Of a DNA stretch of 64,000 nt, positions 1 to 64,000 are shown piece by piece (the stretch's first letter is position 1; each line of letters begins with the position of its first letter). Source of the stretch: Blautia sp. BIOML-A1 (GTDB taxonomy: Bacteria; Bacillota; Clostridia; Lachnospirales; Lachnospiraceae); NCBI RefSeq assembly GCF_009883055.1, contig NZ_WWVR01000011.1, positions 6,054-70,053 of the forward strand, given 5' to 3'. The notes beneath the pieces were generated by a model. That model saw only the letters and a list, made by a program, of their open reading frames with translations, ran no database searches and was not told where the DNA came from. The position numbers were made by a program, and so were the translations under genes.

Positions 1-498
1 GCACCGAACCCGAGTGAGGCACCAAACCCAAGTGAAGCACCGAACCCGAGTGAGGCACCAAACCCAAGTGAAGCACCGAACCCGAGTGAAGCACCAAACC
101 CAAGTGAGGCACCAAACCCGAGTGAAGCACCAAACCCAAGTGAGGCACCAAACCCGAGTGAAGCACCGGTAAATCCAGATACAACAGTAACACCGGATCC
201 GTCAGTAGATCCTGATGCTACAGAAACACCAGATCCGACAGAAAATCCAGATGCAACAGCAACACCAACACCGGCAGCTACAGTTACAACAACACCTGGA
301 AGCAATGGTGGAAGTGGAACATCTTCAAATGGAACATCTTCCAACGGAACTACAACTTCTGATTCTCAGAAATCAAATCAGGTAAAAACAGCAGATAACA
401 CAAAAGTTGCAGGATCAGCTTTCATGTTCGCATTTGCATTGCTTGACGTAGTTCTTGCATTCTTTGCACTTCATCTGAAACACCGCAGAGATAAATAA
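1..498 (+). CDS. Repeat-rich cell-surface protein, C-terminal part (5' end outside window)
   Basis: The open frame enters from the left edge and ends at TAA 496-498. The visible 165 residues begin with nine tandem copies of the hexapeptide PNPSEA (nt 4-165). A Pro/Thr/Asp-rich stretch follows (TPDP, ENPDATATPTP), then a Ser/Gly/Asn/Thr-rich linker and a single hydrophobic segment near nt 415-475 ending in a basic tail (HLKHRRDK). The sequence VKTADNT just before the hydrophobic segment resembles a degenerate LPxTG/KTGD-type sorting motif. This is the usual architecture of a wall-spanning stalk with a C-terminal anchor. The function of the missing N-terminal domain cannot be seen. Confidence 0.85.
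   Translation, partial: APNPSEAPNPSEAPNPSEAPNPSEAPNPSEAPNPSEAPNPSEAPNPSEAPNPSEAPVNPDTTVTPDPSVDPDATETPDPTENPDATATPTPAATVTTTPGSNGGSGTSSNGTSSNGTTTSDSQKSNQVKTADNTKVAGSAFMFAFALLDVVLAFFALHLKHRRDK
4..165 (+). repeat. 18-bp tandem repeat encoding PNPSEA (nine copies, continuing upstream)
   Basis: Nine uninterrupted 18-nt units encode PNPSEA. Synonymous positions mostly alternate (CCG/CCC-GAG-type versus CCA/CCA-AAG-type units), giving a 36-bp higher-order period. The array starts at or before the window edge, so the true copy number is unknown. Confidence 0.95.
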
Positions 499-530
499 GT
501 AATTAATTAATCAATATGTGCCTGTGCATT

Positions 531-573
531 CCCTGCCGCATTGCTGGAGACAGTTGTGCGGCAGGATTTTTTT
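531..573 (+). terminator. Intrinsic terminator after the surface-protein gene
   Basis: A stem CCTGCCGCA / TGCGGCAGG with a 16-nt loop is followed by TTTTTTT. It lies 33 bp after the stop codon. Confidence 0.9.
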
Positions 574-670
574 GTCTTCTTCTTTAAAATAAGCAAAAAC
601 TAATGTACGGAAACTTTACAGGAAAAATACCTTATGCTAAAATAACATTACTTTTAACAAAGCTTAGCAA

Positions 671-836
671 GAATTCTCCCTCATCTATAGGTGGTGAGAT
701 GAATTGCAAAAAAGAAAATGAACGGCAGTGGTGGGCGGAGAGAAATCGGTATCCCCCACTGACATGAGGCAAATCACAGTCAGCATGTTGCTGACATGTC
801 AGACTCTGTGAAATTACCGACTGTGAGTTGAAACAA
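671..836 (+). mobile_element. Orphan IS200/IS605-type right-end-like structured repeat, copy 1
   Basis: About 165 bp are nearly identical to 4470-4634. One frame encodes a tail ending ENERQWWAERNRYPPLT then stop, with no gene body upstream. The tail is followed by strong RNA structure: CAGTGG with CCACTG, GTCAGCA-TGT-TGCTGAC, and an outer CACAGTC / GACTGTG pair. The block ends GTGAGTTGAAACAA, where the two copies diverge abruptly. A TnpB C-terminus overlapping a structured scaffold that ends at the element boundary is the known anatomy of IS605-family ends with omega/reRNA. The assignment is inference; no tnpA or tnpB is present. The first hairpin (TCTCC...GAGA) is mutated here compared with copy 2. 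Confidence 0.55.
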
Positions 837-1080
837 TTTCTTAAACTGGTTGTATAAGAATATAGAATGATGTATAGTATTTGCGAGAGGCACCTTCTTT
901 CGTAAATGTTGCAATGTTTGTTTCGTCACTTTCATTATACAACACGAACGATTTAAGGTGTCTTTCTTTTTATGCAAAATCACGAACTTGCTCATTTATA
1001 GCATAAAAATTAAATAAGATATTGTATTTTGAAGAGAATTCTATTATTATGTTTATGTGAATTTAAAATGTGAATAAAAT
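837..1080. other. Intergenic region with no recognised gene
   Basis: This AT-rich stretch lies between the repeat and the kinase leader. The bases from 837 on would be the guide position if the preceding repeat is an omega-RNA scaffold. A long-range pairing GGCACCTT (about 888-895) with AAGGTGTC (about 955-962) is visible. A 71-codon antisense frame across 780-995 has no recognisable domain and runs into the repeat, so it is not called. Confidence 0.5.
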
Positions 1081-1156
1081 AATGCCTCAGATGTATTTGT
1101 ATAGACACGAAAAGAGATATTTTTCGGTCTTTATAAGTGTAGCTGAGGCATTTTCT
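1081..1156 (+). promoter_or_regulatory. Terminator-like leader hairpin ahead of the sensor kinase
   Basis: AATGCCTCAG (1081-1090) pairs perfectly with CTGAGGCATT (1143-1152) and is followed by TTCTTTTA. The 52-nt loop contains a nested CGAAAA / TTTTTCG hairpin. The structure ends about 20 bp before the kinase ribosome site, so it could attenuate transcription into the two-component operon. No known ligand-binding consensus was recognised. Confidence 0.6.
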
Positions 1157-1183
1157 TTTATAAAACTAGGGGGAAACAATCAA

Positions 1184-2965
1184 ATGAAGAAAAAATATCA
1201 TGAAATATCACTTGCAAAAAAATTCTCTTTTACAAGTATAATTATTATATTTTTTACAATTTTATCATTAACGATTTTGATTCGCGTAATATATGAAAAA
1301 TCGGTTTTGAATATTACAAGCGAAAGTTATAAAGAAAAATTTCAAATCATATCGGATAATAGCCAAAATGTTTTGGAAAATGCAGAGAAAATAGCGAAAG
1401 CTTTATTAACAGATGATGCGATTCAGAATTGGTTTTTGCTGGATTCAGAAGAGAATGCAGATCAGATAAAATACAAAATGCAAGTAGAAAGACGGTTGGA
1501 CTATCTGGATGCTTTGTATTCAGATAAAGAATATAGCAGTATTTCGCTGTTTGATTCATATGGACATATTGTGAATTCTAACAGTATTCGTTCAGAGTCG
1601 CAAAAATATGAAAAATTTTTCTCTTTGGTTAAAGAGAATTATAATGTTAAATGGATTGATTTGTATAACCAGTGTATTGAAGGATATGAAAAAAAAGGGA
1701 TTGGATACATAAGATATTACAGGGACTACGATACAGGTATTATAAAAGGGTATTTGATGATAGAATATCAGTCTCCGTTACTGATAAACAATTTTACCCA
1801 TATTAAAAACGGAGAGCAAGGTAAATATATAATTGCGGATTTGGAAGGAAATACAAAGATTGAAAATGATAAAGATATATTTGAAAATATCGGTGATAAA
1901 GATTATTTTAAATGGGCAATTACAAATCAAAAAGGTGGAAAAGTATTTAATATAGATGAGGAGCGGTATCTTGTTACGACTTCAGAGATCCCTACCCTAA
2001 ATTGGATAATGCTTGGCTTGACACCGGTCAGAGAATTAACCCGTGCAGGTAGAAATATTATACAAATCATATATATGGTCGGAATTATCGCAGTGTTGTT
2101 AAACATCATTTTTAGTCTGAGAGTTGCTTACAGTGTAACAAAACCATTAACAGAGCTGACTCGCACTATGTCGAGCTTTGGAAAAGGAAATCTGTCTGTA
2201 AAAGTACCAGTTTTGTATATGGATGAGATTGGTACTTTATCAGAGGCATTTAATAAAATGGCAGAAAAAATCCGACAATTGATAGAGCAGGTTTATCAGG
2301 AACAAAAGGCCAAAAGAAAACTTGAGTTGGCTGCATTACAGGCACAGATTAATCCACACTTTCTTTATAATACATTAAATAGTGTAAGCTCACTAATTCA
2401 AATGGAATGTCTGGATGATGCATTTGTAATGATACAGTCTATTGGCACTTTTTATAGAACGTCATTAAGCGATGGCAAAACCTTGATATCCATACAACAG
2501 GAAATGATTAATATTGAAAATTATATAAAAATACAAGAGTTCCGCTATGGTAATAAAATTATTTATAAAACTGATATAGAAGAAGAAATTCTGAAAGAAT
2601 GGATTGTAAAATTAACATTGCAGCCATTAGTGGAAAATGCAATTTATCATGGCGTAAAAGAAAAACGTGGACAGGGTATCATTGAAATAAAAGGGTGGAA
2701 AGAAAATAATAAAGTATATATCACAGTATCAGATAATGGAACAGGTATTCCCAAAGAAAAACTAATAGATCTGTTTAGTATGGATACAAGAGAAAAAGAA
2801 TCAGCATTTGGACTGTTTAATATTCAGCAAAGACTGCAGATTTATTTTGGAAAAGAATATGGACTTCATTTAGAAAGTAAGGAAGGACAGGGTACGATAG
2901 CAACAGTATGTTTGCCTGTAGGATTTAAGAAGGAGATTGAAAAAAATGAAAGCATTTCTGGTTGA
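1184..2965 (+). CDS. YesM-family sensor histidine kinase
   Basis: This 593-residue membrane sensor kinase phosphorylates the adjacent AraC-type regulator. It has a cytoplasmic N-terminus, a TM helix near residues 17-37, an extracellular Cache-like sensor to about 285, a second TM near 285-305 and a HAMP linker. The His_kinase core has phospho-acceptor H392 in INPHFLYNTL, an N box near 483 (LVENAIYHG) and a G box near 517 (DNGTGIP). ATG 1184 is chosen over an in-frame ATG at 1070 because AGGGGG lies just upstream and the longer version would run through the leader hairpin. It overlaps the regulator by 20 bp. The context points to sensing of a sugar imported by the downstream ABC system. Confidence 0.92.
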   Translation: MKKKYHEISLAKKFSFTSIIIIFFTILSLTILIRVIYEKSVLNITSESYKEKFQIISDNSQNVLENAEKIAKALLTDDAIQNWFLLDSEENADQIKYKMQVERRLDYLDALYSDKEYSSISLFDSYGHIVNSNSIRSESQKYEKFFSLVKENYNVKWIDLYNQCIEGYEKKGIGYIRYYRDYDTGIIKGYLMIEYQSPLLINNFTHIKNGEQGKYIIADLEGNTKIENDKDIFENIGDKDYFKWAITNQKGGKVFNIDEERYLVTTSEIPTLNWIMLGLTPVRELTRAGRNIIQIIYMVGIIAVLLNIIFSLRVAYSVTKPLTELTRTMSSFGKGNLSVKVPVLYMDEIGTLSEAFNKMAEKIRQLIEQVYQEQKAKRKLELAALQAQINPHFLYNTLNSVSSLIQMECLDDAFVMIQSIGTFYRTSLSDGKTLISIQQEMINIENYIKIQEFRYGNKIIYKTDIEEEILKEWIVKLTLQPLVENAIYHGVKEKRGQGIIEIKGWKENNKVYITVSDNGTGIPKEKLIDLFSMDTREKESAFGLFNIQQRLQIYFGKEYGLHLESKEGQGTIATVCLPVGFKKEIEKNESISG

Positions 2966-4565
2966 TGATGAGTTTCTCCAAAGAAAACTAGTTAAAAAAT
3001 CTGTTGATTGGCAGAGTATCGGTATAGAACTCTGTGGAGAAGCAGAGGATGGAGAAGAAGCACTGGAAAAGATATTTATGCTGAAACCGGATATATTGAT
3101 TATGGATATCAATATTCCTTATGTGAATGGTATTGAAGTGTCAAAAAAGGTAAAGAAAGTATTTCCGGAAACACAAGTGATTATTCTGAGTGCATATGGA
3201 GAATTTGAATATGCAAAAGAAGCGTTATCCTTTGGAGCATTAAGTTTCGTTCTGAAACCACTTAATCCGAAAGAACTGACCAGTGAGTTAATGAAATGTA
3301 AAGAAAAGATTCAAAAAATTCAACAACAGAAGCTCTCAGTAAAAAAAATGCAGGAAGCGATTACCCAGAATCAGAAAGAAAAAATCTTATTGGAACAGAT
3401 TTCGGGAATAAATATATATGAAGACTCAAATGAAATATGGAATCAGTTGGGCATCTCTACAAAAAAACAAATTGTGGTACTCATTGCCAGATTTCAAGGG
3501 GGAAATAATGATAAAAGAGTCTTTGAAATAGAAGAAATGATACAGGATTATTATCCGGAATATGAAATGATAATAATAAATCAAAGGTATACGTTTGTTT
3601 TGTTTGGAGAAGCAGATATGGCTTATAAAACTCAAATGCTCTGCACTTACTTACAAGAGGTGATGAACAAAAACAGAACGTGGAATGGTGGTATCAGCAG
3701 AGTTCATGATAACATTAGAGACCTGAAAAGTGCATATCGTGAGGCATACTCAGCAGCGCAGAAGGGAAAGAAAGATAATCGTCTGTTAATATATGAGCCC
3801 GTAGATATTGTGGAGATGCTGCAAACATTAGATTATGATCCATCTGTGTTTCTGTACTATCTCAGAAAAAATGAACATGAAATGTTATATAAAGAAATAG
3901 AAATAATGTTTGATCAAATGGAAGAAAAGAACAGTAGTCTTTATGTAGTACATTATGTGGTAATGGATCTTTTTATACATATTTCTTTTTTTATGTCGGA
4001 GGCAGGAGTTGATTTCTCATGTGTAATAAAAAAGGAACAGCAGGAATTGACAAGTTTGCAGAATAATGGAAGTATCAAAGAAATTAAAAAGACATTGTTG
4101 GACATTCTTGAAAAATGTTTTGGATGTATGAAAACCAGAAAGATTCCGGTGACACAAAGAAAAGTTCAAGATGCAATAGATTTTATAGATGACAATTTTT
4201 ATAAGAAAGATATGAGTTTGAATATGGTAGCTGGTGAAATCGGAGCAAATGCCAGTTATCTGAGTAGTATTTTTAAGAAAGAAAAAGGCTGTTCTTTAAG
4301 TAGATACCTTACTCAGGTACGCTTGGAACAGGCAAAGAAATATTTGATCGAATATCCAGATAAGACACTTATAGATATTTCTGAGTCGGTAGGATATAGT
4401 GATGTATATTATTTTAGTAAAAACTTTAAAAAGTACTATGGGATTTCTCCTTCAACAAGATATAACAAGGATTCTCCCACCTCTATAGGTGGTGAGATGA
4501 ATTGTAAACAAGAAAATGAACGGCAGTGGTGGGCGGAGAGAAATCGGTATCCCCCACTGACATGA
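2946..4565 (+). CDS. YesN-family response regulator (receiver + AraC HTH) with repeat-derived C-terminus
   Basis: The 539-residue regulator has a receiver domain at residues 1-120 (acidic pocket VDDE at 6-9, phospho-acceptor D54 in LIMDINIPY, conserved K near 105), a long central helical region, and a two-HTH AraC DNA-binding domain at about 405-505 ending GISPST. ATG 2946 follows AAGGAGATTG and is preferred to an in-frame TTG at 2937. The final ~30 codons lie inside the right-end-like repeat (4470-4634), which also supplies the stop codon. The AraC domain looks complete before the junction, so the protein is probably functional with a foreign tail. It likely activates the hydrolase/ABC genes downstream. 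Confidence 0.9.
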   Translation: MKAFLVDDEFLQRKLVKKSVDWQSIGIELCGEAEDGEEALEKIFMLKPDILIMDINIPYVNGIEVSKKVKKVFPETQVIILSAYGEFEYAKEALSFGALSFVLKPLNPKELTSELMKCKEKIQKIQQQKLSVKKMQEAITQNQKEKILLEQISGINIYEDSNEIWNQLGISTKKQIVVLIARFQGGNNDKRVFEIEEMIQDYYPEYEMIIINQRYTFVLFGEADMAYKTQMLCTYLQEVMNKNRTWNGGISRVHDNIRDLKSAYREAYSAAQKGKKDNRLLIYEPVDIVEMLQTLDYDPSVFLYYLRKNEHEMLYKEIEIMFDQMEEKNSSLYVVHYVVMDLFIHISFFMSEAGVDFSCVIKKEQQELTSLQNNGSIKEIKKTLLDILEKCFGCMKTRKIPVTQRKVQDAIDFIDDNFYKKDMSLNMVAGEIGANASYLSSIFKKEKGCSLSRYLTQVRLEQAKKYLIEYPDKTLIDISESVGYSDVYYFSKNFKKYYGISPSTRYNKDSPTSIGGEMNCKQENERQWWAERNRYPPLT

Positions 4566-4634
4566 GGCAAATCACAGTCAGCATGTTGCTGACATGTCAG
4601 ACTCTGTGAAATTACCGACTGTGAGTTGAAACAA
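4470..4634 (+). mobile_element. Orphan IS200/IS605-type right-end-like structured repeat, copy 2
   Basis: This is the second copy of the repeat at 671-836, in the same orientation and exactly 3798 bp downstream. It has the same TnpB-like tail frame (SIGGEMNCK...ERQWWAERNRYPPLT), the same three hairpins and the same GTGAGTTGAAACAA end, then divergent sequence starting AATATATGG. Here the 5' hairpin (TCTCcCACCT-CTAT-AGGTGgtGAGA) is intact. Weaker similarity reaches back to about 4451 (653 in copy 1). The tail frame is fused to the 3' end of the response-regulator gene. The omega-RNA interpretation is inference. Confidence 0.55.
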
Positions 4635-4758
4635 AATATATGGAAGAAAGAAAAAACTAAATATCTAAAATTTTTCCCACGCATCTAAAAATAGTACATT
4701 CACGAATTGCCATAAAAATGATAATCTTACCTCATCAAAAAACAGGAGGGGAAAGGAA

Positions 4759-6768
4759 ATGGCAGAAAAAGAAATTCCATTTAGACAGATCCATCTGGAT
4801 TTCCATACCAGCGAGGCTATTCAGGGAGTGTGTTCTGAATTTGATGCAGAAGAATTTGCACAGACGCTGGAAGATGCACATGTCAATTCCATTACATTGT
4901 TTTCCTGCGGACATCATGGGAATTTGTATTATGATTCAAAAATATTTCCGGAAATGGTACATCCGGGATTGGCACACAGAGATCTCTTACGAGAACAGTC
5001 AGAAGCATGCAGAAGACACGGGATTCAGGTAAATCTGTATACAACCATACGTTGGAATAAGCGTATTGCAGATATGCATCCAGAGTGGATTTGCATCGAT
5101 GAAAATGGTGCATTGCAGGATTACAAAGGAAAAGGATATTTTGAGGCGGGATTTTATAAAAATCTTTGTGTGAATACTCCGTACAGAGATTTTCTGAAAA
5201 AACAGTTCGGTGAAGTACTTGAAACGATTCCGGGAGACGGAGTCTGGTATGATGCCGCATTTATGAATGAGTGCTGCTGTCCATCTTGTCAGAAGCTTAT
5301 GAGAGAGCAGGGATTAAACCCGGCAAAAAAAGAGGACAGGCAGGAATTTGCAAGATGGACTTATTATGACATGGTGAGAGACCTTACTGCATTTGCTAAA
5401 AAGTATAATCCGGATTTTCATGTATGTTATAATAAAGGACATTTGGGATATCTGGATAAACCAGTTAAAGAAGACTATTCTTATTTCTCTTTTGAATCAC
5501 TTCCAGGTGTAGAGTGGGGATATCTTGATTTTCCGGTTTCTGCAAAATACATGAGAAATTTTGGAAAAGAATGTCTGGGACTTACAAGTCGATTCCATAC
5601 CGAATGGGGAGATTTTCATGCTTTTCGTAATGAGGCGGCGATGGAGTATGAAGTGTTCTCTATGTTGGCACATGGATGCAAGTGCACAATTGGAGACCAG
5701 ATGGACTACTGGGGAAAATTAAATACAGATATGTATAAGCAAATCGGAAGAGTATACAAATCTGTAGAAGAAAAAGAACCCTGGTGTGAAAATGCAAAAC
5801 CGATTTCAGAAATTGGTGTATTTACTGCTGAAGAGTTTTATGCAACAGGTGTTGCAGGTCACATTCCAGGAGCGTCAGAAGGTGTAGCCAGATTGTTAAT
5901 GGAATTAGGATATCAGTTTGATTTCATTGACAGTACGCTTGATTTTGACAAATACAGACTCTTAATACTTCCGGATGTAATCCCAGTAGATGAAGAATTA
6001 AGAGATAAATTAAGTACTTATCTGAAAAAAGGCGGCAAGCTTTTAGTGAGTTATCAGTCTGGCCTTGACAGAGCGCATCAGAAGTTTATGATTCCGGAAC
6101 TTGCTGTTGTTTATAAGGGAGAGGCACCTTATAGTCCGGACTTCATCTGGCCAAAAGAACATTTATCTAAAGATTTAGCAGATGCTGAGCATGTTATGTA
6201 TGATAAAGGTACTCTAGTAGAAGCCACAGATGAAGCAGTATTTGTACAGAAGGTAATTCCTCCGGTTTTCAATCGTACATATGAGCATTTTTGTTCTCAT
6301 TTACACTCACCGTCAGGAAGAAAAGAAGCTTATCCGGGAATTGTTGAAACAGAAAATACAGCTTATTTTATTCATCCTATTTTTACGACTTATCAGAACT
6401 GGGCACCGGCATGGTTTAAGAAACTGTTTCGAAATGAGTTGGAGAGACTCCTTCCAGATCCAATCATACAGCATGATGGGCCATCAACTACGCAGGTCAC
6501 AGTGCTTGAACAGAATCAGGAGAACAGAAAAATTGTTCATGTATTACATTATGTGCCAGTGAAAAAATGTAAGAACCTGGAGATCGTAGAAGATGTAATT
6601 CCATTGTACAATCTTAAAATTACGATGAATGAGGAACGTAAGGTCAGAGACATATATACAGTACCTGACAGACAGAAGATTGTCTATGAACAAAATGGAA
6701 GCGAACTTGACTTTACTGTAAAAGAAGTCAATGGACATCAAATGATTGCAATCTGTTATGAAAACTAA
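4759..6768 (+). CDS. Putative glycoside hydrolase, GHL6-like barrel plus beta-galactosidase trimerisation-like domain
   Basis: The 669-residue protein has no signal peptide and so is probably cytoplasmic. Residues ~1-350 read as a TIM-barrel hydrolase of the hypothetical glycosyl hydrolase 6 type (HLDFHTSE start, LYTTIRWNKR, GVWYDAAFMNECCCPSC, FESLPG, TEWGDFHAFRN). The CCCPSC cluster near 170-176 may bind metal. Residues ~360-480 (IGVFTAEEFY, YRLLILPDV, LKKGGKLLVSY) resemble the Rossmann-like trimerisation domain of GH42 beta-galactosidases. ATG 4759 follows AGGAGGGGAAAGGAA. It is the first gene of the transport operon and likely cleaves the imported glycoside. The substrate is unknown. Confidence 0.72.
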   Translation: MAEKEIPFRQIHLDFHTSEAIQGVCSEFDAEEFAQTLEDAHVNSITLFSCGHHGNLYYDSKIFPEMVHPGLAHRDLLREQSEACRRHGIQVNLYTTIRWNKRIADMHPEWICIDENGALQDYKGKGYFEAGFYKNLCVNTPYRDFLKKQFGEVLETIPGDGVWYDAAFMNECCCPSCQKLMREQGLNPAKKEDRQEFARWTYYDMVRDLTAFAKKYNPDFHVCYNKGHLGYLDKPVKEDYSYFSFESLPGVEWGYLDFPVSAKYMRNFGKECLGLTSRFHTEWGDFHAFRNEAAMEYEVFSMLAHGCKCTIGDQMDYWGKLNTDMYKQIGRVYKSVEEKEPWCENAKPISEIGVFTAEEFYATGVAGHIPGASEGVARLLMELGYQFDFIDSTLDFDKYRLLILPDVIPVDEELRDKLSTYLKKGGKLLVSYQSGLDRAHQKFMIPELAVVYKGEAPYSPDFIWPKEHLSKDLADAEHVMYDKGTLVEATDEAVFVQKVIPPVFNRTYEHFCSHLHSPSGRKEAYPGIVETENTAYFIHPIFTTYQNWAPAWFKKLFRNELERLLPDPIIQHDGPSTTQVTVLEQNQENRKIVHVLHYVPVKKCKNLEIVEDVIPLYNLKITMNEERKVRDIYTVPDRQKIVYEQNGSELDFTVKEVNGHQMIAICYEN

Positions 6769-6795
6769 ATTATAATGATTATCGGGAGGTATTTT

Positions 6796-8100
6796 ATGAA
6801 AGGAAGAAAAGTTTTAGGAATCGTTTTAGCAGCAACGATGGCATTAACATCTGTTTCACCTGTACTTGCAGCAGATAAAGTAAAGATCAGTTTTATGAGC
6901 CGTGATAGTGGAGATACTCCAATGGCAAAAGTCTATGAGGATCAGATTGCAGCTTTTATGGAGGAAAATCCAGATATTGAGGTACAGAATGACTCAATTT
7001 ATGAAGAATCTGCTTATAATAACAAGCTAAAAGTTGCTCTGTCTACAGGTGAAACTCCAAATATCTTCTATTATCCGGCTATTGCAGGATTAAAAGAATG
7101 GGCTCAGAATGGAGTACTTCTTGATCTTACAGAATCTCTTAATGCGGATGAAGACTGGAAGAACACTTTCCTGGATGGAGCATTGGATACATATGATCTG
7201 AGTGCATATGGAGCTGATGGAATTTATGCACTTCCAAATGAACTCAATGTAGATGCAATCTTTTATAATAAAGCTCTGTTTGAAAAAGCCGGAATTGAAA
7301 AAGTGCCAGAAACCATGGACGAGTTATATGATGCAATTGATAAACTGAATGCAGCAGGAATCACTCCATTTGGTGTGGGTGGTAAAAACACATGGGTAAT
7401 GGGTCATATTTTTAACAACATTCTTGCAAAAAGAATTGGCCATGACGGAATTGTAAAACTCGGCATCGGCGAAAAGAAATGGACAGATGATGATGTGGTA
7501 GAATGCCTGCAGATTACAAAAGACCTGAAAGAAAAGGGTGCTTTTGCCGAGGGCTTTGAAGGAATGGACTATAATACACAGATGAATCAGTTCCTGACAG
7601 GAGAAGTAGCTATGATTTCTCACAGCAGTCCTATCATACCAGAAATGTTTAATTCTGAGTCGGAGATCCTGGATGATATTTCATTCTTTGCATTCCCATA
7701 TTTTGAAGACAAACCAGAATTTAAAGATACACATGTTGTATATACTTCTGGATGGATGCTTTCCGGAACTATGTCTGATGAAGAAAAAGAAGCTACTTTA
7801 AAACTGATTAAGTATATGACATCAAAAGATTCTATTCAGGAACGAATGGATGCAGCAATGCGAGTAGCTCCTTATAAAGATATTACAGCACCGGACAGTG
7901 CTCCGCAGATCTTTAAAGATATGGTTGAATATACCGGAACGATAAGCGATTCAGTTGGAGAGTATTTTGATTATGACACATGCTCTACGCTGGTAGATAC
8001 TTCACGAAACGGAATTTTGAACATGATGTTGTCTGATTCAGCTGAAGATACAGCACAGACTATTCAGGCAGATATTGATGCAAACCGTCCAGAAAGCTAA
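6796..8100 (+). CDS. ABC sugar-transporter solute-binding protein
   Basis: The 434-residue extracellular binding protein is of the family-1 type (SBP_bac_8-like). It has a signal peptide at residues 1-25 (basic start, hydrophobic core, SPVLA-AD) and a mature part with KVKISFMSRDSGDTP, an ALPNELNVDAIFYNKALFEKAG segment and a C-terminal helical region. ATG 6796 is chosen because CGGGAGGT lies 5 bp upstream. No cysteine follows the signal core, so unlike most Gram-positive binding proteins it lacks a lipobox. How it stays at the cell surface is unclear. It sits between the hydrolase and the two permeases. Confidence 0.92.
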   Translation: MKGRKVLGIVLAATMALTSVSPVLAADKVKISFMSRDSGDTPMAKVYEDQIAAFMEENPDIEVQNDSIYEESAYNNKLKVALSTGETPNIFYYPAIAGLKEWAQNGVLLDLTESLNADEDWKNTFLDGALDTYDLSAYGADGIYALPNELNVDAIFYNKALFEKAGIEKVPETMDELYDAIDKLNAAGITPFGVGGKNTWVMGHIFNNILAKRIGHDGIVKLGIGEKKWTDDDVVECLQITKDLKEKGAFAEGFEGMDYNTQMNQFLTGEVAMISHSSPIIPEMFNSESEILDDISFFAFPYFEDKPEFKDTHVVYTSGWMLSGTMSDEEKEATLKLIKYMTSKDSIQERMDAAMRVAPYKDITAPDSAPQIFKDMVEYTGTISDSVGEYFDYDTCSTLVDTSRNGILNMMLSDSAEDTAQTIQADIDANRPES

Positions 8101-8109
8101 ACTATGAAG

Positions 8110-8144
8110 CAAAAGGAAGGGACATAACGCACCCTTCCTTTTGT
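8110..8144 (+). terminator. Intra-operon hairpin between binding protein and permeases
   Basis: AAAGGAAGGG pairs with CCCTTCCTTT across a 10-nt loop and is followed by TGTTTAC. This placement commonly gives more binding-protein transcript than permease transcript through partial termination or 3'-end protection. Confidence 0.75.
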
Positions 8145-8174
8145 TTACTCAAAACAGGAATGAGGAGGGTGTTT

Positions 8175-9071
8175 ATGGAGAAAATCAGAAGAAATAAAAA
8201 AGTGATCGCGGCATTTTTAATACCGGCGATTCTGATATATCTTTGTTTTGAATTGATTCCAGTAATTATGTCAATTTATTTTTCTTTTAATGATTGGCCT
8301 GGGATTCAGGCTGTAGCACTTAAATTTGTAGGTTTGAAAAATTACAGGAATATTTTTCATAATGCAGTTTTTCTTAAATCATTACAAAATGTTCTGATAT
8401 ACGTAGTAATCAGTGTGATTCTTCAGGTGCCGTTAGGATTTGGGCTGGGTCTTTTGATCCATCATTTTAAGAGAGGACAGAGATTTTTTAAAGCAGCCTT
8501 TTTCATACCTATGATCTTATCAGTAACAGCAGTTGCATTATTATGGAATTTTATTTATTTTCCAACTGAAAAGGGAATCCTTAATAGTTTGCTTATTAAA
8601 ATTGGTCTTGCAAATTGTATGCAGCAATGGCTTGTAAATCCAAAAACATCACTGATGTGCTTGATTATAGTAAGTACATGGACAAGTGTTGGTTATTATA
8701 TGATCATCTGTCTGGCGGGACTTACCTCGATTCCAAACTCAGTTTTGGAAGCTGGTGAGCTCGACGGTGCCACAGGATGGAAAAAAATCTGGAATATTTA
8801 TATACCAATGTTATGGGAACCATTAAAAATGTCTACCATTATGGTAATAACAGGTGTACTTAAAATCTTTGATACTGTATATATTCTTACACCAACAGGT
8901 GGAACAAATAACTGTACGATTGTTCCTGCACTTCTGATGTACAACGAAGCATATCGATATGGACACTATGGAACCGGAAGTGCTATTGCAACTGTGATTT
9001 TTGTACTGAGTGCTGCAGTTTCTATTCTTAGTCTGACACTAATGAATAAAAAAGAATCTATAGAATATTAA
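8175..9071 (+). CDS. ABC sugar-transporter permease 1 (MalF/UgpA type)
   Basis: The 298-residue protein has about six TM helices (first: KVIAAFLIPAILIYLCF) and the binding-protein-dependent permease EAA loop ELDGATGWKKIWNIYIP, which contacts the ATPase. ATG 8175 is preferred because AGGAGG ends just upstream; the in-frame ATG at 8160 overlaps that ribosome site. It forms the membrane channel with the next gene. No dedicated ATPase gene is present, so a shared MsmK-like ATPase encoded elsewhere is expected from known clostridial systems. Confidence 0.92.
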   Translation: MEKIRRNKKVIAAFLIPAILIYLCFELIPVIMSIYFSFNDWPGIQAVALKFVGLKNYRNIFHNAVFLKSLQNVLIYVVISVILQVPLGFGLGLLIHHFKRGQRFFKAAFFIPMILSVTAVALLWNFIYFPTEKGILNSLLIKIGLANCMQQWLVNPKTSLMCLIIVSTWTSVGYYMIICLAGLTSIPNSVLEAGELDGATGWKKIWNIYIPMLWEPLKMSTIMVITGVLKIFDTVYILTPTGGTNNCTIVPALLMYNEAYRYGHYGTGSAIATVIFVLSAAVSILSLTLMNKKESIEY

Positions 9072-9083
9072 GGGGGGAAAGAA

Positions 9084-9917
9084 ATGAAATCAAAAAAACG
9101 TTCCGCAAGACAGTATATATGTTTTGTAATTTTCGTGATTGTGGCATTGATTAATATATATCCGCTGGTATTCTCAATTTTTTGTTCATTTAAAGGTAAT
9201 CTGGAAATTTTTTCATCATTTACTTCACTGCCGAAAAGATTGAGATTTGAGAATTATATAACAGCATGGAAGGTTGGAAACATTGGCAGATATTTTCTTA
9301 ACACAATTATTCTTTCAGTAGGAACTCTGGTAATTGCCGGACTTTTTGGTGCAATGGCATCATATGTTCTAGCAAAATTCAGATTTCGTGGAAAGTCAAA
9401 AATATATCTGTTATTTATATCGGGAATGATGATTCCTATTCAGGCAGTATTGATTCCATTGTCATACATATTTGGAAAATTAGGGATAATGAATAATTAT
9501 CCAGTGTTGATACTGTTATATTCGGCTTTTTGTTTTCCAATGACGGTTCTGGTTTTGACTGGATTTATGAATGGAATTCCTACAGAACTGGAAGAAGCAA
9601 TGGTTATAGATGGGGCAAGTATTTTTCAAGTATTTTTTAAGATGATATTGCCGTTATCCGTACCTGGAATTGTAAGCGTTTCAATTTTTAACTTTATTCA
9701 GGTCTGGAATAATCTTCTGTTTCCGCTTATTTTTATATCAGATAAAAATAAAGGAACAATTTCGATGGGATTACTTGCATTCTTTGGAGAATATAGCACC
9801 GATTACAGCTCTAGCATGGCAGGAATATGCCTTACTACAATACCAGTGATTATTGCATATGTATTTTTCCAGGAAAAAATAGAAAATGGTTTGATGAGTG
9901 GAGCTATAAAGGGCTGA
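9084..9917 (+). CDS. ABC sugar-transporter permease 2 (MalG/UgpE type)
   Basis: The 277-residue protein has six predicted TM helices and an EAA loop (EEAMVIDGASIFQVFFKMILP). AAGGGGGGAAAGAA precedes ATG 9084, 12 bp after permease 1. It is the last gene of the operon and is followed by a strong terminator. It pairs with the preceding permease as a heterodimeric channel of a carbohydrate importer. Confidence 0.92.
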   Translation: MKSKKRSARQYICFVIFVIVALINIYPLVFSIFCSFKGNLEIFSSFTSLPKRLRFENYITAWKVGNIGRYFLNTIILSVGTLVIAGLFGAMASYVLAKFRFRGKSKIYLLFISGMMIPIQAVLIPLSYIFGKLGIMNNYPVLILLYSAFCFPMTVLVLTGFMNGIPTELEEAMVIDGASIFQVFFKMILPLSVPGIVSVSIFNFIQVWNNLLFPLIFISDKNKGTISMGLLAFFGEYSTDYSSSMAGICLTTIPVIIAYVFFQEKIENGLMSGAIKG

Positions 9918-9954
9918 TATTTTTCGGGGTCTCAGATATAAAGAGATATAAGGA

Positions 9955-10003
9955 AAGGCTGATGCATAAGTGGTAATAGAAATCACCACTGCATCAGCTT
10001 TTT
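9955..10003 (+). terminator. Intrinsic terminator of the carbohydrate operon
   Basis: AGGCTGATGCA...AGTGGT pairs with ACCACT-GCATCAGCT around an 8-9 nt loop and is followed by TTTTT. Confidence 0.9.
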
Positions 10004-10120
10004 GAGTGTTCAGTTTTTTCAGAAAATAGATAAAAAAAATAATTCTAAAAGATATGTATTTATAATGCAATAATATGATACAATTGGTAAAGAATATTAA
10101 GAACTAAGGAAAAACCATGT

Positions 10121-11476
10121 ATGCTAAATAAAAAAGATTTTCTAAAATATGCATCAAAACTAGCCTTTCCGATCATGCTCCAAAACCTGATCGGAACACT
10201 GGTAAACATTGCCGATACGGTTATGCTTGGATACGTAAGCCAGACTGCCATGTCGGCTTCATCTCTTGCGAATCAGTATACTTTTATTCTTTTCTGTTTA
10301 TATTATGGTATGGCCGCGGGTACATCGGTCTTATGTTCCCAGTACTGGGGAAAAGGTGATAAAAAGACAGTAGAAAGGATTCTCGGCCTGGCGGAACGAA
10401 TCTCGCTGATCATTTCTCTTGTATTTTTCGTGATTTCTTTCACAATGCCAACTACGATCATGAAGGTCTTTACAAACAGTCCTGATACGATTGCTGCCGG
10501 CAGTGAATATCTGAAAGTGATCTCATTTTCATTTATGTTTATGGGATTCTCTCAGATTTTTATGAGTGCTCTTCGAAGCATCGGAAAAATAATGCTGCCT
10601 TCGATCACGTACATTGTTTCGCTTGGCGTCAATGTACTTTGTAATGCCACCTTTATCTTTGGGCTGTTTGGACTTCCAAAGCTTGGCGTCACCGGTGTTG
10701 CACTTGGTACTGTTATTGCCAGAATCACAGAAGTACTGATCTGCCTCATCTACTCATTAAGAAGTTCTGATGTCAGATTCCGGATCAAATACTTCTTTGC
10801 AAAAGCAGGTATTCTGTTCCAGGATTTTATGAAAATTGCCACTCCGGCTATCGTGAATGATGTTGTCTGGAGTTTTGCTACATCAGCATTCGCAGCAATC
10901 CTCGGTCATATTGGTGATGATATGGTTGCTGCAAATGCGGTTGCTGTCATGGTGGTAAATATTGGTGCAATCGCCTGTCGTGGTTTTGCCAATGCTACTA
11001 CCATCATTGTCAGCCAGGAACTGGGTAAAGATAACATTGATGCAGCCAGAGAATATGGCAAACGCATGCTCAGAATAACAATGATTGTAAGTCTGATCGG
11101 ATGTGTCATCATTCTGGCACTGCGCCCTTTGATACTGGATTTCTATCGGGATAAATTGACGGAGACTGCCATTTATTATCTTGGTATTTTTATATTTATG
11201 ACAACCTGGCGTCTTGTGGGAGAAGGTATTAACACCTGTCTTATATGCGGCTGCTTCAGAGGTGGTGGTGATTCCAGGTTTGGAATGATCATAGACTCTA
11301 TATTTATGTGGCTTGTTGCAGTTCCTCTCACCTTCCTTGCAGCATATGTTTTAAAACTGCCGCCTGTCTGGGTATATTTTGTAATGACTCTGGATGAGTT
11401 CGAAAAAATGCCTGTGGTATTCATTCACTATTTCAGAGGTAAATGGCTTACAAATATTACCAGAGATTTTGACTGA
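10121..11476 (+). CDS. MATE-family multidrug efflux transporter
   Basis: The 451-residue polytopic membrane protein has about 12 TM helices. The start FAFPIMLQNLIGTLVNIADTVMLGYVS-type region, the repeated half (IATPAIVNDVVWSF) and GEGINTCLICGCFRGGGDSRF are typical of DinF/NorM-like MATE exporters, which extrude cationic compounds using Na+ or H+. ATG 10121 follows AAGGAAAAACC. It stands alone between two terminated units, and its substrate cannot be told. Confidence 0.9.
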   Translation: MLNKKDFLKYASKLAFPIMLQNLIGTLVNIADTVMLGYVSQTAMSASSLANQYTFILFCLYYGMAAGTSVLCSQYWGKGDKKTVERILGLAERISLIISLVFFVISFTMPTTIMKVFTNSPDTIAAGSEYLKVISFSFMFMGFSQIFMSALRSIGKIMLPSITYIVSLGVNVLCNATFIFGLFGLPKLGVTGVALGTVIARITEVLICLIYSLRSSDVRFRIKYFFAKAGILFQDFMKIATPAIVNDVVWSFATSAFAAILGHIGDDMVAANAVAVMVVNIGAIACRGFANATTIIVSQELGKDNIDAAREYGKRMLRITMIVSLIGCVIILALRPLILDFYRDKLTETAIYYLGIFIFMTTWRLVGEGINTCLICGCFRGGGDSRFGMIIDSIFMWLVAVPLTFLAAYVLKLPPVWVYFVMTLDEFEKMPVVFIHYFRGKWLTNITRDFD

Positions 11477-11565
11477 TCATGGGGCTGTCTGGAATCTTCA
11501 GAATTTGCTTATGAAGAACGACTTGAAGGCACCGAGGGTATGTGTAATCAGAGGAGAATTATAAA

Positions 11566-11931
11566 ATGATGAATTGTATTATAGTTGGACTGGGAGGATT
11601 TCTTGGAGCTGTAGCTCGTTATCTGATAGGATTGATTCCGATAAACCCACAAAATGGCTTTCCGGTAAAGACATTATTAATTAATATTGCCGGAGCATTT
11701 GTGATAGGACTTGTTGTAGCGTTTGGTGCGAAGAAAGACTGGAATCCGCAATTGATTTTATTTTTGAAGGTTGGTATTTGCGGAGGATTTACGACATTTT
11801 CTTCTTTTGCCCTGGAAACGAATCAGCTAATGGAACGAGGCGCAGGCTGGTGGGCAATGTTCTATGTTGCATTGAGTGTAATAGGAGCATTGGCGGCAGT
11901 ATATGCAGCACAGTATGCAGTCGTAAGATAA
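11566..11931 (+). CDS. crcB: Fluoride channel protein CrcB/Fluc
   Basis: The 121-residue protein has four TM helices. It shows the Fluc signatures GGFLGAVARYLIG near the N-terminus, TLLINIAGAFVIG, and GGFTTFSSFALE, which carries the Phe-box and polar track residues. It works as a dual-topology dimer exporting F-. GAGGAGAATTATAAA precedes ATG 11566. There is only one copy here, so a homodimer is expected unless a partner lies elsewhere. No fluoride riboswitch consensus was found in the 89 bp upstream. Confidence 0.92.
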   Translation: MMNCIIVGLGGFLGAVARYLIGLIPINPQNGFPVKTLLINIAGAFVIGLVVAFGAKKDWNPQLILFLKVGICGGFTTFSSFALETNQLMERGAGWWAMFYVALSVIGALAAVYAAQYAVVR

Positions 11932-11963
11932 GATTCAGAGGGAATTCCGATACATCTCCTGGA

Positions 11964-12013
11964 AAAAGAAAAATCCGAAAAAACAGAGTCATTTCTGTCT
12001 TTTCGGATTTTTT
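11964..12013. terminator. Bidirectional terminator between crcB and cstA
   Basis: AAAAATCCGAAAA-ACAG pairs with CTGT-TTTTCGGATTTTTT. The A and T tracts on both sides suit the convergent genes. Confidence 0.9.
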
Positions 12014-12035
12014 GTCGTTTTTTATGCCATAATTA

Positions 12036-13739
12036 TTATGCTCGTTCTGCTGCTTTTTTTGTCTCTGGTTTTTCCAGAAGTTTTTTAATACCCTGGATTG
12101 CTACCAGTACACCTAGTATTAACAGAAGTATTGCAAATATCAGCTGTAAAGAATTTCCAAGATCCAGACCGGTTGTTACAAATGCTTTGGAAAGTTTCAC
12201 AATTGTCATGCCAAGTGCTGTGAAGGTAACTGCCATCATGAATACCATTGGAATCCAGAGCATACAGCCCTGACGTTTTGTCTTCTTTAAAAATACTGCA
12301 CAGGCTACAAGGGCAAGTACTGATAACAGCTGGTTTGCAGAACCAAACAATGGCCATATTTCCGCGTAGCCCACTCTTGTAAGCAGATAGGCCAGTACAA
12401 GTGTAATGATTGTTGCAAAATATTTATTAGTCATTACCTTTAAAAATGGGTTCATGTTTTCCTCATCCGTATCAGAATCAAGGAAAAATTCCTGGAATGA
12501 AAGTCGTCCGACTCTGGCTACAGAGTCAAGAGATGTCAGTGCAAATGCAGATACAGCAAGGTTGATCAATGTAAATACCAGTGAATGGGGCAAACCGATC
12601 ACAGAAAGGAAATTTGCAATCGCACCTGCAAAAATCTGAGGCTGGGTTGTCAGCCCCTGGGCTGCTGCCTCGCCATCTGCAAAAGATGCTACGGCAATCA
12701 ATGCGATAATGGCAAGCATACTCTCCATCAGCATTGCACCAAATGAAACAGGGAGCATATTTTTTTCATTTTTAATCTGTTTGGATGCGGTACCTGAGGA
12801 TACCAGGGAATGGAAGCCTGAAACCGCACCACAGGCGATGGTTACGAATAAGATCGGAAACATATATTGTCCGTCAACATTAAAGCTTGTAAAAGCTTTA
12901 AGATTACAGGAAGGGTTAGCTGCAAATACACCAATTACCGCACCAACGATCATAAAAATAAGCAGATAACTGTTCAGATAATCACGCGGCTGAAGTAATG
13001 CCCATACAGGTGTAACACTGGCTATCAGAATGTATGCAAATATAATAAGGTGCCAGGTTTCAAGACTTATGTATATCGGGAATTTAAGTCCCAGTGCAAT
13101 TGCTGCTACAAGTAATACAATTGCAAAAATCGTATTGACCCATTTATTGAATTTTGTGTATTTCAGGAAAAATCCAAGTCCAACAGCTTCCACTATGAAT
13201 AACATGGAAGTAGTTGCGACAGCTCCGTTTGCTACTACCTTTGTAACCTCTCCTGTGGTACCTGTGGCAAAACCATTAAAGGTCCCTGCTACTACATCTG
13301 CAAATGCTGCAACAACCAGAATACAGAATAACCAGCAGAATAAAAGGAATAATTTTTTTCCTAGTTTTCCGATATATGCTTCGATGATATATCCGATTGT
13401 ACGTCCTTTATTCTTTACAGATGCATACATGGAAGCAAAATCCTGAACAGCACCAAAGAATACACCGCCGATCAGAATCCACAGCATAACCGGAAGCCAG
13501 CCAAAAATTGCAGCCTGGATAGGTCCGTTGATCGGGCCTGCGCCTGCGATGGATGCAAACTGATGTCCAAATACTACATTGGTATCTGCCGGTACATAAT
13601 CAACTCCGTCTTCCATCTCATATGCCGGAGTTTTTGCTTTTGGATCAATTCCCCATTTGTTCTGCAGGTAGCGGCCGTACAGAAGATATGCACCGCCCAG
13701 AACTACAATGGCGATCACCATCATCATAATTCCACTCAT
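12036..13739 (-). CDS. cstA: Carbon starvation protein CstA-family transporter
   Basis: The 567-residue protein has many TM helices (about 14-16). The N-terminal GGAYLLYGRYLQNKWGID, FGHQFASIAGAGPINGPIQA and GPIQ-IFGWLP motifs are diagnostic of CstA, a family that imports peptides or pyruvate. GFHSLVSSGTASKQI is another conserved block. The start at 13739 is chosen because AGGAG lies 8 bp upstream on the minus strand; the longer in-frame start at 13799 would sit in a hairpin. It is shorter than the enterobacterial CstA/BtsT (~700 aa), as is usual in clostridia. A terminator-like hairpin lies in its 5' leader. Confidence 0.9.
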   Translation of the reverse strand: MSGIMMMVIAIVVLGGAYLLYGRYLQNKWGIDPKAKTPAYEMEDGVDYVPADTNVVFGHQFASIAGAGPINGPIQAAIFGWLPVMLWILIGGVFFGAVQDFASMYASVKNKGRTIGYIIEAYIGKLGKKLFLLFCWLFCILVVAAFADVVAGTFNGFATGTTGEVTKVVANGAVATTSMLFIVEAVGLGFFLKYTKFNKWVNTIFAIVLLVAAIALGLKFPIYISLETWHLIIFAYILIASVTPVWALLQPRDYLNSYLLIFMIVGAVIGVFAANPSCNLKAFTSFNVDGQYMFPILFVTIACGAVSGFHSLVSSGTASKQIKNEKNMLPVSFGAMLMESMLAIIALIAVASFADGEAAAQGLTTQPQIFAGAIANFLSVIGLPHSLVFTLINLAVSAFALTSLDSVARVGRLSFQEFFLDSDTDEENMNPFLKVMTNKYFATIITLVLAYLLTRVGYAEIWPLFGSANQLLSVLALVACAVFLKKTKRQGCMLWIPMVFMMAVTFTALGMTIVKLSKAFVTTGLDLGNSLQLIFAILLLILGVLVAIQGIKKLLEKPETKKAAERA

Positions 13740-13779
13740 AATCTTTCTCCTCGTCTTTCTTTGATATAAATATATATTA

Positions 13780-13820
13780 AAAACGCCCCTGTTATCCAAT
13801 GGATAACAAAGGCGGAATTT
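13780..13820 (-). promoter_or_regulatory. Terminator-like hairpin in the cstA leader
   Basis: On the minus strand GCC-TTT-GTTATCC-ATT-GGATAAC-AGG-GGC is followed by GTTTTTA, about 40 nt before the cstA ribosome site. This suggests premature termination control. The preceding GAGTACCACGG faintly recalls a T-box, but the AGGGTGG/TGGN core is absent. Confidence 0.6.
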
Positions 13821-14033
13821 CCGTGGTACTCAGGTTATCTTTTATGGTTTGACCTGTTCAATGCATTTATCTTTATTGATTATCTAATGTTTTACTACTT
13901 TTTCTATAAAATTTCAAGAAGTATTTTGTATGTGTGTTATATTTTTTTATTTTTCCGGACAGGTTGGTGTGGTATTATTATTCTTGAAGTATAAATCGAT
14001 TCTTGACGGATTCATTATATAAAGGAGCAAAAA

Positions 14034-14504
14034 ATGACTATCAGAAAAGCAGAAGAAAAAGATATTCCGAGAATTACAGAACTGTTAGAACAGGTGCTGC
14101 AGATCCATGCAGACATAAGACCTGACATTTTTATTCCCGGCACGACAAAATATACGGTAGACGAGTTGACAGAGCTTTTGAAAAATGAAGAAAAACCGAT
14201 ATATGTTGCAGTGAACGAAGCGGATATCTGTGTAGGATATGCCTTCTGTCAACTGCAGGAACAGCCTTTTTCCAACAATATGGTGCCGTTTAAATCCCTT
14301 TTTATAGATGATCTGTGTGTTGATCAGCAGGTACGAGGACAGCATATAGGAGAAAGTCTGTTTGAATATGTAAAAAGTGAAGCAAAGTTCATGGGCTGCT
14401 ATGAGGTGACGTTGAACGTATGGACAGGAAATACTTCGGCAGAAAGATTCTATGAAAAAATGGGAATGAAGACAAAAGAAAGACAGATGGAATATATCTT
14501 ATGA
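14034..14504 (+). CDS. GNAT-family N-acetyltransferase
   Basis: This 156-residue single-domain GNAT has beta1-alpha1 TIRKAEEKDIPRITELLEQV, and its acetyl-CoA site reads LCVDQQVRGQHIGESLFEYV (the variant of R/Q-x-x-G-x-G/A). It is followed by LNVWTGNTSAERFYEKMGM. The enzyme acetylates an unknown amine with acetyl-CoA. AAAGGAGCAAAAA precedes ATG 14034. It is monocistronic by context. Confidence 0.9.
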   Translation: MTIRKAEEKDIPRITELLEQVLQIHADIRPDIFIPGTTKYTVDELTELLKNEEKPIYVAVNEADICVGYAFCQLQEQPFSNNMVPFKSLFIDDLCVDQQVRGQHIGESLFEYVKSEAKFMGCYEVTLNVWTGNTSAERFYEKMGMKTKERQMEYIL

Positions 14505-14552
14505 TACTGACACATTTCTTTTTGTTAAACGCCTGCGAAGGAGAAAAGAATC

Positions 14553-14582
14553 TTGACAAAAAAATGAGTAGAAGTATATAAT
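14553..14582 (+). promoter_or_regulatory. Sigma-A-type promoter for the AGCS symporter
   Basis: TTGACA at 14553-14558 and TATAAT at 14577-14582 are separated by 18 bp. The predicted start of transcription is near 14589. Confidence 0.75.
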
Positions 14583-14608
14583 ATAAACAGATTATACATT
14601 TACGCGAA

Positions 14609-14640
14609 GGAGCAATGTTGCTATAACATTGCTCCTTTTT
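14609..14640 (+). terminator. Terminator hairpin in the AGCS symporter leader
   Basis: GGAGCAATGTT pairs with AACATTGCTCC around a 4-nt loop and is followed by TTTTTG. It lies only about 20 nt downstream of the predicted transcription start and ends just before the GAGGAGGG ribosome site, so it is placed as an attenuator. Confidence 0.8.
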
Positions 14641-14658
14641 GTTTTGAGGAGGGATAAT

Positions 14659-16047
14659 ATGGAACAGCTAAATGAAATTGTTACCAAAATCGACAATTTT
14701 GTATGGGGACCAGTGATGCTGATTCTTCTGGTTGGAACAGGTGTGTTTCTTACCGTTCGTACAAGATTTCTGACATGGAAGAATCTGGGATATGCGCTTA
14801 AGAGTACGCTTAGTAAAGAAGCTCGTACTAAAAGTCGTGGTGAAGGAGATGTTTCCCCTTTTTCTGCACTTACTACAGCGTTGGCTGCAACAATCGGAAC
14901 AGGAAATATCGTTGGTGTTGCGACCGCAATGGTATCTGGTGGACCAGGAGCACTGGTATGGATGTGGATCTCAGCAGCATTTGGACTTACTTCAAAATTC
15001 AGCGAGTGTATGCTTGCAATCAAATATCGTGAGGTAAATGCCAAAGGCGAGATGAGTGGTGGACCGATGTACACCATGAAAAAAGGTCTGAAAAATAAGA
15101 CTTTTGGCTCTGTTCTGGCATGGCTTTTTGCACTGTTTGCAGTGATTGCATCCTTTGGTATAGGTAACATGACACAGGGAAATTCAATTGCAGGTGCGCT
15201 TCATACTACTTTTGGCGTGCCAACAGGGATTACGGGCATTGTGATTACAGTGGTTTCTCTGCTGATCATTGTTGGAGGAATCAAATCTATTTCAAAAGTG
15301 TCTTCCGTAGTCGTTCCGGCAATGGCAATCTTTTATGTAATCTGTGGTATTATTGTTATTATTGGAAATATCTCAAATCTGCCGGCGGGTATTGCTATGA
15401 TCTTTAAGATGGCATTTTCTGTAAAAGCGGTTGGCGGTGGACTTTGTGGATCAATTGTAGCCTCTATGATGAGTGCGATGCGATTTGGAGTTGCACGAGG
15501 TGTTTTTTCTAATGAAGCAGGTATGGGTTCGGCTGCAATCACTGCGGCAGCAGCTACTACAGATAATCCGGTTCGTCAGGGTTATATAAATATGACAGGT
15601 ACTTTCTGGGATACCATTGTTGTCTGTACGATCACAGGACTTGCGATAGCATCATCCGGAGTACTTGGAATGACAAATGCGGCAGGAGAGATGCTGACGG
15701 GCTCAGATATCACGATTGCAGCATTTGAAACAATCCTCGGATCCGCAGGTGGATGGCTGGTAACAATCGGCATTACTTTATTTGCGTTTTCCACGATTCT
15801 TGGATGGGAGTATCATGGAGAGAAAGCATTTGAGTATCTTCTTGGAACACACAAATACAACATGATCTATCGAGTAGTATTTTCGCTTGTGGTATACTTT
15901 GGATGTACACAGACCCTGAGTCTGGTATGGAATTTCTCAGATATTGCAAATGCACTTATGGCGATTCCGAACCTTATCTGTATGTTGCTCCTGAGTGGTG
16001 AGATTGCAAAGGATATCAAGGAATTTCAGTCTGAGATCAAAAAATAG
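14659..16047 (+). CDS. Sodium:alanine/glycine symporter (AGCS family)
   Basis: The 462-residue membrane protein has about 11 TM helices. Family blocks include VGTGVFLTVRTRF, the substrate/Na+ site TALAATIGTGNIVGVATA, GGPGALVWMWISA, and FGVARGVFSNEAGMGSAAI. These match AlsT/AgcS carriers that import small neutral amino acids with Na+. ATG 14659 is chosen because GAGGAGGG lies 6 bp upstream; the longer in-frame start at 14629 is inside the terminator hairpin. Confidence 0.93.
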   Translation: MEQLNEIVTKIDNFVWGPVMLILLVGTGVFLTVRTRFLTWKNLGYALKSTLSKEARTKSRGEGDVSPFSALTTALAATIGTGNIVGVATAMVSGGPGALVWMWISAAFGLTSKFSECMLAIKYREVNAKGEMSGGPMYTMKKGLKNKTFGSVLAWLFALFAVIASFGIGNMTQGNSIAGALHTTFGVPTGITGIVITVVSLLIIVGGIKSISKVSSVVVPAMAIFYVICGIIVIIGNISNLPAGIAMIFKMAFSVKAVGGGLCGSIVASMMSAMRFGVARGVFSNEAGMGSAAITAAAATTDNPVRQGYINMTGTFWDTIVVCTITGLAIASSGVLGMTNAAGEMLTGSDITIAAFETILGSAGGWLVTIGITLFAFSTILGWEYHGEKAFEYLLGTHKYNMIYRVVFSLVVYFGCTQTLSLVWNFSDIANALMAIPNLICMLLLSGEIAKDIKEFQSEIKK

Positions 16048-16081
16048 ATGCATGCATATATGATTTTAATATTCTTTTTTG

Positions 16082-16111
16082 TTGACGATTATATGTATCA
16101 GATAGTATAAT
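16082..16111 (+). promoter_or_regulatory. Promoter of the queDECF operon
   Basis: TTGACG at 16082-16087 and TATAAT at 16106-16111 are 18 bp apart, immediately upstream of the structured leader. Confidence 0.8.
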
Positions 16112-16125
16112 ATCTACGCTGTAGA

Positions 16126-16226
16126 AACAGCCGACAGTTCATTTGTACCTTCCTGTCGCAAAACAAAACCAGGGCTGACCAAGAAGATTTCAGGCTCTGC
16201 GTGCAAAAGTACGCGGAGCCTTTTTT
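16126..16226 (+). promoter_or_regulatory. Candidate preQ1-type riboswitch with terminator ahead of queDECF
   Basis: The leader folds as CAGCC (16128) with GGCTG (16173) enclosing CGACAG / CTGTCG. It has a TTC-starting loop and an A-rich 3' tail (GCAAAACAAAACC) that could form an H-type pseudoknot, as in preQ1-I aptamers. A strong terminator follows at 16193-16226 (GGCTCTGCGT / ACGCGGAGCC, then T6). Position, size and the downstream genes support preQ1 control. The exact class is inference, because the canonical ACTA-type tail is not seen. Confidence 0.6.
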
Positions 16227-16301
16227 AATGGATTTTATTATGTTTTTCAGTTGGCACTTGGCTAAAAGGTACATCCATTTCACTTACAGGAGAATTGAAA
16301 C

Positions 16302-16724
16302 ATGTATTATTTAAAGACAGAAGCCAGTTTTGATGCAGCACATTTTCTCTGGAAATACGAGGGAAAGTGCAGAAATATCCATGGACATCGTTGGAATGTT
16401 GCTGTGGAGATCAAAAGCCAGGTGTTAAAGCAAGAAGGACAGACACGGGGAATGATAGTGGATTTTGGTGATCTGAAAAAAGATCTGAAAGAGCTTTGTG
16501 ATTTTTTTGATCACAGTCTGATCTATGAGAAGGGGTCTTTGAGAACAGAAACAGTTACTGCACTTTTGAATGAGAGTTTTCATCTGGAAGAAGTTTTATT
16601 TCTCCCCACTGCGGAAAATTTTGCTTATTATTTTTATAAAAAATTAATAGATCTGGGATACGGGGTTCACCGTGTCACAGTATACGAAACACCGAATAAT
16701 TGTGCAGTTTATGAGGAAGAATAG
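16302..16724 (+). CDS. queD: 6-carboxy-5,6,7,8-tetrahydropterin synthase QueD
   Basis: This 140-residue protein of the PTPS fold converts 7,8-dihydroneopterin triphosphate to 6-carboxytetrahydropterin, the first committed step to queuosine. Zinc-binding histidines are visible in FDAAHFL and NIHGHRW, with C/E/H catalytic residues (KCRNIHGH, DHSLIYE). AGGAGAATTGAAAC precedes ATG 16302. The next gene starts directly after its stop, so the two are translationally coupled. Confidence 0.95.
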   Translation: MYYLKTEASFDAAHFLWKYEGKCRNIHGHRWNVAVEIKSQVLKQEGQTRGMIVDFGDLKKDLKELCDFFDHSLIYEKGSLRTETVTALLNESFHLEEVLFLPTAENFAYYFYKKLIDLGYGVHRVTVYETPNNCAVYEEE

Positions 16725-17375
16725 ATGAAGGTTGTAGAAAAATTTACCAGTATTAACGGGGAAGGAACACGTGCGGGAGAACTGGCCGTTTTTGTTCGCT
16801 TTAAAGGATGTAATCTTCGATGCAGTTATTGTGATACCATGTGGGCCAATGAAGCCGATTGTTCTTATGAAGAGGAAACGCCGGAAGAGATTACAAATTA
16901 TGTTCTTGCAGCAGGAATCCGAAATGTGACACTTACAGGTGGAGAACCGTTGCTTCAAAAAGATATCAGGGAGTTAATACATCTTCTCCTACAAGCCGGA
17001 CTGAGAGTTGAAATTGAGACAAATGGTGCAGTAAGGCTGTCTGAGTTTTGTGAGGAACGTCCGATATTTACGATGGATTACAAACTGCCTTCAAGTGGCT
17101 GTGAGGAACATATGATAGCAGAAAATATGGAATTGCTTGAAATAAATGATACTGTAAAATTTGTGTGTGGCAGCCAGGAGGATCTGGTGAAAGCACTGGA
17201 GGTGATTCAGACATATGATCTGACAAGTCGGTGTCATGTTTATTTCAGTCCTGTTTTTGGCTCTATAGAACCGGTACAGATGGTGGAATTTATGCTGGAA
17301 CATCAGTTGAATGATGTGCGGCTGCAGATACAGATGCATAAAGTGATCTGGGACCCCAACGAGCGGGGAGTATAA
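16725..17375 (+). CDS. queE: 7-carboxy-7-deazaguanine synthase QueE (radical SAM)
   Basis: The 216-residue enzyme makes the 7-deazapurine ring of CDG by radical SAM rearrangement. The cluster cysteines are C29, C33 and C36 (GCNLRCSYCD). SINGEG at the N-terminus and LTGGEPLLQ (SAM/GGE motif) are also family-typical. It starts with zero gap after queD and has no strong ribosome site of its own, which indicates coupling. Confidence 0.95.
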   Translation: MKVVEKFTSINGEGTRAGELAVFVRFKGCNLRCSYCDTMWANEADCSYEEETPEEITNYVLAAGIRNVTLTGGEPLLQKDIRELIHLLLQAGLRVEIETNGAVRLSEFCEERPIFTMDYKLPSSGCEEHMIAENMELLEINDTVKFVCGSQEDLVKALEVIQTYDLTSRCHVYFSPVFGSIEPVQMVEFMLEHQLNDVRLQIQMHKVIWDPNERGV

Positions 17376-17396
17376 ATAATTGGTGAGGTGATCAAG

Positions 17397-18080
17397 ATGA
17401 AAGCATTAGTTCTTTTTAGTGGAGGAATTGATTCAACAACAGCGTTAGGACTGGCAATTAAAAAGTATGGGAAAGATCAGGTAACGGCTCTTTCTGTCTC
17501 TTATGGACAGAAACATGATAAGGAAATTAAGGCAGCAACAGCGGTCGCGGAATATTATGGTGTAGAGCATTTGTTCCTGGATTTGAGTAAGATATTTCAA
17601 TATAGCAATTGTTCTCTGCTTCAGCAGTCTACGGAAGAAATTCCCGAGGAGAGTTATGCGGAGCAGATTTCAAAAACAAATGGCGATAAGCCGGTAAGCA
17701 CTTATGTTCCGTTCAGAAATGGGTTATTTCTTTCTTCTGCAGCCAGCATTGCACTGAGCAAGGAATGTGAAGTGATTTATTATGGAGCACACGCAGATGA
17801 TTCTGCCGGGTTTGCCTATCCGGACTGCTCACCGGTATTTAACAATGCTATGAATGAGGCAATCTGGGAAGGTTCCGGACATCAGCTTAAGATAGAAGCA
17901 CCGTTTGTCAATATGTCAAAGGCTGAAGTGGTACGGATTGGATTAGAACTGAAAGTTCCTTATGAATTGACCTGGTCCTGTTATGAAGGTGGAGAGAAAC
18001 CGTGTGGAAAATGTGGAACATGTATTGACCGTGCGGCTGCCTTTCAGGCGAACAATGTGGAAGATCCAGCATTAAGATAG
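17397..18080 (+). CDS. queC: 7-cyano-7-deazaguanine synthase QueC
   Basis: The 227-residue ATP-dependent enzyme converts CDG plus ammonia to preQ0. It has the PP-loop SGGIDSTTAL at its N-terminus, GQKHDKE, the AHADDSAGFAYPDC substrate region and a C-terminal zinc site (CYEGGEKPCGKCGTC). ATG 17397 is chosen because GGTGAGGTG lies 7 bp upstream; an in-frame GTG at 17388 overlaps that site. Confidence 0.95.
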   Translation: MKALVLFSGGIDSTTALGLAIKKYGKDQVTALSVSYGQKHDKEIKAATAVAEYYGVEHLFLDLSKIFQYSNCSLLQQSTEEIPEESYAEQISKTNGDKPVSTYVPFRNGLFLSSAASIALSKECEVIYYGAHADDSAGFAYPDCSPVFNNAMNEAIWEGSGHQLKIEAPFVNMSKAEVVRIGLELKVPYELTWSCYEGGEKPCGKCGTCIDRAAAFQANNVEDPALR

Positions 18081-18095
18081 AAAGGAAAAAGAGTG

Positions 18096-18578
18096 ATGAG
18101 AGAGAAAGAAAACTTAACATTATTAGGAAACCAGCATACGGAATATTGTATGGATTATGATCCGTCTGTATTAGAGGCATTTCAGAATAAACATCCGGGA
18201 AATGATTATTTTGTCAAATTCAACTGTCCGGAATTTACAAGTCTGTGTCCGATTACAGGGCAGCCGGATTTTGCAACAATCATAATTTCTTATGTTCCGG
18301 ATGAACGTCTTGTGGAGAGTAAATCCCTGAAATTGTATCTGTTCTCATTTCGGAACCATGGAGATTTTCATGAAGATGTGATCAATATAATCATGAAAGA
18401 TCTGATCCAGCTTCTTGAGCCTAAATATATTGAAGTCTGGGGAAAATTCCTTCCGCGTGGAGGGTTGTCTATCGATCCATACTGCAATTATGGAAAGCCT
18501 GGCACCAAGTGGGAACAGGTTGCATGGAATCGTATGAGTAATCATGATATGTTTCCGGAGAAGGTTGACAATCGGTAA
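18096..18578 (+). CDS. queF: NADPH-dependent 7-cyano-7-deazaguanine reductase QueF
   Basis: The 160-residue type I (YkvM-like, unimodular) enzyme reduces preQ0 to preQ1. The nucleophilic cysteine lies in [14 protein letters not shown], and the QueF signature [21 protein letters not shown] carries the NADPH-contacting Glu and the Ser/Lys run. ATG 18096 is taken after AAAGGAAAAAGAG; an adjacent GTG at 18093 is less likely. It is the last gene of the operon, which therefore encodes the complete GTP-derived branch except FolE. Confidence 0.95.
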
Positions 18579-18616
18579 TATATTCATAAATAAGAATGAT
18601 AATAATTCTAAAAATA

Positions 18617-18666
18617 ATCACCTTCAGGATATAATAAAACAAATTATAGCCTGAAGGTGATTTTTA
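18617..18666 (+). terminator. Terminator of the queDECF operon
   Basis: ATCACCTTCAGG pairs perfectly with CCTGAAGGTGAT (12 bp, 21-nt loop) and is followed by TTTTA. Confidence 0.9.
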
Positions 18667-18751
18667 TGGCAAAATACAAAAAGAAACCGGAGAATTAAAA
18701 ATATGGATTTTCTGTAAAAATTGAGGAAATTTTTACATAGGACAAGACAAA

Positions 18752-19669
18752 ATGAAAGCGAGAAATATGATGAAAAAGCAAGCGTATTACCATCTGCCGG
18801 GATTATTTGAGTTTTATGAATTATATCGAATCTTTCTGCCTTTGTTTCGGGAGCACAGAGAGTATTTTTATGACTGGTGCGAAATTGGTTCAATATACGG
18901 AGCTCCATCAGACTGTATATGGGGTGGCGGTCGAACTTCCTTAGGAGAGGCGGATCCACAGAAAGTACTGGCACTGATGCAGGAATATAAGATATCAGCC
19001 CGGCTGACATTCAGTAATTCACTTCTTCGAGAAGAACACTTACAGGATCAAAAATGTAATGCACTTTGTGCATTATTCGAAGAAAATAAGGGAGTGCAAA
19101 ATGGAGTGATCATTCATTCAGATCTACTGCTGGATTATCTGCAAAAAAAGTATCCGGGACTCTATCTGGTTTCTTCGACCACAAAGGTGCTGACGAATTT
19201 CAGAGAATTTCTGGAGGAAACAGACAGAGAAGAATTCTGTTATGTAGTGCCGGATTTTCGTCTCAACAAAAGATTTGAACAATTAAATCAGATGAATGCA
19301 CAGCAAAAAGCAAAGGTGGAATTCTTGTGTAACGAATGCTGCTGGTTTGGCTGTAAAGACAGAAAAGTCTGTTATGAAACAGTCAGCCGAAAAAATCTGG
19401 GAGAAGATTGCAAGGAGCATATCTGTACTGCACCTGGGGCGGAGGATGGATATCTTTTTTCAAAGGCAATGACAAATCCGGGATTTATCAGTGTGAAAGA
19501 TATTAAAGATGTTTATCTGCCGATGGGATTTTCTAATTTCAAGATTGAAGGACGGGGGTTGGGAAGTGCGCTGATCCTGGAATTTCTGTTGTATTATATG
19601 ACTCGGCCGGAGTATCAGATCAATGTCAGGGAAAAGATATATCTGGACAATATGCTGGATCTTTTATAA
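18752..19669 (+). CDS. Cysteine-rich U32 peptidase-like protein of unknown function
   Basis: The 305-residue soluble protein has a barrel-like alternation (SIYGAPSDCIWGGGRTSLG, YKISARLTFSNSLL, LYLVSSTTKVL, YVVPDFRLNKRF) and a cysteine cluster CNECCWFGCKDRKVCY plus CKEHIC that could hold an Fe-S cluster or zinc. It also contains FKIEGRGLG, which resembles the LKIEGR motif of U32 peptidase/RNA-hydroxylation proteins. That resemblance is the only basis for the family call. ATG 18752 lacks a good ribosome site; ATG 18767 is an alternative. It is monocistronic and follows the que terminator. Confidence 0.55.
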   Translation: MKARNMMKKQAYYHLPGLFEFYELYRIFLPLFREHREYFYDWCEIGSIYGAPSDCIWGGGRTSLGEADPQKVLALMQEYKISARLTFSNSLLREEHLQDQKCNALCALFEENKGVQNGVIIHSDLLLDYLQKKYPGLYLVSSTTKVLTNFREFLEETDREEFCYVVPDFRLNKRFEQLNQMNAQQKAKVEFLCNECCWFGCKDRKVCYETVSRKNLGEDCKEHICTAPGAEDGYLFSKAMTNPGFISVKDIKDVYLPMGFSNFKIEGRGLGSALILEFLLYYMTRPEYQINVREKIYLDNMLDLL

Positions 19670-19677
19670 TATATTTA

Positions 19678-19717
19678 TAACTATTCGGTACCTTCACAGT
19701 GATTACTGAATAGTTAC
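19678..19717 (-). repeat. Dispersed TIR hairpin element (short form, reverse orientation)
   Basis: The minus strand reads GTAACTATTCAGTA...GGTACCGAATAGTTAT, a short member of the family described at 23773-23940. Confidence 0.7.
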
Positions 19718-19751
19718 ACATATTCATTGCATTAACAAAGGAGAGACCGAT

Positions 19752-20687
19752 ATGAAGATTGTATTTCTGGATGCAAAAACAATTGGAGAGGATATTGATT
19801 TATCTGCATATGATGCTCTCGGAGAAGTAGTAAAATATGGATTTTCTACTCCGGAAGAGGTTTTAGAGCGAGTAAAAGATGCAGATGTCCTGGTTATCAA
19901 TAAAATCGAAATTAATGAAAGAACGATTGGAACCGCTCAAAATTTAAAACTGGTATGCGTGACAGCTACAGGAACAAATAATCTGGATAAAGAATATCTG
20001 GAGAAACGTGGAATCGCATGGAGAAATGTAGCAGGATATTCAACAGAGTCAGTCGCACAGCATACATTTGCGTTACTATTTTATCTGTTAGAGAAAATGC
20101 GTTATTATGATGAATATGTAAAAGACGAAAAATATGTAAATGATACGGTATTTACTCATTTTGCAGAGCACTTTAATGAGATTAGCGGAAAGACGTGGGG
20201 AATTATCGGACTTGGAACTATAGGAAGACGAGTTGCTGATATTGCGAAAGCGTTTGGTGCACGTGTGATTTATTACTCTGCTTCGGGAAGAGCAGCGCAG
20301 GAAGGATATGAGCAGGTCGATTTTGAGACGTTACTTTCCACATCGGATATTGTATCTGTGCATGCTCCATTAAATGAATATACAAAAAACTTAATGAATC
20401 AGGAAGCATTTGCAAAAATGAAAAAGACAGCAATTTTCCTGAATCTTGGACGTGGACCGATTGTAGTAGAACAGGATTTATATGAAGCATTAAAAACAGG
20501 AGAGATTGCGGCAGCCGGTCTTGATGTGTTATGTGAGGAACCGATGAGTGAAACCAATCCTCTTGTAAAAATAAAAGACAGCAAAAAGCTTATCATTACC
20601 CCACATATTGCATGGGCAAGTGTGGAAGCAAGAAACCGACTGATGCAGATTATCGTAGGACAGATCAGAGAATTTTTTGGTATGTAA
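19752..20687 (+). CDS. D-2-hydroxyacid dehydrogenase (NAD-dependent)
   Basis: The 311-residue two-domain dehydrogenase has the nucleotide-binding motif TWGIIGLGTIGRRVADIAKAFGARV and the catalytic Arg/Glu/His blocks (SVHAPLNEYTKNLMN, FLNLGRGPIVVEQDL, GLDVLCEEP, ITPHIAWAS). Its closest well-known relatives are hydroxypyruvate/glycerate dehydrogenases. It interconverts a 2-keto acid and a D-2-hydroxy acid with NAD(P)H; the substrate cannot be fixed from sequence. AAAGGAGAGACCGAT precedes ATG 19752. Confidence 0.92.
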   Translation: MKIVFLDAKTIGEDIDLSAYDALGEVVKYGFSTPEEVLERVKDADVLVINKIEINERTIGTAQNLKLVCVTATGTNNLDKEYLEKRGIAWRNVAGYSTESVAQHTFALLFYLLEKMRYYDEYVKDEKYVNDTVFTHFAEHFNEISGKTWGIIGLGTIGRRVADIAKAFGARVIYYSASGRAAQEGYEQVDFETLLSTSDIVSVHAPLNEYTKNLMNQEAFAKMKKTAIFLNLGRGPIVVEQDLYEALKTGEIAAAGLDVLCEEPMSETNPLVKIKDSKKLIITPHIAWASVEARNRLMQIIVGQIREFFGM

Positions 20688-20897
20688 GATGAGATACTTT
20701 TGCCAGATCAGCAAAAAATTAAGTTCCATTATATTATTTCTCAAAATCAGAGGATTGGATGTTCATAATTCCCTATATAAGACGTTTATTTTGAATGATA
20801 ATTCATCTATACTGGCACTATCAAGAAGATAGACGAGGTAATTAGATAAATGCAACACAGAGAATGTTATGCAGCTAAAAGGCAGAAGGAGTAGACG

Positions 20898-21113
20898 ATG
20901 TTATCATTATTATTTGCATTTTGTATGATTTGGTTTATTGGGAAATTTCTTATATTTGGCGTGAAGGCATCCTGGGGAATTATGAAATTGCTTTGTACAG
21001 TAGTATTCTTTCCGGTGATTCTTATAGGACTGGTTGTTGGAGGACTGCTGTATATTGCTTTTCCATTGTTGATCGTAGTAGGAATCATAGCACTGGTAGC
21101 ATCACGTTCATAG
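20898..21113 (+). CDS. Small hydrophobic membrane protein
   Basis: The 71-residue protein is almost entirely hydrophobic, with two or three predicted TM segments (LLFAFCMIWFIGKFLIFG, LLCTVVFFPVILIGLVVGG, IAFPLLIVVGIIALVA). AGAAGGAGTAGACG precedes ATG 20898. No family is recognised. It is flanked downstream by a dispersed TIR element. It could be a small stress or regulatory membrane peptide, but nothing in the sequence shows which. Confidence 0.65.
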   Translation: MLSLLFAFCMIWFIGKFLIFGVKASWGIMKLLCTVVFFPVILIGLVVGGLLYIAFPLLIVVGIIALVASRS

Positions 21114-21119
21114 TATTCA

Positions 21120-21188
21120 GTAACTATTCAGAAGGGAGTATTCCGCGAGGCATTCTAACTCGTAACTGTGAGGGTACTGAACAGTTAC
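21120..21188 (+). repeat. Dispersed TIR hairpin element (69-bp form)
   Basis: It runs from GTAACTATTCA to TGAACAGTTAC with the internal hairpin GTAACTGT-gagggtactga-ACAGTTAC. It belongs to the same family as 23773-23940. Confidence 0.85.
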
Positions 21189-21228
21189 AGTATTCTAAAA
21201 ATCAGACATAATGAATTGCGCATAGATA

Positions 21229-21274
21229 AATGAAAGGCAGTGAACCAAGAATCGGTTCACTGTCTTTCATTTTA
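21229..21274. terminator. Bidirectional terminator
   Basis: ATGAAAG-GCAGTGAACC pairs with GGTTCACTG-TCTTTCAT and is followed by TTT (with AAAT on the opposite side). It serves the convergent units on both sides. Confidence 0.8.
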
Positions 21275-21280
21275 TGTAGA

Positions 21281-21796
21281 TTATCTTAATTTGTCTTTTT
21301 CTCTGTGCAGAAGTTCGAGGTTCAGTTTCTGCTCGCTGGCAGTCTTATCGACCCAGAGATTCAGGGAATCTATTGCCAGTGAGATTTCATTCAGTTTTTT
21401 ACTGATATATGCAAAATCTTTCATCTCATCATCACTGATCTTACCATCACGGGCAATCTGAATCAAGCGTCCTGTCAGAGGATTAATCTCGTTCAGACTG
21501 GCAATTGTTTCCAGAATAATATTTGACAGATCAGTTACTTTCACTTCCGGAACATAACGATGACCGATTTCACATTTGTGAGAACAATAATAATTGCAGA
21601 GATCTGGTCTTTTGTAGGCATCGGCCATCTGGATGATATCATAAGGGGTAGGATCCTGCAGTTCATATTCGAATTTCTCGAGTCTGGAATCGGAAACGGC
21701 TTCCATCTTATCACATGCTTCTGATCTGGTGAGACCTGCTTCTTCGCGGCAAATCTGATAAATTGTTTTGTTTTTTCGGGTCGATTGTTTCCCCAT
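21281..21796 (-). CDS. XRE-type helix-turn-helix protein
   Basis: The 171-residue protein has an N-terminal lambda-repressor-like HTH (residues ~8-65: TIYQICREEAGLTRSEACDKM ... YDIIQMADAYKRPDL). A short CNYYCSHKCEIGH cysteine/histidine motif follows, and then a C-terminal helical half (LSNIILETIASLNEI, DDEMKDFAYISKKLNEI). It reads as a DNA-binding regulator with a possible metal site. The start at 21796 is chosen because GCAGGAGG lies upstream on the minus strand; 21850 is an unsupported longer start. Its target is unknown. A perfect parS site lies about 120 bp upstream. Confidence 0.8.
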   Translation of the reverse strand: MGKQSTRKNKTIYQICREEAGLTRSEACDKMEAVSDSRLEKFEYELQDPTPYDIIQMADAYKRPDLCNYYCSHKCEIGHRYVPEVKVTDLSNIILETIASLNEINPLTGRLIQIARDGKISDDEMKDFAYISKKLNEISLAIDSLNLWVDKTASEQKLNLELLHREKDKLR

Positions 21797-21914
21797 GAGA
21801 GAATAACCTCCTGCATAGTAAAAAATATGAGAATTATCTGGCTTTACCAAGTATAATCTATTATACTGGAAACATCAGAAAACAACAAGAGTCTGACAGA
21901 GATGTCTATAGAAT

Positions 21915-21930
21915 TGTTTCACGTGAAACA
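21915..21930. promoter_or_regulatory. parS site 1
   Basis: A perfect match to the 16-bp palindromic ParB/Spo0J centromere TGTTTCACGTGAAACA lies in an intergenic region. Confidence 0.93.
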
Positions 21931-21993
21931 TATCTGACAAAACAAACTTCTTAAAGAGTCAGGAAGACAGAAGTGATTCTGAGAAGAATATCT

Positions 21994-22012
21994 GTTACCT
22001 GTGAACAGTTAC
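21994..22012 (-). repeat. Dispersed TIR element end fragment
   Basis: GTTACCTGTGAACAGTTAC is the reverse complement of the left arm GTAACTGTTCACAGGTAAC of the dispersed family. Confidence 0.6.
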
Positions 22013-22107
22013 GAATATATCAGCTTACGCTGACCAGTATCCCGCACCAAGTCTCATATGTGTTCAACTTGAATCTGGATTCAGCAGAAAAGGATAGAGG
22101 TTATAAA

Positions 22108-23127
22108 ATGACATTTGATTTTGATAAAGAATTTCAGAATATGATGCAGAAGCACAGTTTAAACACAGTGATCCTTCTGGGTCATCTGAATCCTGACGGT
22201 GATGCGGCCGGCTCAGTGATGGGCCTGGCACATTATATAAAAGTAAATTATCCGCAATACAGAGTAATTCCGTATCTGGCGGATACTCTGGACAAAGGTC
22301 CGAAGAAACAAGTGAAGGCAGACAGAGTATTTGATCCTTTGACAAAGCCGGATATCACAGATGAGAGATACGCAGTTATCGTATGTGATACCGCAGTTTT
22401 ATCTCGGCTGATTGGAAAAGAATACTATGAATGCGCAGAGACTTCTATGGTGATTGATCATCATGCTTCTAATGAAGGATATGGAGATATAAATTATACA
22501 AAGATATCGGAGGCCTGTGCAGAGAATGTGTATTATATTCTTGACCAGGCGAAGCTTAAGAAAACGATGATTTCAGAGATGAAACCAACAGCAGCTGATT
22601 ATATTTACATGGGCATTCTTCATGATACGGGATGTCTTTCCAGAGCAAAGATGAGTACGATGCAGGCAGTGACCGGATTATTGAAACTGGGAGTAGAGCA
22701 TAGTTATGTGATGCAGACGATGCACAATGACACTCTGGAAAGCTTGCGGACAAGAGCTGGATTGCTTGAGCGGGCGGAACGTCTGCTAGATGGAAAGATA
22801 GCCTGTGTATGTGTCAGTCGTGCAGAGAGTGAAGCAGAAGGAATCGGCTACGAGGATATTCATCCAATCAGTGGAATTCTCAGAGACTGCGAAGACATAG
22901 AACTTGGATTTACAATGTATGAGGAAGAGGAGAACCGTTGGCGTTGCTCATTCAGATCTGACGGAAAGTGGATTAATGTTAATGAACTTCTGAAGAAATT
23001 CGGTGGTGGTGGACATGCCGCGGCGGCTGGAGTTCGCAAGCGGACAAATAACATGGAAAAATTCAGACAGGATATATTGGAAGAGATCATCGTGATGCGA
23101 AAAAGTATAGAGAAAGAACGGACATAA
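22108..23127 (+). CDS. nrnA: DHH-family phosphoesterase (NrnA-like nanoRNase/pAp phosphatase)
   Basis: The 339-residue protein has a DHH domain (GHLNPDGDAAGS at ~30-41, VCDTAVLSRL, VIDHHASNEG with the DHH triad, HDTGCLSR) and a C-terminal DHHA1 domain with GGGGHAAAAGV. The family degrades 2-5 nt RNAs and dephosphorylates pAp, using Mn2+. ATG 22108 is chosen because AGAGG lies 9 bp upstream and the length fits the family; the in-frame extension to 21973 runs through a repeat fragment. Confidence 0.9.
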   Translation: MTFDFDKEFQNMMQKHSLNTVILLGHLNPDGDAAGSVMGLAHYIKVNYPQYRVIPYLADTLDKGPKKQVKADRVFDPLTKPDITDERYAVIVCDTAVLSRLIGKEYYECAETSMVIDHHASNEGYGDINYTKISEACAENVYYILDQAKLKKTMISEMKPTAADYIYMGILHDTGCLSRAKMSTMQAVTGLLKLGVEHSYVMQTMHNDTLESLRTRAGLLERAERLLDGKIACVCVSRAESEAEGIGYEDIHPISGILRDCEDIELGFTMYEEEENRWRCSFRSDGKWINVNELLKKFGGGGHAAAAGVRKRTNNMEKFRQDILEEIIVMRKSIEKERT

Positions 23128-23173
23128 ACACAGGAGTTACCTGTTATCAGAAATCAGAGGAAGAATAAAACAA

Positions 23174-23770
23174 ATGAATCAGAATGAGACACAATGGGAT
23201 AAACTACTGAAAATAAAGACAAGCGGCCGGGATGATTCACACTCAGATCAATATCGGTATCCGTATGAACCAACATCTTACATGGTATTGGAACGACTGG
23301 CAAATAGTGGACTGATCAGGAAAAATAATACCCTGTTGGATTATGGAACTGGAAAAGGGAGGGTGTGTTTCTATCTTTCTTATCAGACCAGATGCAGAGC
23401 AATTGGTATAGAGTATGATGAGGCTATCTATCAGAAAGCAATAGCAAATAAGGAAACAGCAGTAGCTGGGAATCGGTCTTCATTTATTTTATGTGGAGCA
23501 GAAAACTATGAAGTTCCTGTGGATGTGGATCGGTGTTATTTCTTCAATCCGTTTTCTGTGGAGATTTTTCACACAGTCCTTGCGAAATTGTATGAATCAT
23601 ATTATGAAAAACCAAGAGAACTACTGCTGTTTTTTTACTATCCTTCAGAAGATTATATAAGCAGTCTGATGACGCAGGAGCAATTGATGTTTTATGATGA
23701 GATAGATACATCAGATTTGTTCTCGGGTGATGATAACAGAGAGCGAATTATGATTTTTAAAGTAATCTGA
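23174..23770 (+). CDS. Class I SAM-dependent methyltransferase
   Basis: This 198-residue Rossmann-fold methyltransferase has motif I LLDYGTGKGRVCFYLS, motif II acidic residue in IGIEYDEAIYQKA, and FFNPFS at the motif IV position. An NPF/NPP-type motif IV usually goes with N-methylation of bases or amines, though this is not decisive. It lies 46 bp after nrnA in the same direction, so co-transcription is likely. The substrate is unknown. Confidence 0.82.
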   Translation: MNQNETQWDKLLKIKTSGRDDSHSDQYRYPYEPTSYMVLERLANSGLIRKNNTLLDYGTGKGRVCFYLSYQTRCRAIGIEYDEAIYQKAIANKETAVAGNRSSFILCGAENYEVPVDVDRCYFFNPFSVEIFHTVLAKLYESYYEKPRELLLFFYYPSEDYISSLMTQEQLMFYDEIDTSDLFSGDDNRERIMIFKVI

Positions 23771-23772
23771 AA

Positions 23773-23940
23773 GTAACTGTTCACAGGTAATATTCTGTGA
23801 GGTGTTTTGCCGTGAATATGGCAAAATCCCTGGTTGTATTTATTTTCGAAAAACAAAGGTGTGTATGTTATACTGAATGTATATTTACCATGATTTGAAA
23901 TGCATTTTGGCTCATAACTGTAAGGGTACTGAACAGTTAT
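23773..23940 (+). repeat. Dispersed TIR element, longest copy (168 bp)
   Basis: The left arm is GTAACTGTTCACAGGTAATATTC then GAGGTGTTTTGCC with an inner TTTTGCC...GGCAAAA hairpin. The right arm is TGCATTTTGGCTC then ATAACTGT-AAGGGTACTGA-ACAGTTAT. The outer ends form an 11-bp terminal inverted repeat (GTAACTGTTCA / TGAACAGTTAT). It encodes no protein, so it is a MITE-like or REP-like element. Confidence 0.8.
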
Positions 23941-23970
23941 GAGTGAGTAAAGATGAACAGGAGGCGTTCC

Positions 23971-24312
23971 ATGAGTAAAAAAATCGAAAAAATGAGATGG
24001 GCGGCAGAGGACAAAATTTATCGCAGAGATGAATGGATCAGACAGGACAATGAAGAACTTCTTATGTTGGAGAAAAAACTGAATGATCTGGACTTGTCCG
24101 AAAGGGATCGGAAGGTTGTGGATGATTATGCAGCATGCATGGAATCTAAACAGGATCGAATGGGATATCTTTTATATGAGGCAGGAATGAAGGATGCAAA
24201 GAGAAGAATACGAATTCGCAAAATGATCGGTAGGCTCTCAATTGCGGCTGTAGCGGCCACAATTCTGGTGTTCTGGCATGAGAAAATCTTAAACCAAGTC
24301 AGGCACAGGTAA
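23971..24312 (+). CDS. Coiled-coil protein with C-terminal membrane anchor
   Basis: The 113-residue protein is highly charged and helical (SKKIEKMRWAAEDKIYRRDEW, EELLMLEKKLNDLDLSERDRK) with one predicted TM near the C-terminus (LSIAAVAATILVFWHEKIL) and a basic end. ATG 23971 is chosen because AGGAGG lies 7 bp upstream; an ATG at 23953 is upstream of that site. No family is recognised. It is a possible tail-anchored cytoplasmic protein. Confidence 0.65.
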   Translation: MSKKIEKMRWAAEDKIYRRDEWIRQDNEELLMLEKKLNDLDLSERDRKVVDDYAACMESKQDRMGYLLYEAGMKDAKRRIRIRKMIGRLSIAAVAATILVFWHEKILNQVRHR

Positions 24313-24361
24313 GAATCAGTATATGATTCGAAACTGCATAAGCGAATATATAGGTCTGATA

Positions 24362-24412
24362 AAAAAAGCGGAATCACTTTAGTCAACGTCACTAAAGTGA
24401 TTCCACTTTTTT
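24362..24412. terminator. Bidirectional terminator between 23971-24312 and metY
   Basis: GGAATCACTTTAGT pairs with ACTAAAGTGATTCC (14 bp), with A and T tracts on the two sides. Confidence 0.9.
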
Positions 24413-24435
24413 GATTAAAATCATGCTCAGAAAAA

Positions 24436-25716
24436 TCAGATTGCGTCCAGTGCCTGTGCAATGTCGGCAATTAAATCGTTTTTGTCTTCGAGTCCGCAGG
24501 AAATGCGAATCAGTCCGGCAGGAACTCCGGCAGCAGCGAGCTGCTCATCATTCATCTGTCTGTGTGTGGAAGTAGCCGGATTCAGACAACATGTTTTTGC
24601 ATCGGCAACGTGGGTTTCGATTGCAGCAAGCTTAAGGTTCTTCATAAATTTCTCCGCAGCAGCACGTCCGCCCTTTAATTCGAAGGATACAACACCGCAT
24701 CCACCGGAAGGGAGGTATTTCTTCGCGGTTTCATAGTATTTGTTGGAAGGAAGTGTAGGATAATTTACGAATTCTACTTTATCATGCTGTTCCAGAAATT
24801 CAGCAACAGCCTGTCCGTTTTCTACGTGTCTTGGCATACGTACGTGAAGAGATTCCAGACCAAGATTCAGGATAAATGCACTCTGTGGTGACTGTGCACA
24901 GCCGAGATCTCTCATCAGCTGGGAAGTACATTTGGTGATAAAAGCACCTTCTTTGCCAAATTTCTCGGCATATGTAACCCCATGATAAGAATCATCCGGA
25001 GTGCAGAGTCCTGGGAATTTTTCAGCATGTGCCATCCAGTCGAATTTACCTCCGTCAATGATCGCACCGCCAAGAGCAGCACCATGTCCATCCATATATT
25101 TTGTGGTTGAATGTGTGACAATATCAGCACCCCATTCAATTGGACGTAAATTGATCGGGGTTGGGAATGTGTTGTCTACAATAAGAGGTACTCCGTGAGC
25201 ATGAGCAGCTTTTGCAAATTTTTCTATATCTAAGACAGTAAGAGCCGGGTTCGCGATAGATTCACCAAATACGGCTTTTGTATTATCCTTGAATGCAGCA
25301 TTTAATTCTTCGTCCGTACAGTCTGGATTAACAAAAGTTACATCCACACCCATTTTTTTCATGGTAACAGCAATTAAATTATAGGTTCCGCCATAGATGG
25401 AGGAAGAGGAAACAATGTGGCTTCCTGCCTCGCAGATATTGAACAGAGCAAAGAAGTTTGCTGCCTGTCCGGAAGATGTCAGCATTCCAGAGGCTCCACC
25501 TTCCAGAGCTGTGATTTTGGCTGCAACATAATCATTGGTCGGGTTCTGAAGTCTTGAATAGAAATAACCGCTTGCCTCCAGATCAAAGAGTTTGCCCATA
25601 TCTTCACTGGTATCATATTTATAGGTGGTTGACTGATAAATAGGAATCTGTCTCGGTTCTCCGTTTCCTGGTGTGTAGCCTGCCTGTACACATTTCGTGT
25701 TAATAGAATAGTCCAT
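24436..25716 (-). CDS. metY: O-acetylhomoserine sulfhydrylase/aminocarboxypropyltransferase MetY
   Basis: The 426-residue PLP enzyme of the Cys/Met metabolism family makes homocysteine from O-acetylhomoserine and sulfide. Motifs are TKCVQAGYTPG, YSRLQNPTNDYVAAKITALEGG, SSSIYGGTYNL, PLIVDNTFPTP and the Schiff-base lysine in HSTTKYMDGHG; the C-terminus carries IRISCGLED. CAGGAACACAAATT precedes the minus-strand ATG at 25716. No SAM riboswitch or T-box is visible in the upstream 120 bp. A short TIR-element fragment lies at about 25766-25780. Confidence 0.93.
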   Translation of the reverse strand: MDYSINTKCVQAGYTPGNGEPRQIPIYQSTTYKYDTSEDMGKLFDLEASGYFYSRLQNPTNDYVAAKITALEGGASGMLTSSGQAANFFALFNICEAGSHIVSSSSIYGGTYNLIAVTMKKMGVDVTFVNPDCTDEELNAAFKDNTKAVFGESIANPALTVLDIEKFAKAAHAHGVPLIVDNTFPTPINLRPIEWGADIVTHSTTKYMDGHGAALGGAIIDGGKFDWMAHAEKFPGLCTPDDSYHGVTYAEKFGKEGAFITKCTSQLMRDLGCAQSPQSAFILNLGLESLHVRMPRHVENGQAVAEFLEQHDKVEFVNYPTLPSNKYYETAKKYLPSGGCGVVSFELKGGRAAAEKFMKNLKLAAIETHVADAKTCCLNPATSTHRQMNDEQLAAAGVPAGLIRISCGLEDKNDLIADIAQALDAI

Positions 25717-25844
25717 AATTTGTGTTCCTGCCTTTACGTTTATAGTATCTTTGGTTGCTGTGAATTGAGTGAACAGTAACTATCTTTTATGTTATACTCT
25801 TTTTGAGAGTATGTAAAGAGCAAATACATACTTAGCAGGTATGA

Positions 25845-25926
25845 GAACTGCTATAGAAATTGCCTGCAGGGGAGTATGCTGTGAGGTGCTTTGTCATGAA
25901 TGTGGCAAAATCCTGGGATATACAGG
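25845..25926 (+). repeat. Divergent copy of the dispersed TIR element (left-arm region)
   Basis: GCCTGCAGGGGAGTATGCTGTGAGGTGCTTTGTCATGAATGTGGCAAAATCC, read over this interval, aligns with the left arm and inner hairpin of 23773-23835, but it lacks the GTAACTGTTCA end. Confidence 0.65.
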
Positions 25927-26009
25927 ACAAAATACTGCGATAAAATACAGGTACCGTGCGGGCAGCGAAGCGGCTACAGAACAAAAACAAAGAGAAAAGG
26001 AGACAAAGC

Positions 26010-26231
26010 ATGGGAAAAGTAATAAGAATTAATGGAGCAGGAGCAAAGGAGGAAAGTTTAAAGGATATTTTTGAAAATTTACATATGCTTAAGAGAACGC
26101 TTGCCGGTGTGGTGGCTGAGTATGAAGAAAATGAAGCGGAAGAAAAGAAAACAGATCTTCTGACAGAAGCATTAGACGCTCTGGAGGATGCATATGATGC
26201 CATTAACGAAGTTCTGCTGGATGAAAGGTAG
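26010..26231 (+). CDS. Small acidic helical protein, conserved partner of the HD hydrolase
   Basis: The 73-residue soluble protein starts MGKVIRINGAG and continues as charged helices (ESLKDIFENLHMLKRTLAGVV, LTEALDALEDAYDAINEVL). AAAGGAGACAAAGC precedes ATG 26010; the longer in-frame start at 25956 falls in repeat-derived sequence. Its stop is 8 bp before the HD hydrolase start, so the two form an operon. Function unknown. Confidence 0.7.
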   Translation: MGKVIRINGAGAKEESLKDIFENLHMLKRTLAGVVAEYEENEAEEKKTDLLTEALDALEDAYDAINEVLLDER

Positions 26232-26239
26232 GTATAACT

Positions 26240-26794
26240 ATGGAGAGTTATATTACAACCTATACGCACAGACATTTTGATCCTACTGATCCAGATCCGG
26301 AGTTGATTTTGATTGAGGATATTGCACATGCACTTTCAATGCTTTGCAGAGGAAATGGGCATGTCAGTTCATTTTGGTCGGTAGGCGAACATTGCATTTG
26401 CTGTGCGAAGGAGGCGGCAGGCAGAGGGCTTTCCAAAAAGGTTGTTTTGGCATGTCTTTTACATGATGCCAGCGAATGTTATATGTCGGATGTTCCGAGA
26501 CCGTTAAAACAGAATATGAAAGATTATAAGCAGCAGGAATCCAGCCTGTTGGATGTGATATACAGAAAGTTTCTGGGGGAAGCTCTTACAGAAGAAGAGG
26601 AAAAACAGATCAAAGCAATCGATGATGATCTCTTGCGGTATGATTTGGAGATGCTTTTGGGAGAAAAGCAGGATAGAGAGAAACCGGAACTTCATATAAG
26701 GCTGGATTATAAAGTACGACCGTTTGATATGGTGGAAAGAGAATATTTGGATTTTTTCAGAGAATTAAGCTCTGAATTGGAAAACAAAGTATGA
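26240..26794 (+). CDS. HD-domain phosphohydrolase (YfbR-like)
   Basis: The 184-residue HD protein has metal-binding residues in FWSVGEHCICC (H), LLHDASECYMSD (HD) and a C-terminal D (IDDDLLRYD). The layout matches YfbR-type 5'-deoxynucleotidases and related nucleotide hydrolases. The exact substrate is unknown. It starts 8 bp after the small acidic protein and is followed within 6 bp by a parS palindrome, then a terminator. Confidence 0.83.
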   Translation: MESYITTYTHRHFDPTDPDPELILIEDIAHALSMLCRGNGHVSSFWSVGEHCICCAKEAAGRGLSKKVVLACLLHDASECYMSDVPRPLKQNMKDYKQQESSLLDVIYRKFLGEALTEEEEKQIKAIDDDLLRYDLEMLLGEKQDREKPELHIRLDYKVRPFDMVEREYLDFFRELSSELENKV

Positions 26795-26820
26795 CCAAAT
26801 GTTTCACGTGAAACATTTGG
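26795..26820. promoter_or_regulatory. parS site 2 inside a 26-bp perfect palindrome
   Basis: TGTTTCACGTGAAACA (26800-26815) is a perfect ParB/Spo0J site. It is flanked symmetrically by CCAAA and TTTGG, making 26 bp of perfect dyad. Confidence 0.93.
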
Positions 26821-26840
26821 GGAAAATATTTTATGGAATG

Positions 26841-26885
26841 AATCTGAGATGCAAGTTGACAGAGACGCATCTCAGATTTTTTTGC
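26841..26885 (+). terminator. Terminator after the HD hydrolase
   Basis: AATCTGAGATGC pairs with GCATCTCAGATT (12 bp, 14-nt loop) and is followed by TTTTTTTG. Confidence 0.9.
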
Positions 26886-27357
26886 TTTACGGAGAGCTGC
26901 TTTATAATGTTCTGATAAAGCCAAAAACTCTCCGCGAGGATGCGGCCAGATATATGTGGAATATGTCTGCTAAAGCAGAATGTATTTGGTGCACAAAGCG
27001 TAATAAGTGTTACTGATTATTCCGTTCACAGCAACTTGGCTAAAATCCATCTCCAATTCCTTCCAGCAATCAGAATAAACGACGGTGAATCGTGAAAAAA
27101 CCAGAAGAGTGAAAGAAGGATGATGCACAGAATTAGTTTTAGGTGAAACATAGGATGACAGTTTAAGAAAAACGCGATAATGTACAATAAATAGTAGTAT
27201 AAAATATTATATGTACTATAAACGGTATATAATATAAAAAATTATATAATAAAATCAAGAAAACGGAAGAAGTGCAATATATTGCACGAAAGAATAAGGA
27301 CGGGCAAATAAGGGTTTGAATTTCCTGAAAGAAGAAAGATATCTTAGGTTCACGGGC
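26886..27357. other. Gene-free AT-rich region
   Basis: There is no convincing gene on either strand. It contains GAGGATGCGGCCAGATATAT (26937-26956), which is closely matched by GAGGATGCGACCAGATGCAT at 29815-29834. About 80 bp at 27180-27260 is a nearly pure A/T tract rich in TATA-like runs. Confidence 0.5.
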
Positions 27358-27431
27358 GTAACTGTTCACAGGTAATATCCCGCGAGGTGTTTTGCCATGA
27401 ACATGGCGAAATCCCGAGATATACGGGGGTG
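27358..27431 (+). repeat. Dispersed TIR element, left arm
   Basis: GTAACTGTTCACAGGTAATA is followed by CGCGAGGTGTTTTGCCATGA and a matching ACATGGCGAAATC hairpin half. The right arm is absent. Confidence 0.75.
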
Positions 27432-27477
27432 TTGATATCTATATTTTATGCGGGAAATGGTTGAATTATGACATGGA

Positions 27478-27726
27478 TTGTGTATAATTAGTTCAAAATT
27501 GAAGCATTTTACAGATGGATTAAATCTGTTAGGAAAAGTGGCATTTGATATTCTGTTGTTTCTGGCGAATAATCCAGAGTATAAAACGGCAAGCGATATC
27601 GTGGAATATCGTGGGATCAAGGCAAATCTGGTATCGGTTAATGTGGATAAATTGGTTCATGACAGATATCTGAAATGGAGAAAAAACCGGATAAGATTTT
27701 ACAGGGAGAGAAATAATATATGGTAG
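27478..27726 (+). pseudogene. MarR-like winged-helix fragment, probably broken
   Basis: A short open frame has a helix-turn-helix-like core (VAFDILLFLANNPEYKTASD, IKANLVSVNVDKLVHDRYL), matching the position of the DNA-binding helices of MarR regulators. The N-terminal dimer helices are mostly missing, and the frame ends in unrelated basic sequence (KWRKNRIRFYRERNNIW). No good start codon or ribosome site is seen (a TTG at 27478). It lies right after a repeat element, which suggests decay. Confidence 0.4.
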
Positions 27727-27828
27727 TAATGCTGTTTTCAGTGTTGTCATAGGCACGATAATGTTATAGTATAAAGAAAAAAAGAGGTATATCATATATG
27801 CATAAATATAAATAGGAGAGCTATAAAA

Positions 27829-28362
27829 ATGTCAAAGGAAAACACAGATAAAAAAATGTTTGAAAGATATGAATTTCGAAATATCCATATGGAAGAAATA
27901 TCTCAGGCAGCAGAAATTGAGAAAATCTGTTTCCCTCCAAATGAAGCCTGTACATATAAACATATGGAAGAACGGATAAAGAAGGCGAAGGAACTTTTTC
28001 TTGTTGCAGTGGACAGAGATACAGGAAAAATTGTCGGATTTCTTAATGGGCTGGCAACGAATAGGGAACATCTGACTGATGATTTTTTTGAAGATGCAGA
28101 TGTACATGAAGCGGAGGGCAGGAATATTATGCTGCTGGGACTGGATGTACTTCCAGAATATCGGTGTCAGGGTCTTGCACGTGAGCTTATGAGGCAGTAT
28201 CTGGAGAGAGAAAAACAAAAAGGACGCAAAAGAGTTGTTCTTACCTGTCTTCCGGATAAGGTTAGGATGTATGAGAAGTTTGGATTTGAAGATCATGGTA
28301 TTGGAGAATCTGTATGGGGCGGCGAAGCCTGGTATGAAATGAGTATTATATTAAATGAATAA
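27829..28362 (+). CDS. GNAT-family N-acetyltransferase
   Basis: The 177-residue protein has the acetyl-CoA site MLLGLDVLPEYRCQGLARELMRQYL (R-x-x-G-x-A type), the N-terminal FRNIHMEEISQAAEIEKICFPPNEA and VLTCLPDKVRMYEKFGF. This arrangement resembles aralkylamine/serotonin-type acetyltransferases, but the substrate is not determined. ATAGGAGAGCTATAAAA precedes ATG 27829. A dispersed repeat separates it from the next gene. Confidence 0.88.
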   Translation: MSKENTDKKMFERYEFRNIHMEEISQAAEIEKICFPPNEACTYKHMEERIKKAKELFLVAVDRDTGKIVGFLNGLATNREHLTDDFFEDADVHEAEGRNIMLLGLDVLPEYRCQGLARELMRQYLEREKQKGRKRVVLTCLPDKVRMYEKFGFEDHGIGESVWGGEAWYEMSIILNE

Positions 28363-28365
28363 GAT

Positions 28366-28414
28366 GATCTGGAATGCATGTTGCCTTGTAACTGTGAGGG
28401 TACGGAACAGTTGC
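28366..28414 (+). repeat. Dispersed TIR element, right arm
   Basis: GGAATGCATGTTG is followed by GTAACTGT-GAGGGTACGGA-ACAGTTGC, the right half of the family. It lies between two same-strand genes and would be transcribed. Confidence 0.75.
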
Positions 28415-28443
28415 GAAGCGAGAAGAAAAGGAGTGAGATTTTT

Positions 28444-28920
28444 ATGGATTTGATGCAGGAAGCAATTTTAATGGGATTTTCGGGAGCAGCAGTTATGGAT
28501 ACAAAAGAACTTGTTTTTGTTCCGGAATACAGGACATTTTGTGAAGAAAATTTATGTGGTTGTTATAATTTGAATCCTGCCTGTCCACCTGCAAGTGGAA
28601 CGGTGGAAGAAATGAAACAGCGAGCACTGAGTTATGAAAAAACTCTGGTGCTGCAGACAACACAGGAGGATCTGCATGATCCGGTTGAATATAAAAAGGA
28701 AAAACTTCTTCATAACAAAATGACGGAAGAGCTTGCAGAGAAAATGAGGGCAGAGGGAAAGACAGATATTCTGATCATGAGTGCCGGACCATACAAGAAA
28801 AATTCCTGTATGTCAGCATATTGTGTAGATGCACAGAAGATGGCAGATGCGGCAGGAATGCTCTGCTGGACAGATGATGGAAATATCCGATATTTTTCAC
28901 AGATTTTATTTCATGAATAA
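28444..28920 (+). CDS. DUF2284-type predicted metal-binding protein
   Basis: The 158-residue protein has cysteines typical of DUF2284: FCEENLCGCYNLNPACPPASGT near residues 28-49, and AGPYKKNSC and AYCVDA toward the C-terminus. It probably binds iron-sulfur or another metal. ATG 28444 is chosen because AAAAGGAGTGAG lies upstream; the in-frame extension to 28378 is translated repeat sequence. Its partner is unknown. Confidence 0.8.
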   Translation: MDLMQEAILMGFSGAAVMDTKELVFVPEYRTFCEENLCGCYNLNPACPPASGTVEEMKQRALSYEKTLVLQTTQEDLHDPVEYKKEKLLHNKMTEELAEKMRAEGKTDILIMSAGPYKKNSCMSAYCVDAQKMADAAGMLCWTDDGNIRYFSQILFHE

Positions 28921-28960
28921 TTTGTATTACAGGGACAAACGTGCTAAAATTACTAACAGA

Positions 28961-28989
28961 CATAATTGTTCACAAGGTACATAGTTACT
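28961..28989 (+). repeat. Degenerate dispersed TIR fragment
   Basis: ATAATTGTTCACAAGGTACATAGTTACT, read over this interval, retains the TTGTTCAC...AGTTAC ends of the family in a compact form. Confidence 0.45.
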
Positions 28990-29011
28990 GGCAGACGGGA
29001 GGTTCTGACTT

Positions 29012-29659
29012 ATGGAAAGACACGCATTTGCAATGAAAGTAAAAAAAGGAAAAATGAATGACTATCGACGCAAGCTTGGTGAGATATGGCCGGAGTTGAC
29101 AGCATTTCTTGACCGTAATAAGGTAAGTAATTTCAGTATCTGGAATGCAGAGGATCTGATCTTTGGTTATTATGAGAATGAGGATGGAGCAGTCCTGAGT
29201 GCAGAGGAAGATGCTGCAAAAAATGTAATTACTGCAAAGATTCAGGATACTTTTGACTGGATTTCCACACCTGGTAAGGATATGCGTCTGATGTATCATA
29301 ATTTTGGTGTTGTAAGAGAAAATAAAGAACTGATCCGTCACAGAATGTTTATGACGAAGCTTAAAGATGGCTGTGAGGAAGAATATAAGAGGCGTCACGA
29401 TGGACTGATCGCACAGAGAGGCGATTCAGTGGATCCGGGTCCGGACAGTAATTTCAGTATCTGGAGTGCCGGAGGATATATCTTTGGTTACGATGAGATT
29501 GATATAACTATGGAAGTAGAAGAAACAACGGAAGCAAGAGAACAGACGGTTGAATGGGAAATGCGTCAGCTTGGAATCATGGACTGGATCACAAATGATG
29601 TAGACTGGATGACAGGTGATGTTCATGCAGATGTAAAGCGTCTTGCATGGCATAACTGA
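29012..29659 (+). CDS. L-rhamnose mutarotase-like protein, tandem duplicated
   Basis: The 215-residue protein consists of two RhaM (DUF718)-like ferredoxin-fold domains. Each half has an (R/E)RH-x-F-x-K-K start and the signature SNFSIW-A-x(3)-IFGY: first SNFSIWNAEDLIFGYYE, then SNFSIWSAGGYIFGYDE. RhaM normally is ~104 residues and acts as a dimer that interconverts rhamnose anomers, so this protein looks like a fused dimer. GGGAGGTTCTGACTT precedes the ATG. No rhamnose catabolic gene is adjacent. Confidence 0.85.
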   Translation: MERHAFAMKVKKGKMNDYRRKLGEIWPELTAFLDRNKVSNFSIWNAEDLIFGYYENEDGAVLSAEEDAAKNVITAKIQDTFDWISTPGKDMRLMYHNFGVVRENKELIRHRMFMTKLKDGCEEEYKRRHDGLIAQRGDSVDPGPDSNFSIWSAGGYIFGYDEIDITMEVEETTEAREQTVEWEMRQLGIMDWITNDVDWMTGDVHADVKRLAWHN

Positions 29660-29685
29660 GTTGGATAACAAAATATAAAGCAAAG

Positions 29686-29766
29686 GTAACTATTCAGAAG
29701 GTAGTATCCCGCGAGGTGATTTGGAATGCATTTTGACTCGTAACTGTGAGGGTACTGAACAGTTAC
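29686..29766 (+). repeat. Dispersed TIR element (81-bp form)
   Basis: It runs from GTAACTATTCA to TGAACAGTTAC. The left arm (CCCGCGAGGTGATTTGGAAT) is joined directly to the right arm (GCATTTTGACTCGTAACTGT...), so it looks like an internal-deletion form of the longer copy. Confidence 0.85.
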
Positions 29767-29775
29767 AAGCAGAGA

Positions 29776-29811
29776 ATAAAGTGTGTACGAGAGTATGCAC
29801 TTTATTTATAT
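29776..29811 (+). terminator. Terminator-like hairpin
   Basis: AATAAAGTG-GTAC pairs with GTAT-CACTTTATT around GAGA. Confidence 0.7.
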
Positions 29812-29865
29812 AAGAGGATGCGACCAGATGCATGTGGAAGCTGTGAGACCGGAGTGAGAACATCC

Positions 29866-29888
29866 GTCTGACGGACTTTTTTTTCTGA
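29866..29888 (+). terminator. Short intrinsic terminator upstream of htrA
   Basis: ATCCGTC-TG-ACGGAC is followed by TTTTTTTT. The surrounding 29815-29865 carries the GAGGATGCGACCAGATGCATG motif shared with 26937. Confidence 0.7.
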
Positions 29889-29993
29889 ATTAACAGTTTC
29901 GTCACATATTTCCCACAAAGTCAACACAAATACCACCTATACTTCTAGACATAAAAGAAATGAAACAACAGAGATTCCAAGGAGGGGATTTTG

Positions 29994-31487
29994 ATGACAG
30001 ATATGAACAATAAATTTATGAATGATAATGATGAACATAGAGATAATGATCCGAAAGAAAGAATGAGAAAAAAAGTAAAGAAAGCAGCAGGTATTGCATT
30101 ATGTGCAGTTCTTGCAGGCGGACTTGCAGCAGGTTCCTTTGAGGGAGTGAATGCAGTTACCGGATGGAACAGCAGCAAAGTAGAAGCAGCTTCTTCTGAA
30201 AAAGAAAACACAACACTTCTTCAGACAAAGTCCAAAGAGAAGGACAAATCAGACAGTAAGGATGACAGCAAGTCTGAGAAAGCAAAGGGAAGTCTGGATG
30301 TATCTGATATTGCTGCAGAAGGTATGAAGTCTGTTGTGGCTATCACAACGAAATCTGTTCAGGATGTACAGAATTATCTTGGATATTATGGATTTGGCGG
30401 AAGTCAGGGATACACAACCCAGCAGGAAGTTGAGGGAAGTGGTTCAGGTATCATCGTTGGGAAAAATGATGATAACCTTCTGATCGCGACAAACTATCAC
30501 GTAGTAGAAGGTGCGGATACGGTATCTGTTACCTGTATTGATGGAGAAACTTACGAAGCAACGGTAAATGGTTATGATGAAGACAAAGATCTTGCAGTTG
30601 TTTCTGTAGCACTGTCCGATATTTCGGATGATACGATGGATCAGATTCAGGTTGCAACCATGGGAAGCTCCGATGATCTTAAGGTTGGTGAGCAGGTAGT
30701 TGCTATTGGTAATGCACTTGGATATGGACAGTCTGTCACAACAGGTATTGTAAGTGCCAAAAACCGTAAGCTTAACTCAGACGGTTCCGAAGGCGATGAA
30801 GATTCAGATGCAGTTAATCTGATTCAGACAGATGCAGCAATTAATCCTGGAAACAGTGGTGGAGCACTTCTGAATATGAATGGTGAAGTAATCGGAATCA
30901 ATTCAGCAAAGCTTGCTTCCACAGAAGTTGAGGGCATGGGTTATGCGATTGCGATTTCTGATGTTACAGACACTCTGGAAAATCTGATGAATGAAACACC
31001 GAGAGATAAGGTTGATAATCACGGTGTACTTGGAATCACAGGTAGGTCTGTAAGCGAAGAGGCTGCCAAGTACTATGGAGTTCCAGAGGGCGTTCTTGTC
31101 TCAGAGGTTACGGATGGAGGTGCTGCAGATAAGGCCGGCATTAAAGAAAAAACTATCATTACAGAATTTGATGGCAAGAGAATACGTAGTATTGAGGAAT
31201 TGGTAAGTCGTCTTGAGTATTATGAGCCAGGCGAGGAAGTAGATGTTACTATTGAAGTCGCAGACGGTGATTCCTATAAAGAAAAAACAGTTACAGTAAC
31301 TCTTGGTGAAAACTCAGAGAAGAATCAGGATTCCGATGATGATTCAAAAGAGAAACCAGATCAGGAGGAACCAGATGATCAGGACAATGATGTACAGGAT
31401 GGAGAAGACGATGGAAGTACAGACAGTCTCCTGAGAGATTTCCTTGAAAATGGCATGTCCTATGAACATTATCATAACGTCTGGTAA
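29994..31487 (+). CDS. htrA: HtrA/DegP-family membrane-anchored serine protease
   Basis: The 497-residue protein has a cytoplasmic N-terminus and one TM near residues 25-48. A Ser/Lys/Asp-rich linker leads to a trypsin-like domain with H169 (NYHVVEGAD), D199 (DKDLAVVSV) and S288 (NPGNSGGALLN). A PDZ domain spans about 345-440 (GVLVSEVTDGGAADKAGI), and an acidic D/E-rich tail ends the protein. HtrA proteases degrade or refold damaged extracytoplasmic proteins. AAGGAGGGGATTTTG precedes ATG 29994. The ATG is preferred over the adjacent TTG at 29991. Confidence 0.95.
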   Translation: MTDMNNKFMNDNDEHRDNDPKERMRKKVKKAAGIALCAVLAGGLAAGSFEGVNAVTGWNSSKVEAASSEKENTTLLQTKSKEKDKSDSKDDSKSEKAKGSLDVSDIAAEGMKSVVAITTKSVQDVQNYLGYYGFGGSQGYTTQQEVEGSGSGIIVGKNDDNLLIATNYHVVEGADTVSVTCIDGETYEATVNGYDEDKDLAVVSVALSDISDDTMDQIQVATMGSSDDLKVGEQVVAIGNALGYGQSVTTGIVSAKNRKLNSDGSEGDEDSDAVNLIQTDAAINPGNSGGALLNMNGEVIGINSAKLASTEVEGMGYAIAISDVTDTLENLMNETPRDKVDNHGVLGITGRSVSEEAAKYYGVPEGVLVSEVTDGGAADKAGIKEKTIITEFDGKRIRSIEELVSRLEYYEPGEEVDVTIEVADGDSYKEKTVTVTLGENSEKNQDSDDDSKEKPDQEEPDDQDNDVQDGEDDGSTDSLLRDFLENGMSYEHYHNVW

Positions 31488-31526
31488 AAGTTTTTGTCGG
31501 GCAGCAATATATAATTATTATAAACA

Positions 31527-31568
31527 GGAAGGGAACTGGTGCAGTTGCATCGGTTCCTTTCTTTTGTT
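31527..31568 (+). terminator. Terminator after htrA
   Basis: AAGGGAAC...TGCA pairs with TGCA...GGTTCCTTT and is followed by CTTTTG. Confidence 0.75.
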
Positions 31569-31637
31569 ATACTAAAAAAGTCAAAAAGCAGAAATACCTC
31601 AGGTATTTTACGGAATAGAAAGAAAAGGAAACACGGT

Positions 31638-32597
31638 ATGAACTATATTGTTTTTGATCTGGAATGGAATCAGAGTCCAGGCGGAAAAAAATATTCGAAC
31701 AGTCGCCTGCCTTTTGAAATCATAGAGATCGGTGCTGTGAAGATGAACGAAGAAAGAGAGACGGTAGATGTCTTTCAGAGACTGATAAAACCACAGGTAT
31801 ATAATTGGATCCATGACAGTATCCATGAAGTGATCCATGTGGATTATAAAGATCTTGAGAATGGAAGTCCTTTTTCAGAGGTGATAAGAGAATTTCTGAA
31901 CTGGTGTGGAGATGATTTTGCATTCTTTACCTGGGGAAATCAGGATGTAATGGAACTGCAGAGAAATATGAAGTATTATGGGATGCTGTCTTTGCTTCCG
32001 GGGCCGGTGAAATATTATGATGTTCAGAAGGTTTTTGGAATGTGCTGTGAGGAGGCTGGCGGTCGGAGAAGTCTGGAATTTGCAATCGATCAGCTTGCTA
32101 TTCCAAAGGAACAGACATTTCACAGGGCACTTACAGATGCACGTTACACGGCAATGGTACTTAAATGGGTGGATGAGAAAAAATTATTTGCGAATTATTC
32201 TGTAGATGTATATCAAAATCCGAAAAAAAAGAAAGATGAGCTTTTTCTGTCCTATCCGGATTATGATCAGTATGTGTCGAGAGAATTTACAGACAGAGAT
32301 AAAATTATGCGGGACAGGGAAGTAGCAAGCACAAAATGTCCGATCTGTCATTTACCTGCAAAGCGAAAGATTCGCTGGTTTATGAATAATTCCAGAGCGT
32401 ATGAGAGCGTTTCTTTCTGTCAGAAGCATGGATATGTAAAAGGTAAGATAAGAATCCGGCATACAGAAGAAGACAGGTATTACGTGATTAAAACGCTTAA
32501 GAATGTTGGAGATGAAAAAGCGGAAGAAATCCGTGAAAAAAGGGATTCCCTCCGCAAAAAGAGACAGATCAAAAGACAATCAGAGAAGCAGATCTGA
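31638..32597 (+). CDS. DEDDh-family 3'-5' exonuclease
   Basis: The 319-residue protein has ExoI VFDLEWNQ with FEIIEIGAV, ExoII FFTWGNQDVMEL and ExoIII FHRALTDARYTAMV (the H-x4-D of DEDDh enzymes). A C-terminal region with CPICHLPAKRKIRW may bind zinc. It resembles KapD/ERI-1-like RNA exonucleases. AAAAGGAAACACGGT precedes ATG 31638. The last 18 bp overlap the end of the convergent carboxypeptidase gene. The substrate is unknown. Confidence 0.87.
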   Translation: MNYIVFDLEWNQSPGGKKYSNSRLPFEIIEIGAVKMNEERETVDVFQRLIKPQVYNWIHDSIHEVIHVDYKDLENGSPFSEVIREFLNWCGDDFAFFTWGNQDVMELQRNMKYYGMLSLLPGPVKYYDVQKVFGMCCEEAGGRRSLEFAIDQLAIPKEQTFHRALTDARYTAMVLKWVDEKKLFANYSVDVYQNPKKKKDELFLSYPDYDQYVSREFTDRDKIMRDREVASTKCPICHLPAKRKIRWFMNNSRAYESVSFCQKHGYVKGKIRIRHTEEDRYYVIKTLKNVGDEKAEEIREKRDSLRKKRQIKRQSEKQI

Positions 32598-33818
32598 GAT
32601 TGAGTTTTTGGGATAGTATCTGGCGGTTCCAACCTGGTGTCCATTGAAGGTATAATTGATGGTCAGAAGGGGACGACCTGCCGGATTTTTTTGTATAGAG
32701 TAATTTTTCTTAACAGATGCGGTATCTGCATCGTTTGGAAGAGCTACAGAAGGTGTTCTCATTGAATAAAAAAGAACACATTTCCTGTAGTCTTTGATCA
32801 GATATTTTTCTGCCGGAAGACAGGAAAAACAGATTTCTTTTTTTGCCTTTATTGCAGATCTGGAAAAATTGTTAAATCCATAGTCTAAAAGAGATTTTGT
32901 ATCAGAATATGCACCGTTGATGGACTGCATTACAACAGATACAAGATACATATTTCCCCGGCGGGCAAAGGTGACAAGTGTATTTCCGGCAGCTTCTGTG
33001 TAACCGGTCTTGCCGCCAAAAACACCGTCATAGGCATATGCCTGTCCGCTCATCATTTTATGGTGATTCAGAAGGTAGCGTGTCTCACTGAACTTATTGG
33101 TTGCCGGAATTTCATAGTAACCGGTGGTACAGTATTTACGAAAGGCAGGATTAAACCAGGCAGCACGGGCAATTTTGGCCATGTCGTTTGCTGTTGTATA
33201 ATGCTTTTCATCCGGAAGACCGTTAGGATTGTTGAAATGCGTATTTGTGCATCCAAGCTGACGTGCCTTCAGATTCATAAGCTCAACAAATTTCTTGACG
33301 GATCCGGAAGTCTGTTCAGCTATGGCAAGAGTCATTTCGTTAGCTGATTGGAGCATAACTGCCATGAGAGCCTGTTCTACGGTGAATTCTTCACCGGTAT
33401 CTGCGTAAATACTGGAACTTTGTGTATCTGTGATTCCGTGGGCTGCTGTTTCTGACATGGAAAATTTATCTGTTGCTTTCAGACTTTCACTGCCGAGCAG
33501 AGCAGTCATGATTTTGGTAATGCTGGCAGGATACTGAGCCTTATCTGCGTTCTTGGAATAGAGGATGGTGCCAGTTGTCATGTCCATCAGTACCGCGGAT
33601 TCGCCCTCAATCTGTGGACCCTGTACCCATCCCTCTATAGAATCTGTGTCTGCAGGCTGTTTATAGTAATCCGTATGATAAACCTCCTCTGGAACAGGTG
33701 TTGCTGTTACAATTGGGTCGCCGTATTCATCTGTAGCGAGAACGGGAAGAGTCTGGCAGACAATAAATGCAGCACAGAGCAGACCGCTCAGAATACGTTT
33801 GAATTTTTTGTTTTTCAT
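32580..33818 (-). CDS. dacA: D-alanyl-D-alanine carboxypeptidase (S11, PBP5/DacA type)
   Basis: The 412-residue secreted enzyme has a signal peptide at 1-28 and three active-site motifs: S99-x-x-K102 (YPASITKIM), SxN (LQSANEMTL) and KTG (FGGKTGYTEAAG). It trims the terminal D-Ala of peptidoglycan stem peptides. A C-terminal region follows, but an amphipathic membrane anchor is not obvious. AAAGGTATTCTA precedes the minus-strand ATG. Its 3' end overlaps the convergent exonuclease gene by 18 bp. Confidence 0.93.
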   Translation of the reverse strand: MKNKKFKRILSGLLCAAFIVCQTLPVLATDEYGDPIVTATPVPEEVYHTDYYKQPADTDSIEGWVQGPQIEGESAVLMDMTTGTILYSKNADKAQYPASITKIMTALLGSESLKATDKFSMSETAAHGITDTQSSSIYADTGEEFTVEQALMAVMLQSANEMTLAIAEQTSGSVKKFVELMNLKARQLGCTNTHFNNPNGLPDEKHYTTANDMAKIARAAWFNPAFRKYCTTGYYEIPATNKFSETRYLLNHHKMMSGQAYAYDGVFGGKTGYTEAAGNTLVTFARRGNMYLVSVVMQSINGAYSDTKSLLDYGFNNFSRSAIKAKKEICFSCLPAEKYLIKDYRKCVLFYSMRTPSVALPNDADTASVKKNYSIQKNPAGRPLLTINYTFNGHQVGTARYYPKNSISDLLL

Positions 33819-33984
33819 TAGAATACCTTTCTTTATTTCCTGGAATCTTTATAGTATATCATTCTTTTATAATTATACTGTAATCATTTTTTGCATACAA
33901 GGGGAGATTTGTGAAGTGAAAATCAAAAGAAAAAAAAGGACTCGTGAAAAAACCTTGAATCCCTGAAAATATCGCAAAAAGACC

Positions 33985-34014
33985 TTGACATATAGAAAAT
34001 CATAACCGTATAAT
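33985..34014 (+). promoter_or_regulatory. Promoter of the ileS T-box transcript
   Basis: TTGACA at 33985-33990 and TATAAT at 34009-34014 are separated by 18 bp. Confidence 0.85.
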
Positions 34015-34029
34015 GAAACAGCAAATATA

Positions 34030-34300
34030 ATAAAGTAAAAACTGTGATGGAGACAGTACATCGACAGGAAGACCGCAGAGAGCCGGGATAAGGTGGGAGC
34101 CTGGTGTTAGTAGTTTCGATGGAAGATCACTCCGGAGTTTCTTTTCTGAAATCCTGATAAAGTAGGGAAGGACGGTGTTTCCGCCGTTAGAGGGAACATG
34201 TATCGGCATTTATTATTACTGCCAGCCCGTACAATGTAACAGGTGGTGCGAATGTGGAATTACTTTCGTCCTTTTACAGGATGGAGGTTTTTTTTATATT
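34030..34300 (+). promoter_or_regulatory. T-box leader (Ile specifier) of ileS
   Basis: The leader has Stem I features (GAGAGCCGGGATAAGGTGGG, then GGAAGATCACTCCGGAGT) with specifier codon ATC at 34126-34128. The antiterminator bulge TGGT lies at 34244-34247 in ACAGGTGGTGCG; its U pairs with the A73 discriminator of tRNA-Ile. A terminator follows (CTTTCGTCC / GGATGGAGG, then T8, 34263-34298). Uncharged tRNA-Ile is expected to allow read-through into ileS. Confidence 0.93.
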
Positions 34301-34368
34301 AACAGGATATTTATCCTGTTATATAACGCTCCGTGATTATTTTTTTACAATAAAAGGAGGAACTAGTT

Positions 34369-37300
34369 GTGTACCAGAAGGTAGATACGAATCTGAATTT
34401 TGTAGATCGTGAAAAACAAGTAGAGAAGTTCTGGAAGGAGAACCATATTTTTGAAAAGAGTATGGAAGACCGTAAAGATGATCCTACTTATATGTTTTAT
34501 GACGGACCGCCGACAGCAAACGGCAAACCGCATATTGGTCATGTACTGACCCGTGTTATTAAGGATATGATTCCGAGATACCGTACTATGAAAGGATATA
34601 TGGTACCTCGTAAGGCCGGATGGGATACCCATGGACTTCCGGTTGAACTGGAAGTTGAGAAGAAACTTGGTCTGGATGGCAAAGAACAGATCGAGGAATA
34701 TGGTATGGAGCCATTTATCCAGCAGTGTAAAGAGAGTGTATGGAAATACAAAGGAATGTGGGAAGATTTTTCCTCAACAGTTGGATTCTGGGCTGATATG
34801 GAGAACCCATATGTTACCTATCATGATGACTATATTGAGTCTGAATGGTGGGCACTGAAAGAAATCTGGAATAAGAAGCTTCTGTACAAAGGATTTAAGA
34901 TTGTTCCTTACTGTCCGCGTTGTGGAACACCACTTTCTGCCCAGGAAGTTTCACAGGGATATAAAACGGTCAAGGAACGTTCGGCGATCGTTCGTTTTAA
35001 GGTTGTTGGAGAAGATGCATATTTCCTGGCATGGACTACAACACCGTGGACCCTGCCATCTAACGTTGCACTCTGTGTAAACCCGACAGAGGTTTATTGC
35101 AAGGTAAAAGCAGCAGATGGATACACATACTATATGGCAGAAGCTCTGCTTGACAAAGTTCTTGGTAAACTTGGCTCTGAGGAGACCCCGGCATACGAGG
35201 TTCTTGAGAAGTATGTTGGTAAGGATCTGGAATACAAAGCATATGAGCCACTGTTTGAGTGCACAGGAGCTGAAGCTGCAAGACAGAAAAAGAAAGCTCA
35301 TTATGTTACAGCCGATAACTATGTAACTATGAGTGATGGTACAGGTATTGTTCATATCGCACCGGCATTTGGTGAGGATGACAGCCGTGTAGGCCGTGAA
35401 TATGATCTTCCGTTTGTACAGTTTGTAGACGGTAAGGGTGATATGACTGCAGAGACTCCATATGCAGGAGTGTTTGTTAAGAAAGCGGATCCGTTGGTAC
35501 TTCAGGATCTTGATAAAGAAGGCAAGCTTTTTGATGCTCCGAAATTTGAGCATGACTATCCACATTGCTGGAGATGCGATACACCACTGATCTACTATGC
35601 ACGTGAATCCTGGTTTATCAAAATGACAGCAGTTAAAGATGACCTGATCCGCAATAATAATACAATCAACTGGATTCCGGAGAGCATCGGTAAGGGACGT
35701 TTCGGTGACTGGCTGGAGAATGTTCAGGACTGGGGAATTTCCCGTAACCGTTACTGGGGAACACCACTGAACATCTGGCAGTGTGAATGTGGACATATGC
35801 ATTCTGTCGGAAGCCGTCAGGAACTCTTTGAGATGAGCGGTGATGAAAAAGCCAAAACAGTAGAACTTCATCGTCCATACATTGATGAGATCACACTGAA
35901 ATGCCCGGAATGTGGCGGAACCATGCATCGTGTACCGGAGGTTATTGACTGCTGGTTTGACTCAGGAGCAATGCCTTTTGCACAGCATCATTATCCATTT
36001 GAAAACAAAGATCTCTTTGAAAAACAGTTCCCGGCAGACTTTATTTCTGAAGCTGTTGACCAGACAAGAGGATGGTTCTATTCTCTGCTTGCTGAGTCTA
36101 CGATCCTGTTCAACCAGGCTCCATATAAGAATGTTATCGTTCTTGGACATGTACAGGATGAAAACGGACAGAAGATGAGTAAATCCAAGGGAAATGCAGT
36201 GGATCCGTTTGATGCTCTGGAGAAGTACGGTGCGGATGCGATCCGCTGGTATTTCTATATTAACAGTGCTCCGTGGCTGCCGAACCGTTTCCACGGCAAG
36301 GCTGTTCAGGAAGGACAGCGTAAGTTCATGGGTACTCTGTGGAACACTTATGCGTTCTTTGTTCTTTATGCAAACATTGACAATTTTGATGCAACAAAAT
36401 ATACTTTAGATTATGACAATCTTCCAGTTATGGATAAGTGGCTTTTAAGTAAGCTGAATTCCGTAGTGAAGACTGTCGATGACTGCCTTGCAAACTATAA
36501 GATTCCGGAAAGTGCAAGAGCTCTTCAGGAATTTGTAGATGAGATGAGTAACTGGTATGTAAGAAGAAGCCGTGAACGTTTCTGGGCTAAGGGCATGGAG
36601 CAGGATAAGATCAATGCTTATATGACTCTGTATACTGCTCTGGTGACAATTTCCAAAGCAGCAGCTCCGATGATCCCGTTCATGACAGAAGAAATCTATC
36701 AGAACCTCGTAAGAAGCATTGATAAAGATGCAATTGAGAGTATTCATCTCTGCGATTTCCCGGAAGTCAGAGAAGAGTGGATCAACAAAGAACTGGAAGA
36801 TGATATGGAAGAACTTCTTAAGATTGTTGTTCTTGGACGTGCAGCAAGAAATACTGCAAATATCAAGAACCGTCAGCCGATCGGCACCATGTATGTAAAA
36901 GCTGACAAAGAAATGGGTCAGTTCTACACAGACATTATTGCAGACGAGCTGAACGTCAAAGAAGTGAAATTTGCCAGTGATGTAGAATCTTTCGTTTCCT
37001 ACAGCTTCAAGCCACAGCTTCGTACTGTAGGACCGAAATACGGTAAGCTTCTGAATGGTATCCGTACAGCACTTGCTGAAATCAATGGAACAGAAGCAAT
37101 GAACGAACTGAAATCTACAGGACTTCTTACTCTGGATATCGATGGAAACAAGGTAGAACTTTCTGAAGAAGACTTATTGATCGAGACCGCACAGACAGAA
37201 GGTTATGTAACAGAAGCAGATGGTGATATCTCTGTAGTTCTTGATACAAATCTGACATCTGAACTGATCGAAGAGGGATTCGTCCGCGAGATTGTCAGCA

Positions 37301-37521
37301 AAGTGCAGACTATGAGAAAAGAAGCCGGTTTTGAAGTTATGGATAAGATCCATATCTATGCAAAAGATAATGACAGGATTCTTGAACTCATGAAGAACCA
37401 CAAAGAAGAAATCATGTCCGAAGTACTTGCAGAGGATATGACTCTGGGCACAACCGATGGTTATGTAAAAGAATGGAACATCAATAAAGAACCAGTTGTT
37501 CTTGGTGTTGCAAAAATGTAA
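34369..37521 (+). CDS. ileS: Isoleucyl-tRNA synthetase
   Basis: The 1050-residue class I synthetase charges tRNA-Ile. It has HIGH at residues 55-58 (GKPHIGHVLTRV), KMSKS at 602-606, an editing CP1 domain with TTTPWTLPSN and GTGIVHIAPAFGEDD, and a CPECGGTM zinc-like pair. The length and the WWALKEIW features fit the longer, eukaryote-like IleS type. The start is GTG at 34369 after AAAGGAGGAACTAGTT; no in-frame ATG lies near. Expression is controlled by the Ile T-box upstream. Confidence 0.96.
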   Translation: MYQKVDTNLNFVDREKQVEKFWKENHIFEKSMEDRKDDPTYMFYDGPPTANGKPHIGHVLTRVIKDMIPRYRTMKGYMVPRKAGWDTHGLPVELEVEKKLGLDGKEQIEEYGMEPFIQQCKESVWKYKGMWEDFSSTVGFWADMENPYVTYHDDYIESEWWALKEIWNKKLLYKGFKIVPYCPRCGTPLSAQEVSQGYKTVKERSAIVRFKVVGEDAYFLAWTTTPWTLPSNVALCVNPTEVYCKVKAADGYTYYMAEALLDKVLGKLGSEETPAYEVLEKYVGKDLEYKAYEPLFECTGAEAARQKKKAHYVTADNYVTMSDGTGIVHIAPAFGEDDSRVGREYDLPFVQFVDGKGDMTAETPYAGVFVKKADPLVLQDLDKEGKLFDAPKFEHDYPHCWRCDTPLIYYARESWFIKMTAVKDDLIRNNNTINWIPESIGKGRFGDWLENVQDWGISRNRYWGTPLNIWQCECGHMHSVGSRQELFEMSGDEKAKTVELHRPYIDEITLKCPECGGTMHRVPEVIDCWFDSGAMPFAQHHYPFENKDLFEKQFPADFISEAVDQTRGWFYSLLAESTILFNQAPYKNVIVLGHVQDENGQKMSKSKGNAVDPFDALEKYGADAIRWYFYINSAPWLPNRFHGKAVQEGQRKFMGTLWNTYAFFVLYANIDNFDATKYTLDYDNLPVMDKWLLSKLNSVVKTVDDCLANYKIPESARALQEFVDEMSNWYVRRSRERFWAKGMEQDKINAYMTLYTALVTISKAAAPMIPFMTEEIYQNLVRSIDKDAIESIHLCDFPEVREEWINKELEDDMEELLKIVVLGRAARNTANIKNRQPIGTMYVKADKEMGQFYTDIIADELNVKEVKFASDVESFVSYSFKPQLRTVGPKYGKLLNGIRTALAEINGTEAMNELKSTGLLTLDIDGNKVELSEEDLLIETAQTEGYVTEADGDISVVLDTNLTSELIEEGFVREIVSKVQTMRKEAGFEVMDKIHIYAKDNDRILELMKNHKEEIMSEVLAEDMTLGTTDGYVKEWNINKEPVVLGVAKM

Positions 37522-37526
37522 GTAGC

Positions 37527-37560
37527 TCATGCCCGGTAATATATATACCGGGCATGATTT
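37527..37560 (+). terminator. Hairpin after ileS
   Basis: TCATGCCCGGTA pairs with TACCGGGCATGA (12 bp), but the U-tract is weak (TTTAT). Confidence 0.65.
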
Positions 37561-37568
37561 ATAAAAAG

Positions 37569-37609
37569 GTCACTGTTTACAGGTAATATTATGAGGAGTG
37601 AACAGTAAC
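37569..37609 (+). repeat. Dispersed TIR element (41-bp form)
   Basis: GTCACTGTTTACAGGTAATA...GTGAACAGTAAC lies between ileS and glgP and has partly degenerate ends. Confidence 0.65.
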
Positions 37610-37637
37610 ATAAAAGGATGAATGAGGAGGAAACACG

Positions 37638-40094
37638 ATGATTAACGAGCAGTTCAAAAAAGAAGCTTTTAAGAAGAGTGTAAAAGAGAATGTAAAATTT
37701 CTTTATCGTAAGAAACTGGAAGAGGCTACACAGGAGCAGATCTTTCAGGCTGTATGCTATACGGTAAAAGATGTTATTATTGATAACTGGCTGGAAACAC
37801 AGAATGCATATAAAGAGCAGGATCCTAAGACAGTTTACTATATGTCCATGGAGTTCCTTATGGGACGTGCTCTTGGAAATAACCTGCTCAATCTGACTGC
37901 ATACAAAGAAGTAAAAGATGCTCTGGATGAGCTTGGTCTGGATCTTAATGTGATTGAAGATCAGGAACCGGATCCGGCACTTGGAAACGGTGGTCTGGGA
38001 CGTCTGGCAGCATGCTTTTTGGATTCTCTTGCAACACTGAACTACAGTGCATATGGATGTGGTATCCGTTATCGTTATGGTATGTTCAAACAGCAGATCA
38101 AAGACGGATATCAGGTAGAGGTTCCGGATAACTGGCTGAAAGACGGATATCCATTTGAACTTCGCCGTCCGGAGTACGCAAAAGAAGTTCATTTTGGCGG
38201 ATATGTAGATGTTGAGTACGATCCGGCAACAGGAAGTAATAAATTCGTACACAAGGGATATCAGGCAGTAAAAGCTGTTCCGTTTGATATGCCGATCGTA
38301 GGATACAACAATAATATCGTAAATACCTTAAGAATCTGGGATGCAGAGCCGATCGTAGACTTCGAGCTGGATTCCTTTGATAAAGGTGATTACAAGAAAG
38401 CAGTTGAGCAGGAAAACCTTGCCCGCAATATCGTGGAAGTTCTTTATCCGAACGATAATCATATGGCTGGTAAAGAGCTGCGTCTGAAACAGCAGTACTT
38501 CTTCGTATCTGCAAGTCTTCAGGCTGCAATCGAAAAATACAAAAAAGATCATAAAGATATCATGAAGCTTTATGAGAAAGTTACTTTCCAGATGAATGAT
38601 ACTCATCCGACAGTTGCTGTAGCAGAGCTTATGCGTATCCTTATGGATGAAGAAGGCCTTGGCTGGGATGATGCATGGTCTGTAACAACAAAATGTGTTG
38701 CTTACACAAACCATACAATCATGGCAGAAGCTCTCGAGAAATGGCCGGTTGAGCTGTTCTCCAGACTGCTTCCACGTGTATACCAGATCATTGAAGAGAT
38801 CAACCGTCGTTTCATCCTTGATATTCAGGCTAAATATCCTGGAAACTATGAAAAGATCAAGAAGATGGCAATCCTCTATGATGGACAGGTAAAAATGGCT
38901 CATCTTGCAATCGTTGCAGGTTACTCTGTAAACGGTGTTGCCAAACTTCATACAGAAATCCTTAAGAAACAGGAACTGAAAGACTTCTACGAAATGATGC
39001 CGGAGAAATTCAACAACAAGACAAACGGTATCACTCAGAGACGTTTCCTGCTTCACGGAAACCAGCTCCTTGCAGACTGGGTAACAGATCATATCGGACC
39101 GGAATGGATCACAGATCTTTCTCAGATTGGCAAACTGAAAGTTTATGTTGATGATGAAAAAGCACAGCAGGAATTCATGAACATTAAGTATCAGAACAAG
39201 GTTCGTCTGGCTAAATACATTCTTGAGCACAACGGAGTAGAAGTAAATCCACGTTCTATCTTCGACGTTCAGGTTAAGAGACTTCATGAGTACAAACGTC
39301 AGCTTCTGAACATCCTGCACGTTATCTATCTGTATGATCAGATTAAGAAACATCCGGAAATGGATTTCTATCCAAGAACATTCATTTTTGGTGCAAAGGC
39401 ATCTGCAGGTTATGCTCGTGCCAAGAAGATTATCAAACTGATCAATTCTGTTGCAGATGTTGTAAACAACGATGCTTCTATTAATGGCAAGCTGAAAGTT
39501 GTATTCATTGAGAACTATCGTGTATCCAACGCTGAGATGATCTTTGCAGCAGCAGATGTTTCTGAGCAGATTTCTACTGCAAGTAAAGAAGCTTCCGGTA
39601 CAGGTAACATGAAGTTTATGCTGAATGGTGCACCGACTCTGGGAACTATGGATGGTGCCAACGTAGAGATCGTAGATGAAGTTGGTAAAGAAAATGCATT
39701 CATCTTCGGTCTGAGTGCAGATGAAGTTATCAATTATGAAAACAATGGCGGATATGATCCGAGAGTTATCTACAATACAGATGATGAAATCCGTCAGGTA
39801 CTGACAGAGCTTGTTAACGGAACCTTCTCTTCTGATACAGAACTGTTCCGTGATCTGTATAATTCTCTTCTGGACCAGAATGGTGGAGAGAAAGCAGACC
39901 AGTACTTTATCCTTGCTGATTTCCGTTCTTATGCAGCAGCACAGAAGAAAGTGGAAGAAGCATACAAAGATGAAAAAGGCTGGGCTCGTATGGCCATGAT
40001 GAACACAGCATGTGCAGGTAAGTTTACATCTGACAGAACTATTCAGGAATATGTGGATGATATCTGGCATCTGGACAAGGTTTTTGTTAAATAA
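37638..40094 (+). CDS. glgP: Glycogen/starch phosphorylase (GT35)
   Basis: The 818-residue cytoplasmic enzyme releases glucose-1-phosphate from alpha-1,4-glucan ends. It shows YYMSMEFLMGRALGNNL, DPALGNGGLGRLAACFLDS, and the PLP site EASGTGNMKFMLNGA with the Schiff-base lysine at K659. GAGGAGGAAACACG precedes ATG 37638. Together with glgB (59195-61081) it indicates glycogen storage. It stands alone between a repeat and a terminator. Confidence 0.97.
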   Translation: MINEQFKKEAFKKSVKENVKFLYRKKLEEATQEQIFQAVCYTVKDVIIDNWLETQNAYKEQDPKTVYYMSMEFLMGRALGNNLLNLTAYKEVKDALDELGLDLNVIEDQEPDPALGNGGLGRLAACFLDSLATLNYSAYGCGIRYRYGMFKQQIKDGYQVEVPDNWLKDGYPFELRRPEYAKEVHFGGYVDVEYDPATGSNKFVHKGYQAVKAVPFDMPIVGYNNNIVNTLRIWDAEPIVDFELDSFDKGDYKKAVEQENLARNIVEVLYPNDNHMAGKELRLKQQYFFVSASLQAAIEKYKKDHKDIMKLYEKVTFQMNDTHPTVAVAELMRILMDEEGLGWDDAWSVTTKCVAYTNHTIMAEALEKWPVELFSRLLPRVYQIIEEINRRFILDIQAKYPGNYEKIKKMAILYDGQVKMAHLAIVAGYSVNGVAKLHTEILKKQELKDFYEMMPEKFNNKTNGITQRRFLLHGNQLLADWVTDHIGPEWITDLSQIGKLKVYVDDEKAQQEFMNIKYQNKVRLAKYILEHNGVEVNPRSIFDVQVKRLHEYKRQLLNILHVIYLYDQIKKHPEMDFYPRTFIFGAKASAGYARAKKIIKLINSVADVVNNDASINGKLKVVFIENYRVSNAEMIFAAADVSEQISTASKEASGTGNMKFMLNGAPTLGTMDGANVEIVDEVGKENAFIFGLSADEVINYENNGGYDPRVIYNTDDEIRQVLTELVNGTFSSDTELFRDLYNSLLDQNGGEKADQYFILADFRSYAAAQKKVEEAYKDEKGWARMAMMNTACAGKFTSDRTIQEYVDDIWHLDKVFVK

Positions 40095-40113
40095 TAGATT
40101 CGCAGCGATTGTG

Positions 40114-40154
40114 GATAAAAAGGATCTGGCTTATGAAAGTCAGGTCCTTTTTGC
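40114..40154 (+). terminator. Terminator after glgP
   Basis: AAAAAGGA-CTG-CTT pairs with AAG-CAG-TCCTTTTT. Confidence 0.85.
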
Positions 40155-40200
40155 AGTAGAAAATGTGGCTCAGTTCCAGGTATATCCTGAAGCTGGATTG

Positions 40201-41085
40201 TCATTCTTTTAAAGCTTTTCGGTATTCTCGTGGGCTGCAGCCTTTGATTTTGCTGAATACTTTGGAATAGTAGTTAGAGTCGGAAAATCCGGTTTTTTCG
40301 GCTATGGCGCTGATGGATTCTTTGGTATTCAGGTATTCCAGACTGCGTTCGATTCTGTATTCCTGCAGGAAGGCAAAAAGAGTAGTGTTCATGTGTCGTT
40401 TGAACAGACGGGTACATTCACTTTCACATAGATGAAGGCTCTCAGAAATATCTGTCAGAGTGATACGATTCATGTAATTCTGTTCTATGTAGGAAAGGAT
40501 TTTTCGGATTCGCTCGTATTCGGTGAGGTCAGAGGCAGTGCTTACCGGTTGATGAGGAAGATGTTCTGCAAGCAGTCTCCACATAATCTGCATTCGTATG
40601 GAAATATCCAGTTCATAAAAATCAGGACGATCTTTATCAAGTGAAATCACTTTCAGCATCTGTTCACGAAAGTCTTTGTGCCATTCTCTGCTGTAATCGA
40701 TATGCATGGCACAGATGGAAAGGTTCTGGATAATAGGATCCACATATTTTGTGCAGATGGTACTTCGAAAAAAACCATAGATCAGTTTGGGATCAAAAGT
40801 GACAGGAATATAAGAACAATCTTCCTGATCTATCATTTCACCGGAATGCAGGGCGTTGGAATTGCAGAAAATGATCTCACCTTCTTTTAAGTGAAAGGAA
40901 CGGTTATTTATCCGATAATGCATGGCCCCTTTTTTTATATAAGTGATTTCAATTTCCGGGTGACAGTGCCACATAAAAGAGTTGGAGTCATATTCTGACA
41001 GATTATGATGGCTGACCAGAAACGGAAAATGGTCATTGCCATGTTTTTTTAATTCTTTTTGGAACTGATTTGTGACGATCTGCAT
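40201..41085 (-). CDS. AraC-family regulator with cupin sensor domain
   Basis: The 294-residue protein has an N-terminal cupin (FMWHCHPEIEITYIKKGAMHYRI, KEGEIIFCNSNALHSG), a linker, and a C-terminal double HTH at ~190-290 (LTDISESLHLCESECTRLFKRH, ISAIAEKTGFSDSNYYSKVFSKIKG). AAAGGAGATACTT precedes the minus-strand start. It is divergent from galK across 271 bp, so galactose-related control is plausible but is only inferred from position. Confidence 0.9.
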   Translation of the reverse strand: MQIVTNQFQKELKKHGNDHFPFLVSHHNLSEYDSNSFMWHCHPEIEITYIKKGAMHYRINNRSFHLKEGEIIFCNSNALHSGEMIDQEDCSYIPVTFDPKLIYGFFRSTICTKYVDPIIQNLSICAMHIDYSREWHKDFREQMLKVISLDKDRPDFYELDISIRMQIMWRLLAEHLPHQPVSTASDLTEYERIRKILSYIEQNYMNRITLTDISESLHLCESECTRLFKRHMNTTLFAFLQEYRIERSLEYLNTKESISAIAEKTGFSDSNYYSKVFSKIKGCSPREYRKALKE

Positions 41086-41110
41086 AAGTATCTCCTTTAA
41101 AAGAAATATT

Positions 41111-41137
41111 GTAACTGTTCAGTATCTTCACTGTTAC
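41111..41137 (+). repeat. Dispersed TIR element (27-bp minimal form)
   Basis: GTAACTGTTCAGTATCTTCA ends CTGTTAC. It lies in the divergent araC/galK intergenic region. Confidence 0.7.
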
Positions 41138-41356
41138 GGAATGTTCATGTAATGCAGTAAAGTTTAAACGCAGGAAATTACGGTTATTTTCCTTTTATTA
41201 TAGACATAATTACCTAAAAAACGCAAGATATTACTGTTTTTTCGCAGATTAATCAAGGTATTTTATCCAGAATGCAGTATAATGAACTTATCAGATATGC
41301 AGAGAAAGAACAGCTACGAATTTTATTAAAATAAAATCTAAAAGGAGAACAGGAGA

Positions 41357-42592
41357 ATGAACTTACCAGAAACAGCAAAACTTCAGGAAATCTATGGGGA
41401 AACAGAAATTTGCGGTGCTCGTTTCAAGAAACTCGCAGACAATTTTGCAGAAACCTATAAACAGGACAAAGCAGAATATTTTACATCTCCAGGAAGAACT
41501 GAGATTATTGGAAATCATACAGACCATAACGGTGGTAAAGTAATCGCAGGAAGCATTAATCTGGATACAATAGGAGCAGCTTACCCAAATGGGACACAGG
41601 TTATCCGTATTACCAGTGAAGGCTACAGAGATGAGATTGTAGTAGATCTTACTAAGCTCAGCAAAGCAAACTACAAAAAAGGAACACCGGCACTTGTTGC
41701 AGGTATGATGGAAGGTGCACAGAAGAATGGATTTAAGGCAGCAGGTTTTGACGCGTATGTAAGCACAAATGTTATTGCAGCAGCCGGTGTCAGTTCCTCT
41801 GCTTCCTTTGAAATGCTGATCTGTACAATCATCGATCACTTCTTTAATGAGGGCAAAATGACTTATAATGACTATGCAAAGATCGGCCAGTATGCAGAGA
41901 ATGTATATTGGGATAAAGCTTCCGGAATGATGGATCAGATGGCATGTGCAGTAGGCGGCCCGGTACTGTTTGATTTTGCAGACAGAGATAACCTGAAATA
42001 CAGTAAGCTGGATTTCTCGTTTGGAAAATTTGGATACAGACTTGTTATTGTAAATACAGGAAAAGGTCATGCGGATCTGAGTCAGGAATACTCTGAGATT
42101 CCGGGAGAGATGAAGGCTGTTGCCAAAGTACTTGGTGTAGAACTTCTTCATGAGACGAATGTAGAGGCACTTCTTGAGCACTGCAATGAAATTGAAGATG
42201 ACAGAGCTGTTCTTCGTGCACTTCACTTTTTTGGAGAAACTTCCCGTGTAGAAGAGGCAGCAGATGCAATCCATCATGATGATTATGATAAATTCCTGAA
42301 GCTTATAGATGAATCCGGAACTTCCTCCTGGGAACTTCTTCAGAACTGTTATACAATGAAAGATTTCCATGAGCAGAAAATTACCAGAACTCTTGCACTT
42401 ACTCAGCTGTTCCTTAAGAAGATCGGTGCAGGTGTATGCCGAGTTCATGGAGGCGGATTCGCCGGTGTTATTGCAGCAATCGTTCCGGAAAAGGAACAGG
42501 ATAACTATGTAGAATATATTTCCAGATTTGTTGGAAAAGAAAATGTATATCCGATGGATATCCGTGCAGTCGGAGCAGCACATATCGGATAA
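41357..42592 (+). CDS. galK: Galactokinase
   Basis: The 411-residue GHMP kinase phosphorylates alpha-D-galactose at C1 in the Leloir pathway. It has the galactokinase signature SPGRTEIIGNHTDHNGGKV, the phosphate loop AAAGVSSSASFEMLI, and CRVHGGGFAGVIAAIVP. AAAAGGAGAACAGGAGA precedes ATG 41357. No galT or galE follows. A bidirectional terminator closes the unit. Confidence 0.95.
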   Translation: MNLPETAKLQEIYGETEICGARFKKLADNFAETYKQDKAEYFTSPGRTEIIGNHTDHNGGKVIAGSINLDTIGAAYPNGTQVIRITSEGYRDEIVVDLTKLSKANYKKGTPALVAGMMEGAQKNGFKAAGFDAYVSTNVIAAAGVSSSASFEMLICTIIDHFFNEGKMTYNDYAKIGQYAENVYWDKASGMMDQMACAVGGPVLFDFADRDNLKYSKLDFSFGKFGYRLVIVNTGKGHADLSQEYSEIPGEMKAVAKVLGVELLHETNVEALLEHCNEIEDDRAVLRALHFFGETSRVEEAADAIHHDDYDKFLKLIDESGTSSWELLQNCYTMKDFHEQKITRTLALTQLFLKKIGAGVCRVHGGGFAGVIAAIVPEKEQDNYVEYISRFVGKENVYPMDIRAVGAAHIG

Positions 42593-42626
42593 ACAACCAG
42601 TGTCGGTTAAAAACAAATATTACATA

Positions 42627-42668
42627 AAAATAAACCTCTGGATTATACCAGGGGTTTATTTTTTTCGA
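42627..42668. terminator. Bidirectional terminator between galK and plsC
   Basis: AAATAAACCTCTGG pairs with CCAGGGGTTTATTT, with a T-tract to the right and an A-tract to the left. It overlaps the last codons of plsC. Confidence 0.88.
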
Positions 42669-43383
42669 GCATGTCATGAAGGATGTTCTGGGTATATGCA
42701 CCGAGATGTTTCTGATCTTCTCTGGAAAGATCTTTGACATAAATCGGTTCTCCATACTCCAAAACGACATGAGTTGATTTGATTTTGGGAAAATGTGCCT
42801 CGAAGATTTCAACTGTGTTGTTGAGTGCCATAGGAATGATTGCACATCCTGTCTTGGAAGCAATCTTGAAGCTTCCATCATGGAAAGGAAGAAGATCCAG
42901 ATCATCAGCATTTTTGTTACGTGTTCCCTCCGGGAAGATGCAGATGGAAATTCCGGATTTTATTTTGTCTATGGCAGCAAGGATAGTCTTTAATCCCTGC
43001 TTGATATCCTTGCGGTCAAGGAACAGGCAGTGAAGATATCTCATCCAGTTAGAAAGAAGAGGATAGCGTTCCATTTCTTTCTTGGCAATATAACCGGTGC
43101 GGATCGGGCATCGGCTGTAGGTAAGCAGGATATCAAAATAGCTTCGGTGGTTGCCGATGTAAAGAACCGGGGTATCCTTTGGAACATTTTCTTCGCCGAT
43201 TACAGTGACCTTGGTGCCGGCTTCCCAGAGAATAAATTTAAAGACTGCCTGAATAATACGTAAAGAGCTGATCTCCTTGGCTTTTGGGGAGAATTTTCCG
43301 ATGATCCATTCGATCAGAAGAATAGGAATGGAGAGGATCAGAAACCCGATGACTGTAATGGCGACAATGATGAAACGAATCAT
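42643..43383 (-). CDS. plsC: 1-acyl-sn-glycerol-3-phosphate acyltransferase (PlsC type)
   Basis: The 246-residue membrane-associated acyltransferase has an N-terminal hydrophobic segment (FIIVAITVIGFLILSIPILLI), the H-x4-D catalytic motif in YIGNHRSYFDILL, and the substrate motif ICIFPEGTRNK. It makes phosphatidic acid from lysophosphatidate and acyl-ACP/CoA. GAAAGAGGAATTCGTT precedes the minus-strand ATG at 43383. Confidence 0.93.
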   Translation of the reverse strand: MIRFIIVAITVIGFLILSIPILLIEWIIGKFSPKAKEISSLRIIQAVFKFILWEAGTKVTVIGEENVPKDTPVLYIGNHRSYFDILLTYSRCPIRTGYIAKKEMERYPLLSNWMRYLHCLFLDRKDIKQGLKTILAAIDKIKSGISICIFPEGTRNKNADDLDLLPFHDGSFKIASKTGCAIIPMALNNTVEIFEAHFPKIKSTHVVLEYGEPIYVKDLSREDQKHLGAYTQNILHDMLEKNKPLV

Positions 43384-43534
43384 AACGAATTCCTCTTTCT
43401 GTTTATATTTGGTCAGGTTTTATATGATGAAAACCATAGTACCAGTATAAGGGATATTTGAAATAGTTGCAATAAATCTTTTGGATCGGGCATAGAATAC
43501 ATATTGAAAAAGAGCGGGCAGGAGAATTGTGCTT

Positions 43535-43984
43535 ATGCAGATACCGCTGTCTGCGAAGACTGGAAGAAATCAGTCAAAACAGAATACGATAGCTGTCGGA
43601 TGTATGCTGCTGATCTTTTTACTGATGGCAGGAGGGTGCAGTCTGGTAAAAATAGAAGAAGGAGAAAGAACACCGCTGGCATACACTGTGGTGGAAACAG
43701 CAGAGCTTCCTTCGAGTGCACAGGAGATGATTCAGGAAAAGAAAGACAGAGATTTTCAGATGACTTATCAAAAAGGAGATACGGTGTATCTGATCAGAGG
43801 ATACGGAAAGAAAATGAGTGGAGGCTACAGTATTCAGGTAGCGGAATTGTCTGTTTCATCTACGGCAGTTTTTTTTAAAACAAGGCTGATTGGACCGGAA
43901 AAGGAAAATCAAAGCGGAGCACCGTCTTATCCGTATATTGCAGTGAAGACGGAATACAGGGAAGAGCCGGTGATATTTGAATGA
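43535..43984 (+). CDS. PrcB_C-domain lipoprotein
   Basis: The protein of about 149 residues has a lipoprotein signal (TIAVGCMLLIFLLMAGGC) and a PrcB_C-like domain: TVVETAELPSSAQEMIQEKK, DTVYLIRGYGKKMSGGYSIQV, and VAVKT-type ending YIAVKTEYREEP. PrcB_C domains were named from the Treponema protease complex, and free-standing lipoprotein versions are common in clostridia. AGGAG precedes; ATG 43535 is chosen, with GTG 43529 as alternative. It lies 21 bp before sipL, so an operon is likely. Confidence 0.78.
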   Translation: MQIPLSAKTGRNQSKQNTIAVGCMLLIFLLMAGGCSLVKIEEGERTPLAYTVVETAELPSSAQEMIQEKKDRDFQMTYQKGDTVYLIRGYGKKMSGGYSIQVAELSVSSTAVFFKTRLIGPEKENQSGAPSYPYIAVKTEYREEPVIFE

Positions 43985-44005
43985 TCATGAGAGGAGCGGT
44001 CAGAA

Positions 44006-45562
44006 ATGGAATTAAAAAGAGAAGATATTCAGGTATTACGGACGAAGAGCAGGGCAACAAGCCAGGTGACATTTGATGCGGATTACAATGTACCTGATGT
44101 AAAGCCTGACATAGGAAGAATGATTCAGAATAAAGGAAATGTTTCTGTAGAAGAGGTTCGTTTAAATGACGGTCATGCATTTTTGAAAGGAAATTTACAG
44201 GTGGATCTGCTTTACGTGGGAGAGGAAGAAGGAAGGGTGAACAGTCTTTCGGCGAAACTCCCGATGGAAGAGACCATGAATCTTGAAGGAATCGTGAGTG
44301 GAGATAAGCTGTGTCTTCAGTGGGAAATTGAAGATCTTAGTATCCATCTGATCCATTCAAGAAAACTGAATATCAAGGCAGTTGTAACTTTTTATGCAGC
44401 GGTAGATGAGCTTTCCGGAATTCGTCTTCCGGTATTCCTGGAAGATGAAAACATCTCTGTTCAGAAAAAAACGATGAGACTTCTTGATCTGGCCATACAT
44501 AAAAAGGATACTCTGCGGCTCAAAGAAGAAGTAGAGATGGTTTCAAATAAGCCCAATATTGTGGAACTTCTCTGGTACAGCCTGGAGGTTCGGGGACTGG
44601 ACTTAAGACCGGAAGAAAATGTGGTGAAGGCGAAAGGAGAACTGTTTTTATTTGCTTTGTACAGGGGAGATAATGAGGGAGAAACGGTGCAGTGGCTGGA
44701 AAATTCGATTCCGTTTTCCAGTGAAGTGGAATGCAATGGATGTACTTCTGACATGATTCCGAATTTCGCATCCTCCGTTATAAATCAGAGCGTAGAGGTA
44801 AAGCCGGACTCTGACGGAGAGGAGCGGATTTTGGTAACAGATCTGGTACTTGAACTGGATATACGTCTTTACAGAGAGGAAAATTTTGATGTCATTATGG
44901 ACGTCTATACGCCGTTTTGCCAATGTATTCCGAAGTGCAGAAATGAAGTGCTGGAGAGCCTTCTGGTCCGTAATTTTTCAAAATGCAGAGTATCGGACCG
45001 GATTGAGATCAAAGAAATGCAGGGAAAAATTCTTCAGATCTGTCACAGCCAGGGAAAAGTAAAAATAGATAAGACAAAGATCGTAAAAAACGGGATTCAG
45101 GTAGATGGCATTGTTCAGATGAAGGTTCTTTACATTATGGGGAATGATGATATGCCTTTTTATTCAACGGAAGTAATGATGCCGTTCAGCCATATGGTAG
45201 AGGCACAGGGGATTAGAGATGACAGTGTTTATTATTTCCATACAGAGCTGGAACAACTGGCAACGAGTATGATAGACAGTAATGAAATTGAAGTCAGGGC
45301 TGTGGTGAGCCTTAATGCACTTGTGCTCCAGTGCAGGGAAGAAAAAATCATAGAGAGTATAGAAGAACAGCCGCTTGACATGGAAAAAATCCGTAGTATG
45401 CCGGGAATCACTGTGTATATGGTGAAGCAGGGAGATACTCTGTGGGATATTGCAAAAAAGTTCTATACAACGATGGAAGAGATCATTTCCATGAATGATC
45501 TTGAGGATGATCAGGTAAGTTCCGGACAGCCGTTGATTTTAGTAAAAAAAGTTGAGAGCTGA
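44006..45562 (+). CDS. sipL: SipL-like spore coat morphogenesis protein (SPOCS/DUF3794 + LysM)
   Basis: The 518-residue protein has repeated SPOCS (DUF3794) modules (DADYNVPDVKPDIGRMI at the start; ILVTDLVLELDIRLYREENFD; IQVDGIVQMKVLYIMGNDD) and a C-terminal LysM (YMVKQGDTLWDIAKKFYTTMEEI). In C. difficile, SipL has the same architecture and size and binds SpoIVA through LysM to assemble the coat around the forespore. GAGGAGCGGTCAGAA-like sequence precedes ATG 44006. The position before ispE fits clostridial synteny. Confidence 0.87.
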   Translation: MELKREDIQVLRTKSRATSQVTFDADYNVPDVKPDIGRMIQNKGNVSVEEVRLNDGHAFLKGNLQVDLLYVGEEEGRVNSLSAKLPMEETMNLEGIVSGDKLCLQWEIEDLSIHLIHSRKLNIKAVVTFYAAVDELSGIRLPVFLEDENISVQKKTMRLLDLAIHKKDTLRLKEEVEMVSNKPNIVELLWYSLEVRGLDLRPEENVVKAKGELFLFALYRGDNEGETVQWLENSIPFSSEVECNGCTSDMIPNFASSVINQSVEVKPDSDGEERILVTDLVLELDIRLYREENFDVIMDVYTPFCQCIPKCRNEVLESLLVRNFSKCRVSDRIEIKEMQGKILQICHSQGKVKIDKTKIVKNGIQVDGIVQMKVLYIMGNDDMPFYSTEVMMPFSHMVEAQGIRDDSVYYFHTELEQLATSMIDSNEIEVRAVVSLNALVLQCREEKIIESIEEQPLDMEKIRSMPGITVYMVKQGDTLWDIAKKFYTTMEEIISMNDLEDDQVSSGQPLILVKKVES

Positions 45563-45660
45563 TACTTGAAATCCCGAAAAAAATCATTTAATATAATAGA
45601 ATCATATTTGTATACAAAGTACATGAAAAACAAAAAATACGAAGGACAGAGGGTGTATTT

Positions 45661-46524
45661 ATGCGTTTGCGAGCAATGGCGAAAATTAATCTGGGACTGG
45701 ATATCCTGGGCAAAAGAGAAGATGGTTATCATGAAGTTCGTATGCTGATGCAGACGATCCAGATGTATGATCTTCTGGATATCCGGAAGAAATCTTCACC
45801 GGGTATCACATTGACTACCAATCTTCTTTATGTTCCATCAGACGAAAGAAATCTGGTATATAAAGCAGCAAAGCTTCTTATGGATGAATTTGATATTCAG
45901 GAGGGAATTTCCATGAAGCTTACCAAATCCATTCCGGTGGCAGCCGGAATGGCAGGAGGCAGTTCAGATGCAGCTGCGGCGTTTGTTGGTGTCAATAAGA
46001 TGTTTCAGCTGGGATTAAGCGAAGAAGAGCTCATGAAACGTGCAGTACAGATTGGAGCAGATGTGCCATATTGCATTATGAGGGGAACTGCACTGGCAGA
46101 GGGCATCGGAGAAAAACTGACAAGGCTCCCTCAACTCCCAAAATGTTATATTTTGATCGGTAAACCGGGAGTAAATGTTTCTACCAAGCTTGCCTATGAA
46201 AATCTGGATCTTGGAAATCTGGGGGCACGTCCGGACATTGATGGCATGATCGCGGATATTGAGAACGGAGATATTTACAGTATGATTTCCCGCATGGGGA
46301 ATGTGTTTGAACCAGGAATTATTGCTAAATATCCGGTAATCCAGGAGATCAAAGATCTTATGGAGAAGCATGGTGCACTTAAAGCTATGATGAGTGGAAG
46401 CGGCCCTACTGTTTTTGGTATTTTTGATGATAAGAATAAGATGAAGACAGCTGCCAGAATTTTAAGAAGCAGTCATCTGGCCAGGACAGTGTTTGCGACG
46501 GAAGTTTTTAACCGCAGGAACTGA
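45661..46524 (+). CDS. ispE: 4-diphosphocytidyl-2-C-methyl-D-erythritol kinase
   Basis: The 287-residue GHMP kinase of the MEP isoprenoid pathway has an N-terminal AMAKINLGLDILGKREDGYHEV, the ATP loop VAAGMAGGSSDAAAAF, and a C-terminal MMSGSGPTVFGIF. GGACAGAGGGTGTATTT precedes ATG 45661. The next gene starts 25 bp later. Confidence 0.95.
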   Translation: MRLRAMAKINLGLDILGKREDGYHEVRMLMQTIQMYDLLDIRKKSSPGITLTTNLLYVPSDERNLVYKAAKLLMDEFDIQEGISMKLTKSIPVAAGMAGGSSDAAAAFVGVNKMFQLGLSEEELMKRAVQIGADVPYCIMRGTALAEGIGEKLTRLPQLPKCYILIGKPGVNVSTKLAYENLDLGNLGARPDIDGMIADIENGDIYSMISRMGNVFEPGIIAKYPVIQEIKDLMEKHGALKAMMSGSGPTVFGIFDDKNKMKTAARILRSSHLARTVFATEVFNRRN

Positions 46525-46548
46525 GAATTTTTTTTGCAGGAGGTACTT

Positions 46549-47232
46549 ATGATGAATGATTTTTCTGTTGACATGAATGAATATCTGCCATTGAGAGATG
46601 TTGTGTTTAACACACTGCGTAAGGCAATTTTGAAGGGAGAACTTAAACCCGGAGAAAGACTGATGGAAATCGCACTGGCAGAACGACTTGGGGTCAGCAG
46701 GACTCCTGTTCGTGAAGCTATGCGTAAGCTGGAACTGGAGGGACTGGTTGTGATGATTCCACGTCGTGGTGCACAGGTGGCAAACATCACTGAAAAAGAT
46801 CTGAATGATGTGCTGGAAGTTCGCATGGCTTTGGAGAATCTGTCCATTGAGAATGCATGTGCACGAATGACAGAAGAGCAGCTGGACGAACTCTGGAAGG
46901 CTGCCAGAAATTTTGAAGATACGATGGCAGAAGGTAATCTGGTCAGACTTGCAGAGGCCGATGTGGCTTTTCACGAGGTGATCTACAAGTCTTCTGATAA
47001 TCGCAGGCTGAATCAGGTGCTCAATAATCTTCGCGAACAGATTTACAGATATCGTGTGGAATATCTCAAGGATGAAGAGACAAGAAATCTTCTGGTCAAA
47101 GAACATGAGGAGATTTATGAGGCCATTAAGAATCGCGATCTTAAGAAGGCACAGGAGATCACTTATCAACATATTGAAAATCAGAGAGAGGCGATCATCC
47201 GATCTATCAGAGAGGAAAACCAGGATCGCTGA
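46549..47232 (+). CDS. GntR-family (FadR/FCD type) transcription regulator
   Basis: The 227-residue protein has a winged HTH at residues ~10-75 (LRKAILKGELKPGERLMEIA, LGVSRTPVREAMRKLELEGLV) and an all-helical FCD ligand domain with metal-binding residues (EVRMALENLSIENAC, ADVAFHEVIYKSSDNRRL, EHEEIYEAI). AGGAGGTACTT precedes ATG 46549; an in-frame start at 46534 is upstream of it. The ligand is unknown. Confidence 0.9.
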   Translation: MMNDFSVDMNEYLPLRDVVFNTLRKAILKGELKPGERLMEIALAERLGVSRTPVREAMRKLELEGLVVMIPRRGAQVANITEKDLNDVLEVRMALENLSIENACARMTEEQLDELWKAARNFEDTMAEGNLVRLAEADVAFHEVIYKSSDNRRLNQVLNNLREQIYRYRVEYLKDEETRNLLVKEHEEIYEAIKNRDLKKAQEITYQHIENQREAIIRSIREENQDR

Positions 47233-47284
47233 TTTGTTGTATATTCTCGACTGAGATAAATAAAATTGCATAATCTGGTTATTC

Positions 47285-47323
47285 TAAAAGAGATACATAA
47301 ATAAATATGTGTCTCTTTTTTAT
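47285..47323 (+). terminator. Terminator between the FadR-type regulator and gerA
   Basis: AAAAGAGATACATA pairs with TATGTGTCTCTTTT around AATAAA and is followed by TTTA. Confidence 0.88.
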
Positions 47324-47343
47324 GTTTATGGCAGGAGGATGCA

Positions 47344-48888
47344 ATGGAGCAAAAAATAAAAATCTACAGTGAACTGAGAAAGAATGAAAGCTATATCAGA
47401 AACAAATTTAAAAATTGTGCGGATATTCTGATTCGACCAATGCGTCTGGGAAATGAAAGTAAAGTGGACTGTCTGATTGTCTATATTGAAGTCGCTGTTT
47501 CCAATATGATGCTTGATGATTCTGCACTGGGAAAAATGATAAATCATTTCTGGGAAAGTTCTTCCTATCAGATACAGGAATTTGTAAAAAATAACAGTCT
47601 GGGTATTGCAGATGTACGAAAACTTGAAAGTATGAAAGACGTACTGTCAGCAGTTCTGGCAGGAAATGCCGTTTTCTTTATAGACGGATACGACAAGGCA
47701 ATGAAAATATCCAGCAAAGGTTATCCGAATCTGGGTGTTTCAGAAGTGGAATCGGAAAAAGTTCTGAGAGGTTCCAAAGAAGGATTTTCTGACTCTGTAA
47801 AAACAAATTCCGCGTTGGTCAGAAAAAGAATCAGGGACAGCAGAATGAAGGTTGAGGAAAAAACGACAGGTGTCCGATCCAAAACCATGCTGCAGATTCT
47901 CTATATGGAGGATCTGGTTCAGGAGGAGCTTTTGGAGAATATAAAAAACAGTCTGGATGAATATAGAATAGATGGTATTTTTGACAGTGGTATGCTGGAA
48001 CAGCTGACAGATAAAACCTGGTATTCTCCGTTTCCTCAGTATCAGACAACGGAACGGCCAGATCGTGCAGCAATGGAGATCTTGAACGGAAAGATTGTTC
48101 TTCTCTGTGACAATTCTCCGACAGCATTGATTCTTCCGAGTTCCTTTAATGGATTTATGGAGAGCAGTGAAGACTGGTTTCATCATTTTGAAATGACTTC
48201 TTTTCTGAGAATTCTAAGATATCTTGCACTGCTTGTGGCAACGCTGCTTCCGGGGCTTTATCTGGCGGTGATACGTTTTCATACACAGATTCTTCCTGCA
48301 AATCTGATCTTGTCCTTTGCAAAAGCCAGGGAGGGTGTACCATTTTCCAGTGTGACGGAACTGATTTTTCTGGAATTGTCTTTTGAACTGATCCGGGAGG
48401 CGGGAGTGCGTGTTCCGGGAGCATTAGGAAATGCTATTGGAATCGTGGGTGGTCTGATCATCGGTCAGGCAGCAGTCAGTGCGAATCTGGTCAGTCCGAT
48501 CGTTGTTATGATCGTTGCTCTTACTGCACTGGGTTCCATGGTGATTCCGGAGGAAGAGTTTGCATCAGCTTTTCGATTATTGAAATATATCTTTTTGTTC
48601 CTGGGGGGATATCTTGGTATTTTTGGTATTGTTCTGGGAATTTATCTCACGATCTCGCATCTTTGCGGACTTTTGAGTTTTGGCATGCCATATATGCTTC
48701 CGTTTATAAAAAAAGTTCCTCGTTGTGATACCGGTGAGGGAATCCTGAGGATCCCATTTCAAAAGAGATGGCAGAGACCACTTTATGCCAGATGGGAACA
48801 GAAAATCCGCCTGCGAAAGACTTCGGTCGAAGAGGATGAGAGCAGAGATTTGAAAGAAGGGCAGAAACAGGAGGAGAAGAATTCATGA
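47344..48888 (+). CDS. gerA: Spore germination receptor subunit A (GerA family)
   Basis: The 514-residue membrane protein has a soluble N-terminal region to about 280 (NDSALGKMINHF-like helices, ENIKNSLDEYRIDG, YSPFPQYQTTERPDRAAMEIL) and five or so TM helices with the hallmark AREGVPFSSVTELIFLELSFELIREAGVRVPG and IGIVGGLIIGQAAV. It forms the germinant-sensing receptor in the spore inner membrane. AGGAGGATGCA precedes ATG 47344. Its stop overlaps the next start (ATGA), giving translational coupling. Confidence 0.93.
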   Translation: MEQKIKIYSELRKNESYIRNKFKNCADILIRPMRLGNESKVDCLIVYIEVAVSNMMLDDSALGKMINHFWESSSYQIQEFVKNNSLGIADVRKLESMKDVLSAVLAGNAVFFIDGYDKAMKISSKGYPNLGVSEVESEKVLRGSKEGFSDSVKTNSALVRKRIRDSRMKVEEKTTGVRSKTMLQILYMEDLVQEELLENIKNSLDEYRIDGIFDSGMLEQLTDKTWYSPFPQYQTTERPDRAAMEILNGKIVLLCDNSPTALILPSSFNGFMESSEDWFHHFEMTSFLRILRYLALLVATLLPGLYLAVIRFHTQILPANLILSFAKAREGVPFSSVTELIFLELSFELIREAGVRVPGALGNAIGIVGGLIIGQAAVSANLVSPIVVMIVALTALGSMVIPEEEFASAFRLLKYIFLFLGGYLGIFGIVLGIYLTISHLCGLLSFGMPYMLPFIKKVPRCDTGEGILRIPFQKRWQRPLYARWEQKIRLRKTSVEEDESRDLKEGQKQEEKNS

Positions 48889-50546
48889 AATTTGCAGAGA
48901 ACAACAGAATTTCTCACAGACAGCTTTACAGACAGATGATACTGACCTTTCTGGCACCTTTTCTTGTCTGTCTGCCGGGAAAAAATGGAATTCAGGGAAT
49001 GAATGGATTCTGGGGTATTGTGCTGGCAGTATCTGTGCTGATACTCTATGTTTTTATACTTTTGCGAGTGACCAGCGGATATTCGGATATGGTACGTTTC
49101 CTTGGAAGTTTCTGGGGGCGGATAGCAGGGGTCTTTTTTCTTGTTTATATCATTTTTACCGCAGTATACATTCTGAAAATACTGGAACAGATCATACCGA
49201 GATGGCTGCTTATGGGAATTCCGTCAGGGTGGATTTCTTTTCTTGTGATAGTTGTGTGCAGTATAGGAACAGAAAAGGGAATTCAGAGAAGAGGACGGAT
49301 GGCGGAGATATCAGGAGGCCTGCTTCTGGCAGGTGTTCTTCTTATGATGGTGCTGTGTCTGGGGCAGATACGGGTTGATTATTTACAGGAGATGGCTGAA
49401 GCGGAACGAATAAGCGGGGCGGCAGTTGTTCAGGATGGATATCTTTTTTTGTGTGGATTCTCCGGGGTGGGCCTGCTTCCGTTTATCATGCGTGAGGTGG
49501 TGAGACCGGGAAGTGTGGGCAAAACAATCATAGGCGCGATTCTTACAGTGGGTGGAATTTTGGCAGGAGTGCTTGTTCTGCTTCCGGCAGTATTTGGATG
49601 GAACAGGCTTCTGACAGAAGAGTATCCAATCCTGCCACTGCTTGCCGGTGCAGCTCTTCCGGGAAACATTCTTGCAAGATTTGATGTACTTTGGATGGGA
49701 TTTCTCTTATATGGATTGCTGTTTGCACTGGGCAGCCTTTTTTACTATGGACATCAAGTCGTGGAAAAATGCCATCTGAGAACAGTAAAGTACTGGATGG
49801 CGGCACTGGTGTTTGGACTGTCATTATTGGAAGTATCGGGTATTGCGGTGAGGACGTTTTATAGAAACTATCTGGAAACCATATTTGTTCCAGGACTTTT
49901 ATTTATACAGGTGCTGCTTCTTTTCTGTGGACGGAAGAGAAAAACAAGAAAAACAACTATAGTCGCTTTGGCGGTTTTTGTTCTTGCATTAAATGGATGT
50001 GCAGGAATCGAACCGGAGAAACGAATGTATCCTCTTGCACTGGGAGCAGAGTGGTCAGAAGATGGCTGGACACTCATTTACGGAATGCCGGAACTTCCGA
50101 GTGCAGAAGGACAGGAAAAAGAGGAAAGTCAAAATTCTGTGCTGTCGATAAAAGGAAATGATTTTGATGAAATAGAGAAAATCTATAATCGTTCACAGGA
50201 AAAATATCTGGATATGGGACATTTGCAGGTGTTGATTCTTAAGAATCAGCTGGTGCAGTCGGAGCATTGGAAGGAACTGCTGGCATATCTGGAAAAAGAG
50301 CCTCTGATCGGTGAAAATGTGTATGTGTTTCGTTCAGAATATCCGGAGCAGATCATGAAATGGAACAAAAATGGAAGTTCGACAGGTGAATATCTTCTGG
50401 GAATTCTTGAGAACAGAATCCCGGAGCAGGAAAAAAATGGTGTTACATTGCGGCAGGTATATCAGCAGCACTATGAAAACAATACTTTGCTGGACATTCC
50501 TGAAATTATTCTGCAGGACGAAGAAATTCAGGTCTGTCTGGAATAA
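48885..50546 (+). CDS. Fused spore germination GerB permease-GerC-like protein
   Basis: The 553-residue protein has about ten TM helices at residues ~1-370 that match the GerAB/APC-type germination permease (ISHRQLYRQMILTFLAPFL, FLGSFWGRIAGVFFLVYIIF). A further hydrophobic segment with a lipobox-like LALNGC (~375) is then joined to a ~165-residue region resembling the N-terminal domain of GerAC (KRMYPLALGAEW, GHLQVLILKNQLV). GerB and GerC are normally separate genes, and GerC is ~370 residues. No internal start or frameshift is visible at the junction. It overlaps gerA by 4 bp. Confidence 0.8.
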   Translation: MKFAENNRISHRQLYRQMILTFLAPFLVCLPGKNGIQGMNGFWGIVLAVSVLILYVFILLRVTSGYSDMVRFLGSFWGRIAGVFFLVYIIFTAVYILKILEQIIPRWLLMGIPSGWISFLVIVVCSIGTEKGIQRRGRMAEISGGLLLAGVLLMMVLCLGQIRVDYLQEMAEAERISGAAVVQDGYLFLCGFSGVGLLPFIMREVVRPGSVGKTIIGAILTVGGILAGVLVLLPAVFGWNRLLTEEYPILPLLAGAALPGNILARFDVLWMGFLLYGLLFALGSLFYYGHQVVEKCHLRTVKYWMAALVFGLSLLEVSGIAVRTFYRNYLETIFVPGLLFIQVLLLFCGRKRKTRKTTIVALAVFVLALNGCAGIEPEKRMYPLALGAEWSEDGWTLIYGMPELPSAEGQEKEESQNSVLSIKGNDFDEIEKIYNRSQEKYLDMGHLQVLILKNQLVQSEHWKELLAYLEKEPLIGENVYVFRSEYPEQIMKWNKNGSSTGEYLLGILENRIPEQEKNGVTLRQVYQQHYENNTLLDIPEIILQDEEIQVCLE

Positions 50547-50615
50547 AAATCTGCAAAGTGTGCATACTCCGGACAGAGAATCATTTGCATTTAACAGATT
50601 TCCGGAGGTAATAAA

Positions 50616-50861
50616 ATGGACTGGTTAAGAAACTGGAAAAAAAGAATGTTTTTTTCTGTAGCAGTGGGGATGGCGGTAGCAGTGATTTTTTCGGGTGCGC
50701 CGAAAAATGTCGAAGATTCTGGTATTATGGCGTGGTGGGGAACCCTGTATCCTCAATTCTGTTTTGAAGATACACATACAGCGGCAGACAATTATGAAAA
50801 TACGGTAAAACAGCCGCCAAAGCTGTCCTTCTGGCTTGCGAAAGCGCTGGAGAGGTGGTAA
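50616..50861 (+). CDS. Small membrane protein of the germination operon
   Basis: The 81-residue protein has a basic start (MDWLRNWKKR), one TM (MFFSVAVGMAVAVIFSGA) and an outward 50-residue tail. CCGGAGGTAATAAA precedes ATG 50616. It follows the germination fusion by 69 bp on the same strand, and no family is recognised. A role in germination or sporulation is inferred only from its place. Confidence 0.65.
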   Translation: MDWLRNWKKRMFFSVAVGMAVAVIFSGAPKNVEDSGIMAWWGTLYPQFCFEDTHTAADNYENTVKQPPKLSFWLAKALERW

Positions 50862-50872
50862 GATGTTAAATA

Positions 50873-50905
50873 ATCGTTCAGAAATGCAAGGTGTTTCTGA
50901 ACGAT
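50873..50905. other. Perfect 12-bp hairpin without a U-tract upstream of murI
   Basis: ATCGTTCAGAAA pairs with TTTCTGAACGAT around a 9-nt loop. There is no T-run, so it is either an operator-type dyad or an mRNA-stabilising stem. Confidence 0.7.
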
Positions 50906-50944
50906 CAACATCAAACAGAACAGAAGAACTGGAGAAATAGATTT

Positions 50945-51766
50945 ATGAAAATAGACAGAGATGCACCGATCGGTGTATTTGATTCCGGAGTGGGCGGTCT
51001 TACTGTCGCAAGGGAGATCATGAGAAACCTTCCATCGGAGAAGATTGTTTATTTTGGTGATACAGCAAGGGTTCCTTATGGAAGTAAATCAAAGGAGACA
51101 ATTATCCGCTATTCAAGGCAGATCATTCATTTTTTGAGAGAACAGCAGGTGAAGGCGATTGTGATTGCCTGTAATACAGCAAGTGCATTTGCCCTGGATG
51201 CAGTAAAGGATGAACTGGATATTCCTGTACTGGGAGTGATTGAAGCTGGGGCAAGGGTAGCAGCAGAGGAAACTCATAATAAAAGAGTTGGTGTGATCGG
51301 AACACTTGGAACTGTCGGAAGCGGCATTCATGAAGCATTCCTGAAGCATCTTGATCCGGAGATCACTGTGATCGGAAAAGCCTGCCCATTATTTGTTCCG
51401 CTGGTTGAAGAAGGCTGGCTTCATGATCCGGTAACTACCGAGGTTGCTTCCCGGTATCTTCAGGAATTGAAGCAGCAGGAGATTGATACGCTGATTCTTG
51501 GATGTACACATTATCCTCTGATACGTTCCACGATCAGAGAGGTTATGGGACAGAACGTACGTCTTGTTAATCCGGCATATGAGACAGCACTGCAGTTGAA
51601 GGCTCTTCTTGCAGAACTGGATATTTCCAGCAGCGGGACAGGAGAAGAGGAATTTCCGTATCGTTTTTATGTGAGTGATCTGGCAGATGAGTTTAAGGAT
51701 TTTGCAAATTCTATTTTGCCATATGATGTGTCGATGGCAAAAAAAATCGACATAGAAAAATATTAA
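50945..51766 (+). CDS. murI: Glutamate racemase
   Basis: The 273-residue enzyme provides D-glutamate for peptidoglycan. It has IGVFDSGVGGLTVAREI, the two catalytic cysteines in VIACNTASAFAL and LILGCTHYPLI, and PYGSKSKETI. ATG 50945 follows CTGGAGAAATAGATTT; the in-frame extension to 50891 would begin inside the hairpin. The DUF1934 gene follows by 19 bp. Confidence 0.95.
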   Translation: MKIDRDAPIGVFDSGVGGLTVAREIMRNLPSEKIVYFGDTARVPYGSKSKETIIRYSRQIIHFLREQQVKAIVIACNTASAFALDAVKDELDIPVLGVIEAGARVAAEETHNKRVGVIGTLGTVGSGIHEAFLKHLDPEITVIGKACPLFVPLVEEGWLHDPVTTEVASRYLQELKQQEIDTLILGCTHYPLIRSTIREVMGQNVRLVNPAYETALQLKALLAELDISSSGTGEEEFPYRFYVSDLADEFKDFANSILPYDVSMAKKIDIEKY

Positions 51767-51785
51767 GATCAGGAGGAGCAGACAG

Positions 51786-52232
51786 ATGAACAAAGATGTA
51801 CTGATACATGTACGTGGTCTTCAGCTGATGGAAACAGACGATGAGCAGGAACCGATTGAGATTGTAGTGCCGGGACAGTATTATTTCCGAAATGGAAGTC
51901 ATTATCTGCGATATGAAGAAATGCTGGATGATTCTGCACAGACAACGGTAAATTATATTAAAATGTCATCGGAGGGAGTAGAAATCCGAAAACAGGGACA
52001 GGTAAACGTACATATGGTTTTTGAGCAGGGAAAAAAGAACAAAACTTTTTATAATACACCATATGGAACTCTTCAGATGGGAATTGCAGCAACAGGCCTG
52101 GAACTGAAAGAAAGTGAAGACGATATTCAGATGAAAGTGGATTACGCACTTGATATGAATGAAGAACATGTTGCGGACTGTTATCTGACAGTACAGGCAC
52201 AGTCTAAGGATTCCGATGAATTTGTTTTATAA
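51786..52232 (+). CDS. DUF1934 (YwiB-like) beta-barrel protein
   Basis: This 148-residue lipocalin-like protein of the DUF1934 family has the pattern VLIHVRGLQL, IVVPGQYYFRNGSHYLRYEE, TTVNYIKMSSEGVEIRKQG and YNTPYGTLQMGIAA. AGGAGGAGCAGACAG precedes ATG 51786. It is coupled to murI. In other Firmicutes it is a conserved gene of unknown role. Confidence 0.85.
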   Translation: MNKDVLIHVRGLQLMETDDEQEPIEIVVPGQYYFRNGSHYLRYEEMLDDSAQTTVNYIKMSSEGVEIRKQGQVNVHMVFEQGKKNKTFYNTPYGTLQMGIAATGLELKESEDDIQMKVDYALDMNEEHVADCYLTVQAQSKDSDEFVL

Positions 52233-52242
52233 AGACAAAAAT

Positions 52243-52283
52243 AATGCCCGCGAAGCATTTTGACTTGGCGGGCATTGTCTTTG
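52243..52283 (+). terminator. Terminator after the DUF1934 gene
   Basis: AATGCCCGC pairs with GCGGGCATT around a 16-nt loop and is followed by GTCTTTG. Confidence 0.75.
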
Positions 52284-52290
52284 TTTGATA

Positions 52291-52740
52291 TTATTTGTTT
52301 TTGCTGAACATTCTTTTGAAGAATCCCTTTTTCTTAGGTGCCGGTGTTTCAAGAGAACCACGGATTCCCTTTACACCTACGATGTATAAACCGCTTACTT
52401 CGGCTTTTACTTCTTTCTTGACAGGGATCAGATCAAAAATTTTCTCATCTGCAATCAGTATGGAAATCTTCGGACCAACTTTAGCCTTAACGATCGGCAG
52501 TTTGGAACGGCGCATCAGCTTTGGAGCCTGGTCAATGACCATCTGAGGCAGACCGGATTCTTTGAGTGGAAGTCGTTTCTTATCAATGATCAGCATGGAA
52601 ACGGTCTGTTTTGCAGCTTCAATCTGTGCCTGCTGTTCTTCTTGCTTTTTCTGAGCTTTCTTTCCGAAGAAATAAAGTGCAACCAGGGCAATGATCAGAA
52701 TGACCAGGATAACAAGAAGGACGATGCTAAGTGTACTCAT
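52291..52740 (-). CDS. Single-pass membrane protein of unknown function
   Basis: The 149-residue protein has an N-terminal TM (LSIVLLVILVILIIALVALYFFG), a short coiled coil (KKAQKKQEEQQAQIEAAKQ) and a cytoplasmic beta-rich domain (VSMLIIDKKRLPLKESGLP, IVKAKVGPKISILIADEKIFDL), ending in a basic tail (KKKGFFKRMFSKNK). GAGGAGGGTATCT precedes the minus-strand ATG at 52740. This type is common in Lachnospiraceae, but no function is known. Confidence 0.75.
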   Translation of the reverse strand: MSTLSIVLLVILVILIIALVALYFFGKKAQKKQEEQQAQIEAAKQTVSMLIIDKKRLPLKESGLPQMVIDQAPKLMRRSKLPIVKAKVGPKISILIADEKIFDLIPVKKEVKAEVSGLYIVGVKGIRGSLETPAPKKKGFFKRMFSKNK

Positions 52741-52974
52741 AGATACCCTCCTCAATGTGTATATATTTATAAATATTTATGCGAAATATATTCTAACATT
52801 ATTTATTACAAAAGGCAAATAAATTCACGAAAAATCCGTGAAGAAAAGGAAAAACGGTGGAAATGATATTGGTAAACAGGTATAATATAAAGAACATAAA
52901 TTGTAAGATCTGGAATAAGAAAAATAACATGAGGTATACTAAAAATTACAGAACAGACGAGATAAGGAGTTAGT

Positions 52975-54501
52975 ATGGAAAGGTATAATGGTAAAAAGAA
53001 AACCAGACAACAAGCCGATAAAAAGACATCCCGATCTGTCCAAACAGGAAGGATGACAGAAGAAGAGCGTCAGCGGGAACGCAGGCGGAGACGTCGGGCG
53101 TTACAGAGAAAACGAGAGCGTCAGAGAAGGCTTATCCTGGGTATTATGGCTATTGGCATCCTGTTTGTGACAGCTGCGGCAGTCAGGGGAATTGCAGGAC
53201 GACTCCTTTCATCGTCAGACAGTTCTGATAAGAAAACGGCGGTAAATGCTTCAGATGCTTCGATTTCAGTCAAAGATTCACAGACAACAGAGAAAGCTTC
53301 TTCTGAAGCTTCTGCAAAAGACACGCTCAAAGCGGCGAAACGAAAAGCAGCACAGTATGATTACGATGGTGCGATGGAGCTTCTTAAGAAAGATGCCTCA
53401 TACAGCAGCAACTCTGATATGCAGAATGCAGTCAGCAAATATGAAGAAGCCAAAGCTTCCTGTAAATCATGGCCGCTGGAAGAAGTGACACATATTTTCT
53501 ATCATACTCTTATCAAGGATCCGAGTAAGGCCTTTGATGGAGACTACAAAGAGGCTGATTATAATCAGGTTATGACTACGATAGATGAGTTTAACAAGAT
53601 TACACAGACTATGTATGATAAGGGTTATGTAATGGTCAGTATCAAAGATATGGCAAAGGTGAATGAGGATGGAAGTATGTCACCGGGAGAAATCCTTCTT
53701 CCAGAAGGAAAGATTCCATTTGTGCTTTCACAGGATGATGTCTGTTATTATCATTATATGGACGGCGACGGATATGCCTCTAAACTGGTTGTAGATGATG
53801 AAGGTAAGATCCGAAATGAATATATTGAAGATGATGGAAGTGTATCAGTAGGAGATTATGATATGGTTCCACTGATCGACCGCTTTGTAGAAAAACATCC
53901 TGATTTTTCTTACAGAGGAGCCAGGGGTATTGTGGCATTAACCGGATATAATGGGATTCTTGGATATCGAACAGATATCAGCTATGAAACACGTCCGGCA
54001 GATCTGGATGATAATAAAGTAGAATGGCTGAATGCACATCCGGATTTCAGCCTGGAAAAAGAACGGGAAGAAGCAAAGAAAGTTGCAGAGGCCATGAAGA
54101 AAGAAGGATGGCTGTTTGCCAGTCATACCTGGGGTCATCAGAATGTTGCGCAGATTTCGCTGGAACAGCTTCAGGCAGATACACAGAGATTCAAAGATAA
54201 TGTAGATCCTCTGATCGGAGGAACGGATATTATCATTTTTGCATTTGGAACAGATTTGACGGTGCAGGAAGATTATTCCGGGGACAAGTTTGAATACCTC
54301 AAGAGTGTCGGATACAATTATTACTGCAATGTGGATTCCAGCAAATATTTTGTGCAGATCCGAGACCGTTACTTCCGACAGGGAAGGCGAAATGTGGATG
54401 GATATCGTATGTATTATAATCCGGAACTTCTGGAAGATTTGTTTAATGTAAAGGATGTCTTTGATCCAAGCAGACCGACTCCGGTACCACCAATGACTTA
54501 A
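52975..54501 (+). CDS. Membrane-anchored polysaccharide deacetylase-like protein, paralogue 1
   Basis: The 508-residue protein has an extremely basic N-terminus (residues ~25-55, Arg-rich), a TM near 57-75 and a Ser/Lys linker with a TPR-like pair of helices. The NodB-like domain has motif 1 as VLSQDDVCYYHYMDGDG instead of TFDDGP and motif 2 as SHTWGHQN (H-x3-H). Metal ligands D and two H are kept, so activity is possible. The next gene is a clear paralogue. GATAAGGAGTTAGT precedes ATG 52975. It probably acts on cell-wall or capsular glycan. Confidence 0.82.
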   Translation: MERYNGKKKTRQQADKKTSRSVQTGRMTEEERQRERRRRRRALQRKRERQRRLILGIMAIGILFVTAAAVRGIAGRLLSSSDSSDKKTAVNASDASISVKDSQTTEKASSEASAKDTLKAAKRKAAQYDYDGAMELLKKDASYSSNSDMQNAVSKYEEAKASCKSWPLEEVTHIFYHTLIKDPSKAFDGDYKEADYNQVMTTIDEFNKITQTMYDKGYVMVSIKDMAKVNEDGSMSPGEILLPEGKIPFVLSQDDVCYYHYMDGDGYASKLVVDDEGKIRNEYIEDDGSVSVGDYDMVPLIDRFVEKHPDFSYRGARGIVALTGYNGILGYRTDISYETRPADLDDNKVEWLNAHPDFSLEKEREEAKKVAEAMKKEGWLFASHTWGHQNVAQISLEQLQADTQRFKDNVDPLIGGTDIIIFAFGTDLTVQEDYSGDKFEYLKSVGYNYYCNVDSSKYFVQIRDRYFRQGRRNVDGYRMYYNPELLEDLFNVKDVFDPSRPTPVPPMT

Positions 54502-54525
54502 GTTAAGAAAGAGGGAGTTACAACT

Positions 54526-55911
54526 ATGAAGAAAAGAGCTGTGATACTTGGATGTATTTTTTCAGCTTCGATACTTCTAAGCGGCAGTCATATTCTGTCG
54601 CTTTTGAATGATACAGCAAAAAAGGAAACAAAAACAGTCAGTACTTATCAGACTGCTTCTCAGGAAGAGGCAGAAACGGACAGTAATGACTCGGAGAAAG
54701 AGGGTTCTTCAAAATCCAGTAAAGAGCAGTCCATTCTTGATCAGGCAACCATCATGTATCAACAGTATAATTATGATGAAGCAATCAAACTTCTGAAAGG
54801 TCAGAAGGAGTTTGTGTCAAATAAAGATTATATGGATCTGGCAGCCAAATGTCAGATTTCCAAGTCTTCGCTTGTAGAATATCCGCTGGAAAAGATTACA
54901 CATGTATTTTTTCATACACTGATCAAAGATACCAGCAAGGCATTTGACGGAGATTCCAAATCAGGTGGATATAATCAGGTAATGACAACGATCAGTGAGT
55001 TCAATAAGATCATACAGATTCTTTATGATAAAGGATATGTTCTTGTAAGTCCGCATGATATGGCAACGGTAAACAAAGACGGTACAATGAGCCGTGGAAA
55101 GATCATGGTTCCGGAAGGCAAGATTCCGTTTGTACTCTCACAGGATGATGTGAGCTACTATCATTATATGGATGGTGACGGTTATGCATCCAGGCTGGTG
55201 CTTGATGAGAATGGTGATGTCAAAACAGAATATATTGAGGATGATGGAAGTGTATCGGTAGGAGATTACGATATGGTTCCGCTTCTGGATGCATTTATCA
55301 AAGAGCATCCTGATTTTTCTTATCATGGACGTAAGGGAATTCTTGCGATGACTGGTTATGATGGTGTTCTTGGATATCGTACAGACATTGCCTATAAAGA
55401 TAAAGAAAACCTTCAGGATGACCAGAAGGCCTTCCTGGACAGTCATCCGGATTTTGATTATGACCAGAATGTGAAGGATGCCAAGAAGGTTGCTGATGCC
55501 ATGAAAGCAGAAGGATGGGAATTTGCCAGTCATACCTGGGGACATCGGAATGCAACGACTTCCACGGCAGAGGAACTGAAAACAGATGACAAGAAATGGA
55601 AAGCTTATGTGGCACCGATCCTTGGTGATACAGATATGGTTATCTTTGCTTTTGGCGCAGATATTGGTGACTGGGAGGGATATTCCAGTGACAATGCGAA
55701 ATTTGCCTATTACAAAAAAGCCGGATACGATTATTTCTGTAATGTAGATTCCAGTCAGTATTTTGTACAGATCACAGACCAGTATTTCCGCCAGGGAAGA
55801 AGAAATCTGGATGGATATCGTATGTACTATAATCCTGACATGCTCAGTGACCTTTTTGATGTATCAGAGGTATGGGATTCTTCCAGACCGACACCGGTTC
55901 CGGAGATGTAG
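54526..55911 (+). CDS. Polysaccharide deacetylase-like protein, paralogue 2
   Basis: The 461-residue protein has an N-terminal signal anchor (AVILGCIFSASILLSGSHIL), a Ser/Glu-rich linker, the helical pair (ILDQATIMYQQYNYDEAIKLL) and the same variant NodB domain as the gene before it (VLSQDDVSYYHYMDGDGYAS, YIEDDGSVSVGDYDMVPL, SHTWGHRN). GAAAGAGGGAGTTACAACT precedes ATG 54526, 24 bp after paralogue 1. The pair is a tandem duplication that has diverged mainly in the N-terminal third. Confidence 0.83.
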   Translation: MKKRAVILGCIFSASILLSGSHILSLLNDTAKKETKTVSTYQTASQEEAETDSNDSEKEGSSKSSKEQSILDQATIMYQQYNYDEAIKLLKGQKEFVSNKDYMDLAAKCQISKSSLVEYPLEKITHVFFHTLIKDTSKAFDGDSKSGGYNQVMTTISEFNKIIQILYDKGYVLVSPHDMATVNKDGTMSRGKIMVPEGKIPFVLSQDDVSYYHYMDGDGYASRLVLDENGDVKTEYIEDDGSVSVGDYDMVPLLDAFIKEHPDFSYHGRKGILAMTGYDGVLGYRTDIAYKDKENLQDDQKAFLDSHPDFDYDQNVKDAKKVADAMKAEGWEFASHTWGHRNATTSTAEELKTDDKKWKAYVAPILGDTDMVIFAFGADIGDWEGYSSDNAKFAYYKKAGYDYFCNVDSSQYFVQITDQYFRQGRRNLDGYRMYYNPDMLSDLFDVSEVWDSSRPTPVPEM

Positions 55912-55942
55912 GATACAGATTGTTTTGAAAGGAGAATTTTTT

Positions 55943-57244
55943 ATGAAGAAAAAAGTAGTAGCAGCAATGTTAGCAGCATGCATGGCAGTATATCTGACCG
56001 CTTGTGGAAGTAAAGAAAATCCTGATAAAGATACCACAAAGACAGAGGCAGTCGCTGATAAATCAGAAGATAAAGAGGAGTCCAAAGATTCCGATTCTAA
56101 AAAAGAAGAGACAAGAATTGTTTCTGTAAAAGATATTTCTGACTATGTTACAATCGGGGAGTACAAGGGTTTTACTCTGGACCGTTACACACAGGCAGTA
56201 ACAGATGATGATGTTAATGCAGAGATCAGTTATGAACTGCAGGACAAGGGAACGGAAGTCAAGGACGGAACCGTTGAAGAAGGAGATACTGTTACTATTA
56301 ATTTCACCGGTACGGTTGATGGCGAGGAGTTTGACGGAGGCTCAGCAGAAGATTATGAACTGGTTGTCGGTGAAGGTGACATGGGAATCGATGGCTTCGA
56401 AGAGGGTCTGGTTGGAATGAAAAAAGGTGAAACCAAAGAACTGACGCTTACTTTGCCGGAAGGATACAGTGATGATGATTCCCTTTCCGGCAAAGAGGCA
56501 ATCTTTAAGGTTACTCTTCAGAAATTTACAAGACCTTCTGAATTGACGGATGAATGGGTTACTTCCAATACAGATTACAAGAGCGTAGATGAGTATAAGA
56601 AGTCTGTAAGGGATAATCTTGAAAAGCAGGCTGCTACAACAGCAGACAATGAATTGTATGCAACAGCATGGTCTCAGGTACTTGATGCATCTGAAATCAA
56701 GAAGTATCCAGAGGAAGAAGTCAAAAAAGCAGAGGAAAATTATAAGGCATTGTATGAGCAGTCAGCAAAAGACAATGACATAGAACTGAGTGATCTGCTG
56801 GAAGCATGGGGACTTACAGAAGAAGACTTTGAGGAAGAATGCAAGAATTATGCTGAATCCAAAGTGGAACAGAATCTGATCGTTCAGGGAATTATCGATG
56901 CAGAAGGATTAAGTCTGAACGATAAAGAAACAGAAGACTTAAAGAATAATCTGCTTGTGGATTATGGAGTAGAAAGCATAGATGAACTGATTGAAGCATA
57001 TGGCGAAGATGAAGTGAACGAATCACTGGCACTTCTTCGAGTAGAGAAATTTATTGTGGAACAGTCAACTGTAAACGAAAAAACTGGAAGTGCAGAGGAT
57101 CCTATCGAGAATGAAGATGCATATTCTGACGCAGAAAATACAGACTCAGAACTGATGGAAGACGATGGAAGCGACGCGGAGCAGGAAGCCTCAGAGGAAG
57201 ATATGGCAGGAGAAGTCATGGAGGATGATACGGTAGAGGAATAA
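55943..57244 (+). CDS. Trigger-factor-like FKBP peptidyl-prolyl isomerase lipoprotein
   Basis: The 433-residue protein has a lipoprotein signal (VVAAMLAACMAVYLTAC) and a charged linker. An FKBP-type domain as in trigger factor follows (VEEGDTVTINFTGTVDGEEF, GFEEGLVGMKKGETKELTL), then a helical C-terminal chaperone region and an acidic tail. It lacks the ribosome-binding N-domain, so it is an extracytoplasmic foldase rather than ribosomal trigger factor. AAAGGAGAATTTTTT precedes ATG 55943; the frame extends upstream but only as the shadow of the previous gene. Confidence 0.85.
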   Translation: MKKKVVAAMLAACMAVYLTACGSKENPDKDTTKTEAVADKSEDKEESKDSDSKKEETRIVSVKDISDYVTIGEYKGFTLDRYTQAVTDDDVNAEISYELQDKGTEVKDGTVEEGDTVTINFTGTVDGEEFDGGSAEDYELVVGEGDMGIDGFEEGLVGMKKGETKELTLTLPEGYSDDDSLSGKEAIFKVTLQKFTRPSELTDEWVTSNTDYKSVDEYKKSVRDNLEKQAATTADNELYATAWSQVLDASEIKKYPEEEVKKAEENYKALYEQSAKDNDIELSDLLEAWGLTEEDFEEECKNYAESKVEQNLIVQGIIDAEGLSLNDKETEDLKNNLLVDYGVESIDELIEAYGEDEVNESLALLRVEKFIVEQSTVNEKTGSAEDPIENEDAYSDAENTDSELMEDDGSDAEQEASEEDMAGEVMEDDTVEE

Positions 57245-57309
57245 ACAAATATTTAACAAAAGGCAATTGTATTTCCATAATAAATGCGTTATGATAATAA
57301 GATGAATGT

Positions 57310-57369
57310 GTTACTGAAGTACCATAAACAGTAACATCAGAGGCAACTGTGAGGGTACTGAACAGTTAC
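57310..57369 (+). repeat. Dispersed TIR element (60-bp form)
   Basis: GTTACTGAAGTACC...CAGTAAC is joined to CAACTGT-GAGGGTACTGA-ACAGTTAC, the typical right arm. Confidence 0.75.
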
Positions 57370-57400
57370 CATCAGAGATAAAATACAGCAGGTGGAAATC

Positions 57401-58921
57401 ATGGACAAAAAAGTATTGCGTGAGAGAATACGCAAAAAACAACAGCAGGTAAGACGACGCAAGATGATGCGGCTGGGCGCATGTGTCATTGCTGTGATTC
57501 TTGTCGTCGTGTTTGTTATAAGAGGAATTCTGATTCCTGTTGTCAACAGGATCAGCGGCGGGAATGTTGAGAAACCAGCCAAGGTTCAGGCTGAAGGTGA
57601 TAATACAGATTCCGAAACCGTCTCGGATGGTACCGCAGACACTGCATCGGGAACGACAACAGCAGTAAATTCAGCAGTAAGGTATCCACTTAAGAATGAT
57701 TCGGCAAAGGCATTTCAGCTGTCTATTGGATGGAATGAAAATGAGAAAGGCAAATGGTATCAGAATGCAGATGGAACTTATTATGCAAATGGTATGCAGG
57801 AGATAGATGGTTCCAAGTATTATTTTGATGAAAACGGTTATATTCAGACCGGCTGGGTAAGCGTTGGATTTGATGATTATTATTTTAATGATGATGGTAC
57901 ATATGATCCGAATACACATAAACCGAGAATTGCACTTACTTTCGATGATGGACCGGGAGAATATACAGATGAACTTCTGGATTGTCTGGAAGAGAATAAT
58001 GCGCATGCGACATTCTTTATGTTGGGACAGAACGTGGGCTCCTGGCAGTCAACTGTACAGAGAATGGTAGATATAGGATGTGAGATTGGAAACCACAGTT
58101 GGGATCATCCGAGCCAGACACTGTTAAATATGTCAATGGATGATGTTCTGGCAGAATTTCAGAAGACGGATGATGCCTTGAAGGAAGCTTGTGGACAGAT
58201 TTCTACAGTAGCCCGGGCACCATATGGAGCCGCAAACCAGGATATTTTTGATGCGGTACAGAAGCCATTCTTTATGTGGTCACTGGATACAGAGGACTGG
58301 AAACTGATGGATGCAACGGCAGATTATAACGCGGTTATGAATGGAGATCTGACAGACGGAACGATTATTTTGATGCATGATATTCATGAACCTTCTGTTC
58401 AGGCGGCGTTAAAACTGATACCGGATCTTACTGCCCAGGGATATAAGCTGATGACAGTCAGTGAACTTGCAGCAGCCAAGAATGTAACCTTACAGAATGC
58501 AAGTTATTCACAGTTCTGGGACAGTCAGCTTCAGGCAGGAACGATCCCGGGATATAATGGAAACTCAGATTCAGCATCCACAGATGATGGAAGCAGTGAT
58601 GTTTCTGATGGATCAGACAGTTCTTCTGATGGCACAGATGTAAGTGATGGAAGTTCTTCCGAAGATTCCAGTGATGGTTCGGAAGACAGTAGTTCGGAAG
58701 ACAGTAGTTCGGAAGACAGCAGTTCGGGAGATGGAAGCTCCGATGGAGACGATTCTTCGGGCAGTGGTGATTCATCAGGAGGTGGTGATTCCGAAAGTGA
58801 CGGTTCCTATGATGACAGTTCCGGATCGGAGGATTATGGAGATGATTCTTCCGGTGACAGTGATTCAGGGGATTATTATGATGAGGATTCCAGCGGTGAT
58901 GATTCGTATGATACATACTAA
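57401..58921 (+). CDS. Polysaccharide deacetylase with cell-wall-binding repeats and Ser/Asp/Glu tail
   Basis: The 506-residue protein has a basic N-terminus and a TM (LGACVIAVILVVVFVIRGILI), then two choline-binding-like repeats (GKWYQNADGTYYANGMQEID, YYFDENGYIQTGWVSVG). Its canonical NodB domain has TFDDGPGEYTDE, NHSWDHP (His pair) and APYGAANQD. A ~120-residue low-complexity tail of Ser/Asp/Glu/Gly units follows (SSEDSSSEDSSSEDSS). It likely deacetylates peptidoglycan at the wall. ATG 57401 follows AGCAGGTGG; an in-frame GTG at 57392 overlaps that site. Confidence 0.87.
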   Translation: MDKKVLRERIRKKQQQVRRRKMMRLGACVIAVILVVVFVIRGILIPVVNRISGGNVEKPAKVQAEGDNTDSETVSDGTADTASGTTTAVNSAVRYPLKNDSAKAFQLSIGWNENEKGKWYQNADGTYYANGMQEIDGSKYYFDENGYIQTGWVSVGFDDYYFNDDGTYDPNTHKPRIALTFDDGPGEYTDELLDCLEENNAHATFFMLGQNVGSWQSTVQRMVDIGCEIGNHSWDHPSQTLLNMSMDDVLAEFQKTDDALKEACGQISTVARAPYGAANQDIFDAVQKPFFMWSLDTEDWKLMDATADYNAVMNGDLTDGTIILMHDIHEPSVQAALKLIPDLTAQGYKLMTVSELAAAKNVTLQNASYSQFWDSQLQAGTIPGYNGNSDSASTDDGSSDVSDGSDSSSDGTDVSDGSSSEDSSDGSEDSSSEDSSSEDSSSGDGSSDGDDSSGSGDSSGGGDSESDGSYDDSSGSEDYGDDSSGDSDSGDYYDEDSSGDDSYDTY

Positions 58922-58932
58922 ATAAGAAGTAC

Positions 58933-58976
58933 AGATGAGGACAAAGCAAAGAAAAAGTTTTGTCCTCATTTTTTAT
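58933..58976 (+). terminator. Terminator after the deacetylase cluster
   Basis: ATGAGGACAAA pairs with TTTTGTCCTCAT and is followed by TTTTTTAT. Confidence 0.9.
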
Positions 58977-59007
58977 TTGCAGATATGAAAACTCACAGTA
59001 CTTTTAG

Positions 59008-59036
59008 TTGACGAAGACAAACCACGTTGGTATAAT
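59008..59036 (+). promoter_or_regulatory. Promoter of glgB
   Basis: TTGACG at 59008-59013 and TATAAT at 59031-59036 are 17 bp apart. A 5' leader of about 150 nt follows. Confidence 0.82.
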
Positions 59037-59194
59037 ATGACTATAAATGGGCTGAAATGAGAGTGGTAAAATGTGCAGATTACCGATAAATATGCGAATA
59101 TGAAATCAGCCAGTATGGATCTGCTCTGTCAGAAACCATAAAGAAACTGACAGAGGATTGAAAGAAAGAGTGTATATTAAGGAGGAAGTTCTGG

Positions 59195-61081
59195 ATGGGA
59201 GAGAAAATGCAGTTTACAGAACTGGATCAGTATTTGTTTGGACAGGGAACGCATTATGACATTTATAAGAAATTAGGAGCACATCCTACGACACAGCGAC
59301 GTAAAAAGGGCGTTTATTTTGCAGTATGGGCACCAAATGCCAGATCTGTTTCTGTCATTGGAGATTTTAATAACTGGGATAACCAGGCGAATCCTATGAA
59401 TAAAGTAGGAGAGATTGGAGTATACGAGCTTTTTGTTCCAGGTGCCAAGGCTGGAGATTTGTATAAGTTCTTTATAGTCGGCTATCATGGTGAGGAACTT
59501 TATAAGGCAGATCCATATGCAAATGAATCAGAGCTCCGACCGGGAACGGCATCCAGGATCACAGATATTACAGATTATAAATGGAAAGATACCACATGGA
59601 TCAAGAAACGTCAGGAGTTTGACGAGAAGCGTGATCCAATGGCAATCTATGAGGTTCATCCTGGTTCCTGGAAGAAACATCCGGCAGAAAATGAGGATGA
59701 TCCGGGATTTTATAACTATCGCGAATTTGCACATGAACTGGCTGCATACGTTAAGAAAATGGGCTATACGCATGTAGAACTTATGGGAATTGCAGAGCAT
59801 CCGTTTGACGGATCCTGGGGATATCAGGTGACAGGATATTACGCACCGACATCACGATATGGTACAGCACAGGACTTTAAGTATATGGTGGATTATCTGC
59901 ACAGAAATAAGATAGGTGTTATTCTTGACTGGGTTCCGGCACATTTCCCGAAGGATGCACATGGACTTGCCAATTTTGACGGAACTGCTGTATATGAACA
60001 TGAAGATCCGAGACAGGGAGAGCATCCTGACTGGGGAACCAAGATCTATAATTATGGAAGACCGGAAGTAAAGAATTTCCTGATCGCAAATGCACTGTAC
60101 TGGATTGAAGAATGTCACGTAGACGGGCTCCGTGTAGATGCAGTGGCATCTATGCTGTATCTGGATTATGGCAAGAAAGACGGTGAATGGGTTGCCAACA
60201 AATATGGTGACAATAAGAATCTTGAGGCGATAGAGTTCTTTAAGCATCTGAATACGGTTGTTCTTGGAAGGAATCATGGTACGGTCATGATTGCAGAGGA
60301 ATCTACAGCATGGCCTAAGGTTACCGGTAAAGCAGAGGATGATGGTCTTGGATTTTCTCTGAAATGGAATATGGGATGGATGAATGATTTCCTGGAATAT
60401 ATGAAGCTGGATCCATATTTCCGTAAAGGAGATCATAACAAGATGACTTTCTCCATGACATATGCATACAGCGAGAAATATGTACTCGTTATTTCTCATG
60501 ATGAAGTTGTTCATCTGAAATGCTCTATGCTGAATAAGATGCCGGGTTATCCGGATGACAAATTCAAGAATCTGAAGGCCGCGTATGCATTTATGATCTT
60601 CCATCCGGGCAAGAAGCTTTTGTTCATGGGACAGGACTTCGGACAGCTTCGAGAGTGGAGTGAAGAAAGAGAACTTGACTGGTATCTTCTGGAAGAAGAC
60701 AATCACAAAGATCTGCAGAACTTTGTGAAAACACTGTTCCATATGTATAAGAAATATCCTGCACTTTATGCCGGAGATAATGATCCGAATGGATTTGAAT
60801 GGATCAATGCAGATGATGCAGACAGGAGTATATTCAGTCTGGTACGTAAGTCACCTACCAAACGAAACAATCTGTTGTTCGTTGTAAATTATACGCCGGT
60901 AGAACGTACAGATTATCGTGTTGGCGTTCCGAAGAATAAACAGTACAAACTTATTATGGATGAACACGGTCTTCTGGACAAACCGGAAGTATTTAAGGCA
61001 GAGGCAAAGGAATGTGATCACAGAGAGTTTTCTTTTGCATATCCGCTTCCGGCATATGGAATTGCTGTGTTTACATACTAA
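59195..61081 (+). CDS. glgB: 1,4-alpha-glucan branching enzyme (GH13)
   Basis: The 628-residue enzyme introduces alpha-1,6 branches in glycogen. It has an N-terminal CBM48 (GVYFAVWAPNARSVSVIGDFN), the GH13 barrel with DWVPAHFPKDAHGL and VDGLRVDAVASML (nucleophile D315), acid/base IAEESTAW and VISHDEVVH, and a C-terminal beta domain. AAGGAGGAAGTTCTGG precedes ATG 59195. It acts with glgP, encoded about 20 kb upstream. Confidence 0.97.
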   Translation: MGEKMQFTELDQYLFGQGTHYDIYKKLGAHPTTQRRKKGVYFAVWAPNARSVSVIGDFNNWDNQANPMNKVGEIGVYELFVPGAKAGDLYKFFIVGYHGEELYKADPYANESELRPGTASRITDITDYKWKDTTWIKKRQEFDEKRDPMAIYEVHPGSWKKHPAENEDDPGFYNYREFAHELAAYVKKMGYTHVELMGIAEHPFDGSWGYQVTGYYAPTSRYGTAQDFKYMVDYLHRNKIGVILDWVPAHFPKDAHGLANFDGTAVYEHEDPRQGEHPDWGTKIYNYGRPEVKNFLIANALYWIEECHVDGLRVDAVASMLYLDYGKKDGEWVANKYGDNKNLEAIEFFKHLNTVVLGRNHGTVMIAEESTAWPKVTGKAEDDGLGFSLKWNMGWMNDFLEYMKLDPYFRKGDHNKMTFSMTYAYSEKYVLVISHDEVVHLKCSMLNKMPGYPDDKFKNLKAAYAFMIFHPGKKLLFMGQDFGQLREWSEERELDWYLLEEDNHKDLQNFVKTLFHMYKKYPALYAGDNDPNGFEWINADDADRSIFSLVRKSPTKRNNLLFVVNYTPVERTDYRVGVPKNKQYKLIMDEHGLLDKPEVFKAEAKECDHREFSFAYPLPAYGIAVFTY

Positions 61082-61180
61082 TTTTTGTTATAAAGGCATT
61101 GCAATTTGCAAAAATATGGTTTATACTGAACGCGAATTAGAAAGTAACTAACTGATTAAAATCTCGAAAGGAGAATAAAA

Positions 61181-61414
61181 ATGAAAGTATCCAACATTAA
61201 AGATATCGACAAATTTTTTGAAGTAGTAGACAGCTGCAAAGGAAGAGTAGAGCTTGTAACAGGTGAGGGAGACAGACTGAATCTGAAATCCAAATTATCC
61301 CAGTATGTATCTTTGGCAAACATTTTCTCCGGTGGAGAGATCCCGGAACTGGAAATCGTTGCTTATGAAAAAGAAGATATTGATAAACTTCTGAGCTTCA
61401 TGATCAACGGCTGA
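61181..61414 (+). CDS. Small conserved protein of unknown function
   Basis: The 77-residue soluble alpha/beta protein contains MKVSNIKDIDKFFEVVDSCK, a strand pair VELVTGEGDRLNLKSKL and a C-terminal EKEDIDKLLSFMING. AAAGGAGAATAAAA precedes ATG 61181. No motif gives a function. It lies between glgB and the metal GTPase leader. Confidence 0.72.
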   Translation: MKVSNIKDIDKFFEVVDSCKGRVELVTGEGDRLNLKSKLSQYVSLANIFSGGEIPELEIVAYEKEDIDKLLSFMING

Positions 61415-61430
61415 TTAAAGGAATGAATAA

Positions 61431-61597
61431 CATTACTGTAAACGGTAATGATAAACACAGTGGGGGCGTGACTGGTTCATGTCCCCACTGGCATTATGCA
61501 TGGCAAAATTAACCAGGGGGTGCATGCACTTCCTGGTCAAGCTACGTTTGGAGTTAGCCTTGCTAAACACTGTATTAAGAAAGGACATGAATATACC
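61431..61597 (+). promoter_or_regulatory. Structured leader of the CobW-type GTPase operon
   Basis: It contains a dyad CATTAC-TGTAAACG-GTAATG (61431-61450), a stem CAGTGGGG / CCCCACTG (61458-61490), a second stem ACCAGG / CCTGGT with TGCATGCA inside (about 61511-61540) and TTAGC-CTT-GCTAA (about 61556-61568). The dyad has the look of a metalloregulator operator. No known riboswitch consensus was recognised. Confidence 0.45.
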
Positions 61598-62746
61598 ATG
61601 GAAAAGACAAAGATTGATATTATTTCCGGTTTTCTTGGAGCCGGTAAAACAACTCTGATCAAAAAACTCCTCAAGGATGCGTTTAAAGACGAGCAGGTTG
61701 TACTGATCGAGAATGAATTCGGAGAGATTGGAATCGACGGCGGATTTCTTAAAGAAGCGGGAATCCAGATCCGTGAAATGAATTCAGGATGTATCTGCTG
61801 CTCACTGGTAGGAGATTTTGGAGCATCTCTCAAAGAGGTGATCAGCAAATATCATCCGGACAGAATCCTGATCGAGCCATCCGGTGTCGGAAAACTTTCA
61901 GATGTTATCAAAGCAGTTCAGGGTGTTGAAGAAGAAACAGGTCTGGTACTTAACAGCTATACAACGGTTGTTGATGCAAAGAAATGTAAAATGTATATGA
62001 GAAACTTTGGTGAGTTCTTCAATAATCAGGTAGAATATGCCGGTGCGATTATCATGAGCCGTACAGATATTGTGGATGAGGCAAAAGCTCAGGCCGCAAT
62101 GGAACTTCTTCGTGAAATTAATCCAAAGGCAGCTATCATTACTACACCGATCGAAGAACTGGAGGGTGCAAAAATCCTGGAGGTTATGGAACATCCGGTA
62201 TCACTGGAGCAGGAAATGATGGAAGAAGAAGTATGCCCGGAATGTGGACATGTTCATGAACACGATCATCACCATCATGATCATGAGGAACATGAGCATC
62301 ATCATGACCATGAGTGTGGATGCGGCCATGACCATGAACACGAGGAGCATGAGCACCATCATCACGACCATGAGTGCGGATGCGGCCATGACCATGAACA
62401 CGAGGAGCATGAGCATCATCATCACGACCATGAGTGTGGATGTGGACATGATCATCACCATCATCATGCAGATGAGGTATTTACAAGCTGGGGACGCGAG
62501 ACAATTAAGAAATATACAAGAGAGAACCTTGAGAAAATTCTTGAGACTCTGTCAGAGACAGAAGAATATGGAGTTATTCTTCGTGCAAAGGGAATGCTTC
62601 CGGCAGAAGACGGAACATGGATCTATTTTGATATGGTTCCGGAAGAAACAGAGATCCGCGAGGGGGCACCGGAATATACAGGACGTCTCTGCGTGATCGG
62701 TTCAAAACTCAAAGAGGATAAACTGGCTGAGCTTTTTGGCCTGTAA
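61598..62746 (+). CDS. CobW/COG0523 G3E GTPase with His-rich metal-binding repeats
   Basis: The 382-residue P-loop GTPase has Walker A SGFLGAGKTTLIKKLL, the metal-site CxCC in NSGCICCSLVGDF, Walker B-like DRILIEPSG and a guanine motif SRTD. An internal His/Asp/Glu/Cys-rich insertion (62248-62470) is built from three near-identical 19-20-residue units of the type HDHECGCGHDHEHEEHEHHH. A C-terminal CobW_C domain follows. The family inserts or traffics Zn, Co or Ni. ATG 61598 is chosen since AAAGGA lies 12 bp upstream and the P-loop then sits at the N-terminus. Confidence 0.92.
   Translation: MEKTKIDIISGFLGAGKTTLIKKLLKDAFKDEQVVLIENEFGEIGIDGGFLKEAGIQIREMNSGCICCSLVGDFGASLKEVISKYHPDRILIEPSGVGKLSDVIKAVQGVEEETGLVLNSYTTVVDAKKCKMYMRNFGEFFNNQVEYAGAIIMSRTDIVDEAKAQAAMELLREINPKAAIITTPIEELEGAKILEVMEHPVSLEQEMMEEEVCPECGHVHEHDHHHHDHEEHEHHHDHECGCGHDHEHEEHEHHHHDHECGCGHDHEHEEHEHHHHDHECGCGHDHHHHHADEVFTSWGRETIKKYTRENLEKILETLSETEEYGVILRAKGMLPAEDGTWIYFDMVPEETEIREGAPEYTGRLCVIGSKLKEDKLAELFGL
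62285..62458 (+). repeat. 57-60-bp tandem repeat encoding His-rich units
   Basis: Three near-identical units (about 62285-62341, 62342-62401, 62402-62458) encode the metal-binding HDHECGCGHDHEHEEHEHHH-type segments. They are a likely site of copy-number change. Confidence 0.9.
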
Positions 62747-62767
62747 TAACGGAGGAACATACAGACA

Positions 62768-63721
62768 ATGGAAGAAATCAAAGTGCCGATTTATTTAATG
62801 ACAGGTTTCCTTGAAAGTGGAAAGACTTCTTTTCTGAATTTTACTATTCAGCAGGATTATTTTCACACAGACGGAAAAACTCTTCTGATTCTCTGTGAAG
62901 AGGGTGAGGAAGAATACGATGAGGCTGCACTGAAAGCAAACAATACAGTTGTGGAAATTATCGAAAATAAAGAGGATTTTACAACTGAAAGACTGGTTGC
63001 CATGGATATCCTTCATCAGCCGGAACGAGTTATCATTGAATATAATGGAATGTGGCTTGTAAGTGACTTCGAAAAAATGCAGCTTCCACGGGGCTGGGGG
63101 GTAGAACAGCAGATCACTTGCGTAGATGCCAGTACCTTCCAGATGTATATGGCAAACATGAAATCCATTTTTATGGATATGATAAGAAACAGCGATATGG
63201 TTATTTTTAATCGCTGTAAGGAGGACGATCCACTCCCGACATATCGTCGTGGAATCAAGGTTGCGAACCAGAGAGCAGAAGTTATCTTTGAAGATGAAGA
63301 AGGTGAACTTGGAGATATTTTCCAGGATGAAATGCCATTTGACATAAATGCACCGGTGATCGATATTCTGCCTGAGGATTATGGTATCTGGTTTGTAGAT
63401 GCCATGGATCATCCGGAAAATTATGAAGGCAAAACGGTCAAATTTAAAGCCAGAGTCATGAAGCCGCGTGGAATGGGAAGTAAATTCTTTGTTCCGGGAC
63501 GTACTGCTATGACCTGCTGTGCAGATGACACCACTTTTCTTGGCTATGTATGCAAGAGTGCCTATGCACCAAAGCTGAATCCAGGAGAATGGGTAGAAGT
63601 TACCGCAAAAATTGGTGTGGAGAGAAGAAACGAGTATCAGGGAGAAGAGGGAATCGTTCTTTATGCAGATCATGTAGAAGTCTGCGAACCGCTGGCAGAT
63701 GAGATGGTTTACTTTAATTAA
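62768..63721 (+). CDS. CobW-like GTPase fused to a YcgQ/DUF1980-like domain
   Basis: The 317-residue protein has an N-terminal P-loop domain (YLMTGFLESGKTSFLNFTI, with the ESGKTS form of Walker A) and VIIEYNGMW where CobW has EPSG. The CxCC motif is missing. The C-terminal ~110 residues (GKTVKFKARVMKPRGMGSK, FVPGRTAMTCCADDTTFLGY) resemble the C-terminal domain of YcgQ (DUF1980), whose genes in bacilli belong to the zinc-starvation regulon. It starts 21 bp after the first GTPase in the same operon. The YcgQ link is by eye. Confidence 0.78.
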   Translation: MEEIKVPIYLMTGFLESGKTSFLNFTIQQDYFHTDGKTLLILCEEGEEEYDEAALKANNTVVEIIENKEDFTTERLVAMDILHQPERVIIEYNGMWLVSDFEKMQLPRGWGVEQQITCVDASTFQMYMANMKSIFMDMIRNSDMVIFNRCKEDDPLPTYRRGIKVANQRAEVIFEDEEGELGDIFQDEMPFDINAPVIDILPEDYGIWFVDAMDHPENYEGKTVKFKARVMKPRGMGSKFFVPGRTAMTCCADDTTFLGYVCKSAYAPKLNPGEWVEVTAKIGVERRNEYQGEEGIVLYADHVEVCEPLADEMVYFN

Positions 63722-63741
63722 AACTAAGCGAGGAAATTTGA

Positions 63742-64000
63742 ATGTATTTGATTGTAGGTTTGGGAAATCCCGGAAGGCAGTATGAAGCAACACGCCACAA
63801 TATGGGATTTGATGTGATTGACAAACTGGTAGAAGAATACCAGGTTCCCCAGGGCGGTGTGAAGTTTAATGCCATGTATGGAAAAGGTATCATAGGAGGG
63901 CAGCCGGCTCTCCTTATGAAACCTCTGTCTTATATGAATCTCAGCGGAGGTCCGGTACGGGAGATGGCAAACTACTTCAAAATCGATCCGGAGACAGAGA
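63742..64000 (+). CDS. pth: Peptidyl-tRNA hydrolase (3' end outside window)
   Basis: The first 86 codons are visible. MYLIVGLGNPGRQYEATRHNMGF carries the conserved Asn and catalytic His21 region when read over the first residues, and LLMKPLSYMNLSGGPV is a second Pth signature. The enzyme recycles peptidyl-tRNA released from ribosomes. GCGAGGAAATTTGA precedes ATG 63742, 20 bp after the GTPase gene, so read-through is possible. Confidence 0.93.
   Translation, partial: MYLIVGLGNPGRQYEATRHNMGFDVIDKLVEEYQVPQGGVKFNAMYGKGIIGGQPALLMKPLSYMNLSGGPVREMANYFKIDPETE

Follow-up and report, generated by a model that had tools for sequence, protein, structure and literature searches.

Insertion sequences of the IS605 type, as set out in the accessible parts of two accounts (PMC7290912, PMC8266576), insert 3′ of a fixed pentamer without duplicating it and display pairing between a guide and its target. 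In Halanaerobium hydrogeniformans, according to the portion of the first account that was available (PMC7290912), a short, gene-less, PATE-like element retains an IS605 left hairpin and combines the two ends of the resident IS605, the final 58 nt of tnpB among them, and such ends-only elements are often moved by a trans-acting transposase. The reRNA of ISDra2, in the excerpted text of a further report (PMC8612924), ends in approximately 16 flank-derived nucleotides, and its target-adjacent motif (TAM) is the insertion target. Pseudoknotted RNA at the right side of a mobile element is likewise described, in the part available, for IS607 TnpB of gut Firmicutes, where the RAGATH-18 reRNA adjoins TnpB (PMC11061315), and small, multi-copy, structured and presumably non-autonomous REP elements with a GTAG-type motif are described together with TnpA-REP (PMC8266576, in part). 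The accessible part of a review of prokaryotic MITEs makes no mention of IS605, IS200 or PATE (PMC10969869).

The mini-element described here, two copies of which lie in the window (the whole 64-kb stretch of Blautia sp. BIOML-A1 DNA that was analysed), resembles each of these systems in part. It shares with the Halanaerobium element its shortness, its lack of genes and its IS605 left hairpin, but its right half is matched by no IS605 right end tested. With IS200/IS605 elements of a TTTAAC-target group from Lachnospiraceae and Paenibacillaceae (loci L192, L143, L033, L007 and L236–L238) it has in common the left end, the spacing to the target, a hairpin with a bulged T and the TTTAA(C) target itself; those elements carry tnpB, with or without tnpA, and (where read) end in a hairpin followed by TGTCAC, TTCAC or TTCAT, whereas the mini-element contains no gene and ends in the dissimilar GTTGAAACAA. 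The block does not match RAGATH-18 in Rfam, and it differs from REPs in that its left end, target and right end are all fixed. REPs are also far shorter. BOX and ERIC repeats are small, multi-copy, structured and presumed non-autonomous, and stand-alone HEARO/omega RNAs are structured RNA elements inserted without a nuclease gene, differing from the mini-element in guide side and target; HEARO has no Rfam match in the window. The parts of the mini-element are thus of known kind, and their combination, like the fold of the right half, is absent from the libraries and literature searched; no published description was found in that literature, which had most subscription journals outside it, and one may exist elsewhere. 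We conclude that the element is probably a PATE-like one, in which an IS605 left end of the TTTAA(C)-target group is joined to an unfamiliar folded right half.

The two copies (Table 1) lie on the same strand, 3798 bp apart, and are identical at 173 of 184 positions (653–836 and 4451–4634), with an exact shared stretch of 125 nt; the near-identical direct repeat reported in an earlier, sequence-only reading of this DNA is therefore real. The right 116 nt of both are identical, and all 11 differences in a 183-nt comparison fall within the left 58 nt. Similarity ends abruptly past GTTGAAACAA, at 836 and 4634, as that reading had placed it. Its starts, at 671 and 4470, fell short of the true ones: the left boundary lies at 658 (3′ of TTTAA) and 4456 (3′ of TTCAA), and the aligned copies start after TTYAA and end at GAAACAA, with divergent flanks beyond.

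Table 1. Features of the two mini-element copies and of the genes between and beneath them (window positions).
Feature	Position	Strand	Basis and remarks
Insertion target, copy 1 (TTTTAA; flank, outside the element)	652..657	+	Cut inferred from empty sites of two other insertions
Mini-element copy 1, ~179 nt	658..836	+	3′ end ambiguous by AA at 835–836
IS605-type left-end hairpin of copy 1, with mismatches that weaken its stem	676..698	+	Homology to left ends of tnpA/tnpB elements
Conserved folded region forming the right half of copy 1 (model R1)	721..836	+	145 bits with R1, the sequence itself being in the model; covariation
Hairpin 2 (CAGTGG-T-GGG ... CCCCCACTG), copy 1	726..761	+	Fold and covariation
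Proposed pseudoknot, 5′ strand, TCGGTA, copy 1	746..751	+	Covariation, helix 2
Closing stem, 5′ strand, TCACAG, copy 1	774..779	+	Covariation, helix 3
Proposed pseudoknot, 3′ strand, TACCGA, copy 1	815..820	+	Covariation, helix 2
Closing stem, 3′ strand, CTGTGA, copy 1	821..826	+	Covariation, helix 3
Conserved unpaired 3′ end, GTTGAAACAA	827..836	+	Copy alignments
Bystander histidine kinase located between the copies (HAMP, His_kinase, HATPase_c)	1184..2965	+	Domain matches
Response regulator (Response_reg, AraC-type HTH)	2946..4565	+	Domain matches; C-terminus derived from the element
Insertion target, copy 2 (TTCAA), within the response-regulator gene	4451..4455	+	Rebuild of homologue's end
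Mini-element copy 2, ~179 nt	4456..4634	+	Copy comparison and rebuild of the interrupted gene
Left-end hairpin, copy 2	4474..4496	+	Homology to left ends of tnpA/tnpB elements
Right half of copy 2, the same sequence as 721–836	4519..4634	+	R1 match, copy comparison

Recent movement of the mini-element is evident from a site that is filled in one sequence and empty in another with near-identical flanks. The empty site, in a Fusicatenibacter genome (G001), reads GGTTTAA/TCCGCAG (GGTTTAATCCGCAG); it is filled in a faecal contig (L002), and the flanks of the two agree at 374 of 374 and 447 of 449 nt. In the window, joining position 4455 to 4635 restores a response-regulator end of SPSKYMEERKN followed by a stop codon, and the last 20 residues of this rebuilt end are identical to those of a homologue (P0001, 90% identity). 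Copy 1 lies between genes; copy 2 broke into the response-regulator gene at its 3′ end and gave its product a new C-terminal tail, 36 element-encoded residues standing in place of the last 8, so that the mini-element can alter gene ends. The two empty sites, one at TTTAA and one at TTCAA (the latter by way of the protein homologue's end), place insertion 3′ of a fixed pentanucleotide, with no target duplication beyond an AA ambiguity that leaves a 2-nt duplication formally possible. The empty site and the rebuilt C-terminus therefore define the element as 658–836 and 4456–4634, and each block is a complete, gene-less, non-autonomous mobile element of ~179 nt; its fixed start after TTYAA, its fixed end and its presence or absence in close relatives are the element-like boundaries that the sequence-only reading had proposed to look for. 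MITEs are characterised by terminal inverted repeats and target duplication, which were not found here: the symmetry between TTYAAC and GTTGAA lies largely with the target, and a DDE-type MITE with inverted repeats was rejected since TTYAA is part of the empty site.

The left third of the element is related to left ends of IS200/IS605 elements. In nhmmer searches the six best loci of a first search had E values of 1e-9 to 4e-7, and the eight best of a second, left-end search 1e-12 to 1e-7. Three of the matching loci, L196 (4e-12), L192 (1e-11) and L197 (3e-9), contain both tnpA and tnpB; the top two, L193 and L194, lie at contig ends, with no tnpA or tnpB in the available sequence. By blastn, the window's own left end matches the genome from which L192 was taken (G161) at 89% over 59 nt and the source of L193 and L194 (G301) at 85% over 71 nt. 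A search of plasmids gave no match to the window copy; matches to another locus, L072, covered the left end only and led to Paenibacillaceae plasmids in which the shared left end precedes TnpB-like ‘transposase’ genes (L236–L238). This homology, together with the TTYAA target, upholds the proposed kinship with IS200/IS605. It reverses the proposal that the blocks are solo right ends: a left end is present, and it is the left end that is IS605-like.

Those complete elements with this left end that were read lie 3′ of TTTAAC, and they carry at both ends a hairpin with a GCAAGAA-type guide, which the right half of the mini-element lacks; a TnpA that needs matching ends might therefore not process the mini-element. 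Empty sites for complete TTTAAC-type elements were searched for and none was found, so that a cut at the identical base in these elements and in the mini-element is no more than presumed. Two Fusicatenibacter elements (L032 and L038) with a weaker left-end match (E ~0.01) adjoin TTTATCC, not TTTAAC. IS605-type left ends near tnpA or tnpB were found in at least 7 of 21 genomes, the one in G001 being weak and beside TTTATCC, a count that speaks against an IS605 passenger. Some copies (L020, L095, L110, L111) have no left hairpin, and in genome G247 a hairpin-less subfamily shows one deletion junction at several sites (exact in L095, L110 and L111, with substitutions in L109), as if it had propagated without that hairpin.

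The right half was modelled from 25 copies as a covariance model, R1. The predicted fold of copy 2 consists of the left hairpin, a second hairpin and a closing stem that encloses smaller hairpins; it surpasses 199 of 200 shuffles (z −3.0), in keeping with the hairpins noted earlier. In an alignment of 49 distinct rows (A5), 21 pairs hold in 94.1% of the cells, as compared with 89.4% in shuffles, a control that related sequences can beat without structure, and 36–44% in slid controls; 12 of the 21 pairs are changed on both sides. A5 was fitted to the R1 stems, which favours helices 1 and 3 and not the pseudoknot, and it left out the short G247 copies (L079, L095, L108–L114), L078, L083–L087, L097, L103, L107, L115, L116, the fragments L008, L021 and L023, and repeated sites; an alignment of distant copies (A4) was dropped from the pair counts, its closing stem being judged misregistered by one column. 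Comparison of copies in this model shows a conserved predicted fold with covariation. A pseudoknot between TCGGTA and TACCGA is probable: its pairs are kept in 94.9% of cells, only one being changed on both sides, so that its support is mainly conservation, and for copies of the window's subfamily it competes with two pairs at the end of the predicted closing stem. By inspection, the TTGAA within GTTGAAACAA is complementary to the TTYAA target (with a G–T pair for TTTAA).

The sequence-only reading had also remarked on a translated tail in each block. In copy 2 the tail is indeed read as part of the response-regulator ORF, forming its C-terminus, but the ERQWWAERNRYPPLT frame is not kept as a conserved protein would be: across 25 copies, the numbers departing from the majority, out of 325 cells per codon position, are 10, 30 and 28 for positions 1, 2 and 3, and some copies (L013 and L017) have stop codons in frame. 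These differences and in-frame stops rule out a protein tail under selection. A known RNA family was likewise set aside, since the covariance search suggested at the outset gave no Rfam match to the block above the gathering score and, extended to E 10, returned sR17 alone, a chance match. The window also has no Rfam intron match for an IStron or group I intron, and the element is only ~179 nt long.

A probable pseudoknot, a constant 3′ end at the boundary and a target motif 5′ of the empty site are all features to be expected if the right half were a stand-alone, omega/reRNA-like guide RNA acting in trans with TnpB or a related nuclease, for which the flank-derived end of the ISDra2 reRNA and the identity of its TAM with the insertion target offer a precedent (PMC8612924, in the part available). 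We regard such a role as unlikely, and think it just as doubtful that the flank 3′ of CAA serves as guide with TTYAA as its target-adjacent motif. The first 18 nt past the two copies, from 837 and 4635, which had been put forward as putative guides, gave 10 and 13 matches to viral contigs, but none of the 23 lies beside TTYAA, and in no case does the match continue across the following 8 nt; chance is therefore the simplest reading of them.

The distribution of TnpB genes bears on the same question. TnpB is present in many host genomes (PF07282 was detected in 9 of 15 and 5 of 6 element-bearing genomes), as a guide RNA in trans would require. The remaining 6 of the 15 have no PF07282 match and no PF01385 match above the cut-off: TnpB was undetected in G052, G039, G344, G146 and G178, and G219 showed only sub-cut-off traces, though G146 and G178 are represented by a single weak R1 match each. 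Home-made profiles (7 TnpBs, 9 TnpAs) found no tnpA- or tnpB-like ORF in the 64-kb window, in agreement with the earlier statement that none is nearby. R1 gave nothing significant in L007 and 33 of an initial set of 36 tnpA/tnpB loci (best E 1.7), or in 60 further loci (best E 0.83). Because these loci covered 30 of 60 PF07282 and 30 of 35 PF01797 matches, coordinates were also compared: the PF07282 matches across 21 genomes number 74, and the one closest to any R1 match is 1.9 kb away from it, the second closest 13.5 kb. That nearest match is the tnpB in L095/L140, which has RAGATH-18 as its own RNA, and RAGATH-18 accompanies the TnpBs of L057, L058 and L140; other TnpBs seen have the hairpin and TGTCAC ends, which also counts against the right half as their guide. 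In 80 loci with copies or fragments (some sites represented twice, flanks of varying length), there was no tnpA, by a profile from 9 TnpAs of these genomes, and one tnpB (L095). A scaffold overlapping or directly following a tnpB 3′ end was thus not found, and the earlier description of the blocks as TnpB ends does not hold: no tnpB in the loci examined ends in this way, the element occurs in six genomes with TnpB undetected, and it has a left end of its own. An element derived from IS605 can carry a conserved, RNA-like fold without that fold having to be a TnpB guide RNA.

Several features of an IS200/IS605 element are found in the mini-element (a fixed pentamer 3′ of which it inserts, no duplication of that target, and a left subterminal hairpin) and others are not (a Y1 TnpA gene inside, and a right subterminal hairpin with a guide like that on the left). 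Of the two ends of a resident IS605 that make a PATE, the left is present and the right is unmatched in the elements read. Because the right-end feature tested was not found, the element is neither a complete IS605 nor a strict PATE, and that it works like one is our claim. We consider it most likely that it is a PATE-like passenger of IS605-type single-strand transposition, an option already raised by the sequence-only reading and favoured by its gene-less make-up, IS605 left end, TTYAA target and presence or absence in close relatives. As such it would move as single-stranded DNA, a Y1 TnpA supplied in trans would recognise its left end, and pairing between TTYAA and the TTGAA that it carries may contribute to the choice of target.

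Also against an IS605 passenger are the hairpin-less G247 lineage and the lack of a matching transposase in G052. The latter genome is a single contig of 6,931,886 bases with 9 element matches (one weak), and the only Y1 genes found in it are three near-identical IS200-like copies, rejected as partners since their ends, compared by eye, are unrelated. Together with a right end unlike that of IS605, these are the grounds for supposing that some other machinery, whether RNA-based or a different HUH enzyme, moves the element and that the IS605 left end was captured by fusion. We find this quite improbable: the left end is kept in most of the distant copies, the target is the TTTAA of the IS605 group, and no alternative enzyme has been named, the neighbours of the copies having been searched for tnpA and tnpB. 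It is a tentative, somewhat less remote possibility that the right half represents a new class of mobile structured RNA, with its own target strand (TTGAA/TTYAA) and partner, riding on IS605 left ends; such an RNA could be either a guide in trans or an RNA or single-stranded DNA substrate of transposition. If the fold has a partner enzyme, it would not be a TnpB detectable in several of the host genomes, and it could be found by pull-down.

Beyond the window, the element family was found only in Lachnospiraceae in the scans run. A 21-nt right-end pattern recovered 23 stretches from a species-genome collection (12 from Fusicatenibacter, 5 from Blautia, 3 from Anaerostipes, 2 from Hominifimenecus and 1 from a Lachnospiraceae bacterium). 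Under strict filters, R1 was found in 20 of the 397 genomes scanned from the family to which G001 (Fusicatenibacter) belongs, which we take to be Lachnospiraceae, and in G001 alone in a 398-genome sample of the phylum; a rescan of 20 genomes at E 0.01, at which the weakest matches may be chance, gave matches in 19, with up to 23 per genome. The mini-element thereby adds a small, recently mobile element, unlisted in the libraries searched, to the genomes of gut Lachnospiraceae. Relatives retrieved by blastn included 8 human-faecal ‘Bacteriophage sp.’ records, in three of which the query was covered to 80% or more; where ORFs were listed, these records look chromosomal. Scans of viral_contigs with element patterns returned no copies, and phage-borne copies were discounted on both counts.

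The copies are strongly oriented with their neighbours, the nearest upstream ORF sharing the strand of the copy in 50 of 57 cases and the nearest downstream ORF in 49 of 57; these are raw counts by simple ORF calling, with no genomic baseline, from 58 copies of which one had no ORF on each side, and they leave out repeated sites, weak matches and fragments, as well as a small number of others such as L027, L030 and the second L106 copy. Several copies lie directly at stop codons. This sense orientation and the conserved fold are what a cis-acting mRNA element of the BOX, ERIC or REP kind, kept for the effect of its fold on transcripts and only secondarily mobile, would be expected to show. We nevertheless judge that explanation to have little chance of being correct: the element is present or absent at an otherwise near-identical site, its insertion sites are in unrelated genes, and the bias in orientation could arise equally from strand-biased single-strand transposition or from overlap of TTTAA with stop codons.

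The bracketing of a two-component system, to which the sequence-only reading had attached a possible regulatory meaning, looks incidental because other genomes have up to 23 scattered matches, and the element appears to be unconnected with control of that system. The two-component locus itself may be a usual sugar locus, with a glycosyl-hydrolase-like protein and a solute-binding protein encoded downstream.

In the mini-element subfamily of genome G247 (loci L095, L109, L110 and L111) the IS605-type hairpin is absent from the left end, and one deletion junction is common to several sites. Such sharing suggests that the subfamily multiplied in its hairpin-less state. Within the window, the covariance model built on the right half of the mini-element (R1) gave a weak match at positions 59062–59166 (E 0.003; terminal letters GAGGATTGAAAGAA), which is possibly a decayed third copy.

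The left end of the mini-element is also found on Paenibacillaceae plasmids (L236–L238), where it accompanies a TnpB-like gene; a search of these elements for tnpA found none. At L238 an NAD synthase gene ends immediately before the element. At another locus (L158), a truncated IS605 (target TTTTTAAC, end TGTCAC) directly adjoins an apparent CRISPR array that was read as a series of repeated ORFs.

Comparison of L003 with L012 indicated that a public ‘Bacteriophage sp.’ faecal record holds a Fusicatenibacter chromosomal locus with an identical insertion site, and some records of this kind therefore look like bacterial contigs.

A second small repeat, with a slightly variable palindromic core, occurs five times in the window, each time on the + strand. 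Four of the five copies belong to a 67-nt family, and two of those four lie outside any 100-aa ORF.

Window copies of the second small repeat
Feature	Core (varies slightly)	Position	Strand
Second small repeat	AACTGTGAGGGTACTGAACAGTT	21164	+
Second small repeat	AACTGTGAGGGTACTGAACAGTT	23916	+
Second small repeat	AACTGTGAGGGTACTGAACAGTT	28390	+
Second small repeat	AACTGTGAGGGTACTGAACAGTT	29742	+
Second small repeat	AACTGTGAGGGTACTGAACAGTT	57345	+

Coding repeats are present as well. A tandem repeat with an 18-bp unit (window 1–180) encodes a PNPSEA-like spacer of an apparent surface protein whose C-terminus resembles a membrane anchor, and three repeats at 60-nt spacing within a 416-aa ORF (62267–62460) encode a His/Asp-rich, metal-binding-like stretch.
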